The notes under the pieces: model-generated | The model's database searches: none | Seen by the model: only the letters and a program-made list of their open reading frames with translations | What the model was told of the DNA's origin: nothing | Source of the DNA: Phycisphaerae bacterium | Lineage (GTDB): Bacteria > Planctomycetota > Phycisphaerae > Sedimentisphaerales > Anaerohalosphaeraceae | Reading direction: 5' to 3' | Length of the DNA stretch: 64,000 nucleotides | Assembly: GCA_014859965.1 (NCBI GenBank) | Contig: JACZKQ010000108.1 | Span: 62,001 to 126,000 of the forward strand | Made by a program: the position numbers and the translations under genes | In this document: in pieces, positions 1 to 64,000 of the stretch | Layout: every line of letters starts with the position of its first letter | Position numbering within the stretch: the stretch's first letter is position 1

Positions 1-1
1 G

Positions 2-799
2 GTGTTTGTGGCCCGCATGGAGCCTTACACGGCGGGGGACCTGGAGCGGTTTCTGGCGGAGGTAAAGGACCATCCGCTTGTGGAGATCACGCAGATCGGT
101 AAAACGGTCGAAGGGCGTCCGCTGGAGATCATCCGGGTCGGCCGTCCGGATGCACGGTTTCGCGTATTGATCCGTGCCCGCGCACACCCCTGGGAGGCGG
201 GCGGCAACTGGGTGGTCGACGGGCTCATCAAGAGCCTGCTGAAGGATGATGAGGACAGCAGACGTTTCCTTGAGTGCTGCTGTCTCTACGTGATGCCGAT
301 GGCGAATAAAGATGGCGTTGTTCGCGGCCGGACACGGTTCAACCTCATGGGCATGGACCTCAACCGCAACTGGGGCCAGTCCGCCGACGTGCGGCTGGCG
401 CCGGAAAACCATGCACTGGAATCATGGCTGGAAAAAATGATCGCCGCAGGCAGGAAACCCGATCTGGCGTTCGACCTGCACAACGACAACAACGGCCGGA
501 TTCATATCAGCCGGCCGGAACCGGAAATTCCCGGCCATTTGGCCCGCATGGAGCGCGTCGAACAACTGTTGCGCAAGCACACGTGGTTTACCGAAGGCGC
601 CACCGGCGCGACCTTCCGCAACCCGGGCACATTCGGTGAAGGCCTGCTCATGCGCTACGGCATCTGTGCATTTGTTTATGAGCTCAACTGCGACTGGATC
701 GCGGGCCTCAACAAAGCCCCCACGGCGGCCGATTGGCAGTTGCTGGGGCGTCAACTGCGCAAGGTCTTCTCCGACTACTTTGCCGCAAGCGGCGAATAG
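2..799 (+). CDS. M14-family zinc carboxypeptidase, 5'-truncated by the window
   Basis: This is the C-terminal catalytic part of a zinc metallopeptidase that removes C-terminal residues from peptides. The HPWE motif gives the HxxE zinc ligands. It is followed by MPMANKDGV, the M14 signature DLNRNW, the third-ligand region DLHND and the catalytic Glu region FVYELN. The frame is open to the left edge, and the first visible residues (ARMEPYT) look like the linker after an N-terminal beta-sandwich domain, as in cytosolic-type M14 enzymes. The true start therefore lies outside the window, and the GTG at base 2 is only the first possible codon seen. No signal peptide can be judged. The family call is firm; the substrate is unknown. 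Confidence 0.85.
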   Translation: MFVARMEPYTAGDLERFLAEVKDHPLVEITQIGKTVEGRPLEIIRVGRPDARFRVLIRARAHPWEAGGNWVVDGLIKSLLKDDEDSRRFLECCCLYVMPMANKDGVVRGRTRFNLMGMDLNRNWGQSADVRLAPENHALESWLEKMIAAGRKPDLAFDLHNDNNGRIHISRPEPEIPGHLARMERVEQLLRKHTWFTEGATGATFRNPGTFGEGLLMRYGICAFVYELNCDWIAGLNKAPTAADWQLLGRQLRKVFSDYFAASGE

Positions 800-813
800 A
801 CGCCGCGGGCGGC

Positions 814-999
814 TTACAGGGCAATCGGATCGCAGAGATTCTCCGCCCTGGCCGCCACCCGCCCGCAGCCTTTGCACATGAATTTGCCGTCCTTGACCAG
901 CTTCTTGTACTGGTCCTGCTTGTCCACATGGAAGCCCTGGCCTGTCAGCCAGCACAGGTGCTTGTCGTGTCCGGGATGCGGCATCTGCTCTTCAGCCAT
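814..999 (-). CDS. Small Cys-containing protein, probably metal-binding
   Basis: This 61-residue protein is convergent with the carboxypeptidase gene. It starts at an ATG preceded by AAAGGA. Cysteines at about positions 16, 42, 45 and 56, in the contexts HLCWL, MCKGCGR and ENLCDP, could form one zinc or iron site. The N-terminal half is rich in His and Lys. The CKGCGR(x)A..NLCxP pattern resembles small uncharacterised planctomycete proteins, but I recognise no named domain. No function is proposed. Confidence 0.6.
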   Translation of the reverse strand: MAEEQMPHPGHDKHLCWLTGQGFHVDKQDQYKKLVKDGKFMCKGCGRVAARAENLCDPIAL

Positions 1000-1401
1000 T
1001 GCGGATTCCTTTCAAAGAGACGTCCTGCGTACGGTTTTTGCTGCCTCATTGTAACGAGCCGTCTCCAATCCACAAGGAGCAAATCGGCGGCAGCGTCTGC
1101 GCGTGTGCGAGTTTTTTTCCTGGGCATTAGGCTGAAGGGGCATACCGGTACCGATGCGCGTCGCCCGTCGCGTGCGCAGGTGGGCGCATGTCATGACCCG
1201 TCGGCAAACCCGGGCGGGGGTGAACCCCGCCCCTGCACCACGAGCAGGATGCCCGTGCCACGATGTCGCCAGGATTTGTCTCGCACACGTCTGCGCGAAG
1301 TCGGAAGACAGCCGATCAAATTGCCGTCGAGGAGTTGGAGGCGACTTAAGGAATGGGATTTCCGCCGTGTGCCCTTGCCTCAGGCGCGGCGGATCGCTGA
1401 T
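1000..1401. other. Gene-free stretch
   Basis: No convincing coding frame is seen between the small Cys protein and the zinc-ribbon gene. The stretch contains the hairpin at 1212-1232, followed by GC-rich text (GCAGGATGCCCGTGCCACG) that looks like an interspersed repeat, although only one copy is evident here. Confidence 0.4.
1212..1232. repeat. Perfect GC hairpin, possibly REP-like
   Basis: GGGCGGGG and CCCCGCCC form an 8-bp perfect stem around a 5-nt loop. There is no following T-run on either strand, so it is not a classical terminator. It lies in a gene-free stretch. Whether it is a dispersed repeat cannot be told from one copy. Confidence 0.45.
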
Positions 1402-1764
1402 TCAAAGCCCCAGGGTCCCGATCTGCTTGAGCAGCAGGGCGTACGCCGCGGCCATCGCCCAGGACAGCGCGACTGTTAAGGCGACGATGCCGATTGTGAT
1501 GCCGAATTTGACGGCCTTGCTGTAGCGCGGGTGAAACCAGACCAAAGGCAGCCCTAAAGGCCCCACCGACAGCATGGCCAGCACGATGATGCCGTTGGAG
1601 TGGTACCACTTCGTGTTTGGCCGGGCCGGCTTGTCCAGGAATTCTCCGCAATAGCGGCATTTGACGGCTTCCATCTCGATAAGTTCGGCGCACCAGGGGC
1701 ACTTCCTGGTAGGTTTAACCTGTGGCTTACTCTGTTCCAAAACGGCTTCCATCGGGTCTTCCAT
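1402..1764 (-). CDS. Zinc-ribbon membrane protein
   Basis: A 120-residue protein with an N-terminal zinc ribbon (CPWC about 13 residues before CRYC), then two predicted transmembrane helices (IIVLAMLSVGPLGLPLVW and a long Gly/Ile/Ala/Leu helix near the C-terminus). I chose the ATG at 1764 because GGAAGGAG sits about 10 nt upstream; an in-frame upstream codon at 1800 has no comparable site. The ribbon faces the cytoplasm if the positive-inside rule holds. Such zinc-ribbon plus two-helix proteins are common and uncharacterised. Monocistronic in appearance. Confidence 0.75.
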   Translation of the reverse strand: MEDPMEAVLEQSKPQVKPTRKCPWCAELIEMEAVKCRYCGEFLDKPARPNTKWYHSNGIIVLAMLSVGPLGLPLVWFHPRYSKAVKFGITIGIVALTVALSWAMAAAYALLLKQIGTLGL

Positions 1765-1863
1765 CACATTAAGGCTCCTTCCTTCATCGTCGCGATTCAC
1801 CCGCGGCTTGAGTCATTCCGGACACGGCGCGGGGGCGATAAAAAGCCTTTGCGGGGCGGCCCA

Positions 1864-3105
1864 TCAGACGATTTTTTGTGCGTCCTTAAGATAGCCGCTG
1901 TCGAGGGTCATGCCCAGGCCCGGCCGATCCGGTACGTTGATTTTGCCGTCCGTGAGCCGCAGCGGCGGGTCGTACCATGTCCCCGACTTTTCGACGCTGC
2001 CCTTGTATTCATGAAAAGGCCCCGCGTTGGGGGTGAAGGACGCAAAGTGAATGACCTCGACATAACCGGTACCGCCGCCGGACATGTGCGGCACCACGGT
2101 CAACCCTGCCGCCGCCGCCATGCGGGCGACCCGGGCGGCCCGGATGAAGCCGCCGTTGTAGTGCAGGTCGGGCTGGACGATGTCGACTCCGCGGTTTTCG
2201 ATCATCCACCGGAAGCGGCGCAGCGATGGCTCCTGCTCGCCGCCCGCGACGGGTATGGATAACGCCTCAGCCACGTCTCTCGTCTCCTCCAGCCAGTCGA
2301 AAGGGCAGGGCTCCTCGAACATGTCTATGCCGTGGTCTTCCATGAGCCGGCCTAAAGCGATCGCGTGCGCGGCGTCGTACGAGCCGTTGGCGTCGGCATA
2401 GATCGCCACTGCGTCGCCGAGTTCCCTGCGAACCCGTTTGACCAGATCCTCGGATCGGCCGGGTATCGAGTCGGCGTTATTGCTCATCCGCCCGCCTACT
2501 TTGAACTTGACGGCGCGGGCGCCCGTTTCGGCGACGTGCTTCTTCAGGACGTCGATTTCCTGGGCACCTGTCGTATGACGATTGCCGCTGGCCGCGTAGA
2601 TGGCGATCTCTGAGCGCAGCCGACCGCCGAAAAGCTCGGCTAACGGTTTGCCGGCGGCCTTACCGAGCATGTCGAGTATGCTGAATTCGACCCACGCCAC
2701 CGGACACCAAAGCGCCAGATTGGTCATCTTGTAGTTGCTCTGGTAAAGGTACACGTCATCGATGAGCTGTTCCAGGTTCCGTGCGTCCTTGCCAACAAAG
2801 CAGGGGATCACCAGGCGTTCCAGAATAGGATAGAGATAGTTGGCTCTGGTATTGGTGACGGATATCCCCGTCGCACCGTCGGTCGAACGGGTGAGAATGA
2901 AATGATCGGAGCCCTTCTTGAGCAGTTCGATCGAGGCGATCTTCAGCGGCGAACTTAGTCCGTCAAGGTGGAGGATGCGGCCCTCGCCGGCCTCCTGTAC
3001 TGAAACGGTGTTGCGCTGCTGATCCGCAGGCAGGCAGCCGCCAAGCGACGTCGCCATCCCGGCGGCGAGCGTTGATTTTGCGAAACTGCGACGCGTGCAT
3101 TTCAT
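1864..3105 (-). CDS. Enolase-superfamily enzyme (mandelate racemase/muconate lactonizing type), exported
   Basis: A TIM-barrel enzyme that abstracts the alpha proton of a carboxylate, probably a sugar acid. The N-terminus MKCTRRSFAKSTLAAG is a twin-arginine-type leader followed by a lipobox-like LGGC, so the enzyme may be a Tat-exported lipoprotein. Catalytic features: the KxK in AVKFKVGGR, and metal ligands in YADANGSYD, FEEPCPF and GGEQEPS, in the usual order. The start at 3105 is taken because GGAG precedes it and it places the RR motif at the N-terminus; a longer in-frame version to 3180 would bury the leader. The length (413) is normal. Export is unusual for this mostly cytoplasmic superfamily but fits a saprophytic planctomycete. 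Substrate unknown. Confidence 0.88.
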   Translation of the reverse strand: MKCTRRSFAKSTLAAGMATSLGGCLPADQQRNTVSVQEAGEGRILHLDGLSSPLKIASIELLKKGSDHFILTRSTDGATGISVTNTRANYLYPILERLVIPCFVGKDARNLEQLIDDVYLYQSNYKMTNLALWCPVAWVEFSILDMLGKAAGKPLAELFGGRLRSEIAIYAASGNRHTTGAQEIDVLKKHVAETGARAVKFKVGGRMSNNADSIPGRSEDLVKRVRRELGDAVAIYADANGSYDAAHAIALGRLMEDHGIDMFEEPCPFDWLEETRDVAEALSIPVAGGEQEPSLRRFRWMIENRGVDIVQPDLHYNGGFIRAARVARMAAAAGLTVVPHMSGGGTGYVEVIHFASFTPNAGPFHEYKGSVEKSGTWYDPPLRLTDGKINVPDRPGLGMTLDSGYLKDAQKIV

Positions 3106-3160
3106 TCTGGTCTCCGCGGTAGACGATACCTCAACAAAAAGGCCGCTGCATACTGTGATC

Positions 3161-3778
3161 TCAAGCCTGTTGCCGGGCAAGTGTGGCGCCCGCCCGGTAC
3201 GCGCGATCTGTCGTCCTTTTCGGCACGGTGGGATCTTGCTCAGCGGGCACCATGCCGACGTAAACGATATCGACGACTTTGGCCCCCAGGCATGCCGCCG
3301 CCAACTTCATGGGCCGCAACGCACCCGGCATCAGGTACTTGGCCATCAGGGCCGGTGCGGCGCTGGAAGTGACGAGCAGCGCCTTCTTGTTTCGCTTTTT
3401 GATCCTCTGTCGGGGCGGACGCTTGCTTGCCCAGGGCCAGTAAGCATAGCATATCAGTCGTTCCACGAATCGCTTCATCAAAGCCGTGATCGTCCCGAAA
3501 TTGATCGGTGAGGCGAAAACGATGGCGTCGGCTGCCTCGAGTTGATCGCAAATGGCCGCCATATCGTCGTCCGTGGGGCATTCGCCTCGCACGGCTTCCG
3601 GCGATGTCTGTGTGCAACTGCGGCAGTTTGTGCAGAATGCGACATTCCTGTCGCGCAGATGCACGATGGCCATCTGCCCGCCCTCCGATTCCACCCCTTG
3701 TGCGATCTGCGACACAACCGTATCAATAACTTTGCCGCTGCGGTATGCACCCACAACGGCGACGATGTGCTTACCCAT
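3161..3778 (-). CDS. Flavodoxin-fold NAD(P)H-dependent FMN reductase / iron-sulfur flavoprotein-like
   Basis: The 205-residue protein has the flavin-binding N-terminus HIVAVVGAYRSGKV, a Cys cluster CTNCRSCTQ, the DDMAAICDQLEAAD helix and the FASPINFGTITALMKRFVER strand-loop typical of NADPH-dependent FMN reductases. The CxxCxxC run, with another Cys about 12 residues on, matches iron-sulfur flavoproteins that place a 4Fe-4S cluster near FMN. The start at 3778 follows GGAGAG. It lies upstream of the enolase-superfamily gene on the same strand with a 55-bp gap, so co-transcription is possible, but a shared pathway is unproven. Confidence 0.8.
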   Translation of the reverse strand: MGKHIVAVVGAYRSGKVIDTVVSQIAQGVESEGGQMAIVHLRDRNVAFCTNCRSCTQTSPEAVRGECPTDDDMAAICDQLEAADAIVFASPINFGTITALMKRFVERLICYAYWPWASKRPPRQRIKKRNKKALLVTSSAAPALMAKYLMPGALRPMKLAAACLGAKVVDIVYVGMVPAEQDPTVPKRTTDRAYRAGATLARQQA

Positions 3779-4039
3779 GCTGCGCTCTCCGACCAAATAG
3801 ATATGTCATGTATCAGTAACTTATCAGGATGAAACGCTGCGGTTCACCTGCGTCGCTCTATCGGACACTGGATATGCATTATAGTGTCGCCTGTGCGGCC
3901 CGACAAGCGAAAATCCCGCCGCTCGCAGGGCAATGAATTGCTCCTTAAGATTACCGTTTTGCGCGACGATAAGCAGGCCGTTGTACGAATGAGGCGGTGC
4001 ATTAAATGACATGTATGAAACGCAAACAGGAGAACAAGC

Positions 4040-4336
4040 ATGGAAACGGAAATGGAAGTGGCATTGGTCCAGAAATGTGACGTTACCGATTGTGCCTACA
4101 ACATCGACAGGGCCTGCCACACGCCCGCGATTACAATTGGCGACGAAACACAGCCCCGTTGCGACACATTCTGCAATTCGGCGAGCCATGGCGGAGACCC
4201 CCAATTGACCGCTACGGTGGGCGCGTGCAAGGTCGAGAAGTGCACCTACAACAAATCGCTGGAATGTCAGGCCTCGGATATTTCCGTTGGCTACAAGTCG
4301 GATGAGCCGATGTGCATGACGTTCAAGGCGAGGTGA
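4040..4336 (+). CDS. DUF1540-type protein with two Cys-rich repeats
   Basis: A 98-residue protein with two copies of the DUF1540 pattern: C-x3-C-x-YN...C-x-tP-x-ITIG...C-x-T-F, then C-x3-C-TYN...C-x-A-x-DISVG...C-x-TF. This domain is thought to bind a metal and has no assigned enzymatic role. A strong AGGAGAACAAGC site precedes the ATG. It is followed on the same strand by the CBS-domain gene after 129 bp, which contains a GC-rich inverted repeat (GCCGCG at 4392, CGCGGC at 4409). Confidence 0.85.
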   Translation: METEMEVALVQKCDVTDCAYNIDRACHTPAITIGDETQPRCDTFCNSASHGGDPQLTATVGACKVEKCTYNKSLECQASDISVGYKSDEPMCMTFKAR

Positions 4337-4465
4337 CAGACCCTTCGGCGCAAACGCGAAATATCGCAGCAGGGTATAGGAATTGCCCGGGGCCGCGGGG
4401 GGCGGCCTCGCGGCTTCCTGTATGCATGGCGCAGTGTTGAAATTACAAACGAAAGGGCATAAATT

Positions 4466-4885
4466 ATGAAGGTGAAAGAACTCATGTCGGCCGGCGTGGA
4501 GATGATCAACTCCGACGCAAGCCTGGCCGAGGCCGCCGAACTGATGCGGTCTCGTGACAAAGGGGTGCTGCCGGTCTGCGAAGCCGATGAGATCGTCGGC
4601 GTGATTACCGACCGCGACATCGTAATCCGGGCGATCGCCAAGGGCAAGGATCCGTCCAAGACGTTTGTCGGCGAAATCATGACGCCCGAGGCGTATTATT
4701 GCTTCGAAGAGGACGACATCACCGACGCCGCCCGCCAGATGGAAGATCAGGCGATCAGACGGCTGCTGGTCTTCAACACCGACTACGAACCGGTCGGAAT
4801 GATCTCGCTTGCCGATTTTGCCGTCAAGAGTCACGACGAACATTTGACTCACGAGGTTCTCGAGTGCGTGTGCGAAGGGGCATGA
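4466..4885 (+). CDS. CBS-domain pair protein
   Basis: A 139-residue protein made almost wholly of two CBS motifs (Bateman module). The first is VKELMSAGVEMINSDASLAE to GVITDRDIVIRAI; the second is VGEIMTPEAYYCFEEDD to PVGMISLADFAV. Such stand-alone modules bind adenine nucleotides or similar ligands and sense energy state. No partner domain is present. The ATG follows AAAGGG. It is convergent with the CxxCxxCC gene, only 39 bp away, so the two transcripts may interfere. Confidence 0.9.
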   Translation: MKVKELMSAGVEMINSDASLAEAAELMRSRDKGVLPVCEADEIVGVITDRDIVIRAIAKGKDPSKTFVGEIMTPEAYYCFEEDDITDAARQMEDQAIRRLLVFNTDYEPVGMISLADFAVKSHDEHLTHEVLECVCEGA

Positions 4886-4924
4886 GCGGTCTTGCAGCGC
4901 CGGCCCATCAGGCGCGTCCGCCTG

Positions 4925-5389
4925 TCACCGGCGCGTGCAAAGCACTCTGATCAGCCGTACGACCACGCGCGGCATCCCTGGGAAAAAGTGTTCAAACGGC
5001 TGAATGTCGGCGACGTTCGGCCGCTCGTCCCGGTCGTGTTTGATGCCGGGACACCCCTGGTCATAATACAGCCGGCCGCCAATATTGTACCATGGGTATT
5101 CGATGCATCCGCGCGGCCGCCTGGCGTAAATGCTGCACAGCCCCGCGTCCAGAAGACAGCATGCCGTGCCTTTGGATTTAACAAAACATCCCGCTTTCGT
5201 CCTGGTGAGGGCCGCCGGATCTATCCGCAGCGCCTCATCCTCACTGACGCGCGGCGCCCCAAGGTTCAGGCAGCATTTGACACAGGCGTCCGCGAGGCAG
5301 TCCAGGCGCGTCGCTTCGGTCGCAGGCGACAGGTGAAGCAACCCCTTCCTGCGTGCCTTCAAGACGGCCCTGATCAACGTTAGGTTCAT
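4925..5389 (-). CDS. CxxCxxCC-type (YkgJ/FliB-like) cysteine-cluster protein, last gene of the CDPS operon
   Basis: A 154-residue protein carrying the YkgJ-family metal-cluster signature: Cys31, Cys36, Cys39 and Cys40 (CLADACVKCC), then Cys68, Cys77, Cys78, Cys85 and Cys95 (CSIYARRPRGC). The family is annotated as a putative zinc- or iron-chelating domain and includes flagellin lysine N-methylase FliB. The start at 5389 overlaps the symporter stop by ATGA, so it is translationally coupled and belongs to the CDPS operon. Inference only: it could modify the cyclodipeptide or protect or mature a partner. The cluster chemistry cannot be read from sequence. Confidence 0.82.
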   Translation of the reverse strand: MNLTLIRAVLKARRKGLLHLSPATEATRLDCLADACVKCCLNLGAPRVSEDEALRIDPAALTRTKAGCFVKSKGTACCLLDAGLCSIYARRPRGCIEYPWYNIGGRLYYDQGCPGIKHDRDERPNVADIQPFEHFFPGMPRVVVRLIRVLCTRR

Positions 5390-6879
5390 GATTGAAAACG
5401 GGCCCCACTGTTCTTGAGCAGCATGCCGATGCACATAAACGTCGTGGACACCACGAGACTGAAGACCGGCGCCAGAAACACCAGGTTCGTGTTCCTCGTG
5501 TAGGCGCCAAGCAGCGCCGCTTCCCATCCCGCGATGAACCCCGCCGATACCGCAACCGCCGCCCACGCCGACATGCCTTTGAGCCTTTCCGACGGCAGCA
5601 GCAGCGCCGCGATCACGAGAGGGCACAAAGCCACCTGCGCACCGTAAATGGCGAATACCATATCGACAATCGTGAACCTCTCGCTGAGCACATGCACAAG
5701 CGCTGTCGATAACACCGCCGCCGCCACCAGAATCGTCCGCGAAATCGTAAGTTCTCGGCTGGCTATCAGTCGCTCGGCCAGCGGATGTTTTCGCATCCTC
5801 GAAAACACGTCTTCGTAAAGCGTATGTGATACCGCAATTAATTGCGTCGAAGCGGTCGACAGCATGGCCCCGTAGAGTCCAAGGCACGCAATAAACAGAA
5901 TGCCGCCGCCCACCGGGCCTTTCGTCTGCCCGATGATTCCAAGCAGCGAAAACAGCGGATTGACGCCTTCCTGCGGCGCAACGATAACAAACACGAAACA
6001 CGCCAGAAGGACAAACACCGACCATGTCGCCGCCGACCCCAACACACTCGACCAGAGTCCCTGCATCACCGTTTCAGTCCTTCTGGCCCCGGCGATGCGC
6101 TGCCAGATGCTCATGTCCGAAATAAACGTCATCACGTTCATAATGAAAATGCCCGCGATGAAGATCAGGAGCGTCCCCGACCATTGCGGAGCAAGCGCGT
6201 CAGCCGGTATGCGCTGAAGGCCCTGGGCCCAACCGCCGTGCGTGACCACCCACAGCACGTAAAAAGCCGGCAGTGCCAGCAGCAGCAGCCATATCGAGAT
6301 CATTTGTATGCGGTCTGTGACGATGACTGCCCGAAAGCCGCCGAAGGCCGTATAGACAAACGCCACCACCGACAGCACCACCACGACGGTCCACTGCGGG
6401 GCCGCCGGGACCAGCGCTGCGAACAGCCGCGAACCGATGGTCAGTTCCACCGCAAAGGCGCCGAGGAAGCCCATGCTCGTAAATGCCGCGCCCACGTAGG
6501 ACAGCACCCGCGAATCATACTCTCTGCCCAAAAACTCGTGAAGCGTCGGCCGATGGTCGTACGCCGAAAGCCGGAGCCATATCTTCCTGGCAAAGAGCCT
6601 TACGACCAGTAATCCCAGAGACGTGGTGATGACCGTCCAGAACAGCCAGAGGCCAATGCTCTGTGCGAGTTCGAAGAACGCCATGACCACGGTCGCCAAC
6701 GACAGTGTCGTCGCTACCGTGCTGGCTGAAAACTCGGCTGAACTCTCCACCTGGGCCCGTTTGCCAATCCCCATTGGCAGCAGGTCGGCAATGCCCTTGG
6801 CGCCTCGGCCGACGAAGACCCCCACCCCTATATACACGACGAAAGCCAGCAGCAGCGCACTGATGACGATCGCACTCAT
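5386..6879 (-). CDS. Sodium:solute symporter (SSS family) in the CDPS operon
   Basis: A 497-residue integral membrane protein with about 13 hydrophobic segments. It shows SSS-family features: the first helix pair around VVYIGVGVFVGRGAKG, the STVATTLSLATVVM segment, YTAFGGFRAVIVTDRIQM (matching the family GGxxAVxxTDxxQ motif) and STASTQLIAVSHTLYEDVF. The start at 6879 overlaps the CDPS stop by ATGA. The position between CDPS and the cysteine-cluster gene suggests movement of the cyclodipeptide or an amino-acid precursor (family members import proline, pantothenate, sugars and others). That role is inference. The direction of such carriers is normally inward with sodium. Confidence 0.9.
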   Translation of the reverse strand: MSAIVISALLLAFVVYIGVGVFVGRGAKGIADLLPMGIGKRAQVESSAEFSASTVATTLSLATVVMAFFELAQSIGLWLFWTVITTSLGLLVVRLFARKIWLRLSAYDHRPTLHEFLGREYDSRVLSYVGAAFTSMGFLGAFAVELTIGSRLFAALVPAAPQWTVVVVLSVVAFVYTAFGGFRAVIVTDRIQMISIWLLLLALPAFYVLWVVTHGGWAQGLQRIPADALAPQWSGTLLIFIAGIFIMNVMTFISDMSIWQRIAGARRTETVMQGLWSSVLGSAATWSVFVLLACFVFVIVAPQEGVNPLFSLLGIIGQTKGPVGGGILFIACLGLYGAMLSTASTQLIAVSHTLYEDVFSRMRKHPLAERLIASRELTISRTILVAAAVLSTALVHVLSERFTIVDMVFAIYGAQVALCPLVIAALLLPSERLKGMSAWAAVAVSAGFIAGWEAALLGAYTRNTNLVFLAPVFSLVVSTTFMCIGMLLKNSGARFQS

Positions 6880-7610
6880 TGCGCTTCGACCCCGCACCTG
6901 CCGCACTGCAGTTGCACATTGATCCGCTGCTTGAGACCCTGCGGAACATCTTCAAACGTTCCCCGAGCCACCTCCACCAGCACGTGCAATTCCGGTCCCG
7001 GGTACAACTCCACGTGCCATCCCCTCTCCGACAGCGCCGAAAAAACGGCGATCTCTTCCAGCAGGTATTGGCATGAAACAGCGACCGCTTCTTCTTCAGG
7101 CACCGCCAGCCGCTTATTGCGCCGTAACTGGCGATTCACAAAGGCAGTCGCGTCCTTCCGCACCGCCTCCGAGAACGCCGAATCTGAGGCAAACAGCCTA
7201 TCCAGTTGCGCCCGGCTTTCAGCATATTCATCGAACGCGGTGCAGTCCTGCCAGCGGACGAGTTTCAGCCGGTCCGGGTCCGTACCGGCGAATATGCCGC
7301 GCGTCGTCTCTATGAAAGCGTCGCCGGCTGCCAGCGAGGCTTTGACGGCGGCGCCGTCATCCGCACCGTTGAGAATGTATTCGTTGTGTCTGCGAAGATA
7401 ATCGCCCGTGATCACGAGGCAGTGGTCAAAGTGCTTTCCGGCCCACGCCAGAAGGGCCTCCAGCGGCTTCCCCTGAAACACCGGATTGTCGAGGCTGATG
7501 CCCATGTAGCACCGCCGGTGCTTCAGAAGCGCCTCTTCGGATAGCTCCGGCGTGGTTGTGACAATATGTACCGGAGGCAAATTCCGATTAGCCCAGTGTG
7601 ATTCCGACAT
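6876..7610 (-). CDS. tRNA-dependent cyclodipeptide synthase (CDPS)
   Basis: Predicted to make a 2,5-diketopiperazine from two aminoacyl-tRNAs. The 244-residue protein aligns by eye along its length with AlbC and YvmC. The nucleophile motif GISLDN (Gly37, Ser39, Asn42) matches GISxxN, where the AlbC Ser37 carries the aminoacyl-enzyme. LLAWAGKHFD matches the helix after it. LKLVRWQD...YAESRAQLDRLF matches the mid-protein helices. YLLEE (Tyr182, Glu186) matches AlbC Tyr178/Glu182. Tyr203-Pro204 sits where NYH enzymes have Tyr-His. A CxxC (236-239) ends the protein. The ATG at 7610 lies inside the end of the regulator gene (23-bp overlap) with AGGGAA upstream; an in-frame start at 7646 is possible. 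The amino acids used cannot be predicted. Confidence 0.9.
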   Translation of the reverse strand: MSESHWANRNLPPVHIVTTTPELSEEALLKHRRCYMGISLDNPVFQGKPLEALLAWAGKHFDHCLVITGDYLRRHNEYILNGADDGAAVKASLAAGDAFIETTRGIFAGTDPDRLKLVRWQDCTAFDEYAESRAQLDRLFASDSAFSEAVRKDATAFVNRQLRRNKRLAVPEEEAVAVSCQYLLEEIAVFSALSERGWHVELYPGPELHVLVEVARGTFEDVPQGLKQRINVQLQCGRCGVEAQ

Positions 7611-8745
7611 CGTCCAGCAGTTCCCTGATAAGCACCAGTTTTTCACACGTTTCGTCGTACGCGAGGCTTGTACCGTAAAGGTCGCCGCTGGCGACCCCGG
7701 TCTCGGCGTTATCGATAAACGGGACCACGTAGCCCGTCGTCATGATATAAAACCAAAGGTTGTTCATCGCCATGCTTCGATGCTGCAGGACCTTATCGAT
7801 CCGTTCGCTGAGACCCTCGCCCTGGCGAACCAGCAGCTTGTCACCAATAGCGGCGTCAAAACCCTTCAGGAGGGGTTCGTACCTCATGCGTTCGGCTTCG
7901 AACTTTTCCTTCAGGCACCGGACGATCTGCTGAGCGGCGGAACCCCTGTTTGCTTGCGGCGGGTCGCGATGGATCAGCACCATCTTGCGAAAGTTCTCTT
8001 CCCACAAAAACGTATAGTCGAACGTGTCCACGTTGAGGATAATTTCTGGCTTGCGCACCACGCCGATGATGTAGGAGATTCGGTTCTTGTGCGTGCCTTC
8101 CCACCGGCCCAGTTCCTCCGGCGTCACGCGCGGCGTGATATGCTTGAGGTTTTCAACCAGCTGCAGCACCGTATCCAGGTAAAAAGGTGCTACTCCCTGC
8201 AGGATATTCCCGATTTTGTCGTACAATTGACCCGAGATAGGGTGGGCATACGTGGGCGTCATGAAATTGCGAATCTCTTCAGCCGTCAGACTCGCAGGCT
8301 CGGTCGTCAAAAATGTATGCAGTTCCCTGTCGATCCCCAGTGCCGTGATCCGCCGTGCGACCTCGGCAGGTTCGGCTGTTTCGATGATTTCCCACAGGCC
8401 GTCAAACCGGTTCAGCAGGGCGGTCATACCCGGGTTGACCTCCTTCACCAGATTAACGACCGCCTGCATATCGTTGGCGGACTGCCGCGATGAATCGATA
8501 AGCTGAATCGCCACCAATATCTGACAAAGCGGTACAAACTCGATCGTCTCGAATGTCTGAATGATTCGGATCGCCCGCGACGGCTGCAAAACCGCCGATC
8601 CCGCCTCCACCATACGATAGTGGCTGGCGGCCAGACCCAGCGATGCAGCAATATCTGAAGACGAAATGCCGCCCATGCGATCACGGGTGGTTTGCAGCAC
8701 CACCCCAAGGGCCTGCGCAAGCGGATTTCGTATTTTTGAAGCCAT
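7588..8745 (-). CDS. HTH (XRE-like) regulator with large uncharacterised C-terminal domain, first gene of the CDPS operon
   Basis: A 385-residue protein. Residues about 8-65 look like a lambda-repressor-type helix-turn-helix: LGVVLQTTRDRMG, then SSSDIAASLGLAASHYRMVEAGSAVL. The remaining 300 residues, mostly helical with segments such as WEGTHKNRISYIIGVVRKPE and FDYTFLWEENFRKMVLIHRDPP, match no domain I know and may sense a ligand. The stop overlaps the CDPS start, so regulator and synthase are co-translated. A perfect palindrome (8811-8832) next to its own promoter suggests autoregulation. The ATG at 8745 is the only good start. Confidence 0.75.
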   Translation of the reverse strand: MASKIRNPLAQALGVVLQTTRDRMGGISSSDIAASLGLAASHYRMVEAGSAVLQPSRAIRIIQTFETIEFVPLCQILVAIQLIDSSRQSANDMQAVVNLVKEVNPGMTALLNRFDGLWEIIETAEPAEVARRITALGIDRELHTFLTTEPASLTAEEIRNFMTPTYAHPISGQLYDKIGNILQGVAPFYLDTVLQLVENLKHITPRVTPEELGRWEGTHKNRISYIIGVVRKPEIILNVDTFDYTFLWEENFRKMVLIHRDPPQANRGSAAQQIVRCLKEKFEAERMRYEPLLKGFDAAIGDKLLVRQGEGLSERIDKVLQHRSMAMNNLWFYIMTTGYVVPFIDNAETGVASGDLYGTSLAYDETCEKLVLIRELLDDVGITLG

Positions 8746-8782
8746 TTATCAGCCTTACCTGCCTCTACTCTCGATACACCAA

Positions 8783-8810
8783 AGTATACCAGTTATGCAA
8801 AAAACAGCAA
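8783..8810 (-). promoter_or_regulatory. Promoter of the CDPS operon
   Basis: On the minus strand TTGCTG (8805-8810) and TATACT (8783-8788) are 16 nt apart, giving a plausible sigma-70-type promoter about 40 bp upstream of the regulator start. A second -35-like TTGACA lies inside the adjacent palindrome but has no well-spaced -10. Confidence 0.6.
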
Positions 8811-8832
8811 ACTAAAATGTCAACATTTTAGT
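8811..8832. promoter_or_regulatory. Perfect palindrome, probable operator for the HTH regulator
   Basis: Two 10-bp arms, ACTAAAATGT and ACATTTTAGT, are exact reverse complements separated by CA. The site directly abuts the -35 box of the operon promoter and lies in AT-rich DNA, unlike its surroundings. A dimeric HTH protein fits such a site. The position just upstream of -35 suits either an activator or a repressor that blocks polymerase. Confidence 0.65.
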
Positions 8833-8927
8833 CATCATTGTTCGCTTGGCTTAATTGTGGTCTAAAGACTGTTTTTGAGCCAAGAACAGGGTCGGCAAAA
8901 ATAATTTAACAAAAATGAAAAAATTAT

Positions 8928-8956
8928 TTGACTTTCAGGTCCGATGGGCGTATTCT
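8928..8956 (+). promoter_or_regulatory. Promoter for the Tyr-rich/TPR protein gene
   Basis: TTGACT (8928-8933), 17 nt, TATTCT (8951-8956), preceded by a strongly AT-rich tract that could act as an UP element. It would give a leader of about 160 nt before the ATG at 9124. The same two hexamers at the same spacing occur before cbiM (39756-39784, minus strand). Confidence 0.6.
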
Positions 8957-9123
8957 TTTATTAGAAGCGACAACCGTTACAACCGCTACTTTCCACCAGC
9001 GGTTTGACGAGCGCGGCAGATGGCAAGTTCTTGAGCAAGAGAATATCGAATTCTTCTGACGGGCCGGAAGGGACTGCAATCGCAAACCAGCGGCCTAAGA
9101 CCTGCCAGGGAAAGGAGAGAATC

Positions 9124-11910
9124 ATGTTAACCCGCCGATCTCACAAGTGGCTGATTGCGGCATTGCTTTGTCTTGGCATGCTGTGCGTAAACAACCGCAC
9201 CGGAGCCAATCCGCCCGGAGCGCCAGCCGAAAAAAGTGCCGCGCCCGCTCGTGCGGCCAAATCCTCGTCGCCCGCCCCCGCCTCCAGGCCCTCGGCGCCT
9301 GCGCGTGCCGCCTCGCCGGCGCCCAGGGCGGCGGCCCCTGCGCCGAGAGTGTCTTCGCCTCCGACGAGCACCAGCAGGCCCGCTGCACCGTCAAGGGTCG
9401 CGCCGCAGCCGAGAGCGTCGGCACCGCAAACAAGTGCTCCCAGAAGTCCTGTTTCGACCCCTCATCCGGTTTCTCCGCCGGTCAGCCGAAGCACCCCGAC
9501 GCGGTCTTCGCCCTCGAGTGTAAGTGCGCCGACGACGCAAACTTTTTCGTCCCCTGTCCGACGGTATGTCGAGGTGGCGCCGCGCACCAGCGCCTCCTCC
9601 TCCGCAAGTCGGGAACGGACAGTTACCAGTGCAGGCAGCAACAGTTCATCGGCTGCCGCGGGGAGCGAATTTGGATCCAGGGCCACCGTCATTACGCCGC
9701 TGCGCACCGCCCCGGCAGCCTCCAACAGTTCACCGTCCTCCACTGTGAACAGCCAGACCATTCGAACCCCGCTTTCGTCACGTGTGACGATCGGATCCTC
9801 TGCGCTGTCACAGAAGGTTGACATCGGTCCGGCCGAACCGAAGACCGAGCCCATACGTCTTCAATCACCGGCCGCCGCAAGCCCCAAAGCTTCGTCCGTG
9901 CCGTCGACAAGCGGGCCTGTTCAAAGCACACCGACACGTGCGGATACTCAGGGCGTGACGTCTTCCAGGTCGGTGGCTGCTCCCATCCGGGTTCAGCCGC
10001 CCGCCAAGCGCGAGGCGACCGACACGCCGGCCAACCCGGGCGCCAGCCCCACTTCAAGTAAACCCATAACTTCGCGTAACACTGTCGGCGACGCTGCGAA
10101 CAGGCCTGTTTCCATACCTCTCGAAGTCTCTGCGGCAAGGGCCGCCCCAAGTGCAAAGGCCGTGACCCGTCCCTCGACGGACCGCTTGACCAGTATGCCT
10201 TCAGCGGAACGCAAAAGTGACGTCGGCCGTATCGTCGAGCCCATTCGCATCCCGCCCATTGTTCGGTCGCCTGTAGCCAGCAATTCAGCCGAGAATGCGG
10301 AAAGGGCGAAAACATTGCCGGAGGCTGCACGAACCCCGGTTTCACGCAGTCCCCAGCCGATCGGCGAACGGTCTCAAGCAGGCGAGATTTCACCTGCCGC
10401 AGGCAAGATCGGCCTTGGCGACATGCGCCAGAGCAAGGCCATCGCCGGTCCCTCCGAACGCACATCATCATCGCCCACAAGCCCGGTTTCCGCGAACTCT
10501 GGCGATAAGACCCGCACAGACGTCACGCGAACTCCCAAAGAAGTTACTTCCCCGGTCAGCAGAGATCGCCTGGCGTCCGGTGAGGGCCCGACAACCAAAG
10601 CAGGGCCGGATCGCCGAAATATTGACACTCCGCGCGGCCCGCAAACCAGGCAGCCTGACAGCGAGCCGACGCGAGGCCGCAATGATCTCTCGGATGGCCC
10701 GCGAACGAAGACCGATGGCTTCGCGGGGCGCCAAATGGATTCCGACCGGAGTAGCCCCGGAAGAAGAAGCGAGACGACGAACACGCATTCCAATTCGTCT
10801 ACCGACCAATCCGTCAACATCAGCGGCAACAACAATGTTTACATCAATGGCAATGTCAGCGGGTACTACCCCACGCCTTACAGGGCAGATCGCTACCACA
10901 CCGTCATTCGTCGACACCACTTCCAGCAGAGCAGTCACTGGCTCGACTGCGGCAGCTATTATGTCCTGAACTGGTCTCAGCATAGTTGCGGCCGCGTCAT
11001 TGGCCTTCAATACGCCCCGTATTATGGATACGGCGTTTCCTACTACTATCCAAGTTACCATCGCAAGCATCTCTTCTTCAGCATCGGCGGCTACTGGCCC
11101 GATTACTATCGGTATCGCCGTTACTATTGGTACGGATGCCATCCGTATCGCTGGTATGGCGCGTATGTGATCGATCCGCCGCTCGTCCAGCCGGTGGTCC
11201 AAAACGTCTATCACATTACCTATGAAACTCCTGCTCCGGTCGGAGCGGGCTACAATTACGATTACAAGTACGACCCGGCGTACGAAGACTTCAGCGACGT
11301 CCGCGAAAAGATCAGGCGCGAAGCCGCCGCCCGGACGGAAGACAGCCCCCAGCCCGAGACCAGCGCCGACATGTGCTTCGAACAAGCCGTCCAGCTTTTC
11401 GCCCAAGGCAAGTACGAACAAGCCGTTTTCAAACTGCGGGTCGCCATGATTCTTGAGCCGGAGGACGTTGTACTGCCCTTTGCCTACAGCCAGGCCCTCT
11501 TCGCCACGGGCGATTACGACGCCGCCTCGGCTGCACTCAGCGCCACCCTTGAGACGATGAAGCGTCAGGACCAGGAAACCGTCTACTATCCGCGGGGGCT
11601 TTACGAGGACGAAAAAGTTCTCCATACTCAAATCGCCGCACTCGCCGAGGCCGTTCGGAAAAATCCGGAAAAAGCCGACTATCAATTATTGTTAGGCTAT
11701 CAACTCCTGGGCTCCGGACGTGTAGATGAAGCCATCACCCCACTTCATGAGACGCTCGAAAGCAATGTCGCAAATGCTCCCGCGATGATGCTGATCAAGC
11801 TGCTCGAACAGATCAAGGCCGACCAGGCCGCCGCCGAAGCCGCCGCCGCTCAGGGGCAGCCGCTGGAAAGCGGCGAGGCCGCCGACACGGCGCATGCCGA
11901 AGAAAGGTAA
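9124..11910 (+). CDS. Large exported protein: low-complexity Ser/Pro/Ala region, Tyr-rich region, C-terminal TPR
   Basis: A 928-residue protein with three parts. Residues 1 to about 28 form a signal peptide (KWLIAALLCLGMLC core). Residues about 30-560 are low-complexity Ser/Pro/Ala/Thr/Arg, with recurring phrases such as PIRVQPP, PIRLQSP and PIRIPP. At about 564, SVNISGNNNVYINGNVSGYY leads into a Tyr/His/Trp-rich stretch (about 580-700) ending with PPLVQPVVQNVYHITYE. From about 750, TPR-like helices (FEQAVQLFAQGKYEQAVFKL, then AYSQALFATGDYDAA) run to near the end. The ATG at 9124 follows AAGGAGA; an upstream in-frame extension to 9004 lacks a signal peptide. Probably an envelope or extracellular matrix protein. 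No homologous function is recognised. Confidence 0.8.
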   Translation: MLTRRSHKWLIAALLCLGMLCVNNRTGANPPGAPAEKSAAPARAAKSSSPAPASRPSAPARAASPAPRAAAPAPRVSSPPTSTSRPAAPSRVAPQPRASAPQTSAPRSPVSTPHPVSPPVSRSTPTRSSPSSVSAPTTQTFSSPVRRYVEVAPRTSASSSASRERTVTSAGSNSSSAAAGSEFGSRATVITPLRTAPAASNSSPSSTVNSQTIRTPLSSRVTIGSSALSQKVDIGPAEPKTEPIRLQSPAAASPKASSVPSTSGPVQSTPTRADTQGVTSSRSVAAPIRVQPPAKREATDTPANPGASPTSSKPITSRNTVGDAANRPVSIPLEVSAARAAPSAKAVTRPSTDRLTSMPSAERKSDVGRIVEPIRIPPIVRSPVASNSAENAERAKTLPEAARTPVSRSPQPIGERSQAGEISPAAGKIGLGDMRQSKAIAGPSERTSSSPTSPVSANSGDKTRTDVTRTPKEVTSPVSRDRLASGEGPTTKAGPDRRNIDTPRGPQTRQPDSEPTRGRNDLSDGPRTKTDGFAGRQMDSDRSSPGRRSETTNTHSNSSTDQSVNISGNNNVYINGNVSGYYPTPYRADRYHTVIRRHHFQQSSHWLDCGSYYVLNWSQHSCGRVIGLQYAPYYGYGVSYYYPSYHRKHLFFSIGGYWPDYYRYRRYYWYGCHPYRWYGAYVIDPPLVQPVVQNVYHITYETPAPVGAGYNYDYKYDPAYEDFSDVREKIRREAAARTEDSPQPETSADMCFEQAVQLFAQGKYEQAVFKLRVAMILEPEDVVLPFAYSQALFATGDYDAASAALSATLETMKRQDQETVYYPRGLYEDEKVLHTQIAALAEAVRKNPEKADYQLLLGYQLLGSGRVDEAITPLHETLESNVANAPAMMLIKLLEQIKADQAAAEAAAAQGQPLESGEAADTAHAEER

Positions 11911-11985
11911 GGTCAAATGCTGATTTGCTCAGGCCAATCAGTAGATATTGCAAAGTTTTGACTGGTTTCCTTGTGTTGCGGGTGA

Positions 11986-11991
11986 TATAAT
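11986..11991 (+). promoter_or_regulatory. -10 box upstream of the repeat-propeller gene
   Basis: TATAAT lies 130 bp before the ATG at 12121. The best -35 candidates are TGGTTT at 17 nt or TTGACT at 22 nt spacing, so only the -10 is convincing. Confidence 0.4.
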
Positions 11992-12120
11992 CATCGCTGA
12001 ATGTGGCGCTTAGGAGAAGGGCCCAATATGCCCGACGGGCGGCACGGCGGCCGCCACCTCGATTATCATCGACTGTATTGTCCGGGTGATTCGTTTTTCG
12101 AATGTGCGAGGATAAAAGCG

Positions 12121-13266
12121 ATGAAACGTACAGTTGTGATTGCCTCCGTGACTTTTCTGACGATGGCCATATCCGCGTTCGCCGCGCCATGGATTGAGTT
12201 TGCGGTTGCCCCTTCCATCGAAAACCAGGAAAGGCCCGACGTCCACGGCACCAGGATCGTATGGCAGCAGCACGTCAGCGATGGTGAAGGCAACTGGGAC
12301 TGGGACGTCTGCTTCATCGATCTCGACGCCGCCGAAGGCGATGCTATTAACCTGACATGGTATGCCGGCAACCAGCAGAGCCCCAGGATACACGGAAACC
12401 GCGTGGTCTGGGAGGACGACTCGTTTGGAGACTGGGACATTTTTGTGACCGATGTTGCTGATCCTGAACTTCCCATGGAATGGGCGGTCACCCCATTTCT
12501 GGATAATCAGCAGCATCCTGCTATCTATCGCAACATCGTGGTCTGGCAGGACGATAGCGCCGGCGACATGGACATATGGGCCGCGGAACTGACGGACCCC
12601 GACAATCCTTACGTCTTTGGCGTAGCGCTCTTCGATGCCGATCAGCAGGCTCCCGTCATATACAACCGCACCGTCATTTGGGAGGACAACTATTTCGGCG
12701 ACTGGGATATTTTCTCCGCTGATATTGTTGACACCGAAGCGCCGACTGTGCGAGCGGTTTCCCTCACTGATTACGACCAGCAGAATGCTTCTGTGTGGGG
12801 CGACCTCGTGGTCTGGCAGGAGAATATCAGTGGCGACTGGCAGATCTGGGCTGCTGACATGTCCGATCCCGATGCACCCGTCGAGTTTCCCATTGTCGAA
12901 GCAGGGTCATTGCAGAAGAACCCGCACATAGGCGACAATATTGTTGTCTGGCAGGATTTTCGAAACGGCAAAGACTGGGACGTCTATGGATATAATCTCA
13001 CCACTCGCCGCGAGTTTCGCATCACCGACCATGCCGCCGACCAGATCAATCCCGCCGTCAGCGGCAATCTGGTTGTCTGGCAGGACGATCGCGACGGCCT
13101 GTGGAACATCTACGCCGTCGAACTCAGCGGCCCCGAAGCGGCCCGCTGTGCCGCACGACCTGTCGGGGATCTTAATGGCGACTGCATCGTCAATATGGCC
13201 GATCTGGCGGTCCTTGCGGCGCATTGGCTGGAGTGCGGCTTTGACAGCCCCGAAGCCTGCAAGTAA
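12121..13266 (+). CDS. Exported seven-repeat (VVWxDDxxGDWDI) propeller-like protein with dockerin-like C-terminus
   Basis: The 381-residue protein begins with a signal peptide (MKRTVVIASVTFLTMAISAFAA). Seven repeats of about 46-50 residues follow, each with a core like NRVVWEDDSFGDWDIFVTD, NIVVWQDDSAGDMDIWAAE or NLVVWQDDRDGLWNIYAVE. Repeats of this type build TolB-like beta-propellers. The C-terminus has one calcium-loop motif, GDLNGDCIVNMADLAVLAAH, as in dockerin type I repeats that are widespread in Phycisphaerae. The ATG at 12121 has GAGG upstream. The dockerin half-module probably serves in attachment or calcium binding rather than a true cellulosome (inference). Convergent with the BNR gene, 17 bp apart. 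Confidence 0.82.
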   Translation: MKRTVVIASVTFLTMAISAFAAPWIEFAVAPSIENQERPDVHGTRIVWQQHVSDGEGNWDWDVCFIDLDAAEGDAINLTWYAGNQQSPRIHGNRVVWEDDSFGDWDIFVTDVADPELPMEWAVTPFLDNQQHPAIYRNIVVWQDDSAGDMDIWAAELTDPDNPYVFGVALFDADQQAPVIYNRTVIWEDNYFGDWDIFSADIVDTEAPTVRAVSLTDYDQQNASVWGDLVVWQENISGDWQIWAADMSDPDAPVEFPIVEAGSLQKNPHIGDNIVVWQDFRNGKDWDVYGYNLTTRREFRITDHAADQINPAVSGNLVVWQDDRDGLWNIYAVELSGPEAARCAARPVGDLNGDCIVNMADLAVLAAHWLECGFDSPEACK

Positions 13267-13283
13267 CGGCCGAAGAAGGCTGG

Positions 13284-14789
13284 TTAAGGTGTTTTCCCGC
13301 ACATCGGTTTGGCCGTCGGTGCGGTCATCTCGCGCGGCAGCACTCTAACGACGCCGGACTTGTCGCAGAAGTACAGGTATGACTCTGATGGCTGCCTTCC
13401 ATGCCCATCCGCCCACAGCGCGTAAAAGCCATCGTGCGCGTTGACCGGCCGCCGGGCGTAGGTATGGTTCCGCTCGCTGCCCGCCGTAAGATCGCTGATT
13501 TTTCGCCACGACAGTCCCTTGTCACTGCTGCCCCACATCGCTATCTCGCCGCCCGGGTTATACGGCTGCGGGCCGGTCTCTGTGGGTGCGATGATCCGCC
13601 ATGTGCCGTCGGACTCGATATACAGCGATCCCATGTCGTAATTGTTGTCTGAGGTCATCGCCGGCCGTATTTGCCATTGCTTGCCATCCCACATGGCCGT
13701 CGTCCAGGTTCGAGGATCATTCTTAGGCCCCGACTCATACCCCTTGCTTGTGACATACAAGATCACCGGCCGACCGTTTCTATCGTATTGAATGTCCTTT
13801 AAATAAACGTTCAGCCCCTCCGCTTCATAATCGTGCACCATCGCGGAGTTCTTCGCCTCGGTTAACGGCAGCGTTAGGAGCGTTCCGTCGGCCGCGCGCC
13901 ATGTCGCCCCAAAATCCTCCGTCTCCATGAAGTACAGATCGGTCCGCCAGTTCAGCCCTTTGCCCTTCGGGTGATAATTAAACACTGATCCGGCTTTACG
14001 GCCGTCGACGGCGCTGATCTGGTAATGACCTTGGTCTATGGCCGCCAGCCTTTGCCATTCGGACCACCGAACGCCGTCAGGGCTGGACATGAAGCAGATT
14101 GTCCGAGCGGCCGGATAATTGTACCGGGTAAAAAAGCACGCAAACCCCTTGCCCGTGTGCCACGCCTGCATATATGAGAAGTTGGTCATCGGAATGTCGT
14201 TGCCGTCCTCGACCTTGGTCACATTCACCATCTCAAAGGTGTCGATGTCATAGGGCTTTACGCTTCGATGCACATAAGAAGGCCGGCCGGTCCCATGCGA
14301 GGTCGAAAATATCCATACGCGACCCTCGCTGTCGACTGAGATCACCGGGTTATCGTGGGCATCCGAGGTATTTTTATCCAACAAGATCGTCGGCTTCGGT
14401 ACTTCGCCCGTCGCATGATCATAATAAGAGACCATGTGCAGCAGTTTATTATTGGTGCCTGGCGCGGCGCCGCCGTAGCAGAAGAACGTCTTGCCAACCT
14501 CGGGGCGGTAGACGGCAAATGGCTGGTGCTTGGCACAGTAAGTACCCAGACCGCCGCTGTATTTGTAGACGTATTCGTCGCCCGAGGGCTGGTTCATATA
14601 CCAAATGCCGCGGTAACCGGTGTCTTTTTGGTTAAGAGTCACACTTTCGGCGGCGGAGGCTGATGAAAAAACGGTCAGAGCGAGCACCAAGGCCGACCGG
14701 GCAATGCGTTCAGACGCTCGTCCGGGCTTATCCATCTCGCGGCAGGGGCGCTGGACAGGTTTTTTTGAAGCGTGAAATGACTTATTCAT
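13284..14789 (-). CDS. Exported BNR-repeat protein (BNR_4-like), possible polysaccharide-acting propeller
   Basis: A 501-residue protein with an N-terminal signal sequence (SALVLALTVFSSASAAES). The mature protein starts YRGIWYMNQPSGDEYVYKYS and contains BNR/Asp-box-like strands such as SVDSEGRVWIFSTSHGTGR, SSPDGVRWSEW and GSSDKGLSWRK. This layout matches the BNR_4 family, which overlaps with propeller-fold polysaccharide lyases of the ulvan-lyase type. Whether the catalytic His/Tyr set is present I could not verify. The ATG at 14789 follows AAAGGAGG by 8 nt; a TTG one codon earlier is less likely. A role in algal polysaccharide breakdown fits the nearby sulfatase but is inference. Confidence 0.75.
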   Translation of the reverse strand: MNKSFHASKKPVQRPCREMDKPGRASERIARSALVLALTVFSSASAAESVTLNQKDTGYRGIWYMNQPSGDEYVYKYSGGLGTYCAKHQPFAVYRPEVGKTFFCYGGAAPGTNNKLLHMVSYYDHATGEVPKPTILLDKNTSDAHDNPVISVDSEGRVWIFSTSHGTGRPSYVHRSVKPYDIDTFEMVNVTKVEDGNDIPMTNFSYMQAWHTGKGFACFFTRYNYPAARTICFMSSPDGVRWSEWQRLAAIDQGHYQISAVDGRKAGSVFNYHPKGKGLNWRTDLYFMETEDFGATWRAADGTLLTLPLTEAKNSAMVHDYEAEGLNVYLKDIQYDRNGRPVILYVTSKGYESGPKNDPRTWTTAMWDGKQWQIRPAMTSDNNYDMGSLYIESDGTWRIIAPTETGPQPYNPGGEIAMWGSSDKGLSWRKISDLTAGSERNHTYARRPVNAHDGFYALWADGHGRQPSESYLYFCDKSGVVRVLPREMTAPTAKPMCGKTP

Positions 14790-14915
14790 CAAAAGAGCCT
14801 CCTTTCATAGCAAACCTCCGTTTAGCATAACGCAATGTGATTCCAAAAACCACCGCTATAAGGAAGGAAAAAGGTCAATGCGTTTGAATTCCGGAACCGG
14901 CGAGTCCATTCGCTG

Positions 14916-15149
14916 ATGCTTGCAGGAGCGTTGTTTGCCTTGGCCGGGAACCGCGAATACATTTCGTTATCGGAGGAAGTTCAGGAATTGATCGTCGGAA
15001 AAGCAGTGTATTTCCCCGTTTTCCGCCTTGATGCGGCTATTTGGCGGAGGAATCGCCCAAATGATAACTGTTTCGCCAATCTGAGGCTTTTTTTGGCCGA
15101 TATACGCAGCGTGTCGGCAGGGGGCACATGTGTCTGGAGAGAACAATGA
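14916..15149 (+). CDS. Putative 77-residue protein upstream of the lone pseudopilin
   Basis: This reading frame begins with a hydrophobic stretch (MLAGALFALAG) and ends in a 4-bp ATGA overlap with the pseudopilin gene. A 12-codon frame (14878-14916) with a strong AAGGAAGG site sits before it and ends in a TGATG overlap with its start. Read without the upstream stop, the frame extends back to include Arg-rich residues before the hydrophobic core, as a signal peptide would, so a frameshifted remnant is an alternative. No homology is recognised. Coding status is doubtful. Confidence 0.3.
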   Translation: MLAGALFALAGNREYISLSEEVQELIVGKAVYFPVFRLDAAIWRRNRPNDNCFANLRLFLADIRSVSAGGTCVWREQ

Positions 15150-15469
15150 GGACGCGAACAGGCGTTACACTTATCGAGTTGCTGGTGGTGGTTCTGATTC
15201 TGGGCGCGCTTGCGGCAGTTGCGGTTCCAAGAATATCCGTAAGCGCGGCGACAACCAGGAACAGGGCATGTGCGGCGAATATCGAGCGTATGAACTCACA
15301 AATCGAACTATACAATTACGATTCCGGTTTATGGCCGACCGCCTTGAGTGATGTTACGGACAACGTGTCTTATTTTGGGGGTGAGGAGGTTCTCTGCCCG
15401 TTCGGTGAGGCATATGTTTTGGATCACTCGATTCATCGTGTGATCGGGCACGACCATGCCCGGCCGTGA
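15146..15469 (+). CDS. Type IV pilin/type II secretion pseudopilin (lone copy)
   Basis: A 107-residue prepilin. The short leader MRTRTG precedes VTLIELLVVVLILGALAAVA, the class III cleavage site with Glu at +5 and an alpha1-N hydrophobic helix. The Gly before V is the expected cut by the prepilin peptidase at 41191-42366. The globular part is short (about 80 residues), with two Cys that could pair. The ATG at 15146 has GGAGAG upstream. It lies 39 kb from the main pilus locus, so it may be an orphan minor pilin. The C-terminus lacks the SAGxDG motif of the pseudopilins at 60.5-64 kb. Confidence 0.85.
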   Translation: MRTRTGVTLIELLVVVLILGALAAVAVPRISVSAATTRNRACAANIERMNSQIELYNYDSGLWPTALSDVTDNVSYFGGEEVLCPFGEAYVLDHSIHRVIGHDHARP

Positions 15470-15700
15470 CCTTGATCAGGTTGGTGGTGCTTACAATGAC
15501 GATGGCGGGAGCAGCCAGGCAACCAGGGTGGCCGGGGCAGATGTGGTAATGAAGGCGGTCATGGGTTTCGCGGGATTGCATGTCGCACAACGGTAACGGC
15601 TTTTCTGCCACAATCCGCGGCCAGATAAATTTGCAGCGCACAATCTCCAGAAATCCAGCCCCCTTTAGTCTTCAAGCTTTGCAGGCATACATCTTTCCAC
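15470..15700. other. Gene-free stretch after the pseudopilin
   Basis: I see no convincing gene on either strand here. The amidohydrolase promoter follows at 15701. Confidence 0.35.
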
Positions 15701-15728
15701 TTGACACCGCCCGGGGCACGGCTATTAT
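15701..15728 (+). promoter_or_regulatory. Promoter for the amidohydrolase gene
   Basis: TTGACA (15701-15706), 16 nt, TATTAT (15723-15728), the only near-consensus promoter in this gap. It gives a leader of about 65-70 nt before the ATG at 15803. Confidence 0.6.
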
Positions 15729-15802
15729 AGCGGCTGTGAGCGGATTTTGGACTTTTTGTCCGTAAACTGCCGATAAATACATGCAGAATGTTGGATTGTT
15801 GA

Positions 15803-16579
15803 ATGATAGTAGACTGCCATACGCATATAAACTGCCCGTCCAGTGAGATAGATGCCACGGAGCACCGCGAAGCTACGCGGAAAGTCGATGCCTGCTTCGT
15901 TTTGGCCGTCGGACGCGACAACGGACTGGAGGCCAGCCGAGAACTCAGCGTACATACAGCCAAACATCCTCACCTTGTGGGCTTCGCCACGCTGAACCCG
16001 CTCCGGGATCGCGTTGATCTCAAGAGCGTGAAAGCGGCTACCCGGGATATTGGCCTCAAAGGGCTTGTCCTGTACTGTGCGGGGGGCAAGTTTCACCCCA
16101 CAGACAGCCGCGCCCTTAACCTTTACCATGCCGCAGCACAACTCAATTTGCCCATTTTTTTCCACAATGCCAGCTCCTACAACTCCGATTCCATTCTGCA
16201 ATACGCCCAGCCCTTCCTGCTGGATGAGGTTGCAAGACAGTTCTCCTCGCTGAAAATCGTGATTGGAAGCATGGGTCAGCCGTTTCTGCCGCAAACGATC
16301 TGCATGCTCGCAAAGCATGAAAATGTCTACGCGGATCTTTCCGTATCGCCCCTGAAGAAATGGGAGTTATACAATACCGTCATCAGTGCCTATGAAGCGG
16401 GGGTGATGGACAAACTGCTCTTCGGCAGCGGTTATCCGATCTGCAAGCCCGATAGCTGTATCGAGGCGCTGCTTGGGTTCAATATGCTCCTGGCCGACAC
16501 AGACTTGCCCAGCGTCCCGCGCGAGGAGATCCGCAACGTGGTCGAGCGCGAGACGATATCGCTGCTCGGTGTGGAATAA
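15803..16579 (+). CDS. Amidohydrolase-2-type TIM-barrel protein with altered catalytic Asp
   Basis: The 258-residue protein starts MIVDCHTHIN, giving the HxH metal ligands at the end of strand 1. GFATLNPLRD, LKGLVLYC and PIFFHNASSY fit later strands of the amidohydrolase-2 family (hydrolases and decarboxylases). In place of the usual GSDYP at the last strand it has FGSGYPICKP, so the metal-binding or catalytic Asp is Gly210. The codon is GGT, one base from an Asp codon. The protein may be inactive, use another residue, or belong to a subfamily that lost this Asp. It is followed on the same strand by the NSS transporter 183 bp later. The ribosome site is weak. Confidence 0.75.
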   Translation: MIVDCHTHINCPSSEIDATEHREATRKVDACFVLAVGRDNGLEASRELSVHTAKHPHLVGFATLNPLRDRVDLKSVKAATRDIGLKGLVLYCAGGKFHPTDSRALNLYHAAAQLNLPIFFHNASSYNSDSILQYAQPFLLDEVARQFSSLKIVIGSMGQPFLPQTICMLAKHENVYADLSVSPLKKWELYNTVISAYEAGVMDKLLFGSGYPICKPDSCIEALLGFNMLLADTDLPSVPREEIRNVVERETISLLGVE

Positions 16580-16762
16580 ACAGGGCCGCAGCGCCGCCCC
16601 AGGGCGCCGAGCCGCGGCATGAAGATGATCCGGTAGCATGGACCGGCTGAAGCCCCGTTCCGGCCGTTGGTCCAGGACTTATCTATTGAGCAGACGCGGA
16701 CACGCGACGCATAACCGCAGTGCTGTGACGGCACGGCGGCAACGCCGGCGCAGGGGAAGACT

Positions 16763-18856
16763 GTGGAGATACTGGAAGCGAAAAGAGAGAACTGGGGCAG
16801 CCGCGGCGGCTTTATTCTGGCGGCGATCGGCTCGGCGGTGGGTCTGGGAAACCTGTGGGGCTTTCCTTACAAGCTCTATTCATACGGCGGCGGGGCCTTT
16901 CTTATTCCTTACATTGTGGCGATGTTCTGCGTGGGCATTCCCATGCTGGTGCTCGAGTTCAGCCTGGGGCATTTCACTCAGCGGGCCGCGCCCGACGCAT
17001 TTGCCCGCACGCACAGGCGGCTGGAATTCGTGGGCTGGTGGGGCATTCTGCTCGGTTTTGTCATCGTTACCTATTATCCGATTATTCTGGCCTACTGTCT
17101 CAGTTTCATGTATTACAGCGCTCAATCGATCCTGCACGGCACTCCGCTGCCGTGGTCCGGCGAGGGTGTCGAAGGTGTCGAGAACGCCAAGCAGTTTTTT
17201 TTCACGCATTACCTGACCGAGGGGACGGCGGTTGGCCTGGGGCCTTTGCAGATCGGTCCGTGGGAGTTGACCATCGGGCCGTTCCAGGCTAACATTATTG
17301 TGCCGCTGGTGATCGCCTGGGTGGCGATGTACCTTTGTATCTGCAAGGGGGTCAATACGGTCGGCAAGATCGTCTGGCTGACTGTGCCGCTGCCGTGGCT
17401 GATCCTGGCGATCCTGACCATTCGCGGCATTACGCTGCCGGGCAGCGTCAAGGGCCTCGTCTATTATCTCGATCCCGACTGGTCACAGCTCGTCAAGCCG
17501 ACCACGTGGCGCTATGCCTTCGGACAGGTGTTCTTTTCATTAAGTCTGGCGTTTGGGGTGATGTTGACCTACGCCAGCTTTCTGCATCGCAGGAGCGACC
17601 TCAACAACAACGCCGCCATAATCGGCCTTGCCGATTTCGCCACCAGCTTTATTGCGGGTTTTGCGATCTTTTCCACGCTCGGGGCCATGGCTTACGCCAC
17701 CGGCGAAGCGGGCGCCCCGGTGGCGATCGATCAGGTCGTCGACGGCGGTCCGGGTCTGGCGTTTGTGGCCTTTCCTTACGCTCTGGCGCAATTGCCCGCC
17801 AGCGCGTGGTGGAGCCTGCTGTTCTTCTTTACGCTGGTGACCCTTGGCATCGATTCGGCTTTTTCGATCACTGAGTCGGTGCTTGCCGGCATCGTCGATA
17901 AGACCGGCTGGCCGCGGTGGCTGGTTCTGCCGCTGATGAGTCTGGTGGGCCTGGTCTTCGGACTCATCTATGTGAAGCGAAATGGTCTCAACTGGTTAGG
18001 GACGATTGACGGATTCATCAACGGGACGTGGGGCATTGCGTTTCTCGGATTGCTCGAATGTGCGGCACTCGGATGGCTGTACAATATCGAAATTCTTCGC
18101 GCCCATGCGAATGAACGCAGCGACTGGAATCTGGGCAAGTGGTGGAGCTACGCCATTCGTATCGTCATCCCCGTCATTCTCGGCACATTGTTTCTGTGGA
18201 GCCTGTTTGACGACTTGAGCAGCCCCGGGGGATTCCTGAAGAATCCGACGACGCATGAGTGGAACGTATATAATGTCGTGGGACTTGCAGTGGTTGCGAC
18301 CGTACCGATCATTTCGGTGCTGATGAGCCTTCTGCGTAACCCGAAACGTCCCGACGAGGAGATGGATTACATACCGGTAATGAATCCGCTGCTCTGCCGC
18401 GGCCGGCTGGGAGGGCTCGTCGGCCTGCTCCTGGCGATCGTGTCAGCCGGCCTGATCATTTCATTGACCTGCCTCGACGGGCTGGGCGACCGCTTTGGCG
18501 GGTACCTGCTGTATCAGTCGCTGGGGCTGTCCGTGGCCGCACTGGTCATCAGCAACTTCCTCATCGAGCGATACACGGAATACCCCAATCATCCCTCATG
18601 GTTTGTGCGGTGGGCGGGAATCGTCGCCACCCTTGACATCAGCGCGTTCCTTGCCGTAACCCTGGTCCGCGTCACATCCAGAGCCCAACTTGCCGAGCCG
18701 AAGCCGGTTGCCGAAAGTCTGGGCACGGTTCCTTACATCATCCTCGCCGTCGTATTCCTTCTCATCATCGTGGGCCTCGGATGGTGCTTCTATCGCGCCG
18801 TTACGGCCGCCGGAGGACGGGACACCGCACTCGAATCTGACATAGAAAACATCTGA
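16763..18856 (+). CDS. Neurotransmitter:sodium symporter (NSS/SNF) family transporter
   Basis: A 697-residue membrane protein. TM1 carries AAIGSAVGLGNLWGFPY, the NSS signature with the unwound sodium/substrate site. Later helices include VMLTYASF (TM6 region) and FTLVTLGIDSAFSITES. Bacterial members such as LeuT have about 510 residues; this one is longer because of an extra C-terminal region with several more hydrophobic segments (about residues 490-690), ending in an acidic tail. The family imports amino acids or amines with sodium. The GTG start at 16763 has AGGGGAAG upstream. Substrate unknown. Confidence 0.9.
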   Translation: MEILEAKRENWGSRGGFILAAIGSAVGLGNLWGFPYKLYSYGGGAFLIPYIVAMFCVGIPMLVLEFSLGHFTQRAAPDAFARTHRRLEFVGWWGILLGFVIVTYYPIILAYCLSFMYYSAQSILHGTPLPWSGEGVEGVENAKQFFFTHYLTEGTAVGLGPLQIGPWELTIGPFQANIIVPLVIAWVAMYLCICKGVNTVGKIVWLTVPLPWLILAILTIRGITLPGSVKGLVYYLDPDWSQLVKPTTWRYAFGQVFFSLSLAFGVMLTYASFLHRRSDLNNNAAIIGLADFATSFIAGFAIFSTLGAMAYATGEAGAPVAIDQVVDGGPGLAFVAFPYALAQLPASAWWSLLFFFTLVTLGIDSAFSITESVLAGIVDKTGWPRWLVLPLMSLVGLVFGLIYVKRNGLNWLGTIDGFINGTWGIAFLGLLECAALGWLYNIEILRAHANERSDWNLGKWWSYAIRIVIPVILGTLFLWSLFDDLSSPGGFLKNPTTHEWNVYNVVGLAVVATVPIISVLMSLLRNPKRPDEEMDYIPVMNPLLCRGRLGGLVGLLLAIVSAGLIISLTCLDGLGDRFGGYLLYQSLGLSVAALVISNFLIERYTEYPNHPSWFVRWAGIVATLDISAFLAVTLVRVTSRAQLAEPKPVAESLGTVPYIILAVVFLLIIVGLGWCFYRAVTAAGGRDTALESDIENI

Positions 18857-18862
18857 GCGCAT

Positions 18863-18890
18863 TTGTTTTTGAGTGGGGTTTATGTACAAT
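18863..18890 (+). promoter_or_regulatory. Possible promoter for the sulfatase gene
   Basis: TTGTTT (18863-18868), 16 nt, TACAAT (18885-18890), just after the NSS stop codon and 54 bp before the sulfatase ATG. Match to consensus is moderate. Confidence 0.4.
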
Positions 18891-18943
18891 ACGAAGTACT
18901 GCATTTCCGGCGGATGGTAATTGTTTCCTGGAGGTCGTAAGTC

Positions 18944-20461
18944 ATGGTGAGTAATGACGGGGTCAAAGGCGCCTGGTCTCGGCGGCAGTTTCTCAAGGCT
19001 GTCGGCGGCGGCGTTGCTGCGATAGGGTTGTCAGCATGCGGGACGGCGATGGGGGCAAAGGCGAATACCCGCAATATCGTGCTGCTGCTGAGCGATGATC
19101 ACCGTTATGATTTCATGGGGTTCATGGAGGAGGCGCCGGGATTTCTGGAGACGCCGAACATGGACCGGATGGCCCGTCAGGGGGCGCACGCAGCCAATGC
19201 GTTCGTTACGACGTCGCTGTGTTCGCCGAGCCGGGCGTCGATCCTGACCGGCCGTTACATGCACAAGCACAAGATCGTGGACAACCAGCGGCCCGAGCCT
19301 GAGGGCACCGTCTTCTTTCCGGAGTATTTGCAGAAGGCCGGCTACGAGACGGCTTTCGTGGGCAAGTGGCACATGGGCCATGACGACGACCACCCGCGAA
19401 AGGGCTTCGACCACTGGGCCAGTTTCAAGGGGCAGGGGGATTACTTCAATCCGACGCTCAACATCAACGGCACGCGGCGGACTATCGAGGGGTATACGGC
19501 GGACGTGCTCACCGACGAGGCGATTTCATGGCTGAAGGGCGGCCGCGATCTGCGCAAGCCGTTCTTTTTGTACTTGTCGTTCAAGGCGGTGCATTACCCG
19601 TTTGAACCCGCCGCACGAAACCGCGGCCGATACAGGGATGTGCCGGTGCCGCGCCCGGACACCATGGCCAACACCGAAGCAAACTACCAGACACAGCCGC
19701 ACTGGGTCCGGCAGCGCCGCTACAGTATCCACGGTGTCGACCACATGGAGACGGGGCCTTACGACAACGACCCCGTGCCGTCGTTCGACAATCTGGTTCG
19801 GCAGTATTGCGAGACGGTGTACGGCCTGGACGAAAACATTGGGCGCGTGCTCGATTACCTGGACGCCGCGGGCCTGGGCGATTCGACCCTCGTGATGTAC
19901 ATGGGCGACAACGGTTTTGCCCTCGGCGAGCACGGCTTCTACGACAAGCGCGACGCGTTCGAGGAGTCGATTCGCGTACCCATGTTGGTCCGGGCGCCGG
20001 GGCTGATTGCGCCGGGCTCGAAGATCACACAGATGGTTCAGAACATCGATGTGGCGCCCACGCTGCTCGATGTCGCCGGCGTGGAGCCGCCGCAAACGGC
20101 CGACATGGACGGCCGGTCATTTCTGCCCCTGCTGCGCGGCAAATCGATCGGCTGGCGCGGTCACATCCTTTACGAGTATTACTGGGAATGGAATTTCCCC
20201 GCCACGCCTACGACGTTTGCCATCCGCACGGACCGGTACAAGTACATCTTCTATCACGGCCTGTGGGACCGTGACGGCTTCTACGACCTGCAGACCGACC
20301 CCTGCGAGCGCCACAACCTCATTGATGTGCCGGCGTATCGCGAGCTTGTCGAGGCAATGAAGAAACAGTTGTTCGATGAATTGGAAGCGTCGGGGGGCCT
20401 CGAAATCCCCGTACGTCGTCCGGCGGGCGAGCGTCTCGATCAGCGCAAGAACCCGCGATAG
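18944..20461 (+). CDS. Tat-exported Cys-type sulfatase
   Basis: A 505-residue sulfatase that hydrolyses a sulfate ester, probably on a polysaccharide. The leader SRRQFLKAVGGGVAAIGLSA ends in a lipobox-like LSAC, suggesting a twin-arginine lipoprotein. Cys93 in LCSPSRASILTGRY is the residue converted to formylglycine (C-x-P-S-R). Metal ligands come from LLSDDH (about 49-53) and MGDNGFALGEHG; the catalytic Lys/His set is in VGKWHMGH. The Cys form can be matured by anaerobic sulfatase-maturing enzymes or an FGE; neither gene is in the window. GGAGG precedes the ATG at 18944. Length is normal. Confidence 0.93.
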   Translation: MVSNDGVKGAWSRRQFLKAVGGGVAAIGLSACGTAMGAKANTRNIVLLLSDDHRYDFMGFMEEAPGFLETPNMDRMARQGAHAANAFVTTSLCSPSRASILTGRYMHKHKIVDNQRPEPEGTVFFPEYLQKAGYETAFVGKWHMGHDDDHPRKGFDHWASFKGQGDYFNPTLNINGTRRTIEGYTADVLTDEAISWLKGGRDLRKPFFLYLSFKAVHYPFEPAARNRGRYRDVPVPRPDTMANTEANYQTQPHWVRQRRYSIHGVDHMETGPYDNDPVPSFDNLVRQYCETVYGLDENIGRVLDYLDAAGLGDSTLVMYMGDNGFALGEHGFYDKRDAFEESIRVPMLVRAPGLIAPGSKITQMVQNIDVAPTLLDVAGVEPPQTADMDGRSFLPLLRGKSIGWRGHILYEYYWEWNFPATPTTFAIRTDRYKYIFYHGLWDRDGFYDLQTDPCERHNLIDVPAYRELVEAMKKQLFDELEASGGLEIPVRRPAGERLDQRKNPR

Positions 20462-20484
20462 CGAACTTCTGTGTCCTTGAAGCA

Positions 20485-20529
20485 GGCCGCATCGCATACC
20501 GCGGTACGGCCGGCAAGGCTTTTTTTTTT
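20485..20529 (+). terminator. Possible terminator after the sulfatase gene
   Basis: A GC-rich inverted repeat (GGCCG 20485-20489 with CGGCC 20507-20511, enclosing a small ACCGCGGT palindrome) is followed by a run of ten T's at 20520-20529. The 8-nt gap between stem and T-run makes it non-ideal. Confidence 0.45.
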
Positions 20530-20535
20530 CAGCAA

Positions 20536-20564
20536 TTGCATTTTCCTGCGCGGGGTGCTATAGT
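20536..20564 (+). promoter_or_regulatory. Promoter for the DUF481 gene
   Basis: TTGCAT (20536-20541), 17 nt, TATAGT (20559-20564), with GGGGTGC just before the -10. Nearly the same text (TTGCATTTTC...GGGTGCTATAAT) precedes the GH10-like gene at 25505. Confidence 0.6.
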
Positions 20565-20680
20565 ACCTGCAATCACGGAAGCCAGGCATTCCTGCGGAGG
20601 AGGCCTGTTGAGAGGGAATTCACATCAAAGCCACCGGGCCCATTGTCTGTACCGGGTCCAGATTTTGAGGAGTAAGAGAG

Positions 20681-21757
20681 ATGTCTGCTCAGCAAATGCG
20701 CACACAGCGTCAACAGAAGTCAATTCTGCCCGCGGTCTTCGGATATGTTGCAGCCGCTTTGATCGGCCTTTGGCCGCTCGCCGCGCACGCCGGGCAGATC
20801 GTTCTCAGTAACGGCGATCGTCTCAGCGGCACGCTCAATCGGGTCGCCGACGGCAAGGTTCATTTCACCTCGGACCTGGTCGGGCCCGTCACGCTTGATC
20901 TGAACAAGGTCCTGACTTTCACGACCGACGAACCGGTTAAAATCGTGCTTCAGGATAATACCGTCCTCAGTCGGCAAATCACCGCGGCGCAGAGCGGCGT
21001 CCTGACCCTTGCCGAAAGCACCGTAGCCAACGTGGGACAGATCAATATGGCCGATGTCGTCGCCATCAATCCCCCGGACCCCGAGACCCCCAAATGGCAG
21101 GGCAGCGTCTCGGTAGGCTGGACGAGCGTCCACGGCAACACGCGATCCGAAAGCATCAACGTCAGCGCGGAGACGTCGTTGCGTAGAGAAATGGATCGTA
21201 TTACTTTCGGCGCCGATTACGGCCGCTCGGAACAGGAGAACAGGAGCACGGGCACAGAAGAGACAACCGAAGACTGGTGGCGGGCCCGCGGCAAGTATGA
21301 TTACTTTTTGACGCAGAAACTGTACGGCTTTGTGGAGGGCCGGTATGCGACAGACAAGATCGCGGAACTTGACCGCCGGATGATCGGCGCGGTCGGCGCC
21401 GGTTACCAGTGGGTGGAATCGGACCGGATGAACTTCGCGACTGAAGCTGGTATTGCCTACCTGACCGAGCGGTTCACAAACAACACGCCCGGCAACAGCG
21501 AGGTCTCAGCCCAGGCGGGCTATCATTTTGACATGAAGCTCAATGACCGGCTCAAGTTTATTAACGATTTGACTTATTATCCCAGTTTCGGTCAATTTTC
21601 CGATTACTTTCTGACCACCACCGCCGAACTCCGGGCGACGCTGACGAAGAACATGTATGCGAATTTCAGAGTTCTGTTCGATTACGACACCTCGCCCGCC
21701 GCGGACAAGGGCCGCACGGATGTCAAATATATCCTGGGTGTGGGTGCGGACTTCTGA
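20681..21757 (+). CDS. DUF481 outer-membrane beta-barrel protein
   Basis: A 358-residue protein. A signal peptide ends near AHAGQIVLSNGDRLSG. An N-terminal domain of about 100 residues (IVLSNGDRLSGTLNRVADGKVHF) is the small beta-rich domain often paired with DUF481. The C-terminal part, from WQGSVSVGWTSVHGNTRSES onward, is the DUF481 barrel with alternating strands such as YGFVEGRYATDKIAELDRR and ending in KYILGVGADF, an aromatic C-terminus typical for barrel insertion. This fits a diderm envelope. The first ATG follows AGGAGTAAGAG. Function unknown; it is thought to be a porin-like or salt-stress barrel. Confidence 0.88.
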   Translation: MSAQQMRTQRQQKSILPAVFGYVAAALIGLWPLAAHAGQIVLSNGDRLSGTLNRVADGKVHFTSDLVGPVTLDLNKVLTFTTDEPVKIVLQDNTVLSRQITAAQSGVLTLAESTVANVGQINMADVVAINPPDPETPKWQGSVSVGWTSVHGNTRSESINVSAETSLRREMDRITFGADYGRSEQENRSTGTEETTEDWWRARGKYDYFLTQKLYGFVEGRYATDKIAELDRRMIGAVGAGYQWVESDRMNFATEAGIAYLTERFTNNTPGNSEVSAQAGYHFDMKLNDRLKFINDLTYYPSFGQFSDYFLTTTAELRATLTKNMYANFRVLFDYDTSPAADKGRTDVKYILGVGADF

Positions 21758-21958
21758 TCGCGCCCCCGATGAGGACAAGGGCCCGTTGCATTTGGCAGGC
21801 TTGCGCCGGACTTATAGCGACCCAGCCGGTGGTGAGCGGGCATCCCAAGGTATGACGCGTCCATCGTGCCGTCGCAGTTGAGGTCCGCCCCAGGCGCAGG
21901 TTATGCCCACGTGTCGGCCTCGTCGTCGGCTCGGACAGGAAGGCCCGACCATGGTGCG

Positions 21959-21992
21959 AAAAAAATCGGCGGCGGCCAAAGCCGCCGCCGAT
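21959..21992 (-). terminator. Rho-independent terminator of the Rrf2-MazG operon
   Basis: Stem arms 21981-21992 and 21965-21976 (ATCGGCGGCGGC and its exact complement, 12 bp) enclose a 4-nt loop. Read on the minus strand, the stem runs into seven T's. It begins 5 bp past the MazG stop codon. This is the clearest intrinsic terminator in the window. Confidence 0.92.
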
Positions 21993-21997
21993 CCTAT

Positions 21998-22261
21998 TCA
22001 CTTGAAGCCTTCGACGCCTCGCTCTGTGTACTTTTTACATGCTTCTTCGAGGTCGACGCCGTTTATGTTGGCCAAAGTGCACAGCCACGCAAGTACATCG
22101 GCGAATTCACCTTCTTTTTCCGCCTGATCGCTGCCGTGCAGTGCAGTGGCCAGTTCGCCCACCTCTTCGATAAACCACATATACGTGGCGGGCGTTCCGC
22201 GCTGCCTGTCTCGCTTACCGTACTTCGCATCGATAAGCTTCTGAAAATCGCGGAGTTCCAT
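21998..22261 (-). CDS. MazG-like nucleotide pyrophosphohydrolase
   Basis: An 87-residue single-domain MazG protein. The metal-binding helices are seen as FIEEVGELATAL (EExxE) and EFADVLAWLCTLANI (ExxD). Such proteins hydrolyse (d)NTPs to monophosphates and clean up aberrant nucleotides. It lies 18 bp downstream of the Rrf2 gene on the same strand and ends just before the terminator, so it is the second gene of a two-gene operon. Complete domain; substrate not predictable. Confidence 0.9.
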   Translation of the reverse strand: MELRDFQKLIDAKYGKRDRQRGTPATYMWFIEEVGELATALHGSDQAEKEGEFADVLAWLCTLANINGVDLEEACKKYTERGVEGFK

Positions 22262-22279
22262 AACGAAGCTCTTAGAGGC

Positions 22280-22678
22280 TTACTCGGCCAGCATCTTGGA
22301 CAGTTTGGCCTTTTCGTAAATGGCCCGGACCTCCTTCGTGGCCTTCTCGCAGACCTCTTCCATCTTCATGCTGAACGGGGCATTGCTTGTCTGCTCCGCC
22401 AGATGGAGATGGCTCATCAGCGGCCCGTCCACGGCTTCGATGATCTGAAGCAGCGTGATGTTCTCGGCCGGATGCGCCAGGAAGAAGCCGCCGCGCGGGC
22501 CGCGCTTGCTTCGCAACACATTTGCCCGTACCAGCTGCTGAAGGATCTTCAGCAAGTACTCCAAAGGAATATTGTATTCCTTTGAAACACGTGCTGCTAA
22601 CACCGCGCCATCCTTGTAGTGCATCGCGATGTACCCGACCGCTACCAGTGCATACCCTGTTGACCTGCTAATCTTCAT
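22280..22678 (-). CDS. Rrf2-family transcriptional regulator lacking the Fe-S cysteines
   Basis: A 132-residue winged-helix regulator. MKISRSTGYALVAVGYIA, VSKEYNIPLEYLLKILQQL and LRSKRGPRGGFFLA match the Rrf2/IscR DNA-binding region and wing. The loop where IscR and NsrR carry three cysteines has none here; the only Cys is in EEVCEKA near the C-terminus. It probably senses something other than an iron-sulfur cluster, or is cluster-free. A GGAGG site precedes the ATG. Cotranscribed with MazG. The target genes are unknown, but the 440-bp upstream gap shared with the STAS gene is the natural place for a site. Confidence 0.9.
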   Translation of the reverse strand: MKISRSTGYALVAVGYIAMHYKDGAVLAARVSKEYNIPLEYLLKILQQLVRANVLRSKRGPRGGFFLAHPAENITLLQIIEAVDGPLMSHLHLAEQTSNAPFSMKMEEVCEKATKEVRAIYEKAKLSKMLAE

Positions 22679-23060
22679 GTTCGTACCTCCAAATCAGTAA
22701 TCCACCTTACTAAAACAATCCCTACTATGACGTTAATACACGCACCTGCACGTTTTTACTTTAATCGAGTGTCTTTTGTTCTAAGATTTTGGTGTACTTT
22801 GTGCGGATAACAACCGACACCATCGCAGCTATTATCGTACAAAACAATCCTGATCATTCGGCGTCATTATCCTCATTTATCGACCAGGCCGCAAGCGTAT
22901 AATGCCCAAAGGATAAAGTTTTTTTGTTACGCCAAAAAATGTCATGACTATTGAATTCTGATTTATCCGTATTGGCGCCGAGCCCGTATTATCCACGAGC
23001 CAGTGGACTTTTCAAGAGTTATGGTCAAAAAAACAGAAAATTTTAAGCCGCGCGACCCTC
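22679..23060. other. Divergent intergenic region between Rrf2 and STAS genes
   Basis: AT-rich DNA without a credible gene. It should hold the Rrf2-operon promoter on the minus strand and any Rrf2 operator, but I could not pick one with confidence. The STAS promoter lies at its right edge. Confidence 0.4.
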
Positions 23061-23089
23061 TTGACAGGAGGGTGCCGGTCCCCTAAGAT
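23061..23089 (+). promoter_or_regulatory. Promoter of the partner-switch (STAS) gene
   Basis: TTGACA (23061-23066), 17 nt, TAAGAT (23084-23089), 30 bp before the ATG at 23120. Confidence 0.6.
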
Positions 23090-23119
23090 TCCCGCTTTGA
23101 GATAGAACAGCAGGAGAAA

Positions 23120-23482
23120 ATGATGGATCTATTGAGTCCTAAAATTTCGGTGGAATACGTTCAAAACGCCACAATAACTACACTTACAGACCAAAAGATT
23201 TTGGAGCAGGCCGACATACAGGCACTTGAAAACTCCATTATGCCGCTCGTTGACTCGTCCGCCAAGATAAATTTGATCATGGATTTTTCAAATGTGAAGT
23301 TCTTAACAAGCGCGGTGCTGGGCCTTCTCATTCGCATAAGTAAAAAAGTCTACGAATCGCAGGGCCGGTTAAGGCTCTGCGGCATCGACGCCAAGATTCT
23401 GGAAATTTTTAAGATTACGCGTCTGGACCGGGTCTTCGAAATTTATGAGGACCGATACGATGCACTGCAAGGTCTGAAATAG
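23120..23482 (+). CDS. STAS-domain anti-sigma-factor antagonist
   Basis: A 120-residue single STAS domain. ALENSIMPLVDSSAKINLIMDF and the switch-site loop NVKFLTSAVLGLL, with a Ser where SpoIIAA-like proteins are phosphorylated, followed by RLRLCGIDAKILEIFKITRLD, are typical. It would bind an anti-sigma or kinase partner in a partner-switching circuit. The HATPase gene 110 bp downstream is the likely partner. The ATG at 23120 (or the adjacent one at 23123) follows CAGGAG. Confidence 0.9.
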   Translation: MMDLLSPKISVEYVQNATITTLTDQKILEQADIQALENSIMPLVDSSAKINLIMDFSNVKFLTSAVLGLLIRISKKVYESQGRLRLCGIDAKILEIFKITRLDRVFEIYEDRYDALQGLK

Positions 23483-23592
23483 CCGTGGGCGGGGCGTGTC
23501 GTTTGCAGGCCGATTCCTGCATGTGCATGTCCGGAGCGAATGTTTCACTGCACAAAATTCGGGAGGCGTCGTCGTTTTGACGATATAACCTT

Positions 23593-24027
23593 ATGGCTCG
23601 CGAAGGTCTCGTCCACAAGTCCAGGGTTGTTGCCGGCAGTGTCACGGCGGTTGAGGCGCTGTGTCGTGAACTGCTTGAGGATGTGCAGCAATTCGGTTTT
23701 GACGAGGACGCGGTGTTCGGAATTCACCTGGCGATGGAGGAAGCGGTCCTCAACGCAGTCAAGCACGGCAACGGGGGTGACGAGACAAGGAGCGTGCGGG
23801 TCGAGTGCCGCATAGGACCTGATGAATTCGACATCTCGATCGCCGATGAAGGCGGCGGGTTTAATCCCGACGCCGTGCCCGATCCGCGAAGTGAAGAGAA
23901 CCTGTGCAAGAGCAGCGGGCGGGGGGTGCTCCTGATGCGTGCCTATATGGACGTGGTCGAATACAACGAAGCGGGCAACTGCGTCCATATGATAAAGTAC
24001 AGGTCAGGGAGAAAGCCGGCGGAGTGA
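23593..24027 (+). CDS. RsbW-like anti-sigma/serine kinase HATPase
   Basis: A 144-residue GHKL ATPase domain with the N box HLAMEEAVLNAVKHGN, the G1 box DEGGGFNPDAVPDP and the G2 region SSGRGVLLMRAYMD. This set matches SpoIIAB/RsbW proteins that bind a sigma factor or phosphorylate a STAS antagonist. The gene follows the STAS gene on the same strand. No sigma factor sits beside it. The ATG at 23593 has no strong ribosome site. Confidence 0.88.
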   Translation: MAREGLVHKSRVVAGSVTAVEALCRELLEDVQQFGFDEDAVFGIHLAMEEAVLNAVKHGNGGDETRSVRVECRIGPDEFDISIADEGGGFNPDAVPDPRSEENLCKSSGRGVLLMRAYMDVVEYNEAGNCVHMIKYRSGRKPAE

Positions 24028-24064
24028 AGGATCGGGGTTCGCAGTAAAGGGATTGGAAGCGCGC

Positions 24065-24718
24065 ATGGCAAAGGTTACGATCAAGACCGTGGTTTTGATA
24101 ATGGGTGTGGCAGGAATATGCGGTTGCGGTGGTCCGCAGATCGAGGCGCCGCGCATTACCGGGCAGGTTCGCAGGCCGCAGCCAACCGAACCAATAGTCG
24201 TCCAGCCTGCGCCCAGTTACAACCCGTCTCCCACCTCCTATCCTCCGGGATGGGTGCCTTCGCCGAGCCGCGAAAAGCGATGGAAAGCGATCATCATTCA
24301 CCATTCCGCGACAGACAGCGGCAGCATGTCCGTTTTTGATGAGTATCATCGCAACGGCAATAACTGGGACGGCATTGGTTATGCATTCGTGATCGGCAAC
24401 GGCCGAGGCAGCGGCGATGGGCAGGTCGAGGTGACTTACCGCTGGCGCGATCAGGTGCCCGGCGCTCACTGCGGCGGCACGCCGGACAACTGGGCGAACG
24501 TGGACGGCATCGGCGTATGCCTGGTCGGGGATTTCACGAAGACCCGCCCCACATATCGGCAAATGCAGGCGCTCAAGACGCTGGTGCGATTTCTTCAGAA
24601 GCGTTACAGGATACCAACAACCAACGTTTACGGCCACGCGGACACGCCCGGCTACACCAAGGGCTCGGTTTGCCCGGGGCGGTACTTCCCTATGGCGACC
24701 TTTAAAGGCTCATTGTAG
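24065..24718 (+). CDS. N-acetylmuramoyl-L-alanine amidase (amidase_2/PGRP type), lipoprotein
   Basis: A 217-residue predicted peptidoglycan amidase. The signal IKTVVLIMGVAGICGC contains a lipobox, so the protein is probably anchored to a membrane facing the periplasm. A Pro-rich linker precedes the amidase_2 domain, with zinc ligands in IIIHHSATDSGS, the mid motif GAHCGG and the C-terminal YGHADTPGYTKGSVCPGRYF (His and Cys ligands). It cuts the bond between N-acetylmuramate and L-Ala. I take the ATG at 24065; a TTG four codons earlier is possible. Next to the partner-switch genes, so wall turnover may be under their control (inference). Confidence 0.9.
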   Translation: MAKVTIKTVVLIMGVAGICGCGGPQIEAPRITGQVRRPQPTEPIVVQPAPSYNPSPTSYPPGWVPSPSREKRWKAIIIHHSATDSGSMSVFDEYHRNGNNWDGIGYAFVIGNGRGSGDGQVEVTYRWRDQVPGAHCGGTPDNWANVDGIGVCLVGDFTKTRPTYRQMQALKTLVRFLQKRYRIPTTNVYGHADTPGYTKGSVCPGRYFPMATFKGSL

Positions 24719-24958
24719 AGTCGTCGTGACAGCCGGTTTCAAGGCGACTCCGGCCGTACATGGCTTTGAGCGTGGCCTCACCTCGCACAAGTTGCCGCCC
24801 CATATCCTGCGTCTACCATTCTGCTTTGACGCTGGTATATTCCACACTTCCTGCGATTTTCCGGATTATGCCGACCGTAGCGAAAGTCGCGCCCGTTTTG
24901 GGCCGAAATATCCGGACATAGAAGTTACCCGTCCGTGGAATACAGCCAGGAATTCGCA

Positions 24959-25429
24959 ATGAAGATATATGACAGTTTGTTTGATGCGTCCGATATGCTT
25001 TTTGAGCAGGTGGTGCGGCGTTTGACGGACACCTTTGTAGAGGAAGGACCCGTATTGGCCGTCCTGGATGGAAGGGGAGGGTGCTGGTCGACATCCCCGC
25101 AGCAGTTTGAGCGGCTATATGCCCGGCAGGACCTGTTGGCGGAGTGCTGTTCGCGCGTGGGTGATGGGTGGGAGCCTGTGATGACCACGATAGGCGGCTG
25201 GGCAATTCTGGCGGGCCAGCTCCGTACAGACCAGCGGCACCACGGCTATGTTATTATCGGGGTGCCTGTGGATGACAGGCAGCATGCGGCCGTTAATCAG
25301 CCGCTCCTGGAAATGCTTCTCAACCAGATCAATACGATCGCGGAACTCATCGAGAAGAATAACATGCTTCATCATCAGCAACTCAAGGCCATGAGCAGGG
25401 CAGGCAAAGAGCCGTCCTGCGTCAACTGA
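24959..25429 (+). CDS. Unknown protein with a GAF-like sensor appearance
   Basis: A 156-residue soluble protein. GPVLAVLDGRGGCWST, a Cys pair in LAECCSRVGDGWEP, GGWAILAGQL and a strand YVIIGVPVDD, then a long C-terminal helix (LLEMLLNQINTIAELIEKNN) suggest an alpha/beta sensory domain such as GAF with a coiled-coil signalling helix. No signature is strong enough to name. The ATG at 24959 has AGGA upstream; a GTG at 24935 is the alternative. Position after the STAS, HATPase and amidase genes hints at a regulatory input. Confidence 0.65.
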   Translation: MKIYDSLFDASDMLFEQVVRRLTDTFVEEGPVLAVLDGRGGCWSTSPQQFERLYARQDLLAECCSRVGDGWEPVMTTIGGWAILAGQLRTDQRHHGYVIIGVPVDDRQHAAVNQPLLEMLLNQINTIAELIEKNNMLHHQQLKAMSRAGKEPSCVN

Positions 25430-25504
25430 GGACGACCGTCATGTCGCTTTGTCGCAGGGCCGTGCTGCAGGTGCCATTTGAGGCGTGTTAAGCCAACTTT
25501 GGTT

Positions 25505-25532
25505 TTGCATTTTCGGTCGAGGGTGCTATAAT
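25505..25532 (+). promoter_or_regulatory. Promoter for the GH10-like gene
   Basis: TTGCAT (25505-25510), 16 nt, TATAAT (25527-25532), with GGGTGC directly before the -10, closely resembling the promoter at 20536-20564. Confidence 0.7.
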
Positions 25533-25581
25533 CCCCGTTCCTGTTTTTCCGGCGAACCGAGTTATATAGACGGGGATCAAC

Positions 25582-27060
25582 TTGAAGTTTCAGGTTTTCA
25601 AAGACGGTAAACCTGCTGAGGAATTCACGCTGGCGGCGGCCTACCTGTTCGGGGCCGACAGCATTCCCTTGCACACCACCGAAAAGATCAAGTTCAAGAA
25701 CGGCATTATCGATTGTAAGCGAAAGAGCTGTGATGCCGCGGGACTGGCCCTGCTTTGGCCCGTGGAGGGCTTTGGCCGGTTTCTGCTGCCTACAACACGC
25801 CTGCCCGAACGCAAGGAACCCTATATACTTAACGTGGAACTGGCTCGCGCACGGCTTATGCAGATCACGCTGAAACGCGAGGACTGGGCAATTTTCGAAG
25901 AGGAGAACGGCATTGCTGAAATGGCCAATGAGGCGACTCACCTGTTCGTGGAGGCCCTGAAGCACATTAAGGATGTCTCCCGGGCCTCTCAGCTTGCAGA
26001 CGAGTCGCTCAAGAAGGCCCTGATCTTCTCGGAAAAACTGGCTTCGAAGCATGCGGATGTATACATGGAAGCCCGATGCCGTAAGAAGGGTCTGGGGCGC
26101 CATAGCCTTGGCTGCACGATAGATCCGTCCCTGATGGGAGAAGAGCGCTATCGCAAATGGCTCCTGGAGATGTTCGGCTTTGTCACGATTCCCGTCAGTT
26201 GGCGGCAGATCGAGCCGGAGCGGGGGCGTTTTGATTGCACGGTGATCGACCGGTGCATCGAGCTTCTTGCGGGCAGGCGGCTGGCGATTTGTGTGGGGCC
26301 ATTGCTGTGCTTCGAGGAATCTCAACTCCCCCGGTGGCTGCCCCGCGGCAAGTGGGAATTCGAGAAAATACGCGAATGCGCCTACGAATTTGTCTCGCAA
26401 ATGGTAACCCGATACAGCCGTCACATTCACGCATGGCGGCTTATCAGCGGGATGAACGCCTGCAATTACTTTGGTTTCAATTTCGAACAGATTATCGAAA
26501 TGACGCGCACCGCCTGCCTGGCGGCGCGATCGGCCGATACGAAGTCCCGCAAGATTGTCGAGATTCTTCTGCCGTGGGGTGAGTACTACGCCCAGGACCG
26601 CGAAACGGTTCCGCCGCTGGTGTATGCCGACATGGTTATCCAGAGCGGCATCACTTTCGACTCTTTTGGCTTGAAGATTGAAATAGGCAAAAACGAGATC
26701 GGCCGGCAGGTGCGGGATCTGCTGGAGATATCTTCTCGGCTGGACTATTTTGCCGCCGTAGCCAAACCGGTGCATATCACCGGTGTGGCCGTTCCCAGTG
26801 CGGTCGCCATAGGCGACCAGGAGTGCCCTGTCGCCGGCATGTGGCGGAGGCCGTGGGACCAGACGACCCAGAGCGAATGGCTGGACAAGATGTACCGGAT
26901 CGCTCTCGGTAAACCGTTTGTCAATTCGGTCACCTACTCATCGCTGGCCGATACCGACGATCTTGAGATCCGGGAGAGCGGACTGCTCGCCAGAGACTTT
27001 GCGCCCAAAGAAGCGTTCTTGACTTTGGCAAAGATGCAGAAGATGATCTTAAACCGGTAG
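25582..27060 (+). CDS. GH10 xylanase-fold protein lacking both catalytic glutamates
   Basis: A 492-residue protein without a signal peptide. Residues 1 to about 160 form a beta-rich N-terminal domain of unknown type. From about 190 the sequence follows the GH10 barrel: TIPVSWRQIEPERGRFD (cf. NEMKWDATEPSQGQFN), FEESQLPRWLP (cf. VWHSQLPSW), VSQMVTRYSRHIHAW (cf. VMTRYKGKIYAW). At the acid/base strand the usual WDVVNE is WRLISG (residue 290 Gly). At the nucleophile strand the usual ITELD is ITGVA (residue 401 Gly). Both catalytic Glu are thus Gly, so it is a pseudoenzyme or uses the fold for binding. The start is a TTG with GGGG upstream; no better start is seen. Confidence 0.75.
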   Translation: MKFQVFKDGKPAEEFTLAAAYLFGADSIPLHTTEKIKFKNGIIDCKRKSCDAAGLALLWPVEGFGRFLLPTTRLPERKEPYILNVELARARLMQITLKREDWAIFEEENGIAEMANEATHLFVEALKHIKDVSRASQLADESLKKALIFSEKLASKHADVYMEARCRKKGLGRHSLGCTIDPSLMGEERYRKWLLEMFGFVTIPVSWRQIEPERGRFDCTVIDRCIELLAGRRLAICVGPLLCFEESQLPRWLPRGKWEFEKIRECAYEFVSQMVTRYSRHIHAWRLISGMNACNYFGFNFEQIIEMTRTACLAARSADTKSRKIVEILLPWGEYYAQDRETVPPLVYADMVIQSGITFDSFGLKIEIGKNEIGRQVRDLLEISSRLDYFAAVAKPVHITGVAVPSAVAIGDQECPVAGMWRRPWDQTTQSEWLDKMYRIALGKPFVNSVTYSSLADTDDLEIRESGLLARDFAPKEAFLTLAKMQKMILNR

Positions 27061-27114
27061 GGCTTGTGTGATTGCGCGTGCGTCTGAACCGTTTGGACAA
27101 AAAAGTGCGTCGGC

Positions 27115-27465
27115 ATGCATGAAAACGAAAACAAGGCGATGATCGGCACACAGTACAGGGGCTTTGTGCTTGCCGCGGCAGTGTGCGGTGTTCTGGGCGC
27201 CGTCTGTTCGGGTGTGTTCCTGTGCCGTGTGGGAGCAGACCCGCTCGAAATCGGCCCGGAACTGATCAACCCCAATACAGCGGACGCGGCGAGTCTTGCG
27301 AGGCTGCCGAATATCGGGCCCAAACGGGCGCAGGCGATTGTTGCATATCGTCAGAATGCGACCGGGCAGGCTGCGGCGTTTCGAAGAGCCGAGGATATGG
27401 AGAAGGTCAGCGGCATCGGTCCGAAAACGGTAGATCGTATGCGTCCCTGGCTCATTTTTGATTAG
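27115..27465 (+). CDS. comEA: ComEA-like helix-hairpin-helix DNA-binding protein
   Basis: A 116-residue protein with an N-terminal membrane anchor (RGFVLAAAVCGVLGAVCSGV) and a C-terminal double helix-hairpin-helix: INPNTADAASLARLPNIGPK with RAQAIVAYR, then EKVSGIGPKTVDRMRPW. ComEA binds incoming double-stranded DNA at the envelope during natural transformation. Short HhH proteins of this form are common and not all act in competence, but ComEC, CinA and pilus genes elsewhere in the window support it. An alternative start at 27139 has a better-placed AAGGCG. Confidence 0.8.
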   Translation: MHENENKAMIGTQYRGFVLAAAVCGVLGAVCSGVFLCRVGADPLEIGPELINPNTADAASLARLPNIGPKRAQAIVAYRQNATGQAAAFRRAEDMEKVSGIGPKTVDRMRPWLIFD

Positions 27466-27495
27466 ACAGCAGATTATGGAGTCGTGTAGCACGTC

Positions 27496-27984
27496 ATGGC
27501 GGACTGGGAAATAAAAAAAACATTGGGGCAGTGCTGCGGGACCGAACGGCCGTTTGAGGTGGGGGAAGAATATTTTGCCGCGCTGGTCGAGACCGAAACT
27601 GGGCTTGAGCGGCGGGATTACAGCGCCGCATACTGGGCCGAGCAGAGGCCGCAGGTGTATTGCTTCTGGAAAACTCGGATGCCCAGTGCGGAGCAGAAGA
27701 AAAAGCTTTTCGTCGATGACGAGATGCTGATGACCTTTTTCGAGCGACTGGCCGACGAAGTCGATCCCGAAAAGATCAAGTTTCGTTTCGTGCTGATGTT
27801 GATCCTCATGCGGAAGCGCAAGCTTAAATACGATGCCATGAAGATCGACGACGGCCTGGAGACCTGGACAATGCGGGTTACCGGTGAGAACCGCAGTGTC
27901 GAGGTGGTGAACCCGCACCTTACCGAAGATCAAATCGAGCAATTGTCCTCGCAAATGGGCCAAATCCTGCAGGTGGACTTCTGA
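27496..27984 (+). CDS. Conserved-looking hypothetical protein
   Basis: A 162-residue soluble acidic protein, no signal peptide or membrane segment. Features: a paired Cys in LGQCCGTERPF, the phrase YFAALVETETGLERRDYSAAYWAEQ, a basic helix LMRKRKLKYDA and a C-terminal ITENxxV-like ending. It lies 30 bp after comEA and 2 bp before the lipoprotein gene on the same strand, so it is probably in one operon with them. I recognise no domain. Confidence 0.7.
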   Translation: MADWEIKKTLGQCCGTERPFEVGEEYFAALVETETGLERRDYSAAYWAEQRPQVYCFWKTRMPSAEQKKKLFVDDEMLMTFFERLADEVDPEKIKFRFVLMLILMRKRKLKYDAMKIDDGLETWTMRVTGENRSVEVVNPHLTEDQIEQLSSQMGQILQVDF

Positions 27985-27986
27985 TA

Positions 27987-28865
27987 ATGAAAAATATTTC
28001 AACATATCGTGTTCTTCAATTGGTCGCAACGGGCGTGATCATCTGGCTTTTCGGGGCGGGCTGCGAGCCTGCGATGCAGGATGGCCCGGTTTCGCCGATT
28101 GAGCCGGTGCGCGGCAAGCAGAACATTCACGAGGCGGTCGCGGCGCTGAATGCGCATCGCGAACGCATCCGGCCGATTCGAGCCGGCGGCAACTGCCGGG
28201 TGGAGTGGTATGAGTCAGACGGGACCCTGAAGAGAGAAAATCCTGCGATACAGTTGCGCATGGTGCCGCCGAGCCGGCTTTATTTCGTTGGGGAGATTAT
28301 CGGCAGCGAGGTTGTTCAGTTTGGGACCAATCCGCAGGAGTTCTGGTTTCGGCTCAAGCCTAAGGAGGTCAGCAGCTACTGGTGGGGAATACGCGAGACG
28401 GCCCGGAAGTGCCGAAGCGGCGGAATGCTGAATCCCGAGTCGGTGCTTGAGGCTTTGGGGATTGTCGACATAGATGCCAACTGGACTTTGGTCGGCCGCG
28501 AGGGCTTCGATATCTTGACGCTGAACGATTTCGCCGGAATCCCCATCAAGCGAGTTTACGTCGACTGGCGGGATTATCTTGTAAGAAATATAGAGTATTT
28601 TGACGCTTATGGAGAGATCGTGGCGGCAGCGGGGATGAGCGGCTACGGCGAAGACAGCGGCGGCATTCCCGTACCGACACAGATCGCTATTCAGTACTTC
28701 CAAAGCAGCGGCGGCAGTCTTTCCATCAGCATGACGCTTCGCGGTGTTCGCTTGTTTGAGCCGACGGAGGTCCAACTCAAAGGTTTGTTCGCCCGGCCGT
28801 CTACGGATGGATTCGAGAACATTTACGTGCTGGCTGACAATTGTGAATTTGTGCGAGCCGAGTAA
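27987..28865 (+). CDS. Lipoprotein with LolA/LppX-like outer-membrane carrier fold (putative)
   Basis: A 292-residue protein. The signal peptide ends in LFGAGC (Cys26), a lipobox. The mature part, from IHEAVAALNAHRERI through LKRENPAIQLRMVPPSRLYFVG and FGTNPQEFWFRLKPKEV, has the alternating-strand pattern of LolA-like half barrels that bind lipids. The gene starts 2 bp after the preceding hypothetical gene. The following homocysteine methyltransferase is 14 bp downstream, so the run 27115-29782 may be one transcript. Function not established. Confidence 0.65.
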   Translation: MKNISTYRVLQLVATGVIIWLFGAGCEPAMQDGPVSPIEPVRGKQNIHEAVAALNAHRERIRPIRAGGNCRVEWYESDGTLKRENPAIQLRMVPPSRLYFVGEIIGSEVVQFGTNPQEFWFRLKPKEVSSYWWGIRETARKCRSGGMLNPESVLEALGIVDIDANWTLVGREGFDILTLNDFAGIPIKRVYVDWRDYLVRNIEYFDAYGEIVAAAGMSGYGEDSGGIPVPTQIAIQYFQSSGGSLSISMTLRGVRLFEPTEVQLKGLFARPSTDGFENIYVLADNCEFVRAE

Positions 28866-28879
28866 CAGGAGATCGGGAC

Positions 28880-29782
28880 ATGGCGCGAGCAAAACTGATC
28901 GAACGTATTCGCAGGGGGACTTTTGTTCTTGACGGCGCCATGGGTACGCAGTTGATGCTGGCCGGCGTCGACTCCAGCAAGGCCGATGATTACCAGAACG
29001 TCGGGTCGCCGGAGGTGGTGCGGACCATACATGCGAAATATTTCGAGGCCGGCTGTGACGCGGTTTTAACTAACACTTTCGGCGCTTCGGCGGTGGCGCT
29101 GGCTCGGCACGGCCTGGCCGACGAAGCGGGGCGGATAAATCTTGCCGGGGCAAAACTGGCCCGCGAGGCGGCGGGCGACGACCGCTACGTGCTTGGCGAC
29201 ATCGGGCCCTGCGGGGAGTTTCTGGAGCCGTTGGGGTCGCTCAAAGCCGACGCGTTGAAGGACGCGATCAGCGAGCAGGCCGCTGCGCTGCTGGAGGGGG
29301 GAGTGGATGGCTTTATCGTCGAGACGATGACCGCCATCGAGGAAGCGGTTGTTGCCGTCGAGGCCGCTCGGTCGGCGGGCGATGTGCCGGTCTTTGTCAG
29401 CCTTGCCTTTGACCCTGCGCGCGACGGCTTTAAGACTATGATGGGCCTGTCCCCTGTGGATGCGGTGGCTCAGCTCATCACATTAGGGGTCGCGGGCATC
29501 GGGTTTAACTGCGGCACGCTGACGATGGACGGCTATATCGAACTGACGAAGGTCTTCGCCTGCCTGCTGGAAGACCGCGGCATTGCACTGATCGCCGAAC
29601 CCAATGCCGGCCGGCCGCAACTTGTCGACGGCCGGGCGACCTACGCGCTGTCGCCCGAGGAATTCGCCGATGCGGCTGAACGTATCTGCCAGGCCGGCGC
29701 CAACGTCCTGGGCGGCTGCTGCGGCACCAGCCCCGACCACATCGCGGCGCTGGTTAAACGCGTGCGTCTCGCAAAACCCTGA
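28880..29782 (+). CDS. Homocysteine S-methyltransferase domain protein
   Basis: A 300-residue barrel that transfers a methyl group to homocysteine. FVLDGAMGTQLMLAG opens the domain. The zinc site is seen as GFNCGT and GGCCGT, the Cys-x..-CysCys arrangement of the MetH N-terminal domain, MmuM and betaine-homocysteine methyltransferase. It stands alone, without the folate, cobalamin or activation domains of full MetH. It could be a split methionine synthase part or an S-methylmethionine-type enzyme. AGGAG precedes the ATG. The 3' end overlaps the waaA gene on the other strand by 29 bp. Confidence 0.88.
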   Translation: MARAKLIERIRRGTFVLDGAMGTQLMLAGVDSSKADDYQNVGSPEVVRTIHAKYFEAGCDAVLTNTFGASAVALARHGLADEAGRINLAGAKLAREAAGDDRYVLGDIGPCGEFLEPLGSLKADALKDAISEQAAALLEGGVDGFIVETMTAIEEAVVAVEAARSAGDVPVFVSLAFDPARDGFKTMMGLSPVDAVAQLITLGVAGIGFNCGTLTMDGYIELTKVFACLLEDRGIALIAEPNAGRPQLVDGRATYALSPEEFADAAERICQAGANVLGGCCGTSPDHIAALVKRVRLAKP

Positions 29783-31052
29783 CGACGGCGTCGACCGATT
29801 TCCGAGTGGCGCCTTGGTTTTGTTTGATGACGTTTTGTCCGGCGGCGGCGATTTGTCGGGCCTGGGCGGGGTCCGTGAGGCATTTCTGCATGGTCGTGAG
29901 CAGTTCTTCGGCATCTTTCACTTCGATTGCGCCGCCGGCGGAGAGCAGGGCGTCGACCGTCTGTTTGAAGTTGAACGTGTGCGGGCCGAAGATCGTGCAT
30001 TTGCCCAGCGCAGCCGGCTCCATCATGTCCGAGCCGCCCATGGGGGTTAGCGTCCTGCCGACGAAGACGACGGCGGCGAGCGAGTAGAACTTTCGCAGAT
30101 CGCCCATGGTGTCGCCGAGAATAACCGCTGGTTTGCCTTGGGCGGCTTTGTTTTCGTTCTTCAGCGTGCTGTAGCGTACGGAATCGAAACCGGACTGGGC
30201 GATGAGGTTTGCCACTTCTTCGAAGCGTTCCGGTTTTCGCGGGACGATAGCCACACGCAGCGGGGCGCACCTCGCATCCTTCTTAAGCTCGGCGAAGATG
30301 CCGAGTATCGCCTTCTCCTCATCCGGGCCCGTGCCGCCCGCAACCCAGAGGGGTTCGTCGCCGAGGTTAAGCTGCGCCGCCAGTGCATCTGCGCCTTCGA
30401 TGGTGTCGGCGACCTGGGCGGTATCGTATTTGAGTGAACTCGTGACGATGACCTTGTCCGGATCGCAGCCCAATGCCCTGAAGCGTTCGGCGTATTCTTC
30501 GGTCTGGGCGAGGGCCAGCGAAAGCCTTGCAAACATGGGTTGCACGAGGGGTTTGATCTTCAGGTAGCGTGGGAAGCTCCTGTCGGAGATGCGGCCGTTG
30601 ACGACAACCAGCGGGATGCCTTTCTCTGCGGCGATCTGTGCGAGGTTGGGCCATATCTCCAATTCCATCAGCAGGCACGCGGCGGGATTAATGTTGCGGA
30701 CGGCCTTCTGCATGACCGGCGAAAAGTCGAATGGGAAATAGAAGACACTGAGCTCTTCGCCGTAGAGCGCCTTGGCGCGGGCCATCCCCGTGTCGGTGGT
30801 GGCGCTCAGCACAACCTCGTAGTCAGGCAGTTCCGCCTGCAATTGGACGATGAGTGTCCGGGCGGCGTTGACCTCGCCTACGCTGACGGCGTGAATCCAG
30901 ATACAGGGCTTGTCGGGACTGCGGCGCGAGATGTTTCCGAATCGCTCCTTCCAGCCCGAACGGTAGCGATTCTGCCGCAGGATGCGATAGATCATCTTGG
31001 GGCTGTAGATCGCGATCCCCAGCAGATACATTAAGTCAAAAGCAAAGCGCAT
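29754..31052 (-). CDS. waaA: 3-deoxy-D-manno-octulosonic acid (Kdo) transferase
   Basis: A 432-residue glycosyltransferase that adds Kdo to lipid A precursors at the inner membrane. It has an N-terminal membrane anchor (FAFDLMYLLGIAIYSPKMIY), the acceptor-side motif IWIHAVSVGEVNAARTL, MELEIWPNL and the donor-side ILGDTMGDLRKFYSLA followed by GGSDMMEPAALGK. All are characteristic of WaaA/KdtA. Presence implies lipopolysaccharide with Kdo. It has its own promoter at 31080-31108. Overlaps the homocysteine methyltransferase gene tail to tail. Confidence 0.95.
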   Translation of the reverse strand: MRFAFDLMYLLGIAIYSPKMIYRILRQNRYRSGWKERFGNISRRSPDKPCIWIHAVSVGEVNAARTLIVQLQAELPDYEVVLSATTDTGMARAKALYGEELSVFYFPFDFSPVMQKAVRNINPAACLLMELEIWPNLAQIAAEKGIPLVVVNGRISDRSFPRYLKIKPLVQPMFARLSLALAQTEEYAERFRALGCDPDKVIVTSSLKYDTAQVADTIEGADALAAQLNLGDEPLWVAGGTGPDEEKAILGIFAELKKDARCAPLRVAIVPRKPERFEEVANLIAQSGFDSVRYSTLKNENKAAQGKPAVILGDTMGDLRKFYSLAAVVFVGRTLTPMGGSDMMEPAALGKCTIFGPHTFNFKQTVDALLSAGGAIEVKDAEELLTTMQKCLTDPAQARQIAAAGQNVIKQNQGATRKSVDAVVRVLRDARV

Positions 31053-31079
31053 GTTTGTTCCCGCAGCAATAAAACGGGC

Positions 31080-31108
31080 ATAATAGGAGCAAGGCCGCGT
31101 CCTGTCAA
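31080..31108 (-). promoter_or_regulatory. Promoter of waaA
   Basis: Minus strand TTGACA (31103-31108), 17 nt, TATTAT (31080-31085), 27 bp before the ATG at 31052. Confidence 0.7.
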
Positions 31109-31153
31109 ATACTATTGCACGGCGGCCTGCCGTTTAAGCTGCATGAACAGCAC

Positions 31154-31182
31154 TTGCAAATGGGACCCGCAGGCGGTACAAT
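31154..31182 (+). promoter_or_regulatory. Promoter of the Gfo/Idh oxidoreductase gene
   Basis: TTGCAA (31154-31159), 17 nt, TACAAT (31177-31182). It is divergent from the waaA promoter, the two -35 boxes being 45 bp apart. Confidence 0.55.
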
Positions 31183-31249
31183 GAAGATACGTATTTATTG
31201 AAGGTGTCGCGGACGCCGCAAGTGCATTTTTCTGCTGAAGGAGGCTCTT

Positions 31250-32548
31250 ATGTCGATAGACCGCCGCAGTTTTGTCAAAGGAACCATCGCTTCGGGAATG
31301 TCGTTTATGGTTGCGCCGTCGCTGCTGCGGGCCAAAACGGGGCCGAAACACCGCACCGTGCTGATCGGCAGCGGGTGGTGGGGAATGAATATCGCCACCG
31401 TCGCTATTGAGTCGGGGCAGTGCGACCTGGTGGCCGTATGCGACGTCGACAAGGGCCACCTTGAGGGAGCGGCCGCCCGCGTCGAGAAACTGACCGGGCG
31501 GACCCCAAAAAAGTACAACGACTTCCGGGAGTGCCTGGCTCAGGAAAAAGCGGACATCGCCATCGTCGCCACGCCGGACCACTGGCATCCGCTGTGTACG
31601 ATTGCCGCGGTTCAGGCGGGGGCCCACGTATACGTGGAGAAGCCCATTGGCCATACGGTTTACGAAGGCACGGCGATGGTCAAGGCCGCCCGGCAGAACA
31701 ATCGCGTGGTGCAGGTGGGCACGCACCGCCGCGTGTCGCCTCACAACATGTCCGGGATGAAATTTCTCAAAGACGGCAAGGCGGGCGATATCGGCATGGT
31801 CCGGTGCTTCGTGCATTACGGCGGCGGGGCGGGCGAGCCCACGCCGGATTCGGAAGTGCCTGCGGGACTGGACTGGGATATGTGGTGCGGGCCGGCGCCG
31901 CTTCGGCCGTTCAACAAGCGGATGCATCCGAAGGGCTTTCGGCGGTTTATGGATTACGCCAACGGCCAGTTGGGTGACTGGGGCATTCACTGGCTGGACC
32001 AGGTGCTCTGGTGGACCGAAGAAAAGTATCCAAAAACCGTCAGTTCGACCGCCGCGCGGCATATTCTGCGAGACAACAGCGATTGCCCGGACACGCAGGT
32101 CGTCCAGTACGAGTTCGAGTCGTTTACCTGTACGTGGGAGCATCGCCTGTACGCCGCCAACAGCGCCGAAAAGCACAACATCGGGGCGTACTTCTACGGC
32201 ACCAAGGGCACGTTCCACATGGGGTGGCAGGATGGTTGGACGTTCTACCCGGCGAACAGCCGCGATCCGATCATCCATGAAAACCCGCAGCTCAACAAGC
32301 CGGACGATCAGAATATTCGTGAACTCTGGGCGGACTTCCTTGGGTGTATCGAGACAGGCAAGCGTCCGGTCTGCGACATCGAGATCGGCCACCGCTCGAC
32401 GAATCTGGCGCTTCTGGGCATGCTGTCGCACAAGGCGGGACGAAGCATCAAATGGGACGGCCAGAAGGAAATCATCGTCGGCGACGCTGAGGCGAGCAAG
32501 CTCCTCAAACGCGAATACCGCAAGCCGTGGGTCTATCCTGAATCTTAA
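31250..32548 (+). CDS. Tat-exported Gfo/Idh/MocA-family oxidoreductase
   Basis: A 432-residue NAD(P)-dependent oxidoreductase. The leader DRRSFVKGTIASGMSFMVAP is a twin-arginine signal. The Rossmann motif VLIGSGWWGMNIA, ATPDHWHPL and the catalytic EKPIGHT with downstream His are family features. Such exported members are strongly expanded in Planctomycetota and act on sugars or sugar acids, with cofactor folded in before export. AAGGAGG lies before the ATG. Close to GntP/DUF4838 genes, it may share a sugar-acid pathway (inference). Confidence 0.92.
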   Translation: MSIDRRSFVKGTIASGMSFMVAPSLLRAKTGPKHRTVLIGSGWWGMNIATVAIESGQCDLVAVCDVDKGHLEGAAARVEKLTGRTPKKYNDFRECLAQEKADIAIVATPDHWHPLCTIAAVQAGAHVYVEKPIGHTVYEGTAMVKAARQNNRVVQVGTHRRVSPHNMSGMKFLKDGKAGDIGMVRCFVHYGGGAGEPTPDSEVPAGLDWDMWCGPAPLRPFNKRMHPKGFRRFMDYANGQLGDWGIHWLDQVLWWTEEKYPKTVSSTAARHILRDNSDCPDTQVVQYEFESFTCTWEHRLYAANSAEKHNIGAYFYGTKGTFHMGWQDGWTFYPANSRDPIIHENPQLNKPDDQNIRELWADFLGCIETGKRPVCDIEIGHRSTNLALLGMLSHKAGRSIKWDGQKEIIVGDAEASKLLKREYRKPWVYPES

Positions 32549-32615
32549 TCTGTAATAGCGGCAACTGGTTTGTGCATACTATATTATGCCCGCGGGGCAG
32601 AAGGGAGAAGATGCA

Positions 32616-33242
32616 ATGAAACCGGGAAAAGCTGTGATTCTTGTAATGATCGTCTGTGCCGTGGGACTTGCTCAAGGGGATTTGATTGTGGTCGGGGTGG
32701 AGGGCGTTGTGCAACGCAGCAATCTCGCCGGTGTTTCGGTGGGGAGCACCATGACCGGTTACTGTGTGTATGATACGACCAAACCTGATACCATGCCGGA
32801 AAGCTATCTGGGCAAGTACGAGTTAGACGAGTTGGTCATGACGATTGGAGAGTACCGCTTCGAGCATTGGTCGCAAATGGGAGCGGAGCCGGCCTGGTTC
32901 AGCGTTTGGACGACTGATGTAACATACCTCGCCCAAACGAATACCGGGCTCATGCTGCGCAACGACGATACAGTGGGTCCGCCGACGCTATGGGTAAAAC
33001 TGATAGATGTATGCAATGCGCACACCAGCGGCCCCGACGCATTTCCTTCCAGTTTCCCCGACAATATAGGCTTTTTTTCCTGGCGCAACGAATGGCAGGT
33101 TTACAATGGTATGAATCACCTTGTCTCCGGAAAACTTACGGCGATCAGCATTATACCCGAACCGGCCAGTGTGTGTTTACTGCTTGTCGGGGCGATCTGT
33201 CTTCGCAAGCGCGTCAGTCGGAATCAGCAGGGCGTCGGGTGA
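32616..33242 (+). CDS. PEP-CTERM exported protein
   Basis: A 208-residue protein with a signal peptide (AVILVMIVCAVGLAQG) and a C-terminal sorting signal IPEPASVCLLLVGAICLRKR: the PEP motif, a hydrophobic helix and a basic tail, recognised by an exosortase (not in this window). The mature part is a beta-rich, aromatic domain of about 160 residues with no named family. The ATG at 32616 has GGGAGAAG upstream; an in-frame codon ten residues earlier is weaker. The 3' end overlaps the DUF4838 gene by 66 bp on the opposite strand. Confidence 0.85.
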   Translation: MKPGKAVILVMIVCAVGLAQGDLIVVGVEGVVQRSNLAGVSVGSTMTGYCVYDTTKPDTMPESYLGKYELDELVMTIGEYRFEHWSQMGAEPAWFSVWTTDVTYLAQTNTGLMLRNDDTVGPPTLWVKLIDVCNAHTSGPDAFPSSFPDNIGFFSWRNEWQVYNGMNHLVSGKLTAISIIPEPASVCLLLVGAICLRKRVSRNQQGVG

Positions 33243-35666
33243 GGCCGCGAGATAGTTTGGGATGTTGAAGAACCAGAGGTGGCCCAGGGCCAGTTTCCTG
33301 ATGGACCAGGCCTTGGCGTCGGCGCCGGGGGGCACGTCGATAGTGATGAAACGGCCGCTGGTCTCGGTTTGGTGCAGAAGAACACCATCGGGTCCGTAGA
33401 CCTCGTGCGGTCCGCCTTTCCAGTAGTAGTGAATTTGCTGCGTGCCCGCAGGCACGTAGAAATACATTGGCTGCATGTGGCCCATGTGGGAGGGCGAGGA
33501 GGCCCGTTGCAGGGCGAGGCAGACGGGCGCGCCGGCGGATGCACGAATTCCCCACCCGGCGGCCTGGTCGTCGACTTCCAGCCAGTAGATTCCCGGACGG
33601 GGGACGTTTAGCGTCAGCGGAAGTTCGTTGCCGTCCTGCGGAAGGCGCCCTTTGTGAAGTTCGTTGCCCTGTGCGTCGGTGAGGACAAAGCCAGCGTCCG
33701 GGCGGTCGCGGTACCAGGCGATCAGGCCGGTCGTGATGACGCAATTGAGCGGTTCGCCGTCCGTGCTGCAGAATGCGTAGCGGGCCTTGCCCTGGTACTT
33801 CTGCGAGGAGGCGACGGGTGAGGGCGAAACGAGGCCGGCGCGGACGAGGTCTCTGGAGAAGGTGCGTTCCTCGACGGTCTGCGGCTGGAAGCGGAGCATG
33901 TCCTGCCGAAAGGCCGCGTCGGTCTCTTCGTGCGTGCAGGGTGTGTCGATTTTCCACGGGTTGCTCGGCTCTCTGAAACTCCACGTTGGTTCGTCGAATT
34001 CCGCAGCGGCCTTGGGCGTCCAGTCGTAGAGCATCGCGGCCCAGTGATTCATGTAGCTGTAGCGGGTGCGGTATACGTGGGTGAAGATTTGCAGGGCGAG
34101 CGTGCGTTTGGCGTCCATGTCGCCGGCGCGGTCGTATTCCCAGCGGAGGCGCACGTAATGTTGGTACTGCTTGAGGTGATCGAGTCGGGCCTGGATGTCG
34201 GGGCGGTTGGCGGCGAGCCGCGAGGCTTCATCCAAGTCGCGCAACGACAGCGCCAGCAGGTGCTCACTGATGAGCGGCCCATTGCCTTTGTCCAGTCTTT
34301 CGTAATACCGCTGCACCGCGCCGGCGGCCGGGCCGAAGGCCTTCTCATAGAAGTCGGCAAGCAGGGCGTCTGTGTCGGCCTCCGGGTTCCACATCAGCTT
34401 GTTGGCAAGATAGTAGCCCAGGCCGTGCGGGCCCCAGTTGTTGCCGCTTTCGCAGTCGATGCTTGTTGCGCCCACCTCGGCGTAGCGGCGGATGCGTTGT
34501 TGGATATGCTTGAGGTTGGCTCCGTTGCCGCCGGGCGGCATGTCGAAATCCCACAGCCAGACGGACAGGTACTCGTAGAAGCCCGTGTTAGAACAGAAGG
34601 CCGGCCACAGTTCCATCAGTTCGTCGAAGGTGTAGCGGCCGCGGATGAAGCCGGCTGTCGACTGGACATAGACGTTGGGTTCGAGCTTAAACGACGGCGG
34701 TTCGCAATGATCGTTGTAGGCCAGCATGCCGATCATCTTGCCGGGGAAGTCCTTGGCCACGTGGCGGGCGACCTCGTTGGCCAGGCCGAACGCCCGGTCC
34801 GAGATGCTGCCCATGCTCGCGCAATCGGCGCATTGACAATGATCGCTGCCGTCCGAGGTCTCCATGGAAACCATATCGAGCGTGGGGTTCTTCTTAAATT
34901 GATTCAGCGCCCAGGCGGCTGCGATTGTGCGGACCGCGGCGTTGCTGACGCACAATTGGGGGCCGCGGCGCTGCCCATCGACGAGGGCCAGGTACTCCGG
35001 GTGTACGTCGAATACGGCCTTGTTGTCCGCGATGATCGATTGCCATGCGTGCCCGCAACGGATTTGGCGGGATGATGCCATGCGATTGTGACGGGCCCAA
35101 ACTTCATAGTCCGACTGGCAGCGTTTCTCTTGTCGGTTGAAGAAGCCGTAGCCCCACCATATGCGCCGCGAGAGGATCGCCGGCCGGTCCGTCTCGTTCA
35201 GGTCGACGACAAGCATGGGCCTCGACGGGATGATTTCCCACTCTTTGGCGGGGAAGAACCAGCGGCAGCCGATATGTTCGAGCAGGCGGAACGCGGCGTG
35301 CGAAACGGCCAGGTCGGTCGCGCCGATCAGCCGGATTCGGTCTGCGTCGGTTCGGATTGCGTACGCTTCGCGGCCATCGCAGGTATTGCGGATCTGCAGC
35401 GCTTCGTTGAGGGAAGGATCGGGAAAATCCGCAAGTGTTCCCAGAACAAGGCCGTGAGCGCCACTGCCGGTTCGGATGGGGAACTCGGCCCCAGTTATCC
35501 GTCGGAGATACTCAGCCAACTCATCAGCGACACCGCGAACTGTATCGCCGGCCCGTTCGGCGACGATGATCGGCATCGCGGCCTTGCCGTCGGCGGCCAG
35601 CGTGAATGCTGCGGTGGAGGGGGACAGCAACAGCACGGCAAGAAGGGCAGTTGGTACGGTCTTCAT
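33177..35666 (-). CDS. Exported DUF4838 protein, glycosidase-like
   Basis: An 829-residue protein with a signal peptide (TVPTALLAVLLLSPSTAAFT). The N-terminal region (VADELAEYLRRITGAEFPI to LLEHIGCRWFFPAKEWE) is the alpha-glucuronidase-like N-domain. The central DUF4838 region includes VSMETSDGSDHCQCADCAS, MIGMLAYNDHCEPP and IDCESGNNWGPHGLGYYLAN. The C-terminal 200 residues look like a beta-sandwich. DUF4838 proteins resemble GH67/GH20-type barrels but have no assigned reaction. It starts 1 bp after the GntP gene ends, so it is co-transcribed with a sugar-acid permease, supporting a role in releasing or processing uronic acids. Confidence 0.88.
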   Translation of the reverse strand: MKTVPTALLAVLLLSPSTAAFTLAADGKAAMPIIVAERAGDTVRGVADELAEYLRRITGAEFPIRTGSGAHGLVLGTLADFPDPSLNEALQIRNTCDGREAYAIRTDADRIRLIGATDLAVSHAAFRLLEHIGCRWFFPAKEWEIIPSRPMLVVDLNETDRPAILSRRIWWGYGFFNRQEKRCQSDYEVWARHNRMASSRQIRCGHAWQSIIADNKAVFDVHPEYLALVDGQRRGPQLCVSNAAVRTIAAAWALNQFKKNPTLDMVSMETSDGSDHCQCADCASMGSISDRAFGLANEVARHVAKDFPGKMIGMLAYNDHCEPPSFKLEPNVYVQSTAGFIRGRYTFDELMELWPAFCSNTGFYEYLSVWLWDFDMPPGGNGANLKHIQQRIRRYAEVGATSIDCESGNNWGPHGLGYYLANKLMWNPEADTDALLADFYEKAFGPAAGAVQRYYERLDKGNGPLISEHLLALSLRDLDEASRLAANRPDIQARLDHLKQYQHYVRLRWEYDRAGDMDAKRTLALQIFTHVYRTRYSYMNHWAAMLYDWTPKAAAEFDEPTWSFREPSNPWKIDTPCTHEETDAAFRQDMLRFQPQTVEERTFSRDLVRAGLVSPSPVASSQKYQGKARYAFCSTDGEPLNCVITTGLIAWYRDRPDAGFVLTDAQGNELHKGRLPQDGNELPLTLNVPRPGIYWLEVDDQAAGWGIRASAGAPVCLALQRASSPSHMGHMQPMYFYVPAGTQQIHYYWKGGPHEVYGPDGVLLHQTETSGRFITIDVPPGADAKAWSIRKLALGHLWFFNIPNYLAASPDALLIPTDALAKTDRPDKQ

Positions 35667-35667
35667 A

Positions 35668-37071
35668 TTACACCAAGGGCAGCACTGTGGCGAAGAGGAC
35701 CGTCACGAAAAGGCCGATGACGCCGATGAGGCTGACGGTGACGGTCCAGGTTTTCAGGGTCTCGACTTCGGTAAGGCCGCCCATCTTGGCGAAGATCCAG
35801 AAGCCGCTGTCATTCATCCAGTTGCCGCACTGGGCCCCGAAGCCGATCACCGCCGCCAGATAGACGGGGTGGAAGCCGATGGGCATATGCGTACCGTCGG
35901 GGTTGAGGATCAGCGAGGCCATCATAGCCGAGGTCGTCAGCATTGAGACCGTGCTGGAGCCCTGGGCGAATTTCAGCAGGCACGCCACTGCGAATCCCAT
36001 GAAGAGGAGTTTGAGGCCTGCGATATGGGTGGCGTTTTCGCCGACGAACAGGTTTTGAATGGCCGGGCCGATCTGGGCCTCTTTGAGCATCGCGCCGAAC
36101 GCGCCGCCCGCTGCGGTAATGAGAATAATCACGCCGCCGCTCATCAGCGACGACTCGACGATCTGGGCCAGTTGCGTCCGGGTGGGTTTTCGCTGGCGAT
36201 AGAGTACCGTTAAGGCGATCGCCGCGGAGATGAGCATAGCCAGATTGGCGTTGCCCGCCACGGCGGTGACCTTCGCGGCCAGAATCACGCCTTGCCCGGC
36301 GTCCTCGGATTTGGCCATCGCCGTGAAGATTGTGTTTGCCGAGATCAGGATAACAGGCAGAATGATGGGAAGCAGCGATACGAACAGGCCCGGCAGCCGG
36401 TCTTCGGGGAGCGGCTCCGGTTCGGGCGCACTGCCCTCGATGGGACGCATTGGGATATCGATTCTTGTCGTCAGCCATTTAATGAAGAACATGATCAACA
36501 CGGCGGTGGGGATCGCCACCGCCAGACCCATCATCATCATCATGCCGATGTCGACCTTCAATTCCGAGGCGATGTACAATGGGCCGGGGGTGGGAGGCAC
36601 CAGTGAATGGGTAATTGAGCCGCCGGCGCCCATGGCGAGGATCAGCAGCAGGTAATTGCGGCCGGTCTTTCGGTGCATCGAGCGGGCCAGCGGCAGCAGC
36701 AGGTAGAAGACCGTGTCGAAAAACACCGGAATCGACAGCACGAAGCCGCTGGACATCAGCGAAACGGGGGCGCGTTTCTCGCCAAGCAGGTTCATGAACA
36801 TCCGCACCACGCGGTCGGCGGCGCCGGAGTCGATGAGGCACTTGCCGATGATGGCCGCCATGGCGATCACGATGCCGATCTTGCCGGCGGTGACGCCGAA
36901 CTCCACGGCGACCCGGTTGATCTTGTCGGACCATTCGCCGGGTGCCAGAAGGCTGACGACGATAGCGGCGGTGATCAGTGCCACAAAAGCGTTGATCCGC
37001 AGCACGATGATCATGCCGATGACCGTGGCGACGGCGATACCGAGGATGATGAGCGGGTGCAGGTCAAACAA
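35668..37071 (-). CDS. GntP-family gluconate/sugar-acid permease
   Basis: A 467-residue membrane protein with about 12 helices. SIPVFFDTVFYLLLPLARSM, AMGAGGSITHSLVPPTPGPL and the C-terminal FGAQCGNWMNDSGFWIFAKM are hallmarks of the GntP family, which imports gluconate or related acids with protons. The first gene of a two-gene operon with DUF4838 (1-bp gap). The substrate may be a hexuronate-derived acid (inference). Confidence 0.93.
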   Translation of the reverse strand: MFDLHPLIILGIAVATVIGMIIVLRINAFVALITAAIVVSLLAPGEWSDKINRVAVEFGVTAGKIGIVIAMAAIIGKCLIDSGAADRVVRMFMNLLGEKRAPVSLMSSGFVLSIPVFFDTVFYLLLPLARSMHRKTGRNYLLLILAMGAGGSITHSLVPPTPGPLYIASELKVDIGMMMMMGLAVAIPTAVLIMFFIKWLTTRIDIPMRPIEGSAPEPEPLPEDRLPGLFVSLLPIILPVILISANTIFTAMAKSEDAGQGVILAAKVTAVAGNANLAMLISAAIALTVLYRQRKPTRTQLAQIVESSLMSGGVIILITAAGGAFGAMLKEAQIGPAIQNLFVGENATHIAGLKLLFMGFAVACLLKFAQGSSTVSMLTTSAMMASLILNPDGTHMPIGFHPVYLAAVIGFGAQCGNWMNDSGFWIFAKMGGLTEVETLKTWTVTVSLIGVIGLFVTVLFATVLPLV

Positions 37072-37165
37072 CAGACAATCCTCCTGATCGATTGCTCTAA
37101 TCTATTCAGCCAATATACAGAATGATACCCGCAGAGGCAGGCAATGACAAGCATTTTCGCGTGCT

Positions 37166-37906
37166 TCAGTGATTTGGCGACCGGTCTCGGAAGGCGGCGG
37201 GGGTCTCCAGGCCATGCGCCCGCATCAGCTCCGCGTCGCTCATGACTAAGGCCGCGGGTCCGTCGGCGATGACTCGGCCTCCGTCGATAAGGATAGCCCG
37301 ACTGCACAGCGCAGCCGCAAACTCCATGCTGCACGTCGCAATGATGAATGTCTGCTCAAGCGACGCGAGCAGGGCGATGAGATTATTTCGGCTTCGCGGA
37401 TCGAGGCTGGTGTCGGGCTCGTCCATGGTGATGATTTTTGGGCTCATGGAAAGGATCGTCGCTACGGCGGCGGCGCGTTTCTGGCCCGCCGAAAGGTGAT
37501 GCGGCGGACGATCTTCCATCCCGGCAAGACCCACGGTCGCGATGGCCCGCATGCTTCGGGCGACAACCTCTTGGCGACTCAGGCCCATGTTCATCGGCCC
37601 AAATGCCACATCCTCGAAAAGCGTCGGCATGAACAACTGCTCGTCGGGGTTCTGAAGCACCGACCCGATAACGGAACGGACTTCTTTAGCGTTCTTGCGG
37701 GTTGCCTCGATGCCGTCGATGAGGATCGTGCCCGAGCCTTGGATAAACACGCTCATAGCCAGAAGCAGCGTTGACTTGCCCGCCCCGTTGGGACCAATGA
37801 GCGCGACCTTTTCGCCATGCTCGATCGACAGCGTGATATCCGTCAGCACCGCACCCGTGTCGGTATAGCCGAATGTAAAACCCCTTACCTCCACCGCCTG
37901 CGCCAT
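37166..37906 (-). CDS. cbiO: Energy-coupling ABC ATPase (CbiO)
   Basis: A 246-residue ATPase with Walker A GPNGAGKSTLLL, Q-loop QNPDEQLFMPT, a signature in HLSAGQKRAAAVA and Walker B IITMDEPDTS followed by an H-loop position occupied by TCS rather than THD (FIIATCSMEF). It powers an ECF transporter with CbiQ and CbiM, 3 bp and more upstream. QNPD is typical of ECF ATPases. The His switch residue appears replaced by Cys; I am fairly but not fully sure of that alignment. Confidence 0.92.
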   Translation of the reverse strand: MAQAVEVRGFTFGYTDTGAVLTDITLSIEHGEKVALIGPNGAGKSTLLLAMSVFIQGSGTILIDGIEATRKNAKEVRSVIGSVLQNPDEQLFMPTLFEDVAFGPMNMGLSRQEVVARSMRAIATVGLAGMEDRPPHHLSAGQKRAAAVATILSMSPKIITMDEPDTSLDPRSRNNLIALLASLEQTFIIATCSMEFAAALCSRAILIDGGRVIADGPAALVMSDAELMRAHGLETPAAFRDRSPNH

Positions 37907-37909
37907 CGA

Positions 37910-38680
37910 TTAAACCCCCCTCGCCAGCAAATACAGCCCAAGAAGAAAAATCGCCGTCGCGCCCGCGAACACCCCGTCATTCCGGCCCAATCGCATCTCC
38001 TTCAACGTATGCAGGCGGCCGTCAAAACCGCGTGCCTGCATGGCCGTACTGATCCGCCAGGCCATCTCGATGGAGTTGAGGCACAGCGTGCCGATCATCG
38101 CCGCGGCGGTCTTCAGTTCCTGTCTCAGCCCCAGGTTCCGCAGCTTTCGTCCGGCACGCGCCCGGAGCATGTGCTCGGCGCGATCGATAAGGAGAAAAAT
38201 GTAGCGGTGCAGAAAGCCCAACTGCATGACCAGTATTCCCGGAAGGCCCAGCCGCGCCATCCCGGCGAGCAGATCCGTAAACCGTGTGGTTGCGACCAGG
38301 CCGATCAGTGCGGCCATTGTGACAACGAATCGGCCGATGATGCCCGCGCAGCGCAGCGCGCCGCCGCTGGTTACAAAAGCGAACGGCCCGAACACGACAT
38401 GGACCATGCTGCGGTCGTAGAACGCCGTCCATGCAGCCAGAACCGCCACGAAAGGGCTTACAATGAGGATATGACGGATGACGAACCCCGGCGGCACCCG
38501 CCCGGCCACAAGAATCGCGACCGGCCATACCGCCGCGCATATCACCATGCTCACCGACGCCGGCGGCAGGGCGATGACGAACATTGTAAACGCAATCGTC
38601 GCCAGCAGCTTGGTCCGGCTGTCAAGGCGATGCACCGGCGTCTCCTGGCAGGCCAGTCTGTCAATCCGCGCGTGGTGCAT
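37910..38680 (-). CDS. cbiQ: ECF transporter transmembrane subunit (CbiQ)
   Basis: A 256-residue membrane protein. VHRLDSRTKLLATIAFTMFV is the usual CbiQ opening. ATRFTDLLAGMARLGLP and the coupling-helix motifs RARAGRK and AMQARGFDGR (ARGF) contact the ATPases. The start at 38680 overlaps the end of cbiM by 20 bp. A much longer in-frame extension upstream lies wholly inside cbiM and is not used. Middle gene of cbiMQO. Confidence 0.92.
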   Translation of the reverse strand: MHHARIDRLACQETPVHRLDSRTKLLATIAFTMFVIALPPASVSMVICAAVWPVAILVAGRVPPGFVIRHILIVSPFVAVLAAWTAFYDRSMVHVVFGPFAFVTSGGALRCAGIIGRFVVTMAALIGLVATTRFTDLLAGMARLGLPGILVMQLGFLHRYIFLLIDRAEHMLRARAGRKLRNLGLRQELKTAAAMIGTLCLNSIEMAWRISTAMQARGFDGRLHTLKEMRLGRNDGVFAGATAIFLLGLYLLARGV

Positions 38681-39704
38681 GGAACGTACCGTTTCGTTTC
38701 GAGAGCACCCACCCCGACAGCCAGAGGATTCCCATCGTGAGACTTGCGCCCGCCACCCCGGCAAAACTCGTCCAGCCGGCCTGCGGGTCATCGTTTCCGT
38801 CGCCGGCGCGAATGGAGTAATCCGGCAGAAGTGCGTAGCGTCCATGAAAAGCATCGGCCCGTGCGATGACAGTGTTGTCATTGGCAACCATGGGTTCGAA
38901 CTCAGGGTTTTCGGGCCGCTCGGCATAGCTCCATTCGAGCCCGTCCGGCTTTTCACTGGCCAGCAGCGATAATCCCGCCCCGATGACCAGCGAAGCCGCC
39001 AGAAGTCCCGCATATATCAGCCGCCGCCGAGAAGGCGATACGTCGCCGGCCCCCTCCAGCACGATCGCAGGATAAATCCGCCGCAGGTAGATCAGCACCG
39101 CTGCCGTGATGACGCCTTCGATCAGCCCGATGACAATATGCACGCCCACCATGGTCGCCAGGAAGGTCGCTGCCGGCACCACAAGGACGCCCGACAGCCA
39201 CGTCTCGGCAACGACAAGCGTCGCCCCGACGATCAGCGAGCCGGTCGACGCGACAACAGCCGCCGCATACATCGCAAATGTGCTGCCCCCTGGCGGCGTA
39301 CCGGCCAAACCGTACACCACTCGATAAAGCCAATACCCCAGGAACGTCGGCACGAGGGCCAGATTGATGATGTTACAGCCGAGTGCAAGCAGCCCGCCAT
39401 CCTGAAAGATCAGGCACTGGATCATCACTACAGCCGTCAGGACAATTGCCGCTAACCACGGCCCCAGGAGCACCGCCAAAAGCACTGCTCCCACGATATG
39501 CCCGCTGGTGCCCGGCAGAAACGGCAGCGGGAAATTCACCATCTGTGCGGCAAAAACAAAGGCCCCCATAATCCCCATCAGGGCGAACTTGTCCGAATTG
39601 ACGAGGCTCTTTGCCTTATGGCAGACCACCCCGACGGCCCCGGCCGCAACGGCAAATGTACCCGCCGCAACAGCGGGCGTCAGCAATTCGTTGGCCATGT
39701 GCAT
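38661..39704 (-). CDS. cbiM: Nickel/cobalt ECF S-component CbiM with fused PDGLE (CbiN-like) domain
   Basis: A 347-residue protein. The start MHMANELLTP places His2 at the N-terminal metal-binding site, as in CbiM/NikM, where a free N-terminus and early His residues bind the metal. Residues about 1-220 form the CbiM core (SGHIVGAVLLAVLLGPW). About 245-340 carry EKPDGLEWSYAERPE, the PDGLE domain, then a final helix. Fusion of the CbiN-like part to CbiM is known in other bacteria. Substrate is cobalt or nickel; which one cannot be told. The ATG at 39704 has AAAGGA upstream. Confidence 0.92.
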   Translation of the reverse strand: MHMANELLTPAVAAGTFAVAAGAVGVVCHKAKSLVNSDKFALMGIMGAFVFAAQMVNFPLPFLPGTSGHIVGAVLLAVLLGPWLAAIVLTAVVMIQCLIFQDGGLLALGCNIINLALVPTFLGYWLYRVVYGLAGTPPGGSTFAMYAAAVVASTGSLIVGATLVVAETWLSGVLVVPAATFLATMVGVHIVIGLIEGVITAAVLIYLRRIYPAIVLEGAGDVSPSRRRLIYAGLLAASLVIGAGLSLLASEKPDGLEWSYAERPENPEFEPMVANDNTVIARADAFHGRYALLPDYSIRAGDGNDDPQAGWTSFAGVAGASLTMGILWLSGWVLSKRNGTFHAPRAD

Positions 39705-39755
39705 CGTAAACGTCCTTTCCGAAATCCGGCCCCCCGCGGGGGCGACCTGCGCATA

Positions 39756-39784
39756 AGAATACATCATAATTGCTACCAAGTCAA
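39756..39784 (-). promoter_or_regulatory. Promoter of cbiMQO
   Basis: Minus strand TTGACT (39779-39784), 17 nt, TATTCT (39756-39761). The leader of roughly 45 nt contains a GC hairpin (CCCCCGCGGGGG) but is too short for a cobalamin riboswitch. Confidence 0.6.
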
Positions 39785-39860
39785 ACCGGCAGGCCACAAA
39801 TAGTCCCCGTGCCCGGAAAAAACCTTGCGATTTGTGCTGTAAATTGCAGGACGCCATGGC

Positions 39861-39866
39861 TATAAT
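39861..39866 (+). promoter_or_regulatory. -10 box upstream of argG
   Basis: TATAAT 51 bp before the ATG at 39918. The -35 is poor (CTGTAA-like), so the promoter may need activation or another -35. Confidence 0.4.
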
Positions 39867-39917
39867 ATAGAGTTTCAGTGTTTGACAAACAGATTTGTTA
39901 CGGGACAAGGCAACAGC

Positions 39918-41153
39918 ATGGCAAAAGCAGAAAAAGTGGTGCTGGCATACAGCGGCGGACTGGATACAAGCGTCATACTGCCGTGGCTCAAGGAAACCTA
40001 TGGCTACGGTGTGGTGGCGTTTGCCGCCGAGTTGGGCCAGGGTGATGAGCTGGTCGGCATCCAGAAAAAAGCGATGGCGACCGGCGCGGTGAAGTGCATA
40101 ATCAAGGATCTCCGGAAGGAATTCGTGGAGGACTACATCTGGCCGATGCTGAAGGCCGGTGCGATTTACGAGAATAATTATCTCTTGGGCACCAGTATTG
40201 CCCGCCCCCTGATCGCCAAACATCAGGTCATGGTCGCTCAGCAGGAGGGCGCAACTGCCGTGGCGCACGGCGCAACGGGCAAAGGCAACGACCAGGTGCG
40301 TTTTGAATTGACCTTCATGGCCCTCGATCCGACGCTGAAGATCGTCGCTCCGTGGAAGGATCCCGCGTTTACGCTGACCTCACGCGAGGCGGCGGTGGAT
40401 TACGCCCGGCAGCGGAAGATCCCGATCGAGCAGAGTAAGAAAAAGATCTATTCGCGCGACCGCAATTTGTGGCACATCAGTCACGAAGGGGCCGATCTGG
40501 AAGACCCGTGGAATGAGCCGAAGGACGATCTTTTTGTCCTCTCTCGCCCGGTTGCCAAAACCCCCGCCAAGCCCGACTACGTCGAAGTCAGTTTCGAAGA
40601 GGGCATTCCCGTGAAGCTCAACGGCAAACGCACGCCCGGCGTCAAGCTGATCGAGACCCTGAATGAAATCGGTGGAAAGCACGGCATCGGGCAGGATGAT
40701 CTGGTCGAAAACCGTCTGGTGGGAATGAAGTCCCGGGGTGTATATGAAACCCCCGGCGGCACGATTCTGGTCGCCGCTCATAAGGCACTGGAGAGCATTA
40801 CATTGGATCGCGAGACGATGCACTATAAGCAGCACATTGCGCTCAAATACGCCGAAATGGTCTATTATGGGCAATGGTTCTGTCGGCTGCGGGAGGCGCT
40901 GGATGCCTTCGTCGACATGACGCAGCGGACGGTCACGGGCACAGTGCGACTGAAGCTTTACAAGGGCAAGTGTACCCTTGCCGGCGTCAAGAGTCCTCAG
41001 AGCCTGTATCGGCACGATCTGGCAAGCTTTACCATGGGCGCCGAGTATAACTCGACCGACGCCACCGGGTTCATCCGCCTGTTCGGGCTGCCGATGCAGG
41101 TAGCGGGCATTGTCGACCGAGACGGGCAGTCTAATGCAAAGCGCAGGAAGTAA
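39918..41153 (+). CDS. argG: Argininosuccinate synthase
   Basis: A 411-residue enzyme joining citrulline and aspartate with ATP in arginine synthesis. The PP-loop is [13 protein letters not shown] (residues 8-20). [29 protein letters not shown] and [17 protein letters not shown] are invariant family blocks. The ATG at 39918 follows GGGACAAGG; an in-frame TTG at 39882 is less likely. No other arginine genes are adjacent. Confidence 0.97.
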
Positions 41154-41190
41154 TTCTTATGGTACTGCGGCGACGTTCACGGAGGTGCTT

Positions 41191-42366
41191 GTGACGCCTG
41201 AGGGAGTCTGGCTGATTTTCCTTTTTGCGTTTGGAAGCTGTATCGGCAGTTTTCTTAACGTGGTGATCTACCGTCTGCCCCGGGACAAATCCATTGTCAG
41301 CCCGCCGTCGTCGTGCCCTTCCTGTAACCGCAGGATACCCTTCTATTATAACATTCCGCTCGTGTCATGGATCCTGCTCCGCGGCAAATGCCGCTATTGT
41401 CGCGCACGGATTTCACCTCGTTATTTTGTTATCGAGCTGATGACAGGGGTCCTGTTTGTGGCAGTCTACGTGTTGTTTTTCGTGGTTCGCTGCCGTGAAC
41501 TCGGGATCGACGCGCCGGTGAATGCGATTGGGGGCATGGGTACATTTCTGGCGGGCGGCTGGCTGTTTTATGTCGCCTTGATGATCCTGCTCAGTGCGTT
41601 TCTGGCGGCGTCGGCGATTGATCTCGAGTTGTGGGTGATCCCGCTTTCGTTGTGCTGGTTCGTGACCGCCGCAGGGATGATTGCCTCGGCGGCGGCCCCG
41701 TTTGTGATGGATGGCTCGGCGATCCGCTCATTTCAGGTTTTTCCGGTCGCCGGCGCCCTGACCGGTGCGATGGCGACAGGAGCGACGATTGGACTTATGG
41801 CTGCGCTCCTCGGCCTTCTGACGGGGCGAATTAAGAGGAGTTACGAGTATCCGGAGGGTTTCGATACGGCATCAGAGGAGGAGCCGGATTTCAACCACCG
41901 ACTTGAGGCGCTCAGGGAAATTGTTTTTCTCAGCCCCGTTATTGCAGGCGCTGCGATTGGCTATCTGGTTTTCGAGCATGTGCCGGCGGTCCACAGAGCG
42001 TGGGTCAATGTGATGCAGCAGCCGGCAATTGCCGGGCTGCTGGGCAGCGCCTGGGGCTATCTGGTGGGTTGCGGTGTGGTCTGGGCGACGCGAATCCTTG
42101 GCACCCTGGCGTTCGGCAAGGAGGCTATGGGGCTCGGTGACGTGCACCTGATGGGCGCCGCCGGGGCGGTCATTGGCGCCGTGCCGGTGGTCCTGGCATT
42201 CTTCATCGCGCCTTTCTTCGGCCTGGCATGGGCGATGTACCAGACGATTTTTCGGAAAACCAGGCAAATTCCCTACGGTCCCTTCTTGTCAATGGCCGTG
42301 TTTGTGGTTATCATCTTTCACGATTGGTTCAGAGCATGGATTGCCGGGCTCTATTTCTATCAATGA
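41191..42366 (+). CDS. pilD: Prepilin peptidase / N-methyltransferase (PilD/GspO)
   Basis: A 391-residue inner-membrane aspartyl protease that cuts and N-methylates prepilins. The N-terminus IGSFLNVVIYRLPRDKS, the zinc tetracysteine (CPSC at 42-45, CRYC at 67-70), the first catalytic Asp in AIDLELWVIP and the second in GLGDVHLMGAAGA are all present. The protein is longer than PilD (about 290) because of an insertion between the two Asp (about 190-280) containing an acidic soluble loop. The GTG at 41191 has GGAGG 5 nt upstream. It processes the pseudopilins at 15.1 kb and 60.5-64 kb. Confidence 0.92.
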   Translation: MTPEGVWLIFLFAFGSCIGSFLNVVIYRLPRDKSIVSPPSSCPSCNRRIPFYYNIPLVSWILLRGKCRYCRARISPRYFVIELMTGVLFVAVYVLFFVVRCRELGIDAPVNAIGGMGTFLAGGWLFYVALMILLSAFLAASAIDLELWVIPLSLCWFVTAAGMIASAAAPFVMDGSAIRSFQVFPVAGALTGAMATGATIGLMAALLGLLTGRIKRSYEYPEGFDTASEEEPDFNHRLEALREIVFLSPVIAGAAIGYLVFEHVPAVHRAWVNVMQQPAIAGLLGSAWGYLVGCGVVWATRILGTLAFGKEAMGLGDVHLMGAAGAVIGAVPVVLAFFIAPFFGLAWAMYQTIFRKTRQIPYGPFLSMAVFVVIIFHDWFRAWIAGLYFYQ

Positions 42367-42398
42367 GGTCCGCGTTTTTAAGGAAAAGGAGATCGAGT

Positions 42399-43079
42399 AT
42401 GAAGATCGTGGGCGGAAGGATTCAGTTTGTGCTTGCGGGTCTGGCGGCGGGATTCCTATTGTCGGGCTGCACGGGGTGCACGGACTGGAAGAAGAAGCAT
42501 GACGGCCTGGCAGTTGAGCATCAAAACCTGCTGGGTCGATATGAGAATTGCATGTCCACGCTGGACACTTCGGCGACCGAAAAGGCCAAGTTGAGCCAGG
42601 CGCTCAATGCGACGCAGCAGCAGCTTGCCGAACTCCAAAGGCAGAAAACCGCGGGCAAGGACAATACCGGATTTGAAGGATTCGATACGGACATCGATCC
42701 TACCAGGGGAACAATAACGGTTACCCTGGAGAACACCATACTCTTCGCTTCCGGCCAGGCCGAAGTCAAGAGCTCGGTAATCTCTGAACTCGATAAGATT
42801 TCGTCGGTATTGCAGCAGAGATATCGTGACAAAGATGTCAGTGTCGTCGGGCATACGGACACCGATCCTATCAACAAGACGAAGGACAAGTGGAAAGACA
42901 ACTGGGACCTTTCGTCGGCCAGATCGCTGGCGGTGTTAAGGTATCTTGTGAAGCGCGGTATTCGGCCGGAAAAAATCAAGTCCGTCGCGGCCGGCGAGTT
43001 TCGCCCTGTTGCAAGTAATTCGTCAGTAAGCGGCAAGACGAAGAATCGCCGCGTCGAGATTGTTGTGCATATGTACTAA
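42399..43079 (+). CDS. OmpA-family peptidoglycan-associated lipoprotein
   Basis: A 226-residue protein. The signal peptide ends LLSGC (Cys24), a lipobox. A coiled-coil-like segment (HQNLLGRYENCMSTL to TQQQLAELQRQ) leads to an OmpA C-terminal domain: TVTLENTILFASGQAEVK, VVGHTDTDPI, LSSARSLAVLRYL, then KTKNRRVEIVVH. The domain binds diaminopimelate peptidoglycan and ties the outer membrane to the wall. AAAAGGAG precedes the ATG. Convergent with comEC, 5 bp apart. Confidence 0.92.
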   Translation: MKIVGGRIQFVLAGLAAGFLLSGCTGCTDWKKKHDGLAVEHQNLLGRYENCMSTLDTSATEKAKLSQALNATQQQLAELQRQKTAGKDNTGFEGFDTDIDPTRGTITVTLENTILFASGQAEVKSSVISELDKISSVLQQRYRDKDVSVVGHTDTDPINKTKDKWKDNWDLSSARSLAVLRYLVKRGIRPEKIKSVAAGEFRPVASNSSVSGKTKNRRVEIVVHMY

Positions 43080-43084
43080 AGTGG

Positions 43085-45646
43085 TCAGTCACTGACCGAG
43101 CTTTCCGATTTGTTATTCAACAAGCCGGTGGCGCTAAGTGCGCCGTCGGCTTGTATCTTTATGGTGACGGCGCCGTCGACCGGCGTATACAGCGCGCGGA
43201 CTCCTTGCGGGGGTCTGTAGGCGCTGGCGTACCGGCTCTCCCTGCAGTTGACAACAACAATGTCCGCCGCAAGTCGTTCGACGAAGTTTTCCACAAGGTT
43301 GCTCACCGAGCCATGGTGAGGCATGAAAAGCACGTCTACCTTCAGGTCAGGATTCTGAGCCAGAAGCTGTTCCTGGGCATACGTTTCGATGTCGCTGCAC
43401 AGAAGAATCCGCCGTCCGGCAAACTCGATGAGAAGCACCATAGATTTGTCATTGTCGCTCACAGCAGGATCCTGACAGACGTCGGCTGTCGGCCAAAGCA
43501 CTGTTGTTTCGACGGCCTTGCTCAATTCGACTCCGTCCTCCAGCAATTCAATTTCGCGGCCGAGGCGCTTGAGGCAGGAGTTCAGATAGCCGGCGGTTGA
43601 TACGGATGCCGCCTTATTCAGAACGGCGGCATTGGCCCGGATATGATCGACGCGGACGCTGGCGACGATCTCCGGAATACCATTGATGTGGTCTATGTCA
43701 TCGTGACTTACCACCAGATGATCAATCCGGTCGATGCCCTTATGGCGAAGAAAGGGGACCACGACGCGCCATCCACAGTTCTTATGGCTCAGCGAGCCCG
43801 CATCAAACATCGCATTTTGCCCTCCCGGAAACGCGACGAAAATCGCCTGACCATGACCCACGGCGAGTGAGGTCATCTCCAGATCGTTCCTGTGCGTCCT
43901 GAGGTGCTTAGTAACCACAAGCGGTGCAACAATTGCTGCGGCAGTGGATACGAGGAGCATTCTTCTGAAAAAAAGTTTTTCGATGCGGCTGAACCGTACA
44001 AGCAGGACGAGGGTGTAGCAGCTCACGATAAACACGCCGCTGACCTCACCGATGCGCAGCTCGGAAAGGCCCAGGCCGGCCAGGAACTTCACGGCGAAAA
44101 TGAAGGCGTCAGCAATCTGCGACAAGAGCAGCCCGATCGCCAGGGCCACTGTTGGGAAAACAAGTGTCAGGGCCATCTTGGCAAACCCCAGTACGAGGAT
44201 TGCCCACACAAGCGGAAAAACAGCGACCGTCCAGACGCTCGCCAGAGGCCCGATTGTCCCGAAATGATACAGCAGGATGCCGGAACCGCCAATCCATGCC
44301 GCCAGTCCGACAGCGAACAGATCGACCCCATGCGTAAGAAGCCCGCTCAGCCAGAAAGCACGCGTGTCCTTCAGGGGGGCATACATGCGGTCTGCGGTTT
44401 GTTCGAGGATCCAATTTGAAATCGAATGATGAAACAGGATGATCCCGAGGACCGTGGCATAGGAAAGCTGCCAGCCCGCCGTGAAAATGTCGGCCGGACG
44501 GATCATCAGGCCGACAAAGACCGCGATGGCGAGCGTATTCACTGGATTGGGCTTTCGAGTGAAAAGTATCGACAAGAAGAAGGCCCAGCAGATAACCGCC
44601 GCCCGCAGGGTCGGCGCACGCGCCGGGATAATGAGCACATACAGTGTGATCATCAGGATGCAGACAACGGCGCGCCATCGCCTCGACAGACCGGCCGCCC
44701 GCAGCAAACGCCAGCCCGTCAGGGCAAGGATTCCCAGGTGCATGCCCGAAAGGCTGATGAAGTGTGCCAGGCCGGTTTTCTGGAATGCATCCGCCGTTTG
44801 TATGTCAATGCCGCTTCTCCGGCCAAGCAGCAAAGCGGTCAGCACGGGCGCGGCATCCTGCTCGGCAAGGACTTCGTCCAAAAGCGTCCCGGACGCGTTT
44901 TCCCTGAGATGCTCCAGCGCTGTGGTCAGCGACCCGGGCGGCGCTTTGCTGAGCAACTGGAGGCCGTCGGCAGATTCCACGGCGGCGGCAACATAAATAT
45001 TCCTTCGGTGCAGGGACTGCCTGATGTCAAACTGGCCTGGATTCATCGCCTCTCCAAATCCGTCGAGCCAGCACTGGATTTGGATCACATCGCCCCGGCG
45101 GAGAACCGCGGCGTCCTCGTGGGCCTGCACGAGAACAATGCCGGAAACATCTACCCAGCGGCCTTCGGATCGAACATGGTTTGCTTTGAGATAGAAGCGG
45201 CAGCCGGACTGAGCCCAATGATAGCGACCGAATTTCCACAGGTCCGGGTCTTCACAGGAAGGGTTGGTGTGAACAGTACCCCGGACCGTTGCCAGAGCCC
45301 GGCCGTCACGGATCAGCCGGCGTATATCGTCGCCGCGCGGCTGGTAGTGGCACTTCAGGCGAACGGCCCCCAGGCAGAAGAAAACAAGGCACGCGGCGCC
45401 TGCCGCCAGATACAGACGTGTCCGGCTCTGTAACCGCAAGGAATAGGCAACAGCCCCGAATGCCAGGAGCAGGACGCCGAAGAGGACGCCCACAGGCAGC
45501 GGGCAGGTGTTTTCTGCGACGATGGCTGTGCTGAACGCCACCGCGGGCAGCAGCAGGGGACAATAGGCAAACAGCCGTCCTATCCCCGACTTGCGTTTTG
45601 CAAGGCGGGCGTCAAGAAGCTTTAACTGCCGTCTCACCGGGTCCAT
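43085..45646 (-). CDS. comEC: DNA internalization competence protein ComEC/Rec2
   Basis: An 853-residue inner-membrane channel for single-stranded DNA in transformation. It has the three expected parts: an N-terminal DUF4131 region with two helices and an OB-like fold (about 1-230), the Competence domain (LALTGWRLLRAAGL, SLSGMHLGIL and about ten helices, 240-560), and a C-terminal metallo-beta-lactamase-like domain with VVSHDDIDHINGIPEI (HxDxDH) and MPHHGS. Full length. No neighbours on the same strand. Confidence 0.95.
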   Translation of the reverse strand: MDPVRRQLKLLDARLAKRKSGIGRLFAYCPLLLPAVAFSTAIVAENTCPLPVGVLFGVLLLAFGAVAYSLRLQSRTRLYLAAGAACLVFFCLGAVRLKCHYQPRGDDIRRLIRDGRALATVRGTVHTNPSCEDPDLWKFGRYHWAQSGCRFYLKANHVRSEGRWVDVSGIVLVQAHEDAAVLRRGDVIQIQCWLDGFGEAMNPGQFDIRQSLHRRNIYVAAAVESADGLQLLSKAPPGSLTTALEHLRENASGTLLDEVLAEQDAAPVLTALLLGRRSGIDIQTADAFQKTGLAHFISLSGMHLGILALTGWRLLRAAGLSRRWRAVVCILMITLYVLIIPARAPTLRAAVICWAFFLSILFTRKPNPVNTLAIAVFVGLMIRPADIFTAGWQLSYATVLGIILFHHSISNWILEQTADRMYAPLKDTRAFWLSGLLTHGVDLFAVGLAAWIGGSGILLYHFGTIGPLASVWTVAVFPLVWAILVLGFAKMALTLVFPTVALAIGLLLSQIADAFIFAVKFLAGLGLSELRIGEVSGVFIVSCYTLVLLVRFSRIEKLFFRRMLLVSTAAAIVAPLVVTKHLRTHRNDLEMTSLAVGHGQAIFVAFPGGQNAMFDAGSLSHKNCGWRVVVPFLRHKGIDRIDHLVVSHDDIDHINGIPEIVASVRVDHIRANAAVLNKAASVSTAGYLNSCLKRLGREIELLEDGVELSKAVETTVLWPTADVCQDPAVSDNDKSMVLLIEFAGRRILLCSDIETYAQEQLLAQNPDLKVDVLFMPHHGSVSNLVENFVERLAADIVVVNCRESRYASAYRPPQGVRALYTPVDGAVTIKIQADGALSATGLLNNKSESSVSD

Positions 45647-45911
45647 GACGCGCCTTTCTTGTCCTGCACAGGCTCCAGCAGACGTGCGGGCTCACTGCCC
45701 GGCACCTGTTCATGGCTATTTTATAGCTTCAAGGGCATTTTGTAAAGAAAGCCGTGTGACAGGACAGCATTTCTTGTGCTTTCATCCCAAATTACCATCG
45801 CCGGCGGCGTGTTTAATGGACATTGGAAAAAACATGTTGCGCGTCTGCCCGTCGATTCGTTTATAATATGGTAGCAAGAAACCGAATGAACATCGAATTA
45901 CAGGAGCGGTT
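45647..45911 (+). promoter_or_regulatory. Upstream region of the ECF sigma gene
   Basis: Contains TATAAT at 45862-45867 with a TTGCGC 19 nt upstream (45837-45842), a borderline promoter. No gene is seen in the gap. No obvious ECF-type autoregulatory motif was identified. Confidence 0.4.
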
Positions 45912-46442
45912 TTGTATAAGCGTCAGAGACTTCTGGAACTGCTTGAGGAATCGGGGGCGAGTCTCCATGTGCTGTTCGTGCGGCTGACTCTGCGCGAGGA
46001 CGTGGCGGAGGAACTGATGCAGGAATTGTTTATCAAGCTGAGTCGGTCGCGGCGGTTCGAACGAGTGGAGAACTGCCGTTATTATGCTCGAAAGGCCGCC
46101 ATCAATCTGGCGTTCGACTGGCGGCGCAGGCAGAGGCATCTGACTGTACCGCTGGAGGCGGTGACGGAGAGGGTCGGTTCTGAAGAAAACCCGGCCGACG
46201 ACTTGATTCGCCGCGAAGAGTTGGAAGAGGTTTTGAATGCCGTTGAGCGATTGGGCAGGCCCGGCAGGGACGTGGTCGTCATGCGGTACATCGAGCAGCG
46301 TTCCTACGACGACATTGCCCAGCGGTTCGGCATGACGGCCCACCACATCCGGGCCGTGTGCCATCGGGCCAGAGAAAGGCTCAAGACCCTGCTCAGTCGA
46401 AGCAGCGCGGCCCAATCGGAAAGGGGGTTCGACGATGTCTGA
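45912..46442 (+). CDS. ECF-type RNA polymerase sigma factor
   Basis: A 176-residue sigma factor. Region 2 is DVAEELMQELFIKLSR and the YYARKAAINLAFDWRRR stretch (-10 recognition); region 4 is VVMRYIEQRSYDDIAQRFGMTAHHIRAVCHRARERLK (given here as two helices of a helix-turn-helix). The start is a TTG with GGAG upstream. It overlaps the next gene by 8 bp, the classic arrangement with a membrane regulator. Confidence 0.92.
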   Translation: MYKRQRLLELLEESGASLHVLFVRLTLREDVAEELMQELFIKLSRSRRFERVENCRYYARKAAINLAFDWRRRQRHLTVPLEAVTERVGSEENPADDLIRREELEEVLNAVERLGRPGRDVVVMRYIEQRSYDDIAQRFGMTAHHIRAVCHRARERLKTLLSRSSAAQSERGFDDV

Positions 46443-49101
46443 GTATAACGAGCGAAGGCTGTTGCGCCGACTGCACGCGATTTCACAAATTCAGCCTGCC
46501 CCGGAATCGACCGACAGAGCCATCCGCAACGTGCGTGCGTCGGTGGAGCAACTGGAAGATACGTCACCCTCCGGCAGAAGCCGCGGGCACCGCCTGCTGA
46601 CGCCTCGCCGCTGGTGTATCGCGGCGGCTGCCGTAGTGCTTGCGGCAGTGATCGTCGCCGGCGCTCTTCTGTGGAACGGTTCCGGCAAAGGCCCCCAGGA
46701 TGTTGTCAAGCAAAGTTCGACCGCGGACCCTGTCGCGCTGCCCAGGGAGGAACAGAAGGAAACCGAACCTGCGGAGAGTCCGACGCAGCCATCGCCCATC
46801 AAGCAGGAACTGAAGCACATCTTCGCGCTGGCCGAAGCCGGTGATCTCGGCGGATTGCTGAAGACGCTGGAGCAAGGCAGTTTCGCCGGCAAACTTGTCG
46901 CCGCCAGCTACCTGGCGGACCTGGGCGATGAACGTGCAATCAGGCCGCTGGAACAGCTCAGTGCAGAATGGTACGGCGATACTGACGCCAATCCCTTCGC
47001 CGCGGCGGTGGCGCAGATCAAGAGACGGCTCAGTCAAAGCGATGACGAAGGCAGAACGCCGCCGCTTGAACCGAATGTGGAGGCCGGCAGTGAAAACATG
47101 GGTATCGCCGATTCTCCAGAGGCCGCAAAGACGGGCACGACGCCGTCAACAGGTCTTTTCGAGAAAATTGTGCAGGTCCACTGCATCCAGGAAAAGCGAC
47201 TGCCGGACGGAAGCTTGACAAAGGGCGAAATATGGATAAGACTTCCTGACTGCATCCGGGAAGACGATCCCGAGACGGGCAGGATAATCATCGATAACGG
47301 TGCCCAGAGGCTCACTCTCGACACGTCTGAGAAACAGGCTCAACTTTCTGAATCCTATAAGCACGTTGAGCCGCTCCGTGATCACTGGCTCTTGGGACAG
47401 ATTGAGGAGATACGCGGCAGCAAAGAACAGAACGATTTTGTGCTCACAAAAATTGAGGACGAGAGCACGGAAAGCGTATGGGTGTTCACCGTTGAGATGA
47501 CGGGGCACGTCTCGGCCGAGGGCAAGGTCTGGATCCAGACGGCTGGAATGCTGCCGGTCAAGTTGGAGGCTCAGTTGGCTGGCGACCCGAATTCCCAGGA
47601 TGCACAGTCAGCGAGGATTACGTTTGACTACCGACCGATTTCAGACAAGGTATTCGCCCTGACTATCCCCAATGATTACACGGAACTGGCGCCAAAACAG
47701 GCGGGCGCCTTTGGCGGGCATGTCGTGGACGTATCAGGAAATCCCGTCGCCGGAGCGGTCGTGAGCGTAAAGTCATACGGTCTGCCGGACGCCAGGCCGC
47801 TCACTGCCACGGCAAACGAGCAGGGCGTCTTCTCCGTTAGGATGCCCGCAAATCTGAGCACTCTGTCGTCGCCCGTCGTCATTTGGGCGACTTTGCCGAA
47901 CCAGCCGGACTTCGTGGGGTGGACGTTGCTGCGGAGCGAACTTGACGAAGAGCAGCATGAACTCGGCGGAGCAATTCCCGGCGATCCGGGGATCATTCAT
48001 GTGTCGCCCGACTACAAGGTTACGCGGGCCGAGGAAACCGTCTGGACGACGGGCTGGTGTATGGGCGCGTCAGATATCATCCTGGTGATGCAACAGGCGG
48101 CGCGGATAGTGGGGCAGGCCACCGATCCGACGGGCGGTGGCATTGCAGGTGCGGGGATCGATGTGCAGTTCGAACTCTCCGGGAAAACGGGTGCGCACGC
48201 CTATTCTTTTCACGATTTCTGGTCCACTAAAACGCTGACCGATGAGAACGGTTTCTATCGCGCCGGTTATCTCCCGCGGCTTTGGAAACAGTGCCGCTGG
48301 CGCGTCGGCATCGCTGCGGAAGGTTTCGTGGGACAGTCGGAAGTGTTGACGAGCGAGGGTTCGCTTGATGTTATGACGGCCAATTTTCAATTGCACAGGG
48401 CCGCAGTGACTGTGCGCGGCGTCCTGAAGGACAATTACGGCACCCCGCTGCCCGGCCGTGCGATCTTTGCCACTGTGAACGGCAAACAGTATCACGCCTG
48501 CTCTACCAAATCAGATGCTGTCGGCAAATTCGAACTAACGGGGTGTCCCGACGCTCCAGGTCTGGGATTGTTTGCAGAACTTTCGCACAATCCGCATGCG
48601 CCGGGTCCCGCCCGGGACAGTTTTGAGCATTATCCCGATCTGGCGGTTGGCGTGCCGTACGAACTCAGACGGACGGAATACGAGGTGGAGATGGTTGCGA
48701 CCCTTCCGGAACTGACGATTGAAGTGGACGTGGTTGATTCCACAGGCCATCCGCTGTCGTGGTATCCTGTGGAGATCCGAGCCGAGAGGCCTGTATCGAC
48801 CCAGTGGAAAGTGGATCGCGGGTTCTACGCCATTGCTGACGAGGCCGGCTTCTGCCGGTTAGTCAAGGTTCCGAACGTGCCCGGTTTGCGAGTCGTCCTG
48901 TCCGGGCAGTACTACACCTCATCCTACCAGCACTTGGCCCAGCCGCAGCGCGAGGCAATCGAAGAGTGCATGAAGTTGTACCGCAATAAGTACAAATGGA
49001 CGGAGGTCCCGGTCGAGATCGAGCCCGGCCGAAAGGAGTATTACATCCGCGCGACGGTGTTGACGAACGAAGAATCGCAGCAGGGGGTGTTTCCCCGTTG
49101 A
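46435..49101 (+). CDS. Large single-pass membrane partner of the ECF sigma factor with carboxypeptidase-regulatory-like domains
   Basis: An 888-residue protein. Residues 1-55 are cytoplasmic (NERRLLRRLHAISQIQPAPE), followed by one transmembrane helix (about 60-80). Outside come a short HEAT-like segment (LVAASYLADLGDERAIRPLE), a LolA-like domain (IWIRLPDCIREDDPETGRI to PNDYTEL) and several carboxypeptidase regulatory-like beta domains (GHVVDVSGNPVAGAVVSVKS, GQATDPTGGGIAGAGIDVQF, GVLKDNYGTPLPGRAIFATV). It probably senses an envelope condition and controls the sigma factor. No ZAS-type zinc motif is seen in the cytoplasmic part, so anti-sigma activity is inference from gene order. Confidence 0.75.
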   Translation: MSEYNERRLLRRLHAISQIQPAPESTDRAIRNVRASVEQLEDTSPSGRSRGHRLLTPRRWCIAAAAVVLAAVIVAGALLWNGSGKGPQDVVKQSSTADPVALPREEQKETEPAESPTQPSPIKQELKHIFALAEAGDLGGLLKTLEQGSFAGKLVAASYLADLGDERAIRPLEQLSAEWYGDTDANPFAAAVAQIKRRLSQSDDEGRTPPLEPNVEAGSENMGIADSPEAAKTGTTPSTGLFEKIVQVHCIQEKRLPDGSLTKGEIWIRLPDCIREDDPETGRIIIDNGAQRLTLDTSEKQAQLSESYKHVEPLRDHWLLGQIEEIRGSKEQNDFVLTKIEDESTESVWVFTVEMTGHVSAEGKVWIQTAGMLPVKLEAQLAGDPNSQDAQSARITFDYRPISDKVFALTIPNDYTELAPKQAGAFGGHVVDVSGNPVAGAVVSVKSYGLPDARPLTATANEQGVFSVRMPANLSTLSSPVVIWATLPNQPDFVGWTLLRSELDEEQHELGGAIPGDPGIIHVSPDYKVTRAEETVWTTGWCMGASDIILVMQQAARIVGQATDPTGGGIAGAGIDVQFELSGKTGAHAYSFHDFWSTKTLTDENGFYRAGYLPRLWKQCRWRVGIAAEGFVGQSEVLTSEGSLDVMTANFQLHRAAVTVRGVLKDNYGTPLPGRAIFATVNGKQYHACSTKSDAVGKFELTGCPDAPGLGLFAELSHNPHAPGPARDSFEHYPDLAVGVPYELRRTEYEVEMVATLPELTIEVDVVDSTGHPLSWYPVEIRAERPVSTQWKVDRGFYAIADEAGFCRLVKVPNVPGLRVVLSGQYYTSSYQHLAQPQREAIEECMKLYRNKYKWTEVPVEIEPGRKEYYIRATVLTNEESQQGVFPR

Positions 49102-49123
49102 GATGTGCAATGTGGCGGCGGAG

Positions 49124-49762
49124 TTACTCGGGTTTCTGTGCGATGAGCTTGCCCGCACGCTCCTGCCACGCCGCGGCGCCGTGCTGCACGAAGTAATCGA
49201 ACGACTCGTCCTTCACCATTTCGCCCAATATCGCCTTGCGGTCCGCGGAATTCTCTACGGTCGCGATGATCTGCTTGCGGGCGATGTCAAGCGCCTCGAC
49301 AAACTGTCCGTGCTGCTCGGTGAACATCTCCTCTAACTTCTGCCGCAGGTGGCCCGCATAGGCCGGGCACTTGCCCTCGGTGCCGATGGCGATCTGAAGC
49401 GAGCCGCGATCGACAACCGCGGGCACATAGAAGTCGCATAGTTCCGGCACGTCGACCACATTGCAGAGAACCTCGAGCTGCTGGCAATCCTTGTAGATTT
49501 GATTGTTCAGAACGGTGTCGTTGGTGGCGGCAATGGCGAGCACGGCCTCGGCGAGATAGTCTTTGGAGTAGCTGCTGAGGATTAACTCAATATTCTCTGC
49601 ATTGCAGGCCTCCTGAAATGTTGTCGTCGCGTGTTCGGCGACAACAACGACCCGGGCCCCGGCCGCGTTGAGCGAAAGGACCTTGCGGGCAGCCACTGCG
49701 CCGGCCCCGATGACAACGGCACGCCGATTAGTCAAATCAAGATATATAGGATATTTTGCCAT
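49124..49762 (-). CDS. Precorrin-2 dehydrogenase / sirohydrochlorin ferrochelatase (siroheme synthesis)
   Basis: A 212-residue protein of the CysG N-terminal/Met8p type. RAVVIGAGAVAARKVLSL is the NAD-binding motif, AIAATNDTVLN and VVDVPELCDFYVPAVVDRGS, then IGTEGKCPAYAGHLRQ are family blocks. It oxidises precorrin-2 to sirohydrochlorin and may insert iron. The length covers the dehydrogenase and dimerisation domains; no uroporphyrinogen methyltransferase domain is fused. Convergent with the sigma-partner gene. Confidence 0.92.
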   Translation of the reverse strand: MAKYPIYLDLTNRRAVVIGAGAVAARKVLSLNAAGARVVVVAEHATTTFQEACNAENIELILSSYSKDYLAEAVLAIAATNDTVLNNQIYKDCQQLEVLCNVVDVPELCDFYVPAVVDRGSLQIAIGTEGKCPAYAGHLRQKLEEMFTEQHGQFVEALDIARKQIIATVENSADRKAILGEMVKDESFDYFVQHGAAAWQERAGKLIAQKPE

Positions 49763-49996
49763 GCCTCGTTTATACCAACCTCCGCGAAGTATGCAAGAAG
49801 TAAAATCCTCACCGCCAGGCCCGCCAATGGCATCGGCAGTTTAACAACGGCGATTGAGGTCAATCCAGAGTCGCCCGAAACAATGCCATCCGGTTTTTTC
49901 CACTTGTCCGGTCGATGTTTTTGACTCGCGAAGAAACCTGCAAACCTGTAGAATAACCCGTCTTTGTTTTTTGAAAGCAGCAAGGTGAGTAAAACT

Positions 49997-50530
49997 GTGC
50001 AATTACAGACGCCGCTGACTGATTCGGCGGTACGGGCCCTGAGGGCCGGGGACGAGGTCGCGATCAGCGGCACGGTCTATGCCGCCCGTGATATGGCCCA
50101 CCAGCGATTATGCGCATTGCTGGACCGACGCGAGCCTCTTCCGCTTGATCTGCACGGTGCGGTGATCTACTTTGTCGGCCCTACGCCCGCCGCGCCGGGT
50201 CGGGCAATCGGATCTGCCGGGCCGACGACGTCTTCCCGAATGGATGCGTTCAGTCCGAAACTCCTGGCCGCGGGGCTCAAAGGGATGATCGGCAAGGGGT
50301 ACCGAAACGAAATGGTCCGGGAAGCACTCAGGACCTATGGCGCCGTCCACCTGGCGGCGATTGGAGGGGCAGGTGCGCTCTTGAGCAAACATATCGTCGC
50401 CTCGGAGGTCGTCGCCTATGAAGACCTCGGCGCCGAAGCGATTCGGCGGCTTGTGCTGAAGGATTTCCCGGCGGTTGTGGCTTATGATGTTTATGGCAAT
50501 AGTATATATGAAATGAGGTCTGCTGAATGA
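49997..50530 (+). CDS. Class I fumarate hydratase/tartrate dehydratase beta subunit, without an adjacent alpha subunit
   Basis: A 177-residue protein matching the C-terminal (swivelling) domain of iron-sulfur fumarases: LQTPLTDSAVRALRAGDEV, ISGTVYAARDMAHQRL, VGPTPAAPGRAIGSAGPTTS and RMDAF, with GKG in MIGKGYRNEMV. The alpha subunit holds the 4Fe-4S cluster and is normally encoded next door, but the upstream neighbour here is an opposite-strand siroheme gene. The GTG at 49997 has AAGGTGA 7 nt upstream; GTG at 49985 is possible. The stop overlaps the GTPase start by ATGA. Confidence 0.88.
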   Translation: MQLQTPLTDSAVRALRAGDEVAISGTVYAARDMAHQRLCALLDRREPLPLDLHGAVIYFVGPTPAAPGRAIGSAGPTTSSRMDAFSPKLLAAGLKGMIGKGYRNEMVREALRTYGAVHLAAIGGAGALLSKHIVASEVVAYEDLGAEAIRRLVLKDFPAVVAYDVYGNSIYEMRSAE

Positions 50531-51573
50531 AAGTTGCAATTACGGGATCGATGCAGTCGGGCAAGAGCACGCTCGTGTCCGCCATAAGCGGCAGGCCTAT
50601 GCCGCCGCCCGGCTCGGTCGCTATAGAAGAGGTCGTCGCGCCTGTGCCGGATGAACGTCTGGATTGGCTGACGGAAATCTATCAGCCCAAGAAGACCGTT
50701 CACGCGACGATTGACTGTGTCGACCTGCCGGGATTGTCATTCGCCGATGAGCACACGCGGGCGGCCGCCAGACGCCTCTTCAACCAGATACGAACAGTCG
50801 ACATGTTTGTTATCGTAGTCCGCGCGTTCGATGAAGAAGCGGATTTTGCCCGTTCCTTGTCAGATATCAAGACGGAGTTCCTGCTGTCCGATCTGGAACT
50901 CGTTACTACGCGGATCGAGCGCCTCCAGAAGCAGGTAAACAAGCCCACGAGCGCACAGGGCCATGATAAGGCGGAATTGGCCATCCAGCTCAAGTTGCAG
51001 GAAGCCCTGGAAGCCGAAAAGCCCGTCAGTGCCGCGATTAAAGATGAGACGGAGCTGGAACTGATCAAGTCGCTGGGCTTTCTCACGCTCAAGCCCGTCA
51101 TGGTGGTTGTGAATGTCGCGGAGGACCGCTGCGGCGAGAATATCGACCTCAGCAGTATCGTGGGCCCGGACGTGGAGGTCATCACGCTGTGTGCAAGCCT
51201 CGAAAGCGAGCTGGCTCAACTGGATACCGCCAGCCGCAAGGAGTTCATGGCTGATATGGGAATCACGGAACCGGCCGCGAAGCGCTTTGTGCAGAGTTGC
51301 TACAGGACCCTTGGCTTGATTAGCTTCCTGACCGTGGGCAAGGACGAGGTGCGGGCCTGGCCGATACGCAAGGGCACAACCGCGCACGATGCGGCCGGCA
51401 AGGTGCACAGTGATATCAAAAGAGGTTTCATTCGAGCGGAAACCATTGCGTACGCGGACATGCAGGAACTGGGCGACGAGAAGAGCTGCAAGGCCGCCGG
51501 CAAGGTGCGGCTCGAAGGCAAATCATATGTCGTTCAGGACGGCGATATCATAAACTTTCGCTTCAACGTGTAG
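50527..51573 (+). CDS. YchF/OLA1-like GTPase/ATPase with TGS (DUF933) domain
   Basis: A 348-residue P-loop protein. G1 is GSMQSGKST in place of the usual GLPNVGKST, G3 is DCVDLPGLS, and the nucleotide-base motif is VVNVAED, i.e. NxxE as in YchF rather than NKxD. The C-terminal TGS/DUF933 part includes FLTVGKDEVRAWPIRKGTTA and KSYVVQDGDIINFRFNV. YchF proteins bind ribosomes and hydrolyse ATP. The divergence of G1 and the coupling to a fumarase subunit suggest a specialised paralogue, not the housekeeping copy (inference). Confidence 0.88.
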   Translation: MKVAITGSMQSGKSTLVSAISGRPMPPPGSVAIEEVVAPVPDERLDWLTEIYQPKKTVHATIDCVDLPGLSFADEHTRAAARRLFNQIRTVDMFVIVVRAFDEEADFARSLSDIKTEFLLSDLELVTTRIERLQKQVNKPTSAQGHDKAELAIQLKLQEALEAEKPVSAAIKDETELELIKSLGFLTLKPVMVVVNVAEDRCGENIDLSSIVGPDVEVITLCASLESELAQLDTASRKEFMADMGITEPAAKRFVQSCYRTLGLISFLTVGKDEVRAWPIRKGTTAHDAAGKVHSDIKRGFIRAETIAYADMQELGDEKSCKAAGKVRLEGKSYVVQDGDIINFRFNV

Positions 51574-51651
51574 ATGGGTAGATTGGGTATGTGCAGGGCA
51601 GGGCATGCCTTGCTCCTGCGGCTTTTCTTAAAAATATTCGGGAGTCTGAAT

Positions 51652-52686
51652 GTGAAGGCGTATGCTTTGACGGGTATCCGGCAGATGGAATTGCATGAGA
51701 TCGACAACCCTGTGGTCAAGCACGACAAGGATGTTCTGCTAAAGATCGAAATGGTCGGGGTTTGCGGCAGCGACGTCCATTATTATGAAACCGGCAGGAT
51801 TGGTTCACAAGTTGTCGAATACCCCTATATTGTCGGACACGAGTGTGCGGCCACCGTCGTGGAGGTGGGCAGGGCGGTCACCCATGTCAAGCCTGGCGAC
51901 CCGGTGGTCGTTGATCCCGCGGCATGGTGTGACACGTGTGACCAGTGCCGCATGGGACGAGAGAATACCTGCCGCAATCTCAGCTTTCTGGGGACCCCGG
52001 GACAAGGGCCGGGATGCCTCAGCGAGTACATTCTCATGCCCGAAAAGAGTTGCTTTCCGACGCACGACGCCATTACGCTCGAACAGGCGGTTCTCTGCGA
52101 GCCCTTTGCCATCGGTGTCTACGCGGTCAAGCGATCCCCGATCGCCCGGGGTGCAAAAATCGCGATTCTGGGCAGCGGCCCGATAGGCCTGAGTTGTCTG
52201 ACTGCGGCAAGGGCCGAAGGCGTGGATAAGATCTACATCACCGACCGAATCGCCGCACGTCTGGCGGTTGCCGCCGCCGCAGGCGCTGCCTGGACAGGCA
52301 ACCCCGATACGGAGGATATCGTGGAGACGATTGCTTCGAAGGAACCTTCAGGCATCGATATCGTCTACGAGTGCGCCGGCCAGCAGGAGGCCCTCAACCA
52401 GGGGATCGACTTGCTCCGGCCGGGCGGCGTCTTGATGATCGTGGGTATTCCACGGGCCGAACAGGTCTCCTTCAGTATTGACAAGATTCGTCGCAAAGAG
52501 ATCACAATCATCAATGTCCGGCGACAGAATCAGTGTACTCAACTTGCGATAGATCTCTTGGCCACCCGTAAAGCCTGCGTAGACTTCATGGTCACGCATC
52601 GTTTTGCTTTTGACCACTCCCGGGAGGCGTTTGACCTCGTTGCCGATTACCGCGACGGGGTTGTCAAAGCCTTGATCAAGGTCTAA
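51652..52686 (+). CDS. Zinc-dependent medium-chain dehydrogenase (sorbitol/L-iditol dehydrogenase-like)
   Basis: A 344-residue NAD(P)-dependent alcohol dehydrogenase. VGVCGSDVHYYE and GHECAATVVEVG hold the catalytic zinc ligands. The structural zinc site is CDTCDQCRMGRENTC. The Rossmann motif is ILGSGPIGLSCL. GSDVHYYE is characteristic of sorbitol/xylitol dehydrogenases. The GTG at 51652 (VKAYALTGIRQ) has GGGAG upstream; an extension to 51574 adds an unlikely hydrophobic N-terminus. Lies 5 bp before cinA on the same strand. Confidence 0.92.
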   Translation: MKAYALTGIRQMELHEIDNPVVKHDKDVLLKIEMVGVCGSDVHYYETGRIGSQVVEYPYIVGHECAATVVEVGRAVTHVKPGDPVVVDPAAWCDTCDQCRMGRENTCRNLSFLGTPGQGPGCLSEYILMPEKSCFPTHDAITLEQAVLCEPFAIGVYAVKRSPIARGAKIAILGSGPIGLSCLTAARAEGVDKIYITDRIAARLAVAAAAGAAWTGNPDTEDIVETIASKEPSGIDIVYECAGQQEALNQGIDLLRPGGVLMIVGIPRAEQVSFSIDKIRRKEITIINVRRQNQCTQLAIDLLATRKACVDFMVTHRFAFDHSREAFDLVADYRDGVVKALIKV

Positions 52687-52691
52687 ACAGC

Positions 52692-53924
52692 ATGAAATCC
52701 GCCGCCCTCATAAGTATTGGAAATGAACTGCTGTCAGGTGAAACGGTCGATACGAATGTTTCGTACCTCTGCAGACACTTGCTGTTGTGTGGTATCCCGA
52801 CCGTAAATATATTCACTGTGCCTGATGAGATTTCCTCTATTGTCGACGCCTTCGAACAGGCTACGCGCCGTGCCGATGTGGTGCTCGTTACAGGAGGGCT
52901 TGGGCCCACAGGGGATGACGTCACGAGGGAGGCCTTGGCCGCATTTCTTAAGGTGGAATTGCGATTTTGCGAGGACTTGCAGGAACAAATCGCCGGCTTT
53001 TTCGCTCGCCGGGGCTTTGAAATGGCCCCAAGCAACAGAATACAGGCTTTTCTGCCCGCCGGAGCCCGGGCGCTGCAAAACAGCCAGGGCACGGCCCCGG
53101 GAATAGCCGTTGACTGGCAGGGCCGATTCATCGCCTGTATGCCCGGTGTGCCTGCCGAGATGAAGCAGATGTTCTCCGATCACCTGAACGATTATTTGAA
53201 GCAGTTGGCGGGCGGCCAAAGCGTGGCCGCACGGAAGCTGATGTGCTATGGCGCCGGAGAGTCTACCATCGCCTCCATGCTTGGGGAGCGGATGGAACGC
53301 GGCCGAAACCCGCTGGTCAACAGCACTGCTCAGGCGGGGCTTGTGACCATTCATATTGTGGCCGCCGCCGCCGAACAGGCTTCTGCCGAGCAGATGGTCG
53401 AACACGAACGAGCAGAACTTTGCCAAATTCTTGGAAATATTATTTATGGATACGACGGGCAGACTATGGCGGAGGTCGTTGGCGCAGCGCTTGCTGATCG
53501 CGGCAAAACACTGGCGATAGCGGAGTCCTGCACGGGCGGACTGCTCGGCCAACTGATTACCGATGTTCCCGGTTCAAGCCGATATTTCAAATGTGGATGG
53601 ATCACATACAGTAACGAGGCGAAATCCAGAGATCTCGACGTCGACAGCGGGCTGCTGGAACAATGCGGCGCCGTCAGCGAGGAGGTCGCCCAGGCGATGG
53701 CGCTCGGTGCAAGGAAAAAAGCCGGCGCCGATTATGGAATTGCCATTACCGGCATAGCCGGCCCAGACGGCGGCACCGAGGCCAAGCCCGTCGGATTGGT
53801 ATATATCGCCCTGAACACGATTAATGGCTCACGTTGCGAGCGGTTCGTCTTTCCCTTTACCCGGCCCATCATGCGACTGAGGACCGCGTTGGCGGCGCTA
53901 AACATGCTTCGGTTGGAATTGTGA
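52692..53924 (+). CDS. cinA: Competence/damage-inducible protein CinA (NMN deamidase)
   Basis: A 410-residue two-domain protein. The N-terminal MoCF-like domain (ALISIGNELLSGETVDTN, VTGGLGPTGDDVTREA) acts as ADP-ribose pyrophosphatase in studied members. The C-terminal CinA domain (LAIAESCTGGLLGQLITDVPGSS, GIAITGIAGPDGGTEAKPVG) is the NMN amidohydrolase of pyridine-nucleotide salvage. Full length. The dehydrogenase gene ends 5 bp upstream; a strong promoter for the pilus operon begins right after its stop. Confidence 0.96.
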   Translation: MKSAALISIGNELLSGETVDTNVSYLCRHLLLCGIPTVNIFTVPDEISSIVDAFEQATRRADVVLVTGGLGPTGDDVTREALAAFLKVELRFCEDLQEQIAGFFARRGFEMAPSNRIQAFLPAGARALQNSQGTAPGIAVDWQGRFIACMPGVPAEMKQMFSDHLNDYLKQLAGGQSVAARKLMCYGAGESTIASMLGERMERGRNPLVNSTAQAGLVTIHIVAAAAEQASAEQMVEHERAELCQILGNIIYGYDGQTMAEVVGAALADRGKTLAIAESCTGGLLGQLITDVPGSSRYFKCGWITYSNEAKSRDLDVDSGLLEQCGAVSEEVAQAMALGARKKAGADYGIAITGIAGPDGGTEAKPVGLVYIALNTINGSRCERFVFPFTRPIMRLRTALAALNMLRLEL

Positions 53925-53925
53925 A

Positions 53926-53954
53926 TTGACGAAACGGGGCGAATATGCTATAAT
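53926..53954 (+). promoter_or_regulatory. Promoter of the first pilus ATPase gene
   Basis: TTGACG (53926-53931), 17 nt, TATAAT (53949-53954), starting 1 bp after the cinA stop and 42 bp before the ATG at 53997. Confidence 0.75.
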
Positions 53955-53996
53955 TATGGCGTCTGGGGTTGCCCATTGTGAAATTAGCAGGAACCT

Positions 53997-55709
53997 ATGG
54001 CCCAAAAGCGTAAACATTTAGGCGAAATCTTATATAAGAACAAGGTTGTCGACAAGCCAACCCTTATTAAAGCCATCAAGAAATCACGGGTGGATAATAA
54101 GCGGCTGGGCGAAACGCTCGTGGCCATGGGGGTCGTGTCCGAGGACGTCGTAACCAAGGCGCTTGCTAAGCAGTTTGGCCTTGAGTACGTTGATCTGGAT
54201 GAGACACCTATCCCTGCGAGCGCTCAAAAGCTGATTCCTGAGGAACTGGTTAAGAAGCATTTCATACTTCCGCTGGGCATGAATGACGGCAGGCTGAAGA
54301 TTATCATCAGCGATCCTATGGATTTGGACCTGCTCGATCTGCTTCGTTTCCGCCTTAACAAAGAACTCGACTGCTGCCTGGCGAGTCCTGCCAAAATCAG
54401 GACCCACATACTGCACACGATGGACCAGGTTCGCAGCAGTATTGACGCCACGGCCGCGGAACTTGCAGCCGCCGGGCATGCAATCGAGGCGGAGATTCGT
54501 CGTGCTCAAGCGTCGGAGGAAGATGACGGGCCTATTATCCGGCTGGTCAATTTGATTATCGATGAAGCGGTTCGCCTTCGGTCCAGCGATATCCATGTTG
54601 AACCGATGTCCGACCGGGTGCGCGTTCGATATCGCATCGACGGCGTGTGCGTCGAAAGGGACAATATCCCCAAGAACATGCAGGCCCCGCTGATTGCGCG
54701 TATTAAGATTCTCTCCGGAATGGATATCACAGAGAGGCGGCTTCCACAGGACGGCCGAATCAAACGGACTATCGACCAGCAGGATATCGATTTTCGTGTA
54801 TCTTGCCTGCCGGGCTATCATGGCGAAAGCACGGTGCTTCGTATCCTGCGGCCTGAATCCGTCAACATTGGCATCCAGGCACTAGGCTTTGAGCAGGACG
54901 ATTACGCGGTGTTTTCGAGCATTATCAAGCGGCCCAACGGGATTTTCCTTGTGACGGGCCCCACCGGCAGCGGAAAAACAACCACGCTGTACTCCGCTCT
55001 AAAGGAGTTGAACCGTCCGGATCGCAAGATTATTACCGCGGAAGATCCCGTCGAATACAATGTCGCGGGCATCAACCAATGCCAGATACGTACGGAAATC
55101 GACCTTACTTTTGAAAAGATCCTGCGGTCCATGCTGCGTCAGGCTCCCAACATCATCCTGATCGGTGAAATTCGTGACGGGCTGGTCGCCGATATTGCTA
55201 TCCAGGCCGCGTTAACAGGCCACCTGGTGTTCAGCACGCTGCACACAAACGATGCTCCCAGTGCGATTACCCGTCTGATCGACATGGGCATTAAACCCTT
55301 CCTGGTCGCCAGTTCGATTCAGGCCATCATGGCGCAGCGGCTTGTTCGCGTGATCTGTGAGAACTGCAAAGCCGTGGACCCGAATCCGGATCCGCACTAC
55401 CTTCGCCTGTTGCGAATCAGCCAGGAGGAATTGAAAGATCGTCCTGTGTATAAGGGAGTGGGTTGTCCGCGGTGCCAGAATACCGGCTACAGGGGCCGTC
55501 TGGCTATCTTTGAGATGCTGCAAATGAACAATCAAATAAGAGATCTGGCTTTTGCTCGTTCAACCGCAACGCAATTACGCAGAGCCGCAATAAACAGCGG
55601 CATGAAAACGCTTCTGGAGGACGGCAAGCGCAAAGTGTTCAGAGGCGTTACGACATGCGCTGAAGTCGCCAGAGTATCTCAGGCGGAGGGGCTGCTCGTC
55701 GACGAGTAG
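53997..55709 (+). CDS. PilB/GspE-type assembly ATPase, copy 1
   Basis: A 570-residue hexameric ATPase that drives pilin assembly. The N-terminal domain (about 1-160: LGEILYKNKVVDKPTLIKAI) is followed by SSDIHVEPMSDRVRVRYRIDG, Walker A GPTGSGKTTTLY, Walker B IILIGEIRD, the His box TGHLVFSTLHTNDA and a C-terminal zinc tetracysteine (CENC, CPRC). The usual RQDPD before Walker B is RQAPN, and the usual GEIRDLET is GEIRDGLV, so two otherwise conserved acidic positions differ from copy 2. Nucleotide-binding essentials are intact. Confidence 0.93.
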   Translation: MAQKRKHLGEILYKNKVVDKPTLIKAIKKSRVDNKRLGETLVAMGVVSEDVVTKALAKQFGLEYVDLDETPIPASAQKLIPEELVKKHFILPLGMNDGRLKIIISDPMDLDLLDLLRFRLNKELDCCLASPAKIRTHILHTMDQVRSSIDATAAELAAAGHAIEAEIRRAQASEEDDGPIIRLVNLIIDEAVRLRSSDIHVEPMSDRVRVRYRIDGVCVERDNIPKNMQAPLIARIKILSGMDITERRLPQDGRIKRTIDQQDIDFRVSCLPGYHGESTVLRILRPESVNIGIQALGFEQDDYAVFSSIIKRPNGIFLVTGPTGSGKTTTLYSALKELNRPDRKIITAEDPVEYNVAGINQCQIRTEIDLTFEKILRSMLRQAPNIILIGEIRDGLVADIAIQAALTGHLVFSTLHTNDAPSAITRLIDMGIKPFLVASSIQAIMAQRLVRVICENCKAVDPNPDPHYLRLLRISQEELKDRPVYKGVGCPRCQNTGYRGRLAIFEMLQMNNQIRDLAFARSTATQLRRAAINSGMKTLLEDGKRKVFRGVTTCAEVARVSQAEGLLVDE

Positions 55710-55788
55710 ATCACGAGAGATTGAATGTGAAATGCTAACATTTTAATGGGCCATAGCCCACAATCAGTAACGCGGGTAGGGACAGAAC

Positions 55789-56916
55789 ATGGGTTCACTT
55801 CACATCGACAGACTATTAGAGGCCTGCATCAAAATGGGCGGTTCGGACCTCCATCTGGTTACCGGCAGGCCCCCGGTGTTGCGGATAGGCGGACGACTGC
55901 GATCTCTCGATACGAAAGTGCTGGAGCCCGACGATACGGTCTCACTGATGAAAAGTATTACACCTGAGAAGAATCAGCAGGAAATACAGGAAGAGGGAGG
56001 GACCGACTACGGCTTTGCTTTTGGCGACGCAGGACGTTTCCGTACATCGGTCTTTCGCCAGAAGGGCCACCTTTCTCTCGTGCTCCGGCTGATTCCATCG
56101 GAGTTATTAAGTTTTGAGAAGATCGGCCTGCCCAGAATTTGTGCGGCGCTCTGTCGTCGCCCCAGGGGCCTGTTTCTTGTGACGGGACCGACGGGCAGCG
56201 GCAAGACAACGACTCTTGCCAGCATGATTAACTACATCAACGAGAATCTGGATCGCCATATTATCACTGTCGAAGAGCCGATTGAGTACTATCATAGTCA
56301 CAAGAAATCCATCATTAACCAGCGAGAAGTCGGCATAGATGTCCCGGCCTTCTCCGAAGCCCTGCGCCGATCCCTGCGGCAGGATCCCGACGTTATCCTC
56401 GTCGGCGAGTTGCGGGATTTGGAAACCATGGAAGCCGCCATTACCGCGGCGGAAACGGGCCACCTTGTGTTCGGTACGCTGCACACCACGGGCTGTCAGG
56501 GCACCATCAACCGTATTATTGACGCCTTTCCCGTTAGTCAGCAGGAACAAATACGGGTGCAGTTGAGCACCAATATGATCGCCGTGCTCAGTCAAACCTT
56601 GTGCCCCGTCAAAGTGGGCAAGGGTCGTGTCGCGGCGTATGAATTCATGGTGGTGACACCGGCCATCGCCAATTTGATCCGAGAGAATAAGACATATAGA
56701 ATCGAATCGAGTATTCAGACGGGAAGAAAGTTCGGCATGCAGTTGCTGGACGATCACCTGTGGGAGCTGTACGACACCGAGCGTATCAGTCTCGAAGAGA
56801 TGCTCGACAAGGCACGCCAGCCCAGTGCTCTTCTGGAGAAGGCCGAGAAACGAGCGGGTCATGGCATTGAGGGGATCAAATTGGACGAGGATTTTGGTCC
56901 CATTATGAAGACGTAA
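55789..56916 (+). CDS. pilT: PilT-type retraction ATPase
   Basis: A 375-residue ATPase that powers pilus retraction. GGSDLHLVTGRPPVLRIGG, Walker A GPTGSGKTTTLASM, VEEPIEYYHSHKKSIINQRE, RQDPDVILVGELRDLETMEA, the His box TGHLVFGTLHTTGCQGTINR and AIANLIRENKTY (near the PilT-specific AIRNLIRE) are all present. It is 79 bp after the copy 1 ATPase and probably in its operon. Presence of a retraction motor favours a true type IV pilus with DNA uptake over pure secretion. Confidence 0.94.
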   Translation: MGSLHIDRLLEACIKMGGSDLHLVTGRPPVLRIGGRLRSLDTKVLEPDDTVSLMKSITPEKNQQEIQEEGGTDYGFAFGDAGRFRTSVFRQKGHLSLVLRLIPSELLSFEKIGLPRICAALCRRPRGLFLVTGPTGSGKTTTLASMINYINENLDRHIITVEEPIEYYHSHKKSIINQREVGIDVPAFSEALRRSLRQDPDVILVGELRDLETMEAAITAAETGHLVFGTLHTTGCQGTINRIIDAFPVSQQEQIRVQLSTNMIAVLSQTLCPVKVGKGRVAAYEFMVVTPAIANLIRENKTYRIESSIQTGRKFGMQLLDDHLWELYDTERISLEEMLDKARQPSALLEKAEKRAGHGIEGIKLDEDFGPIMKT

Positions 56917-57179
56917 ATCAGAGGAACCGCACCAGAGGCAGGCGGCCCATCTGTTGCAAAGCCAAAGCGGCGTCCCATGTGCAGGGTGTCTAAGCTGTTT
57001 TTTCTTCTATAAACGAGAATCTTGCTGACGGAGGCGGACGGAATTGCGTCAGGGAGAGACTTTGAGGAAGGCGAGGAAGGGGGCGTTTAATGGGTGACAG
57101 TGTGGTTGCAAAGAAAAGGAAAGCGTTCTGAGTCCTGCGACCTCTGTCTCATACGCCAAGTGTCTACGGTGTTCTTCTC
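56917..57179. other. Gap between pilT and the second pilus operon
   Basis: No convincing gene on either strand. The next operon's promoter begins at 57180. Confidence 0.35.
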
Positions 57180-57208
57180 TTGCATTCCGCTTCTTATCGT
57201 GCTATAAT
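57180..57208 (+). promoter_or_regulatory. Promoter of the second pilus/secretion operon
   Basis: TTGCAT (57180-57185), 17 nt, TATAAT (57203-57208), with GTGC just before the -10, as in the 20536 and 25505 promoters. Confidence 0.75.
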
Positions 57209-57229
57209 AATTGTAGAAAGGACCCAACC

Positions 57230-57268
57230 ATGTCGTTGTTACGATTTCACGAGTTGAGGGCGTGCTGA
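57230..57268 (+). CDS. Putative 12-codon leader ORF coupled to the second PilB/GspE gene
   Basis: ATG at 57230 with AAAGGA a few bases upstream begins a 12-residue frame (MSLLRFHELRAC). Its TGA overlaps the downstream ATG by one base (TGATG at 57266-57270). The downstream gene itself has only a modest GAGGG site, so the leader could deliver ribosomes to it by termination-reinitiation. Expression is unproven. Confidence 0.4.
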   Translation: MSLLRFHELRAC

Positions 57269-59016
57269 TGGGAAAGATGCCAAGTGCCAACCAGTTCAAA
57301 GGTCGCCAGTTGGGGCGAATTCTCATCAAGATGGGTCTCTTGACGCGAGACAAAGTGCACGAGTGCCTTGAGGTTCAGGAGAAGCGCGGCGGCGGGGTGA
57401 AACTGGGGCAGATATGTATCGAAAAGGGGCTGATCACCAAGAAGAACCTTCTGAACGCTCTGGCGGGTCAGCGCGGCATGGAGTGCGTGGAGTTGGACAG
57501 CCTGGAAATTCCCAAGGGTGTACTTGATCTGCTGCCGGCCCAGATGGCCAAGACATACAGAGTGGTGCCCCTTGCACTGGACGACCGCAAGAACGTGTTG
57601 TCGATCGCGATGGATAATCCGGACAACTTTCGGGCGACGGACGATCTAAGCACGCTGGTGGGATATACGATTGAGGCGAAGATTGCCGATTCCGATTCGC
57701 TGGATATGGCGATCAACAAGTACTATTCCGAGGAGGATTCGAGCCTTAATGATCTGATCGGGGAGATTGAAGGGGACAGCGTACTGACGGAGTTTCAGGG
57801 ACGCGACCAGAGTATCGACCTCGATGAACTGAAGGAACTGGCCGAGTCGAACCCGGTCAAAAAGTTACTGAATCTGGTGCTCCTGCAGGCGATACGCGAC
57901 AAGGCGTCCGACATTCACTTTGAACCGTTTGAGGACGAGTTCAAGATGCGCTATCGTATTGACGGCGTATTGTACGAGATGATCCCGCCTCCCAAACACA
58001 TCGCAGTGGCGTTAAGCTCACGTATCAAGGTTATGGCAAATCTGGACATCGCCGAACGGCGGCTTCCGCAGGACGGACGCATACCTTTGGTGGTCGGGGG
58101 CAATCCGGTGGATCTGCGTGTGAGCGTTCTGCCGACCATGTTCGGCGAGAGCGTCGTGCTTCGTGTGCTGGACCGCAGCATGGTGGATTTGAGCCTGGAT
58201 ATGTTAGGGCTGCGCGACCGGGAAAAGCAGATGGTGGAGCAGTTGATACGCAAACCCAACGGGATTGTCATTGTGACGGGCCCCACAGGCAGCGGCAAAA
58301 CGACGACGCTCTACTCGGCGCTGAAGGAACTCAACGACGTACAGACAAAGATCATTACGACCGAAAACCCGGTCGAATACGATATCGACGGTCTGATCCA
58401 GGTGCAGATGAGGCCTGAGATCGGGCTGACATTTGCAAAGTGCCTGCGGTCGATTCTGCGTCAGGACCCGGACGTGGTTATGGTCGGTGAGATTCGCGAC
58501 CTGGAAACCGCACAAATCGCCATTCAGGCATCGCTGACAGGTCACCTTGTATTCACCACCGTCCACACCAACGACGCGCCGAGCACCCTGGCACGGCTGA
58601 TCGACCTGGGGCTCGAGACATTTCTTATCACGGCCACACTGGAAGGCGTGCTCGCACAGCGTCTGGTGCGGCGCATCTGCCTGAATTGCAAAACGGCTTT
58701 CGAGCCCACCGAGGAAATGCTGATGGAAGTGGGGCTGACGCCGGAAGACGTGGGGGACAAGCAACTCTACTACGGTCGGGGCTGCGATTTGTGCAACAAC
58801 ACCGGTTACAAAGGACGCGTCGGCATCTACGAAATTATGGCGCTGAACGATGAGATGCGCGACTTGATTATGAACAAGGCCTCGACGAACGTGCTGCGCG
58901 AGGCGGCCAAGCGAAACGGGATGCGGGTGCTGCGAGAGAACGGGCTGGCGTTGATCTTCGAGGGCGTAACCACGATTGAGGAGGTGGTTCGGGAGACCCT
59001 GGCCGCGGAGGAATAA
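57268..59016 (+). CDS. PilB/GspE-type assembly ATPase, copy 2
   Basis: A 582-residue ATPase. N-terminal domain LGRILIKMGLLTRDKVHECL, then SDIHFEPFEDEFKMRYRIDG, Walker A GPTGSGKTTTLY, canonical RQDPDVVMVGEIRDLETAQI, His box TGHLVFTTVHTNDA and a zinc tetracysteine (CLNC, CDLC). Unlike copy 1, all conserved acidic residues are kept. It heads the operon with the inner-membrane platform protein and the four pseudopilins, so it is the likely motor for that system. A GTG two codons earlier (57262) is an alternative start. Confidence 0.94.
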   Translation: MGKMPSANQFKGRQLGRILIKMGLLTRDKVHECLEVQEKRGGGVKLGQICIEKGLITKKNLLNALAGQRGMECVELDSLEIPKGVLDLLPAQMAKTYRVVPLALDDRKNVLSIAMDNPDNFRATDDLSTLVGYTIEAKIADSDSLDMAINKYYSEEDSSLNDLIGEIEGDSVLTEFQGRDQSIDLDELKELAESNPVKKLLNLVLLQAIRDKASDIHFEPFEDEFKMRYRIDGVLYEMIPPPKHIAVALSSRIKVMANLDIAERRLPQDGRIPLVVGGNPVDLRVSVLPTMFGESVVLRVLDRSMVDLSLDMLGLRDREKQMVEQLIRKPNGIVIVTGPTGSGKTTTLYSALKELNDVQTKIITTENPVEYDIDGLIQVQMRPEIGLTFAKCLRSILRQDPDVVMVGEIRDLETAQIAIQASLTGHLVFTTVHTNDAPSTLARLIDLGLETFLITATLEGVLAQRLVRRICLNCKTAFEPTEEMLMEVGLTPEDVGDKQLYYGRGCDLCNNTGYKGRVGIYEIMALNDEMRDLIMNKASTNVLREAAKRNGMRVLRENGLALIFEGVTTIEEVVRETLAAEE

Positions 59017-59143
59017 AGATCAGGTGCAGGCGGAGACCACCGCCGTGCGTGTGTAAAAGAAGCAGTGAAAGAATGGGTGCAAGCGAAATGGTTTGAGGCG
59101 GTTTGGGATGCGGGTGTGTCCGAAACCGTCGGGAGGTGATCAA

Positions 59144-60400
59144 ATGCCGGTTTTTCAATATCGCGCGTTGGATTCCAATGGCAAGGAAGTAAAGGCCGAG
59201 ATCGAGGCCCTTAGCAACAAAGAGGCGATCAGTAAGATACGTAACAAGGGCCTGTTCCCCACGAAAGTCCGCGCCAAGAGCGAAGGCAAGAAGGTCAAGG
59301 AAGATGCCCAGGCCGCCGCCCCGAAACGACGGCGCAAAACGGGCAAAGTGAAAATCAAACACGTCTGCCAGTTCGCCCGGCAGCTTTCAACGCTTCAGGA
59401 CGCCGGTCTTGCGATATTGCGATCGCTGCGTATTCTCGAACAGCAGCAGAAAAAGGGCCATTTGAGGACGGTGATCGGCCTGGTGGGCGATGATATCGAA
59501 GGCGGTGCGACGCTTTCGGAGGCGATGAGCAAGCATCCCAAGTGTTTCGACCGGCTGTTTGTCAACATGATCGCCGCCGGCGAGGTCGGCGGCGTGCTCG
59601 ATATCATCCTGGCCCGTGTCGCGGACTTCATGGAAAAATCGCAGCGGCTCAAGAGCAAGATCAAAGGCGCGATGGTCTATCCGATCGTGGTGATGAGTGC
59701 GGCGATGATCATTGTGCTGGGTCTGATGATCTTTATTATTCCCACATTCGCCGAGGTGCTCAACGATATGACCGATGGTGAGCAGGGCCTGCCGTGGCTT
59801 ACTCAGCAGCTTCTTAATTTAAGCGGCTGGCTGACGGGGCGCAAGGGCCTTAACGCCGGCATTGTCGTGGCCACGCCCTTTGTCATCGTGGCTTTATTTC
59901 GACTGCTCCGCCAGTTCCGAGCCGGCCGGTACGGCCTGGACTGGACAAAACTCCGCATGCCCGTGGTTAAAAATCTCGTGTACAAGACCGCGGTCGCACG
60001 CTGGACGCGGACGCTGGCGACGCTGATCAGCGCAGGCGTGCCGATCCTGGAGGCGCTGAACATCACACGGGAAACGTCCGGCAACGAGATCTACGCAAAC
60101 ATGCTGGGCAAGGTGCACAATGCCATCCGGCAGGGCGACACCTTCGCCAACCCGCTGCGGCAATCCAAGACGGTCGACGCGATCGTTGTCAACATGGTGG
60201 ACGTCGGGGAAGAAACCGGCGACATGGACAAAATGCTGGAGAAGATCGCCAACAACTACGATGAAGAGGCCGACGTGCTGGTCTCCTCCATGATGAGCCT
60301 GCTGGAGCCGATCATGATTCTTTTCCTCGGCGTCATCGTGGGCACGATCGTTGTGGCGATGTTCTTACCGATGATCAAAATCATCACAGTGATGATGTAA
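59144..60400 (+). CDS. PilC/GspF inner-membrane platform protein
   Basis: A 418-residue polytopic protein. MPVFQYRALDSNGKEVKAEI opens the typical GspF N-terminus; two GspF domains follow (CQFARQLSTLQDAGLAILRS, and later WTRTLATLISAGVPILEALN), each with membrane helices, ending in PIMILFLGVIVGTIVVAMFL. It connects the cytoplasmic ATPase to the pilin fibre. The ATG at 59144 has GGGAGGTG upstream; in-frame upstream codons lack a site. Confidence 0.94.
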   Translation: MPVFQYRALDSNGKEVKAEIEALSNKEAISKIRNKGLFPTKVRAKSEGKKVKEDAQAAAPKRRRKTGKVKIKHVCQFARQLSTLQDAGLAILRSLRILEQQQKKGHLRTVIGLVGDDIEGGATLSEAMSKHPKCFDRLFVNMIAAGEVGGVLDIILARVADFMEKSQRLKSKIKGAMVYPIVVMSAAMIIVLGLMIFIIPTFAEVLNDMTDGEQGLPWLTQQLLNLSGWLTGRKGLNAGIVVATPFVIVALFRLLRQFRAGRYGLDWTKLRMPVVKNLVYKTAVARWTRTLATLISAGVPILEALNITRETSGNEIYANMLGKVHNAIRQGDTFANPLRQSKTVDAIVVNMVDVGEETGDMDKMLEKIANNYDEEADVLVSSMMSLLEPIMILFLGVIVGTIVVAMFLPMIKIITVMM

Positions 60401-60504
60401 ATACGTTCGAGAAGGACGCGGTGCCGGCACTGCCGGTGGCTTCGGTCCGAGGGTGACAGGTGGAAAAGGCAAAGAGAAACGATTGTTTTGAAAGGAACGG
60501 TTTG

Positions 60505-61443
60505 ATGAAAAAAGAAACGGTATCCAAGAGGCCGGCTTTCACGATTGTGGAGCTGCTGACGGTCATGAGCGTCATTGCCCTCCTGATCGGGCTTCTGGTC
60601 CCGGCGCTGAATCTGGTCCAGGACCATGCGAGAAATCTTCAGCAGCGGGCACAATTCCACGCGATCCAGGTAGGAATCGACATGTTTGTGGCCGAGTCTG
60701 GATACGGCACCTATCCGCCCTCAAACGAGAATGATTTTCCGCCGTATGACCCGATTCTCGGGCAGGATTCATTCTCTTACGGGGGCGCCCAGAAACTGGC
60801 CGAAGCGCTGGTAGGATATGATTTGCTCGGGTATCATCCACAATCGAGCTTCCGGTCCGACGCCCGCAGTGTCGACGGCTCTGTTACGCCGCCTCAGCCC
60901 TATGTTGTGTACCCTAACAACCCAACCCGGCGGGATCTGGAGGCACGCATCGGTCCGTTTCTCGACCTGGAAAACGCCAACGCCTTCAAAATCAGGGATA
61001 TCTACCGCACTCCGACAGGGCTGAACCCTGAAAACTACGTCTTGTGCGATGTCTACGCGAAGAGGCGGCATTCGGGTAAGAAGACGGGCATGCCGATCCT
61101 GTTCTATCGTGCCCGTACCGAATGGTATGACCAGTCATACGACAGCCCGGCAGTGCCGGCGCCGGCGAACATGCCAGGGACCATTGAAGATGACATCTAT
61201 TATTATCCGGACAATCAGGAACTGCTGCTGCTGGGAATGCCGGAGGACAACACGGTACGTCACGAACTGGCCGACGGCATCAACGACTGGCAGGATTTCG
61301 AGCGGATGATTCTGAATCCTCAGATTCCGACTAACGTGCTTCGCCGGCCGTATCGGGCGGGTTCTTACATTTTGATCTCCGCCGGCAAAGACGGCAGGTA
61401 CGGCACTGCCGACGACATCACGAACTTCGACAAGAAGGAGTAG
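60505..61443 (+). CDS. Pseudopilin 1 of four (SAGxDG type)
   Basis: A 312-residue prepilin. The leader MKKETVSKRPA precedes FTIVELLTVMSVIALLIGLL (Glu at +5). The residue before Phe is Ala rather than Gly, an acceptable variant for prepilin peptidase. The large globular domain includes YGGAQKLAEALVGYDLLGY and KKTGMPILFYRA, and ends ILISAGKDGRYGTADDITNF, an acidic motif that may bind calcium as in GspG. AAAGGAACGG precedes the ATG at 60505. Confidence 0.9.
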   Translation: MKKETVSKRPAFTIVELLTVMSVIALLIGLLVPALNLVQDHARNLQQRAQFHAIQVGIDMFVAESGYGTYPPSNENDFPPYDPILGQDSFSYGGAQKLAEALVGYDLLGYHPQSSFRSDARSVDGSVTPPQPYVVYPNNPTRRDLEARIGPFLDLENANAFKIRDIYRTPTGLNPENYVLCDVYAKRRHSGKKTGMPILFYRARTEWYDQSYDSPAVPAPANMPGTIEDDIYYYPDNQELLLLGMPEDNTVRHELADGINDWQDFERMILNPQIPTNVLRRPYRAGSYILISAGKDGRYGTADDITNFDKKE

Positions 61444-61572
61444 CCGGCGCGTCGTATCGAGCGTGCTGCTTGCGTATCGGCAGGCGGCTGTGCTGGATCG
61501 GTTGCAGGTGATGGGCCGATCGTGCGTGCATCGGTTTTGTCCGATTTGGTGATCAAGATTCAGGCTGTGTGA

Positions 61573-61992
61573 ATGAAGAATCTCCGATGGCAACGCGGTT
61601 TTTCGCTGACGGAACTGCTTATCGTGGTGGCCGTGCTGCTGGTGCTGATGGGCGCCCTGATGGGTGTAGGTACGCATCTGAAGCGACAGGGCCAGGAAAA
61701 TCTCTGCCGCGGCACGCTCGAGATACTGGTGGCGGCGATCGAGCAGTACTATGAGTTCCATCAGCAATTTCCGGCCCAGTCGGCGAACCTGTATCGGGAA
61801 CTGTATTCTCTGCCCCAGTCGCGTGCGATCTGCGAAAAGATACAGAAGTCGCTCACAGCGAACGCGGAATTCCTGGACCCGTGGGGCAGGCCGCTGCGGT
61901 ACACGTACGCCGTGGGTCAGACGTTTCCGCTGATTACTTCGGCCGGGCCTGACAGAGTTTTGGGCACGGGCGACGACATCAGCAGCAGGTGA
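61573..61992 (+). CDS. Pseudopilin 2 of four (short)
   Basis: A 139-residue prepilin, closest in size to the major pseudopilin GspG. MKNLRWQRG precedes FSLTELLIVVAVLLVLMGAL with Gly at -1 and Glu at +5. It ends LITSAGPDRVLGTGDDISSR, the shortened form of the shared C-terminal motif. FLDPWGRPLRYTY resembles the DPWGxPYxY block of GspG, so this is the best candidate for the major pseudopilin. Confidence 0.92.
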   Translation: MKNLRWQRGFSLTELLIVVAVLLVLMGALMGVGTHLKRQGQENLCRGTLEILVAAIEQYYEFHQQFPAQSANLYRELYSLPQSRAICEKIQKSLTANAEFLDPWGRPLRYTYAVGQTFPLITSAGPDRVLGTGDDISSR

Positions 61993-62061
61993 GCCCGGCC
62001 GCGGTAACGGCAAAGTCTACAACGGCTGTAATGAAAGAAAGATAAACGTGGGGAACACGAA

Positions 62062-62997
62062 ATGACACGAACGAGGCACAAGCGAAGAGGCTTCTCGCTG
62101 ATCGAGCTTCTGGTAGTGATCGGGATCATATCACTGCTGGTGGGACTGCTGAGTCCGGGCATCCGGTCGCTGACCAAAGCCGCCAGAACGCTGAAACAGA
62201 AAAGCGTCCTTCACGGCTATGCAACCGGCCTGGAGCTGTTCCGGAAGGACTTCGAAGATTATCCGCCGTCTGAACTGGAGACGGACGCCTTTGGAACCGG
62301 CCAGACGGTCGGCGGCGCCCAGCACCTTGCCGAGGCGCTGATGGGCCGGGATATTGCAGGCTTTGATCCCACGAGCAGGTGGTGTGATGACAGCGAAAAT
62401 CCGGACGTCTATGGTCCCGCGAGCATGAATCGCCGCAAGGATCCGTATGTCGTGGTTAAGGACGACGGCGTCTACTCGCTGGCCGAGGTGTACGATGTAT
62501 CCGGCGGCGGCAATATCGGCAATATTTTCAGTCCGGCCGTCGTAAGCGGAAACCGCGCTCCTGTGATGACCGACATCTTCGGCCGCAAAAAGGTTACGCT
62601 GGTCAACGGCGAGCGCGTCAAGGCGGGTGCGCCGGTGCTCTACTTCAGGGCCGACACTACGACCAAGCGGTTCATGGGCGCAGAGCCCATTGCGAACCAC
62701 CGTCAGTGGATCTATAACTACCGAGACAACCGCGACATCATCGAGCTGGGCACGGTGATGGACCAGACCGTCCGTCATAAGTTCGACACAAGAGAGACGA
62801 CGACGGTCGACGGTACGGCGATGGACGGCCTGGCTTATTTTTATGAAAAGCTCCGCCACCCGCAGTTTCGCACGCGGGATGCCGGCGGCGCTATACTGAG
62901 TGACAAGCCGTACAATCCCAACACGTTTATCCTGATATCCGCGGGCTGGGACGGCATCTTCGGCACCAAAGACGACGTGACCAATTACAATTATTAG
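62062..62997 (+). CDS. Pseudopilin 3 of four (SAGxDG type)
   Basis: A 311-residue prepilin. The leader ends KRRG before FSLIELLVVIGIISLLVGLL. The globular part shares GGAQHLAEALMGRDIAGF, KAGAPVLYFRAD and the ending LISAGWDGIFGTKDDVTNYN with pseudopilins 1 and 4. GGGGAA precedes the ATG. Gene order and 60-75-bp gaps indicate one operon with its neighbours. Confidence 0.93.
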   Translation: MTRTRHKRRGFSLIELLVVIGIISLLVGLLSPGIRSLTKAARTLKQKSVLHGYATGLELFRKDFEDYPPSELETDAFGTGQTVGGAQHLAEALMGRDIAGFDPTSRWCDDSENPDVYGPASMNRRKDPYVVVKDDGVYSLAEVYDVSGGGNIGNIFSPAVVSGNRAPVMTDIFGRKKVTLVNGERVKAGAPVLYFRADTTTKRFMGAEPIANHRQWIYNYRDNRDIIELGTVMDQTVRHKFDTRETTTVDGTAMDGLAYFYEKLRHPQFRTRDAGGAILSDKPYNPNTFILISAGWDGIFGTKDDVTNYNY

Positions 62998-63069
62998 GCG
63001 GTCGCGCCGCCGGCGACAACGGAACGCTCGTAATCGAGGCGTTTATGATATGCTGTAGGAGACCATGAC

Positions 63070-64000
63070 ATGAAAAGCAACGCACCGCAGCGCCGCTCGG
63101 CGGGCGGCTTCACGTTAGTCGAAATGCTCACGACAATGGCCATCGCGGCGATCCTCATCAGTCTGCTCGTGCCCGCTTTCGGCCTCATCAGAAACGCCGC
63201 TACGTCCGTGCGGCAGAAGGCGCAGTTCAACGCTATCGGCCTCGCGCTGGAAGGCTACAGGACGGATTTCAAGGACTACCCGCCTTCGAATTATTTTGTT
63301 CCCGGGGCGATGGTGGGCACGGACTACTGTGGGGCCCAGAAACTGGCCGAAGCCGTGGTCGGCTGGGATGGTTTTGGAGTCCACCCGCAGACGGCATTCC
63401 AGGGCACCGGAATGAACGATGTAGATGGTGACAGTCTTCCCGAACTCATATATGACGTCCTCAACGGAATCCGGGGCACGAATACCAACGTTGCTCAGCC
63501 GGTCCAAACCTTTGTAGATAACCGCAGGGTGCGCAAAGGCCCTTATCTCGAACTCGAAGCGGCCAACGCTGTCAGGCTGTCGGATATCTATGGCAGCGGC
63601 AACCTGCCCGCTATCGGCGGTACGGCCCTGGCGGATACTTATGTCTTAGCCGATCAGTTCGGCAAGGTCACGCACGCCCGGACGCGTAAGAAGACGGGCA
63701 TGCCGATTTTGTACTTCAAAGCCAATCTGGCGGGCTATCAGCACGTGTTGCCTGTGCCTATGAACAGTGCTAATATTCCAAACCTGAAGTATAATGTCAG
63801 GGACAACCGGCCGTTTTATTTCACGCCGCCGCCCTTTGCACTGAACTCCCAACACCCCTTGGGCTCCGGTGAGCAGGCGCAATTTTATCAGCGAACGACG
63901 AATACGAATCTGACCGGCCCTTTGCCGCAGCCGTACCGTTCGGAATCGTACATTCTGCTCAGCGCGGGCAGGGACGGCCTGTACGGCACGGCCGACGATG
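63070..64000 (+). CDS. Pseudopilin 4 of four (SAGxDG type), 3' end outside the window
   Basis: The frame from ATG 63070 stays open to the right edge (310 codons seen). The leader ends SAGG before FTLVEMLTTMAIAAILISLL. The globular part shares DYCGAQKLAEAVVGWDGFG and KKTGMPILYFKAN with pseudopilins 1 and 3, and the last residues seen are LLSAGRDGLYGTADD, so only a few residues are probably missing. It is a paralogue of the others and belongs to the same operon. Confidence 0.92.
   Translation, partial: MKSNAPQRRSAGGFTLVEMLTTMAIAAILISLLVPAFGLIRNAATSVRQKAQFNAIGLALEGYRTDFKDYPPSNYFVPGAMVGTDYCGAQKLAEAVVGWDGFGVHPQTAFQGTGMNDVDGDSLPELIYDVLNGIRGTNTNVAQPVQTFVDNRRVRKGPYLELEAANAVRLSDIYGSGNLPAIGGTALADTYVLADQFGKVTHARTRKKTGMPILYFKANLAGYQHVLPVPMNSANIPNLKYNVRDNRPFYFTPPPFALNSQHPLGSGEQAQFYQRTTNTNLTGPLPQPYRSESYILLSAGRDGLYGTADD

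Follow-up and report, generated by a model that had tools for sequence, protein, structure and literature searches.

A tailoring enzyme adjoins nearly every bacterial cyclodipeptide synthase (CDPS), according to a 2014 review (PMC4159871), which also lists transporters of the sodium solute symporter, ABC and MFS types and a variety of transcription factors near CDPS genes. The same review names six bacterial phyla with CDPSs, and Planctomycetes is absent from them. The phylum is likewise unmentioned in PMC5767969 and PMC5816076, and a full-text literature search combining CDPS with planctomycetes returned incidental papers only. In this study, we analyzed a four-gene module located in the window, by which we mean the whole 64,000-nucleotide stretch of DNA under analysis. 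The module encodes a helix-turn-helix (HTH) regulator, a CDPS, a sodium:solute symporter and a cysteine-cluster (CxxCxxCC) protein (Table 1).

We found the four minus-strand open reading frames at all of the positions claimed for them in an earlier, sequence-only reading of this DNA. In the order HTH, CDPS, symporter and CxxCxxCC they overlap by exactly 23, 4 and 4 bp, and the last two overlaps are ATGA. That reading had also described the locus as an operon that includes its own regulation and transport, a view borne out by the recurrence of the gene order and strand in 15 other genomes. The dN/dS ratios of the module genes in close pairs were 0.08–0.25, values that are rough since several pairs are near synonymous saturation; the genes are therefore selected protein-coding genes. 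A role in anti-phage defence was considered and rejected, as PADLOC returned zero matches.

Table 1. Features of the module in the window
Feature	Position	Strand	Remark
XRE-type HTH regulator gene	8745-7588	-	385 aa
CDPS gene, XYP subfamily	7610-6876	-	244 aa
Sodium:solute symporter gene	6879-5386	-	497 aa
CxxCxxCC (PF03692) gene	5389-4925	-	154 aa
-10-like box TATACT	8783-8788	-	TATAAT in most relatives
Conserved promoter/operator element TTGACATTTTAGTTTGCTGTTTTTTGCA	8796-8823	-	module-specific
Inverted repeat ACTAAAATGT-TG-ACATTTTAGT	8811-8832	.	exact; 10-bp arms, 2-bp centre

The distribution of the module was examined in 59 relatives, in 161 genomes of the order and in 392 genomes sampled across the phylum. 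Twelve further genomes among the 59 relatives carry the CDPS, with 47–66% identity to the window copy, and in all 12 the four genes stand in identical order as far as the contigs reach. The order-wide search added three more complete copies, in another family. Conservation of the neighbours had been named beforehand as a test that could refute the sequence-only reading; the same four genes in the window's order were present, contig ends aside, in a total of 16 genomes. Across the 161 genomes of the order the module is all-or-none. Seventeen of them have the HTH protein, namely the 16 with a strong CDPS match and G022, in which the module is split across contigs and a C-terminal piece of the CxxCxxCC protein is present. 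The CDPS occurs in 16 of the 161, with one additional fragment. CxxCxxCC proteins of the module subfamily score at least 116 bits in 15 of the 161, all of them module genomes, and the next match scores 33 bits; in the module genomes without this gene (G011 and G002) the contigs stop short of it. A 55-residue CDPS-like match with two stops (L050, G486:C102:2422-2586) is a possible decayed remnant of the module or a chance match.

Among the 392 genomes sampled across the phylum, the window genome alone carries the HTH protein, and no second CDPS exceeded the cut-off; two weak matches (L045 and L046) were both below it. About 20 CDPS loci, taken from a single class of Pseudomonadota and from one cyanobacterium and in some cases lying on short contigs, had no HTH, symporter or CxxCxxCC gene of this kind nearby. 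In the trees of the HTH protein, the CDPS and the symporter (L017-L028, L047-L049) the two families of the order are intermixed, while the chromosomal site is constant. Because the trees fail to separate the two families, some transfer inside the order, or uneven losses, likely lies behind the phylogeny of the module. As judged by these genome comparisons, the four genes are inherited as one gene unit and are no chance neighbourhood. The draft state of several genomes is all that speaks for chance neighbours or an accident of one assembly; with the order shared by 16 genomes, the fusions, the translational overlaps and purifying selection, this explanation is refuted by conservation and we give it practically no weight.

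The CDPS exceeded the cut-offs of both family profiles, with 50.6 bits against 27 for PF16715, the check proposed in the sequence-only reading, and 87.2 bits against 45 for TIGR04539. A profile of the clade matched solved CDPSs (9j61, 3e-34; 5ocd, 5e-30; AlbC, 9e-9), the nearest chains being 9j61 and 5ocd, followed by 9i5m, 5mlq and 5mlp. The two best matches are far ahead of AlbC, which places the nearest relatives outside the NYH group. Identity to the two relatives found outside the phylum is about 30%. The catalytic residues of the family, which we take to be G35, S37, Y178, E182 and Y202 in AlbC numbering, have their counterparts in G37, S39, Y182, E186 and Y203, which the alignment shows to be invariant in 16/16 sequences. 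The XYP signature, a proline after the equivalent of AlbC Tyr202, is also invariant (Y203-P204 in all 16). At the level of sequence, the assignment as a CDPS is secure and the enzyme belongs to the XYP subfamily. The CDPS of L028 (at 8598) lacks an ATG, GTG or TTG at the aligned start position and is closely preceded by an in-frame stop, which leaves its true start uncertain.

At the pocket positions given in PMC5816076, which derive from NYH enzymes and may lie elsewhere in the XYP subfamily, all 16 CDPSs carry YG[IV]GWVFE in P1 and D[ASG]FRGEL in P2. No characterized enzyme in the text of Table 2 of that paper matches these motifs, and the cLI/cLL enzymes (FGLGCVFM / FRYRGFS) come nearest in that text. 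The acidic pocket residues E201, D153 and E207 are invariant and unusual. Because they are unlike the cLI/cLL pattern, we assign no product. Since the catalytic residues are intact in 16/16 and both pockets are nearly invariant, the clade probably makes a single product. Alternatively, the CDPS may have been repurposed for an aminoacyl-tRNA-dependent reaction with a product other than a cyclodipeptide, as the pockets without a match in the Table 2 text and the odd acidic residues might suggest. However, the aminoacyl-enzyme and cyclization residues are all retained in 16/16, and we consider a repurposed enzyme very improbable.

The symporter reached 26.1 bits against PF00474 (cut-off 22.8), whereas its TIGR00813 score of 75 bits is under the cut-off of 184. 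About 13 hydrophobic segments can be read from a fragmented hydropathy profile, and the TM8-like segment GLYGAMLSTASTQLIAVS is retained in every aligned copy. A single-sequence search found no solved relatives. By this distant similarity the protein is a member of the sodium:solute symporter family (SSF), and the similarity carries no clue to its substrate. SSF proteins usually import, and their substrates are commonly nutrients.

The CxxCxxCC protein scored 31.6 bits against PF03692 (cut-off 23), and the same profile matched 10/10 of its relatives. Its motif is CX4CX2CC, joined by four further conserved Cys, and overall eight or nine cysteines are conserved: C31, C39, C40, C77, C85, C95 and C113 are kept in 13/13 sequences, and C36 and C151 in 12/13. 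The structure model was unusable (pLDDT 47), and a single-sequence search found no solved relatives of this protein either. In FliB, a CX4CX3CC motif holds a [4Fe-4S] cluster required for methyl transfer, and the authors of that study cite PF03692 as a similar motif (PMC8598068). Given this precedent, a metal or Fe-S cluster in the CxxCxxCC protein is plausible by analogy.

In three genomes, G040 (L021), G464 (L048) and G004 (L027), the symporter and the CxxCxxCC protein form one open reading frame of 650–654 aa. PF03692 was found in 3/3 of these fusions and PF00474 over the cut-off in 2/3; the SSF half of the L021 fusion has 64% identity to the window symporter. The three fusions group in the symporter tree (82/88), and in the CDPS tree they form a group that also includes L028 (87/87); these groupings are consistent with a single fusion event. 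The fused CxxCxxCC domain is presumably cytoplasmic, given the roughly 13 hydrophobic segments and the analogy with PutP. The functional tie between the symporter and the CxxCxxCC protein is strong. A metal-type cysteine cluster fused to a transporter could also belong to a metallophore-like system, in which a metal is bound by the cyclodipeptide, modified or not, the complex is taken back up through the symporter and the metal is stripped off in the cytoplasm by the CxxCxxCC domain. However, an outer-membrane receptor and an oxidase are absent from the module and its regulator is not recognizably of a known metal-sensor family, and we regard such a system as quite unlikely.

The HTH protein is the best kept of the four, with 56–77% identity between relatives and the window copy, compared with 46–65% for the CDPS. 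The window copy alone gave an HTH_3 match (0.017) under the Pfam cut-off, and HTH_3 was matched in 11/11 aligned members (best 3.7e-6). In a predicted model (pLDDT 66), the N-terminal HTH spans approximately residues 5-90 and matches ClgR and C.AhdI (Z 8–9). These results indicate that the protein is an XRE-type regulator. The C-terminal alpha/beta domain (202-382) matched PPK1, PLD, NucT, Zucchini and TrmB/TrmBL2, a coherent set, over about 130 residues with Z scores of 7.5–8.5, which are near background. It is possibly phospholipase-D-like, which we offer as a lead only.

The sequence-only reading had noted a promoter with a perfect palindrome before the operon. The inverted repeat is indeed exact; a role for it as an operator is not supported and was rejected, since it is preserved as a repeat in 0/13 relatives. 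What the relatives share ahead of the HTH gene is TTGACA-nWTTnGYTTG-n4-TTTTTRCA and, after it, a TATAAT-like box, and because this element is conserved instead, the palindrome is probably fortuitous. The element precedes the HTH gene in most relatives and has diverged in L019 and L022. A pattern search of the 5.28-Mb genome gave one perfect match (0 mismatches), the next best having 3, and zero chance matches are expected within the window. TTGACA lies 29–30 bp from TATAAT, too far for one promoter, and hence it more likely belongs to the operator. The simplest reading of the promoter sequences is local autoregulation of the module by the HTH protein.

Divergent from the operon, at 9004-11910 on the plus strand, lies a gene for a secreted-looking, Ser/Pro-rich and Tyr-rich TPR protein of 968 aa, with a motif around YHR..F.S.GGYWP.Y.Y.RYYWY. 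It adjoins the module in 12 loci, the window included, and in the contig-broken G022, G004 and G018. We ruled it out as a fifth member, as its relatives occur in 132/161 genomes of the order, including genomes without the module; it is a landmark, no module member. None of the four module genes was found near it in 14 module-less loci, and the operator element is absent beside it in module-less genomes. A second conserved, A/T-rich element upstream of the module, GTCAAGTnTTTTTTnCATTTTTGT (in the window at 8900-8960), probably belongs to this gene's divergent promoter. The next gene (12001-13266, plus strand) encodes a protein with VVWQD..GDWDIW repeats and a dockerin-like end, and adjoins the TPR gene in eight loci.

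We propose that the four genes form a dedicated, autoregulated cyclodipeptide module in which the symporter and the CxxCxxCC protein jointly handle the product, a proposal which, drawn from sequence comparison, we judge equally liable to be right or wrong. The CDPS would take two aminoacyl groups from aminoacyl-tRNAs and combine them into a specific cyclodipeptide that all members of the clade have in common. The CxxCxxCC protein, the sole tailoring candidate within the module, would be located at the symporter's C-terminus on the cytoplasmic side, where it would bind a metal or an Fe-S cluster and either modify the cyclodipeptide carried by the symporter chemically or load it with metal. Since SSF proteins normally import, recapture of the released product would be likelier than export. 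Through its C-terminal domain, the HTH protein would respond to a small molecule, in the simplest case the product, and it would control the module promoter alone. A bolder form of this proposal, which we advance tentatively and consider somewhat improbable, is a new tRNA-dependent system with a novel CDPS product, in which a PF03692 tailoring or metal-handling enzyme is attached to a cyclodipeptide-carrying symporter and synthesis, transport and modification are coupled at the membrane.

The symporter and the CxxCxxCC protein could serve a purpose unrelated to the cyclodipeptide. In one such scheme, the cyclodipeptide would act solely within the cell, as a signal or effector of the HTH protein, and the HTH protein would control the import, by the two other proteins, of a nutrient or metal-linked solute that has nothing to do with the cyclodipeptide. 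A regulator that is the best conserved of the four and has a possible sensing domain, the general habit of SSF proteins to bring in nutrients, the fusion of the CxxCxxCC protein to the symporter rather than to the CDPS, and a module without a classical tailoring enzyme would all suit such an arrangement. However, the strict co-inheritance of the four genes fits a single pathway at least equally well and symporters adjoin other CDPSs too (PMC4159871), and we think signal-controlled uptake unlikely.

The sequence-only reading had regarded the set of partners as new to CDPS clusters. This holds for the CxxCxxCC protein, which is undescribed in the 2014 and 2018 surveys, and not for the symporter: because symporters near CDPS genes were already named in 2014 (PMC4159871), the symporter alone is no novelty. 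New, then, are the CDPS clade, the presence of a CxxCxxCC protein as a partner and the fusion of that protein to the symporter. A new diketopiperazine system, as that reading suggested, is plausible from the sequences. New diketopiperazines are sought by mining CDPS pathways, and the 2014 and 2018 surveys are silent on the clade and partners of this module. For the widespread, largely uncharacterized PF03692 family the module also provides a defined and testable pathway, and it is a compact setting in which to ask what use cyclodipeptides are to the cell that produces them.

Compared with other XYP CDPSs (9j61, 5ocd and others), the enzyme is alike in family profile, in the catalytic Ser, Tyr, Glu and Tyr and in the Y-P pair, and differs by the pocket motifs of its own clade. 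The two-part architecture of the regulator may resemble that of TrmB-type regulators, which join an HTH to a phospholipase-D-like fold, although the C-terminal match (Z 7.7) is near background, and the module protein has an XRE-type HTH without a sequence match, whereas TrmB-type regulators have a winged HTH. TrmBL2 is without an effector domain (PMC4158304). FliB, a flagellin lysine methyltransferase compared here by motif, has a CX4CX3CC comparable to the CX4CX2CC of the module and eight highly conserved cysteines (PMC8598068) against eight or nine; the module protein has 154 aa and is sometimes fused to a transporter. Described CDPS clusters such as those for albonoursin, pulcherriminic acid and bicyclomycin (PMC4159871, PMC5767969) have, as here, a regulator and a transporter beside the CDPS. 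The module differs from them in having no oxidase, P450, methyltransferase or hydrolase, and in its PF03692 partner, which in three genomes is fused to the symporter.
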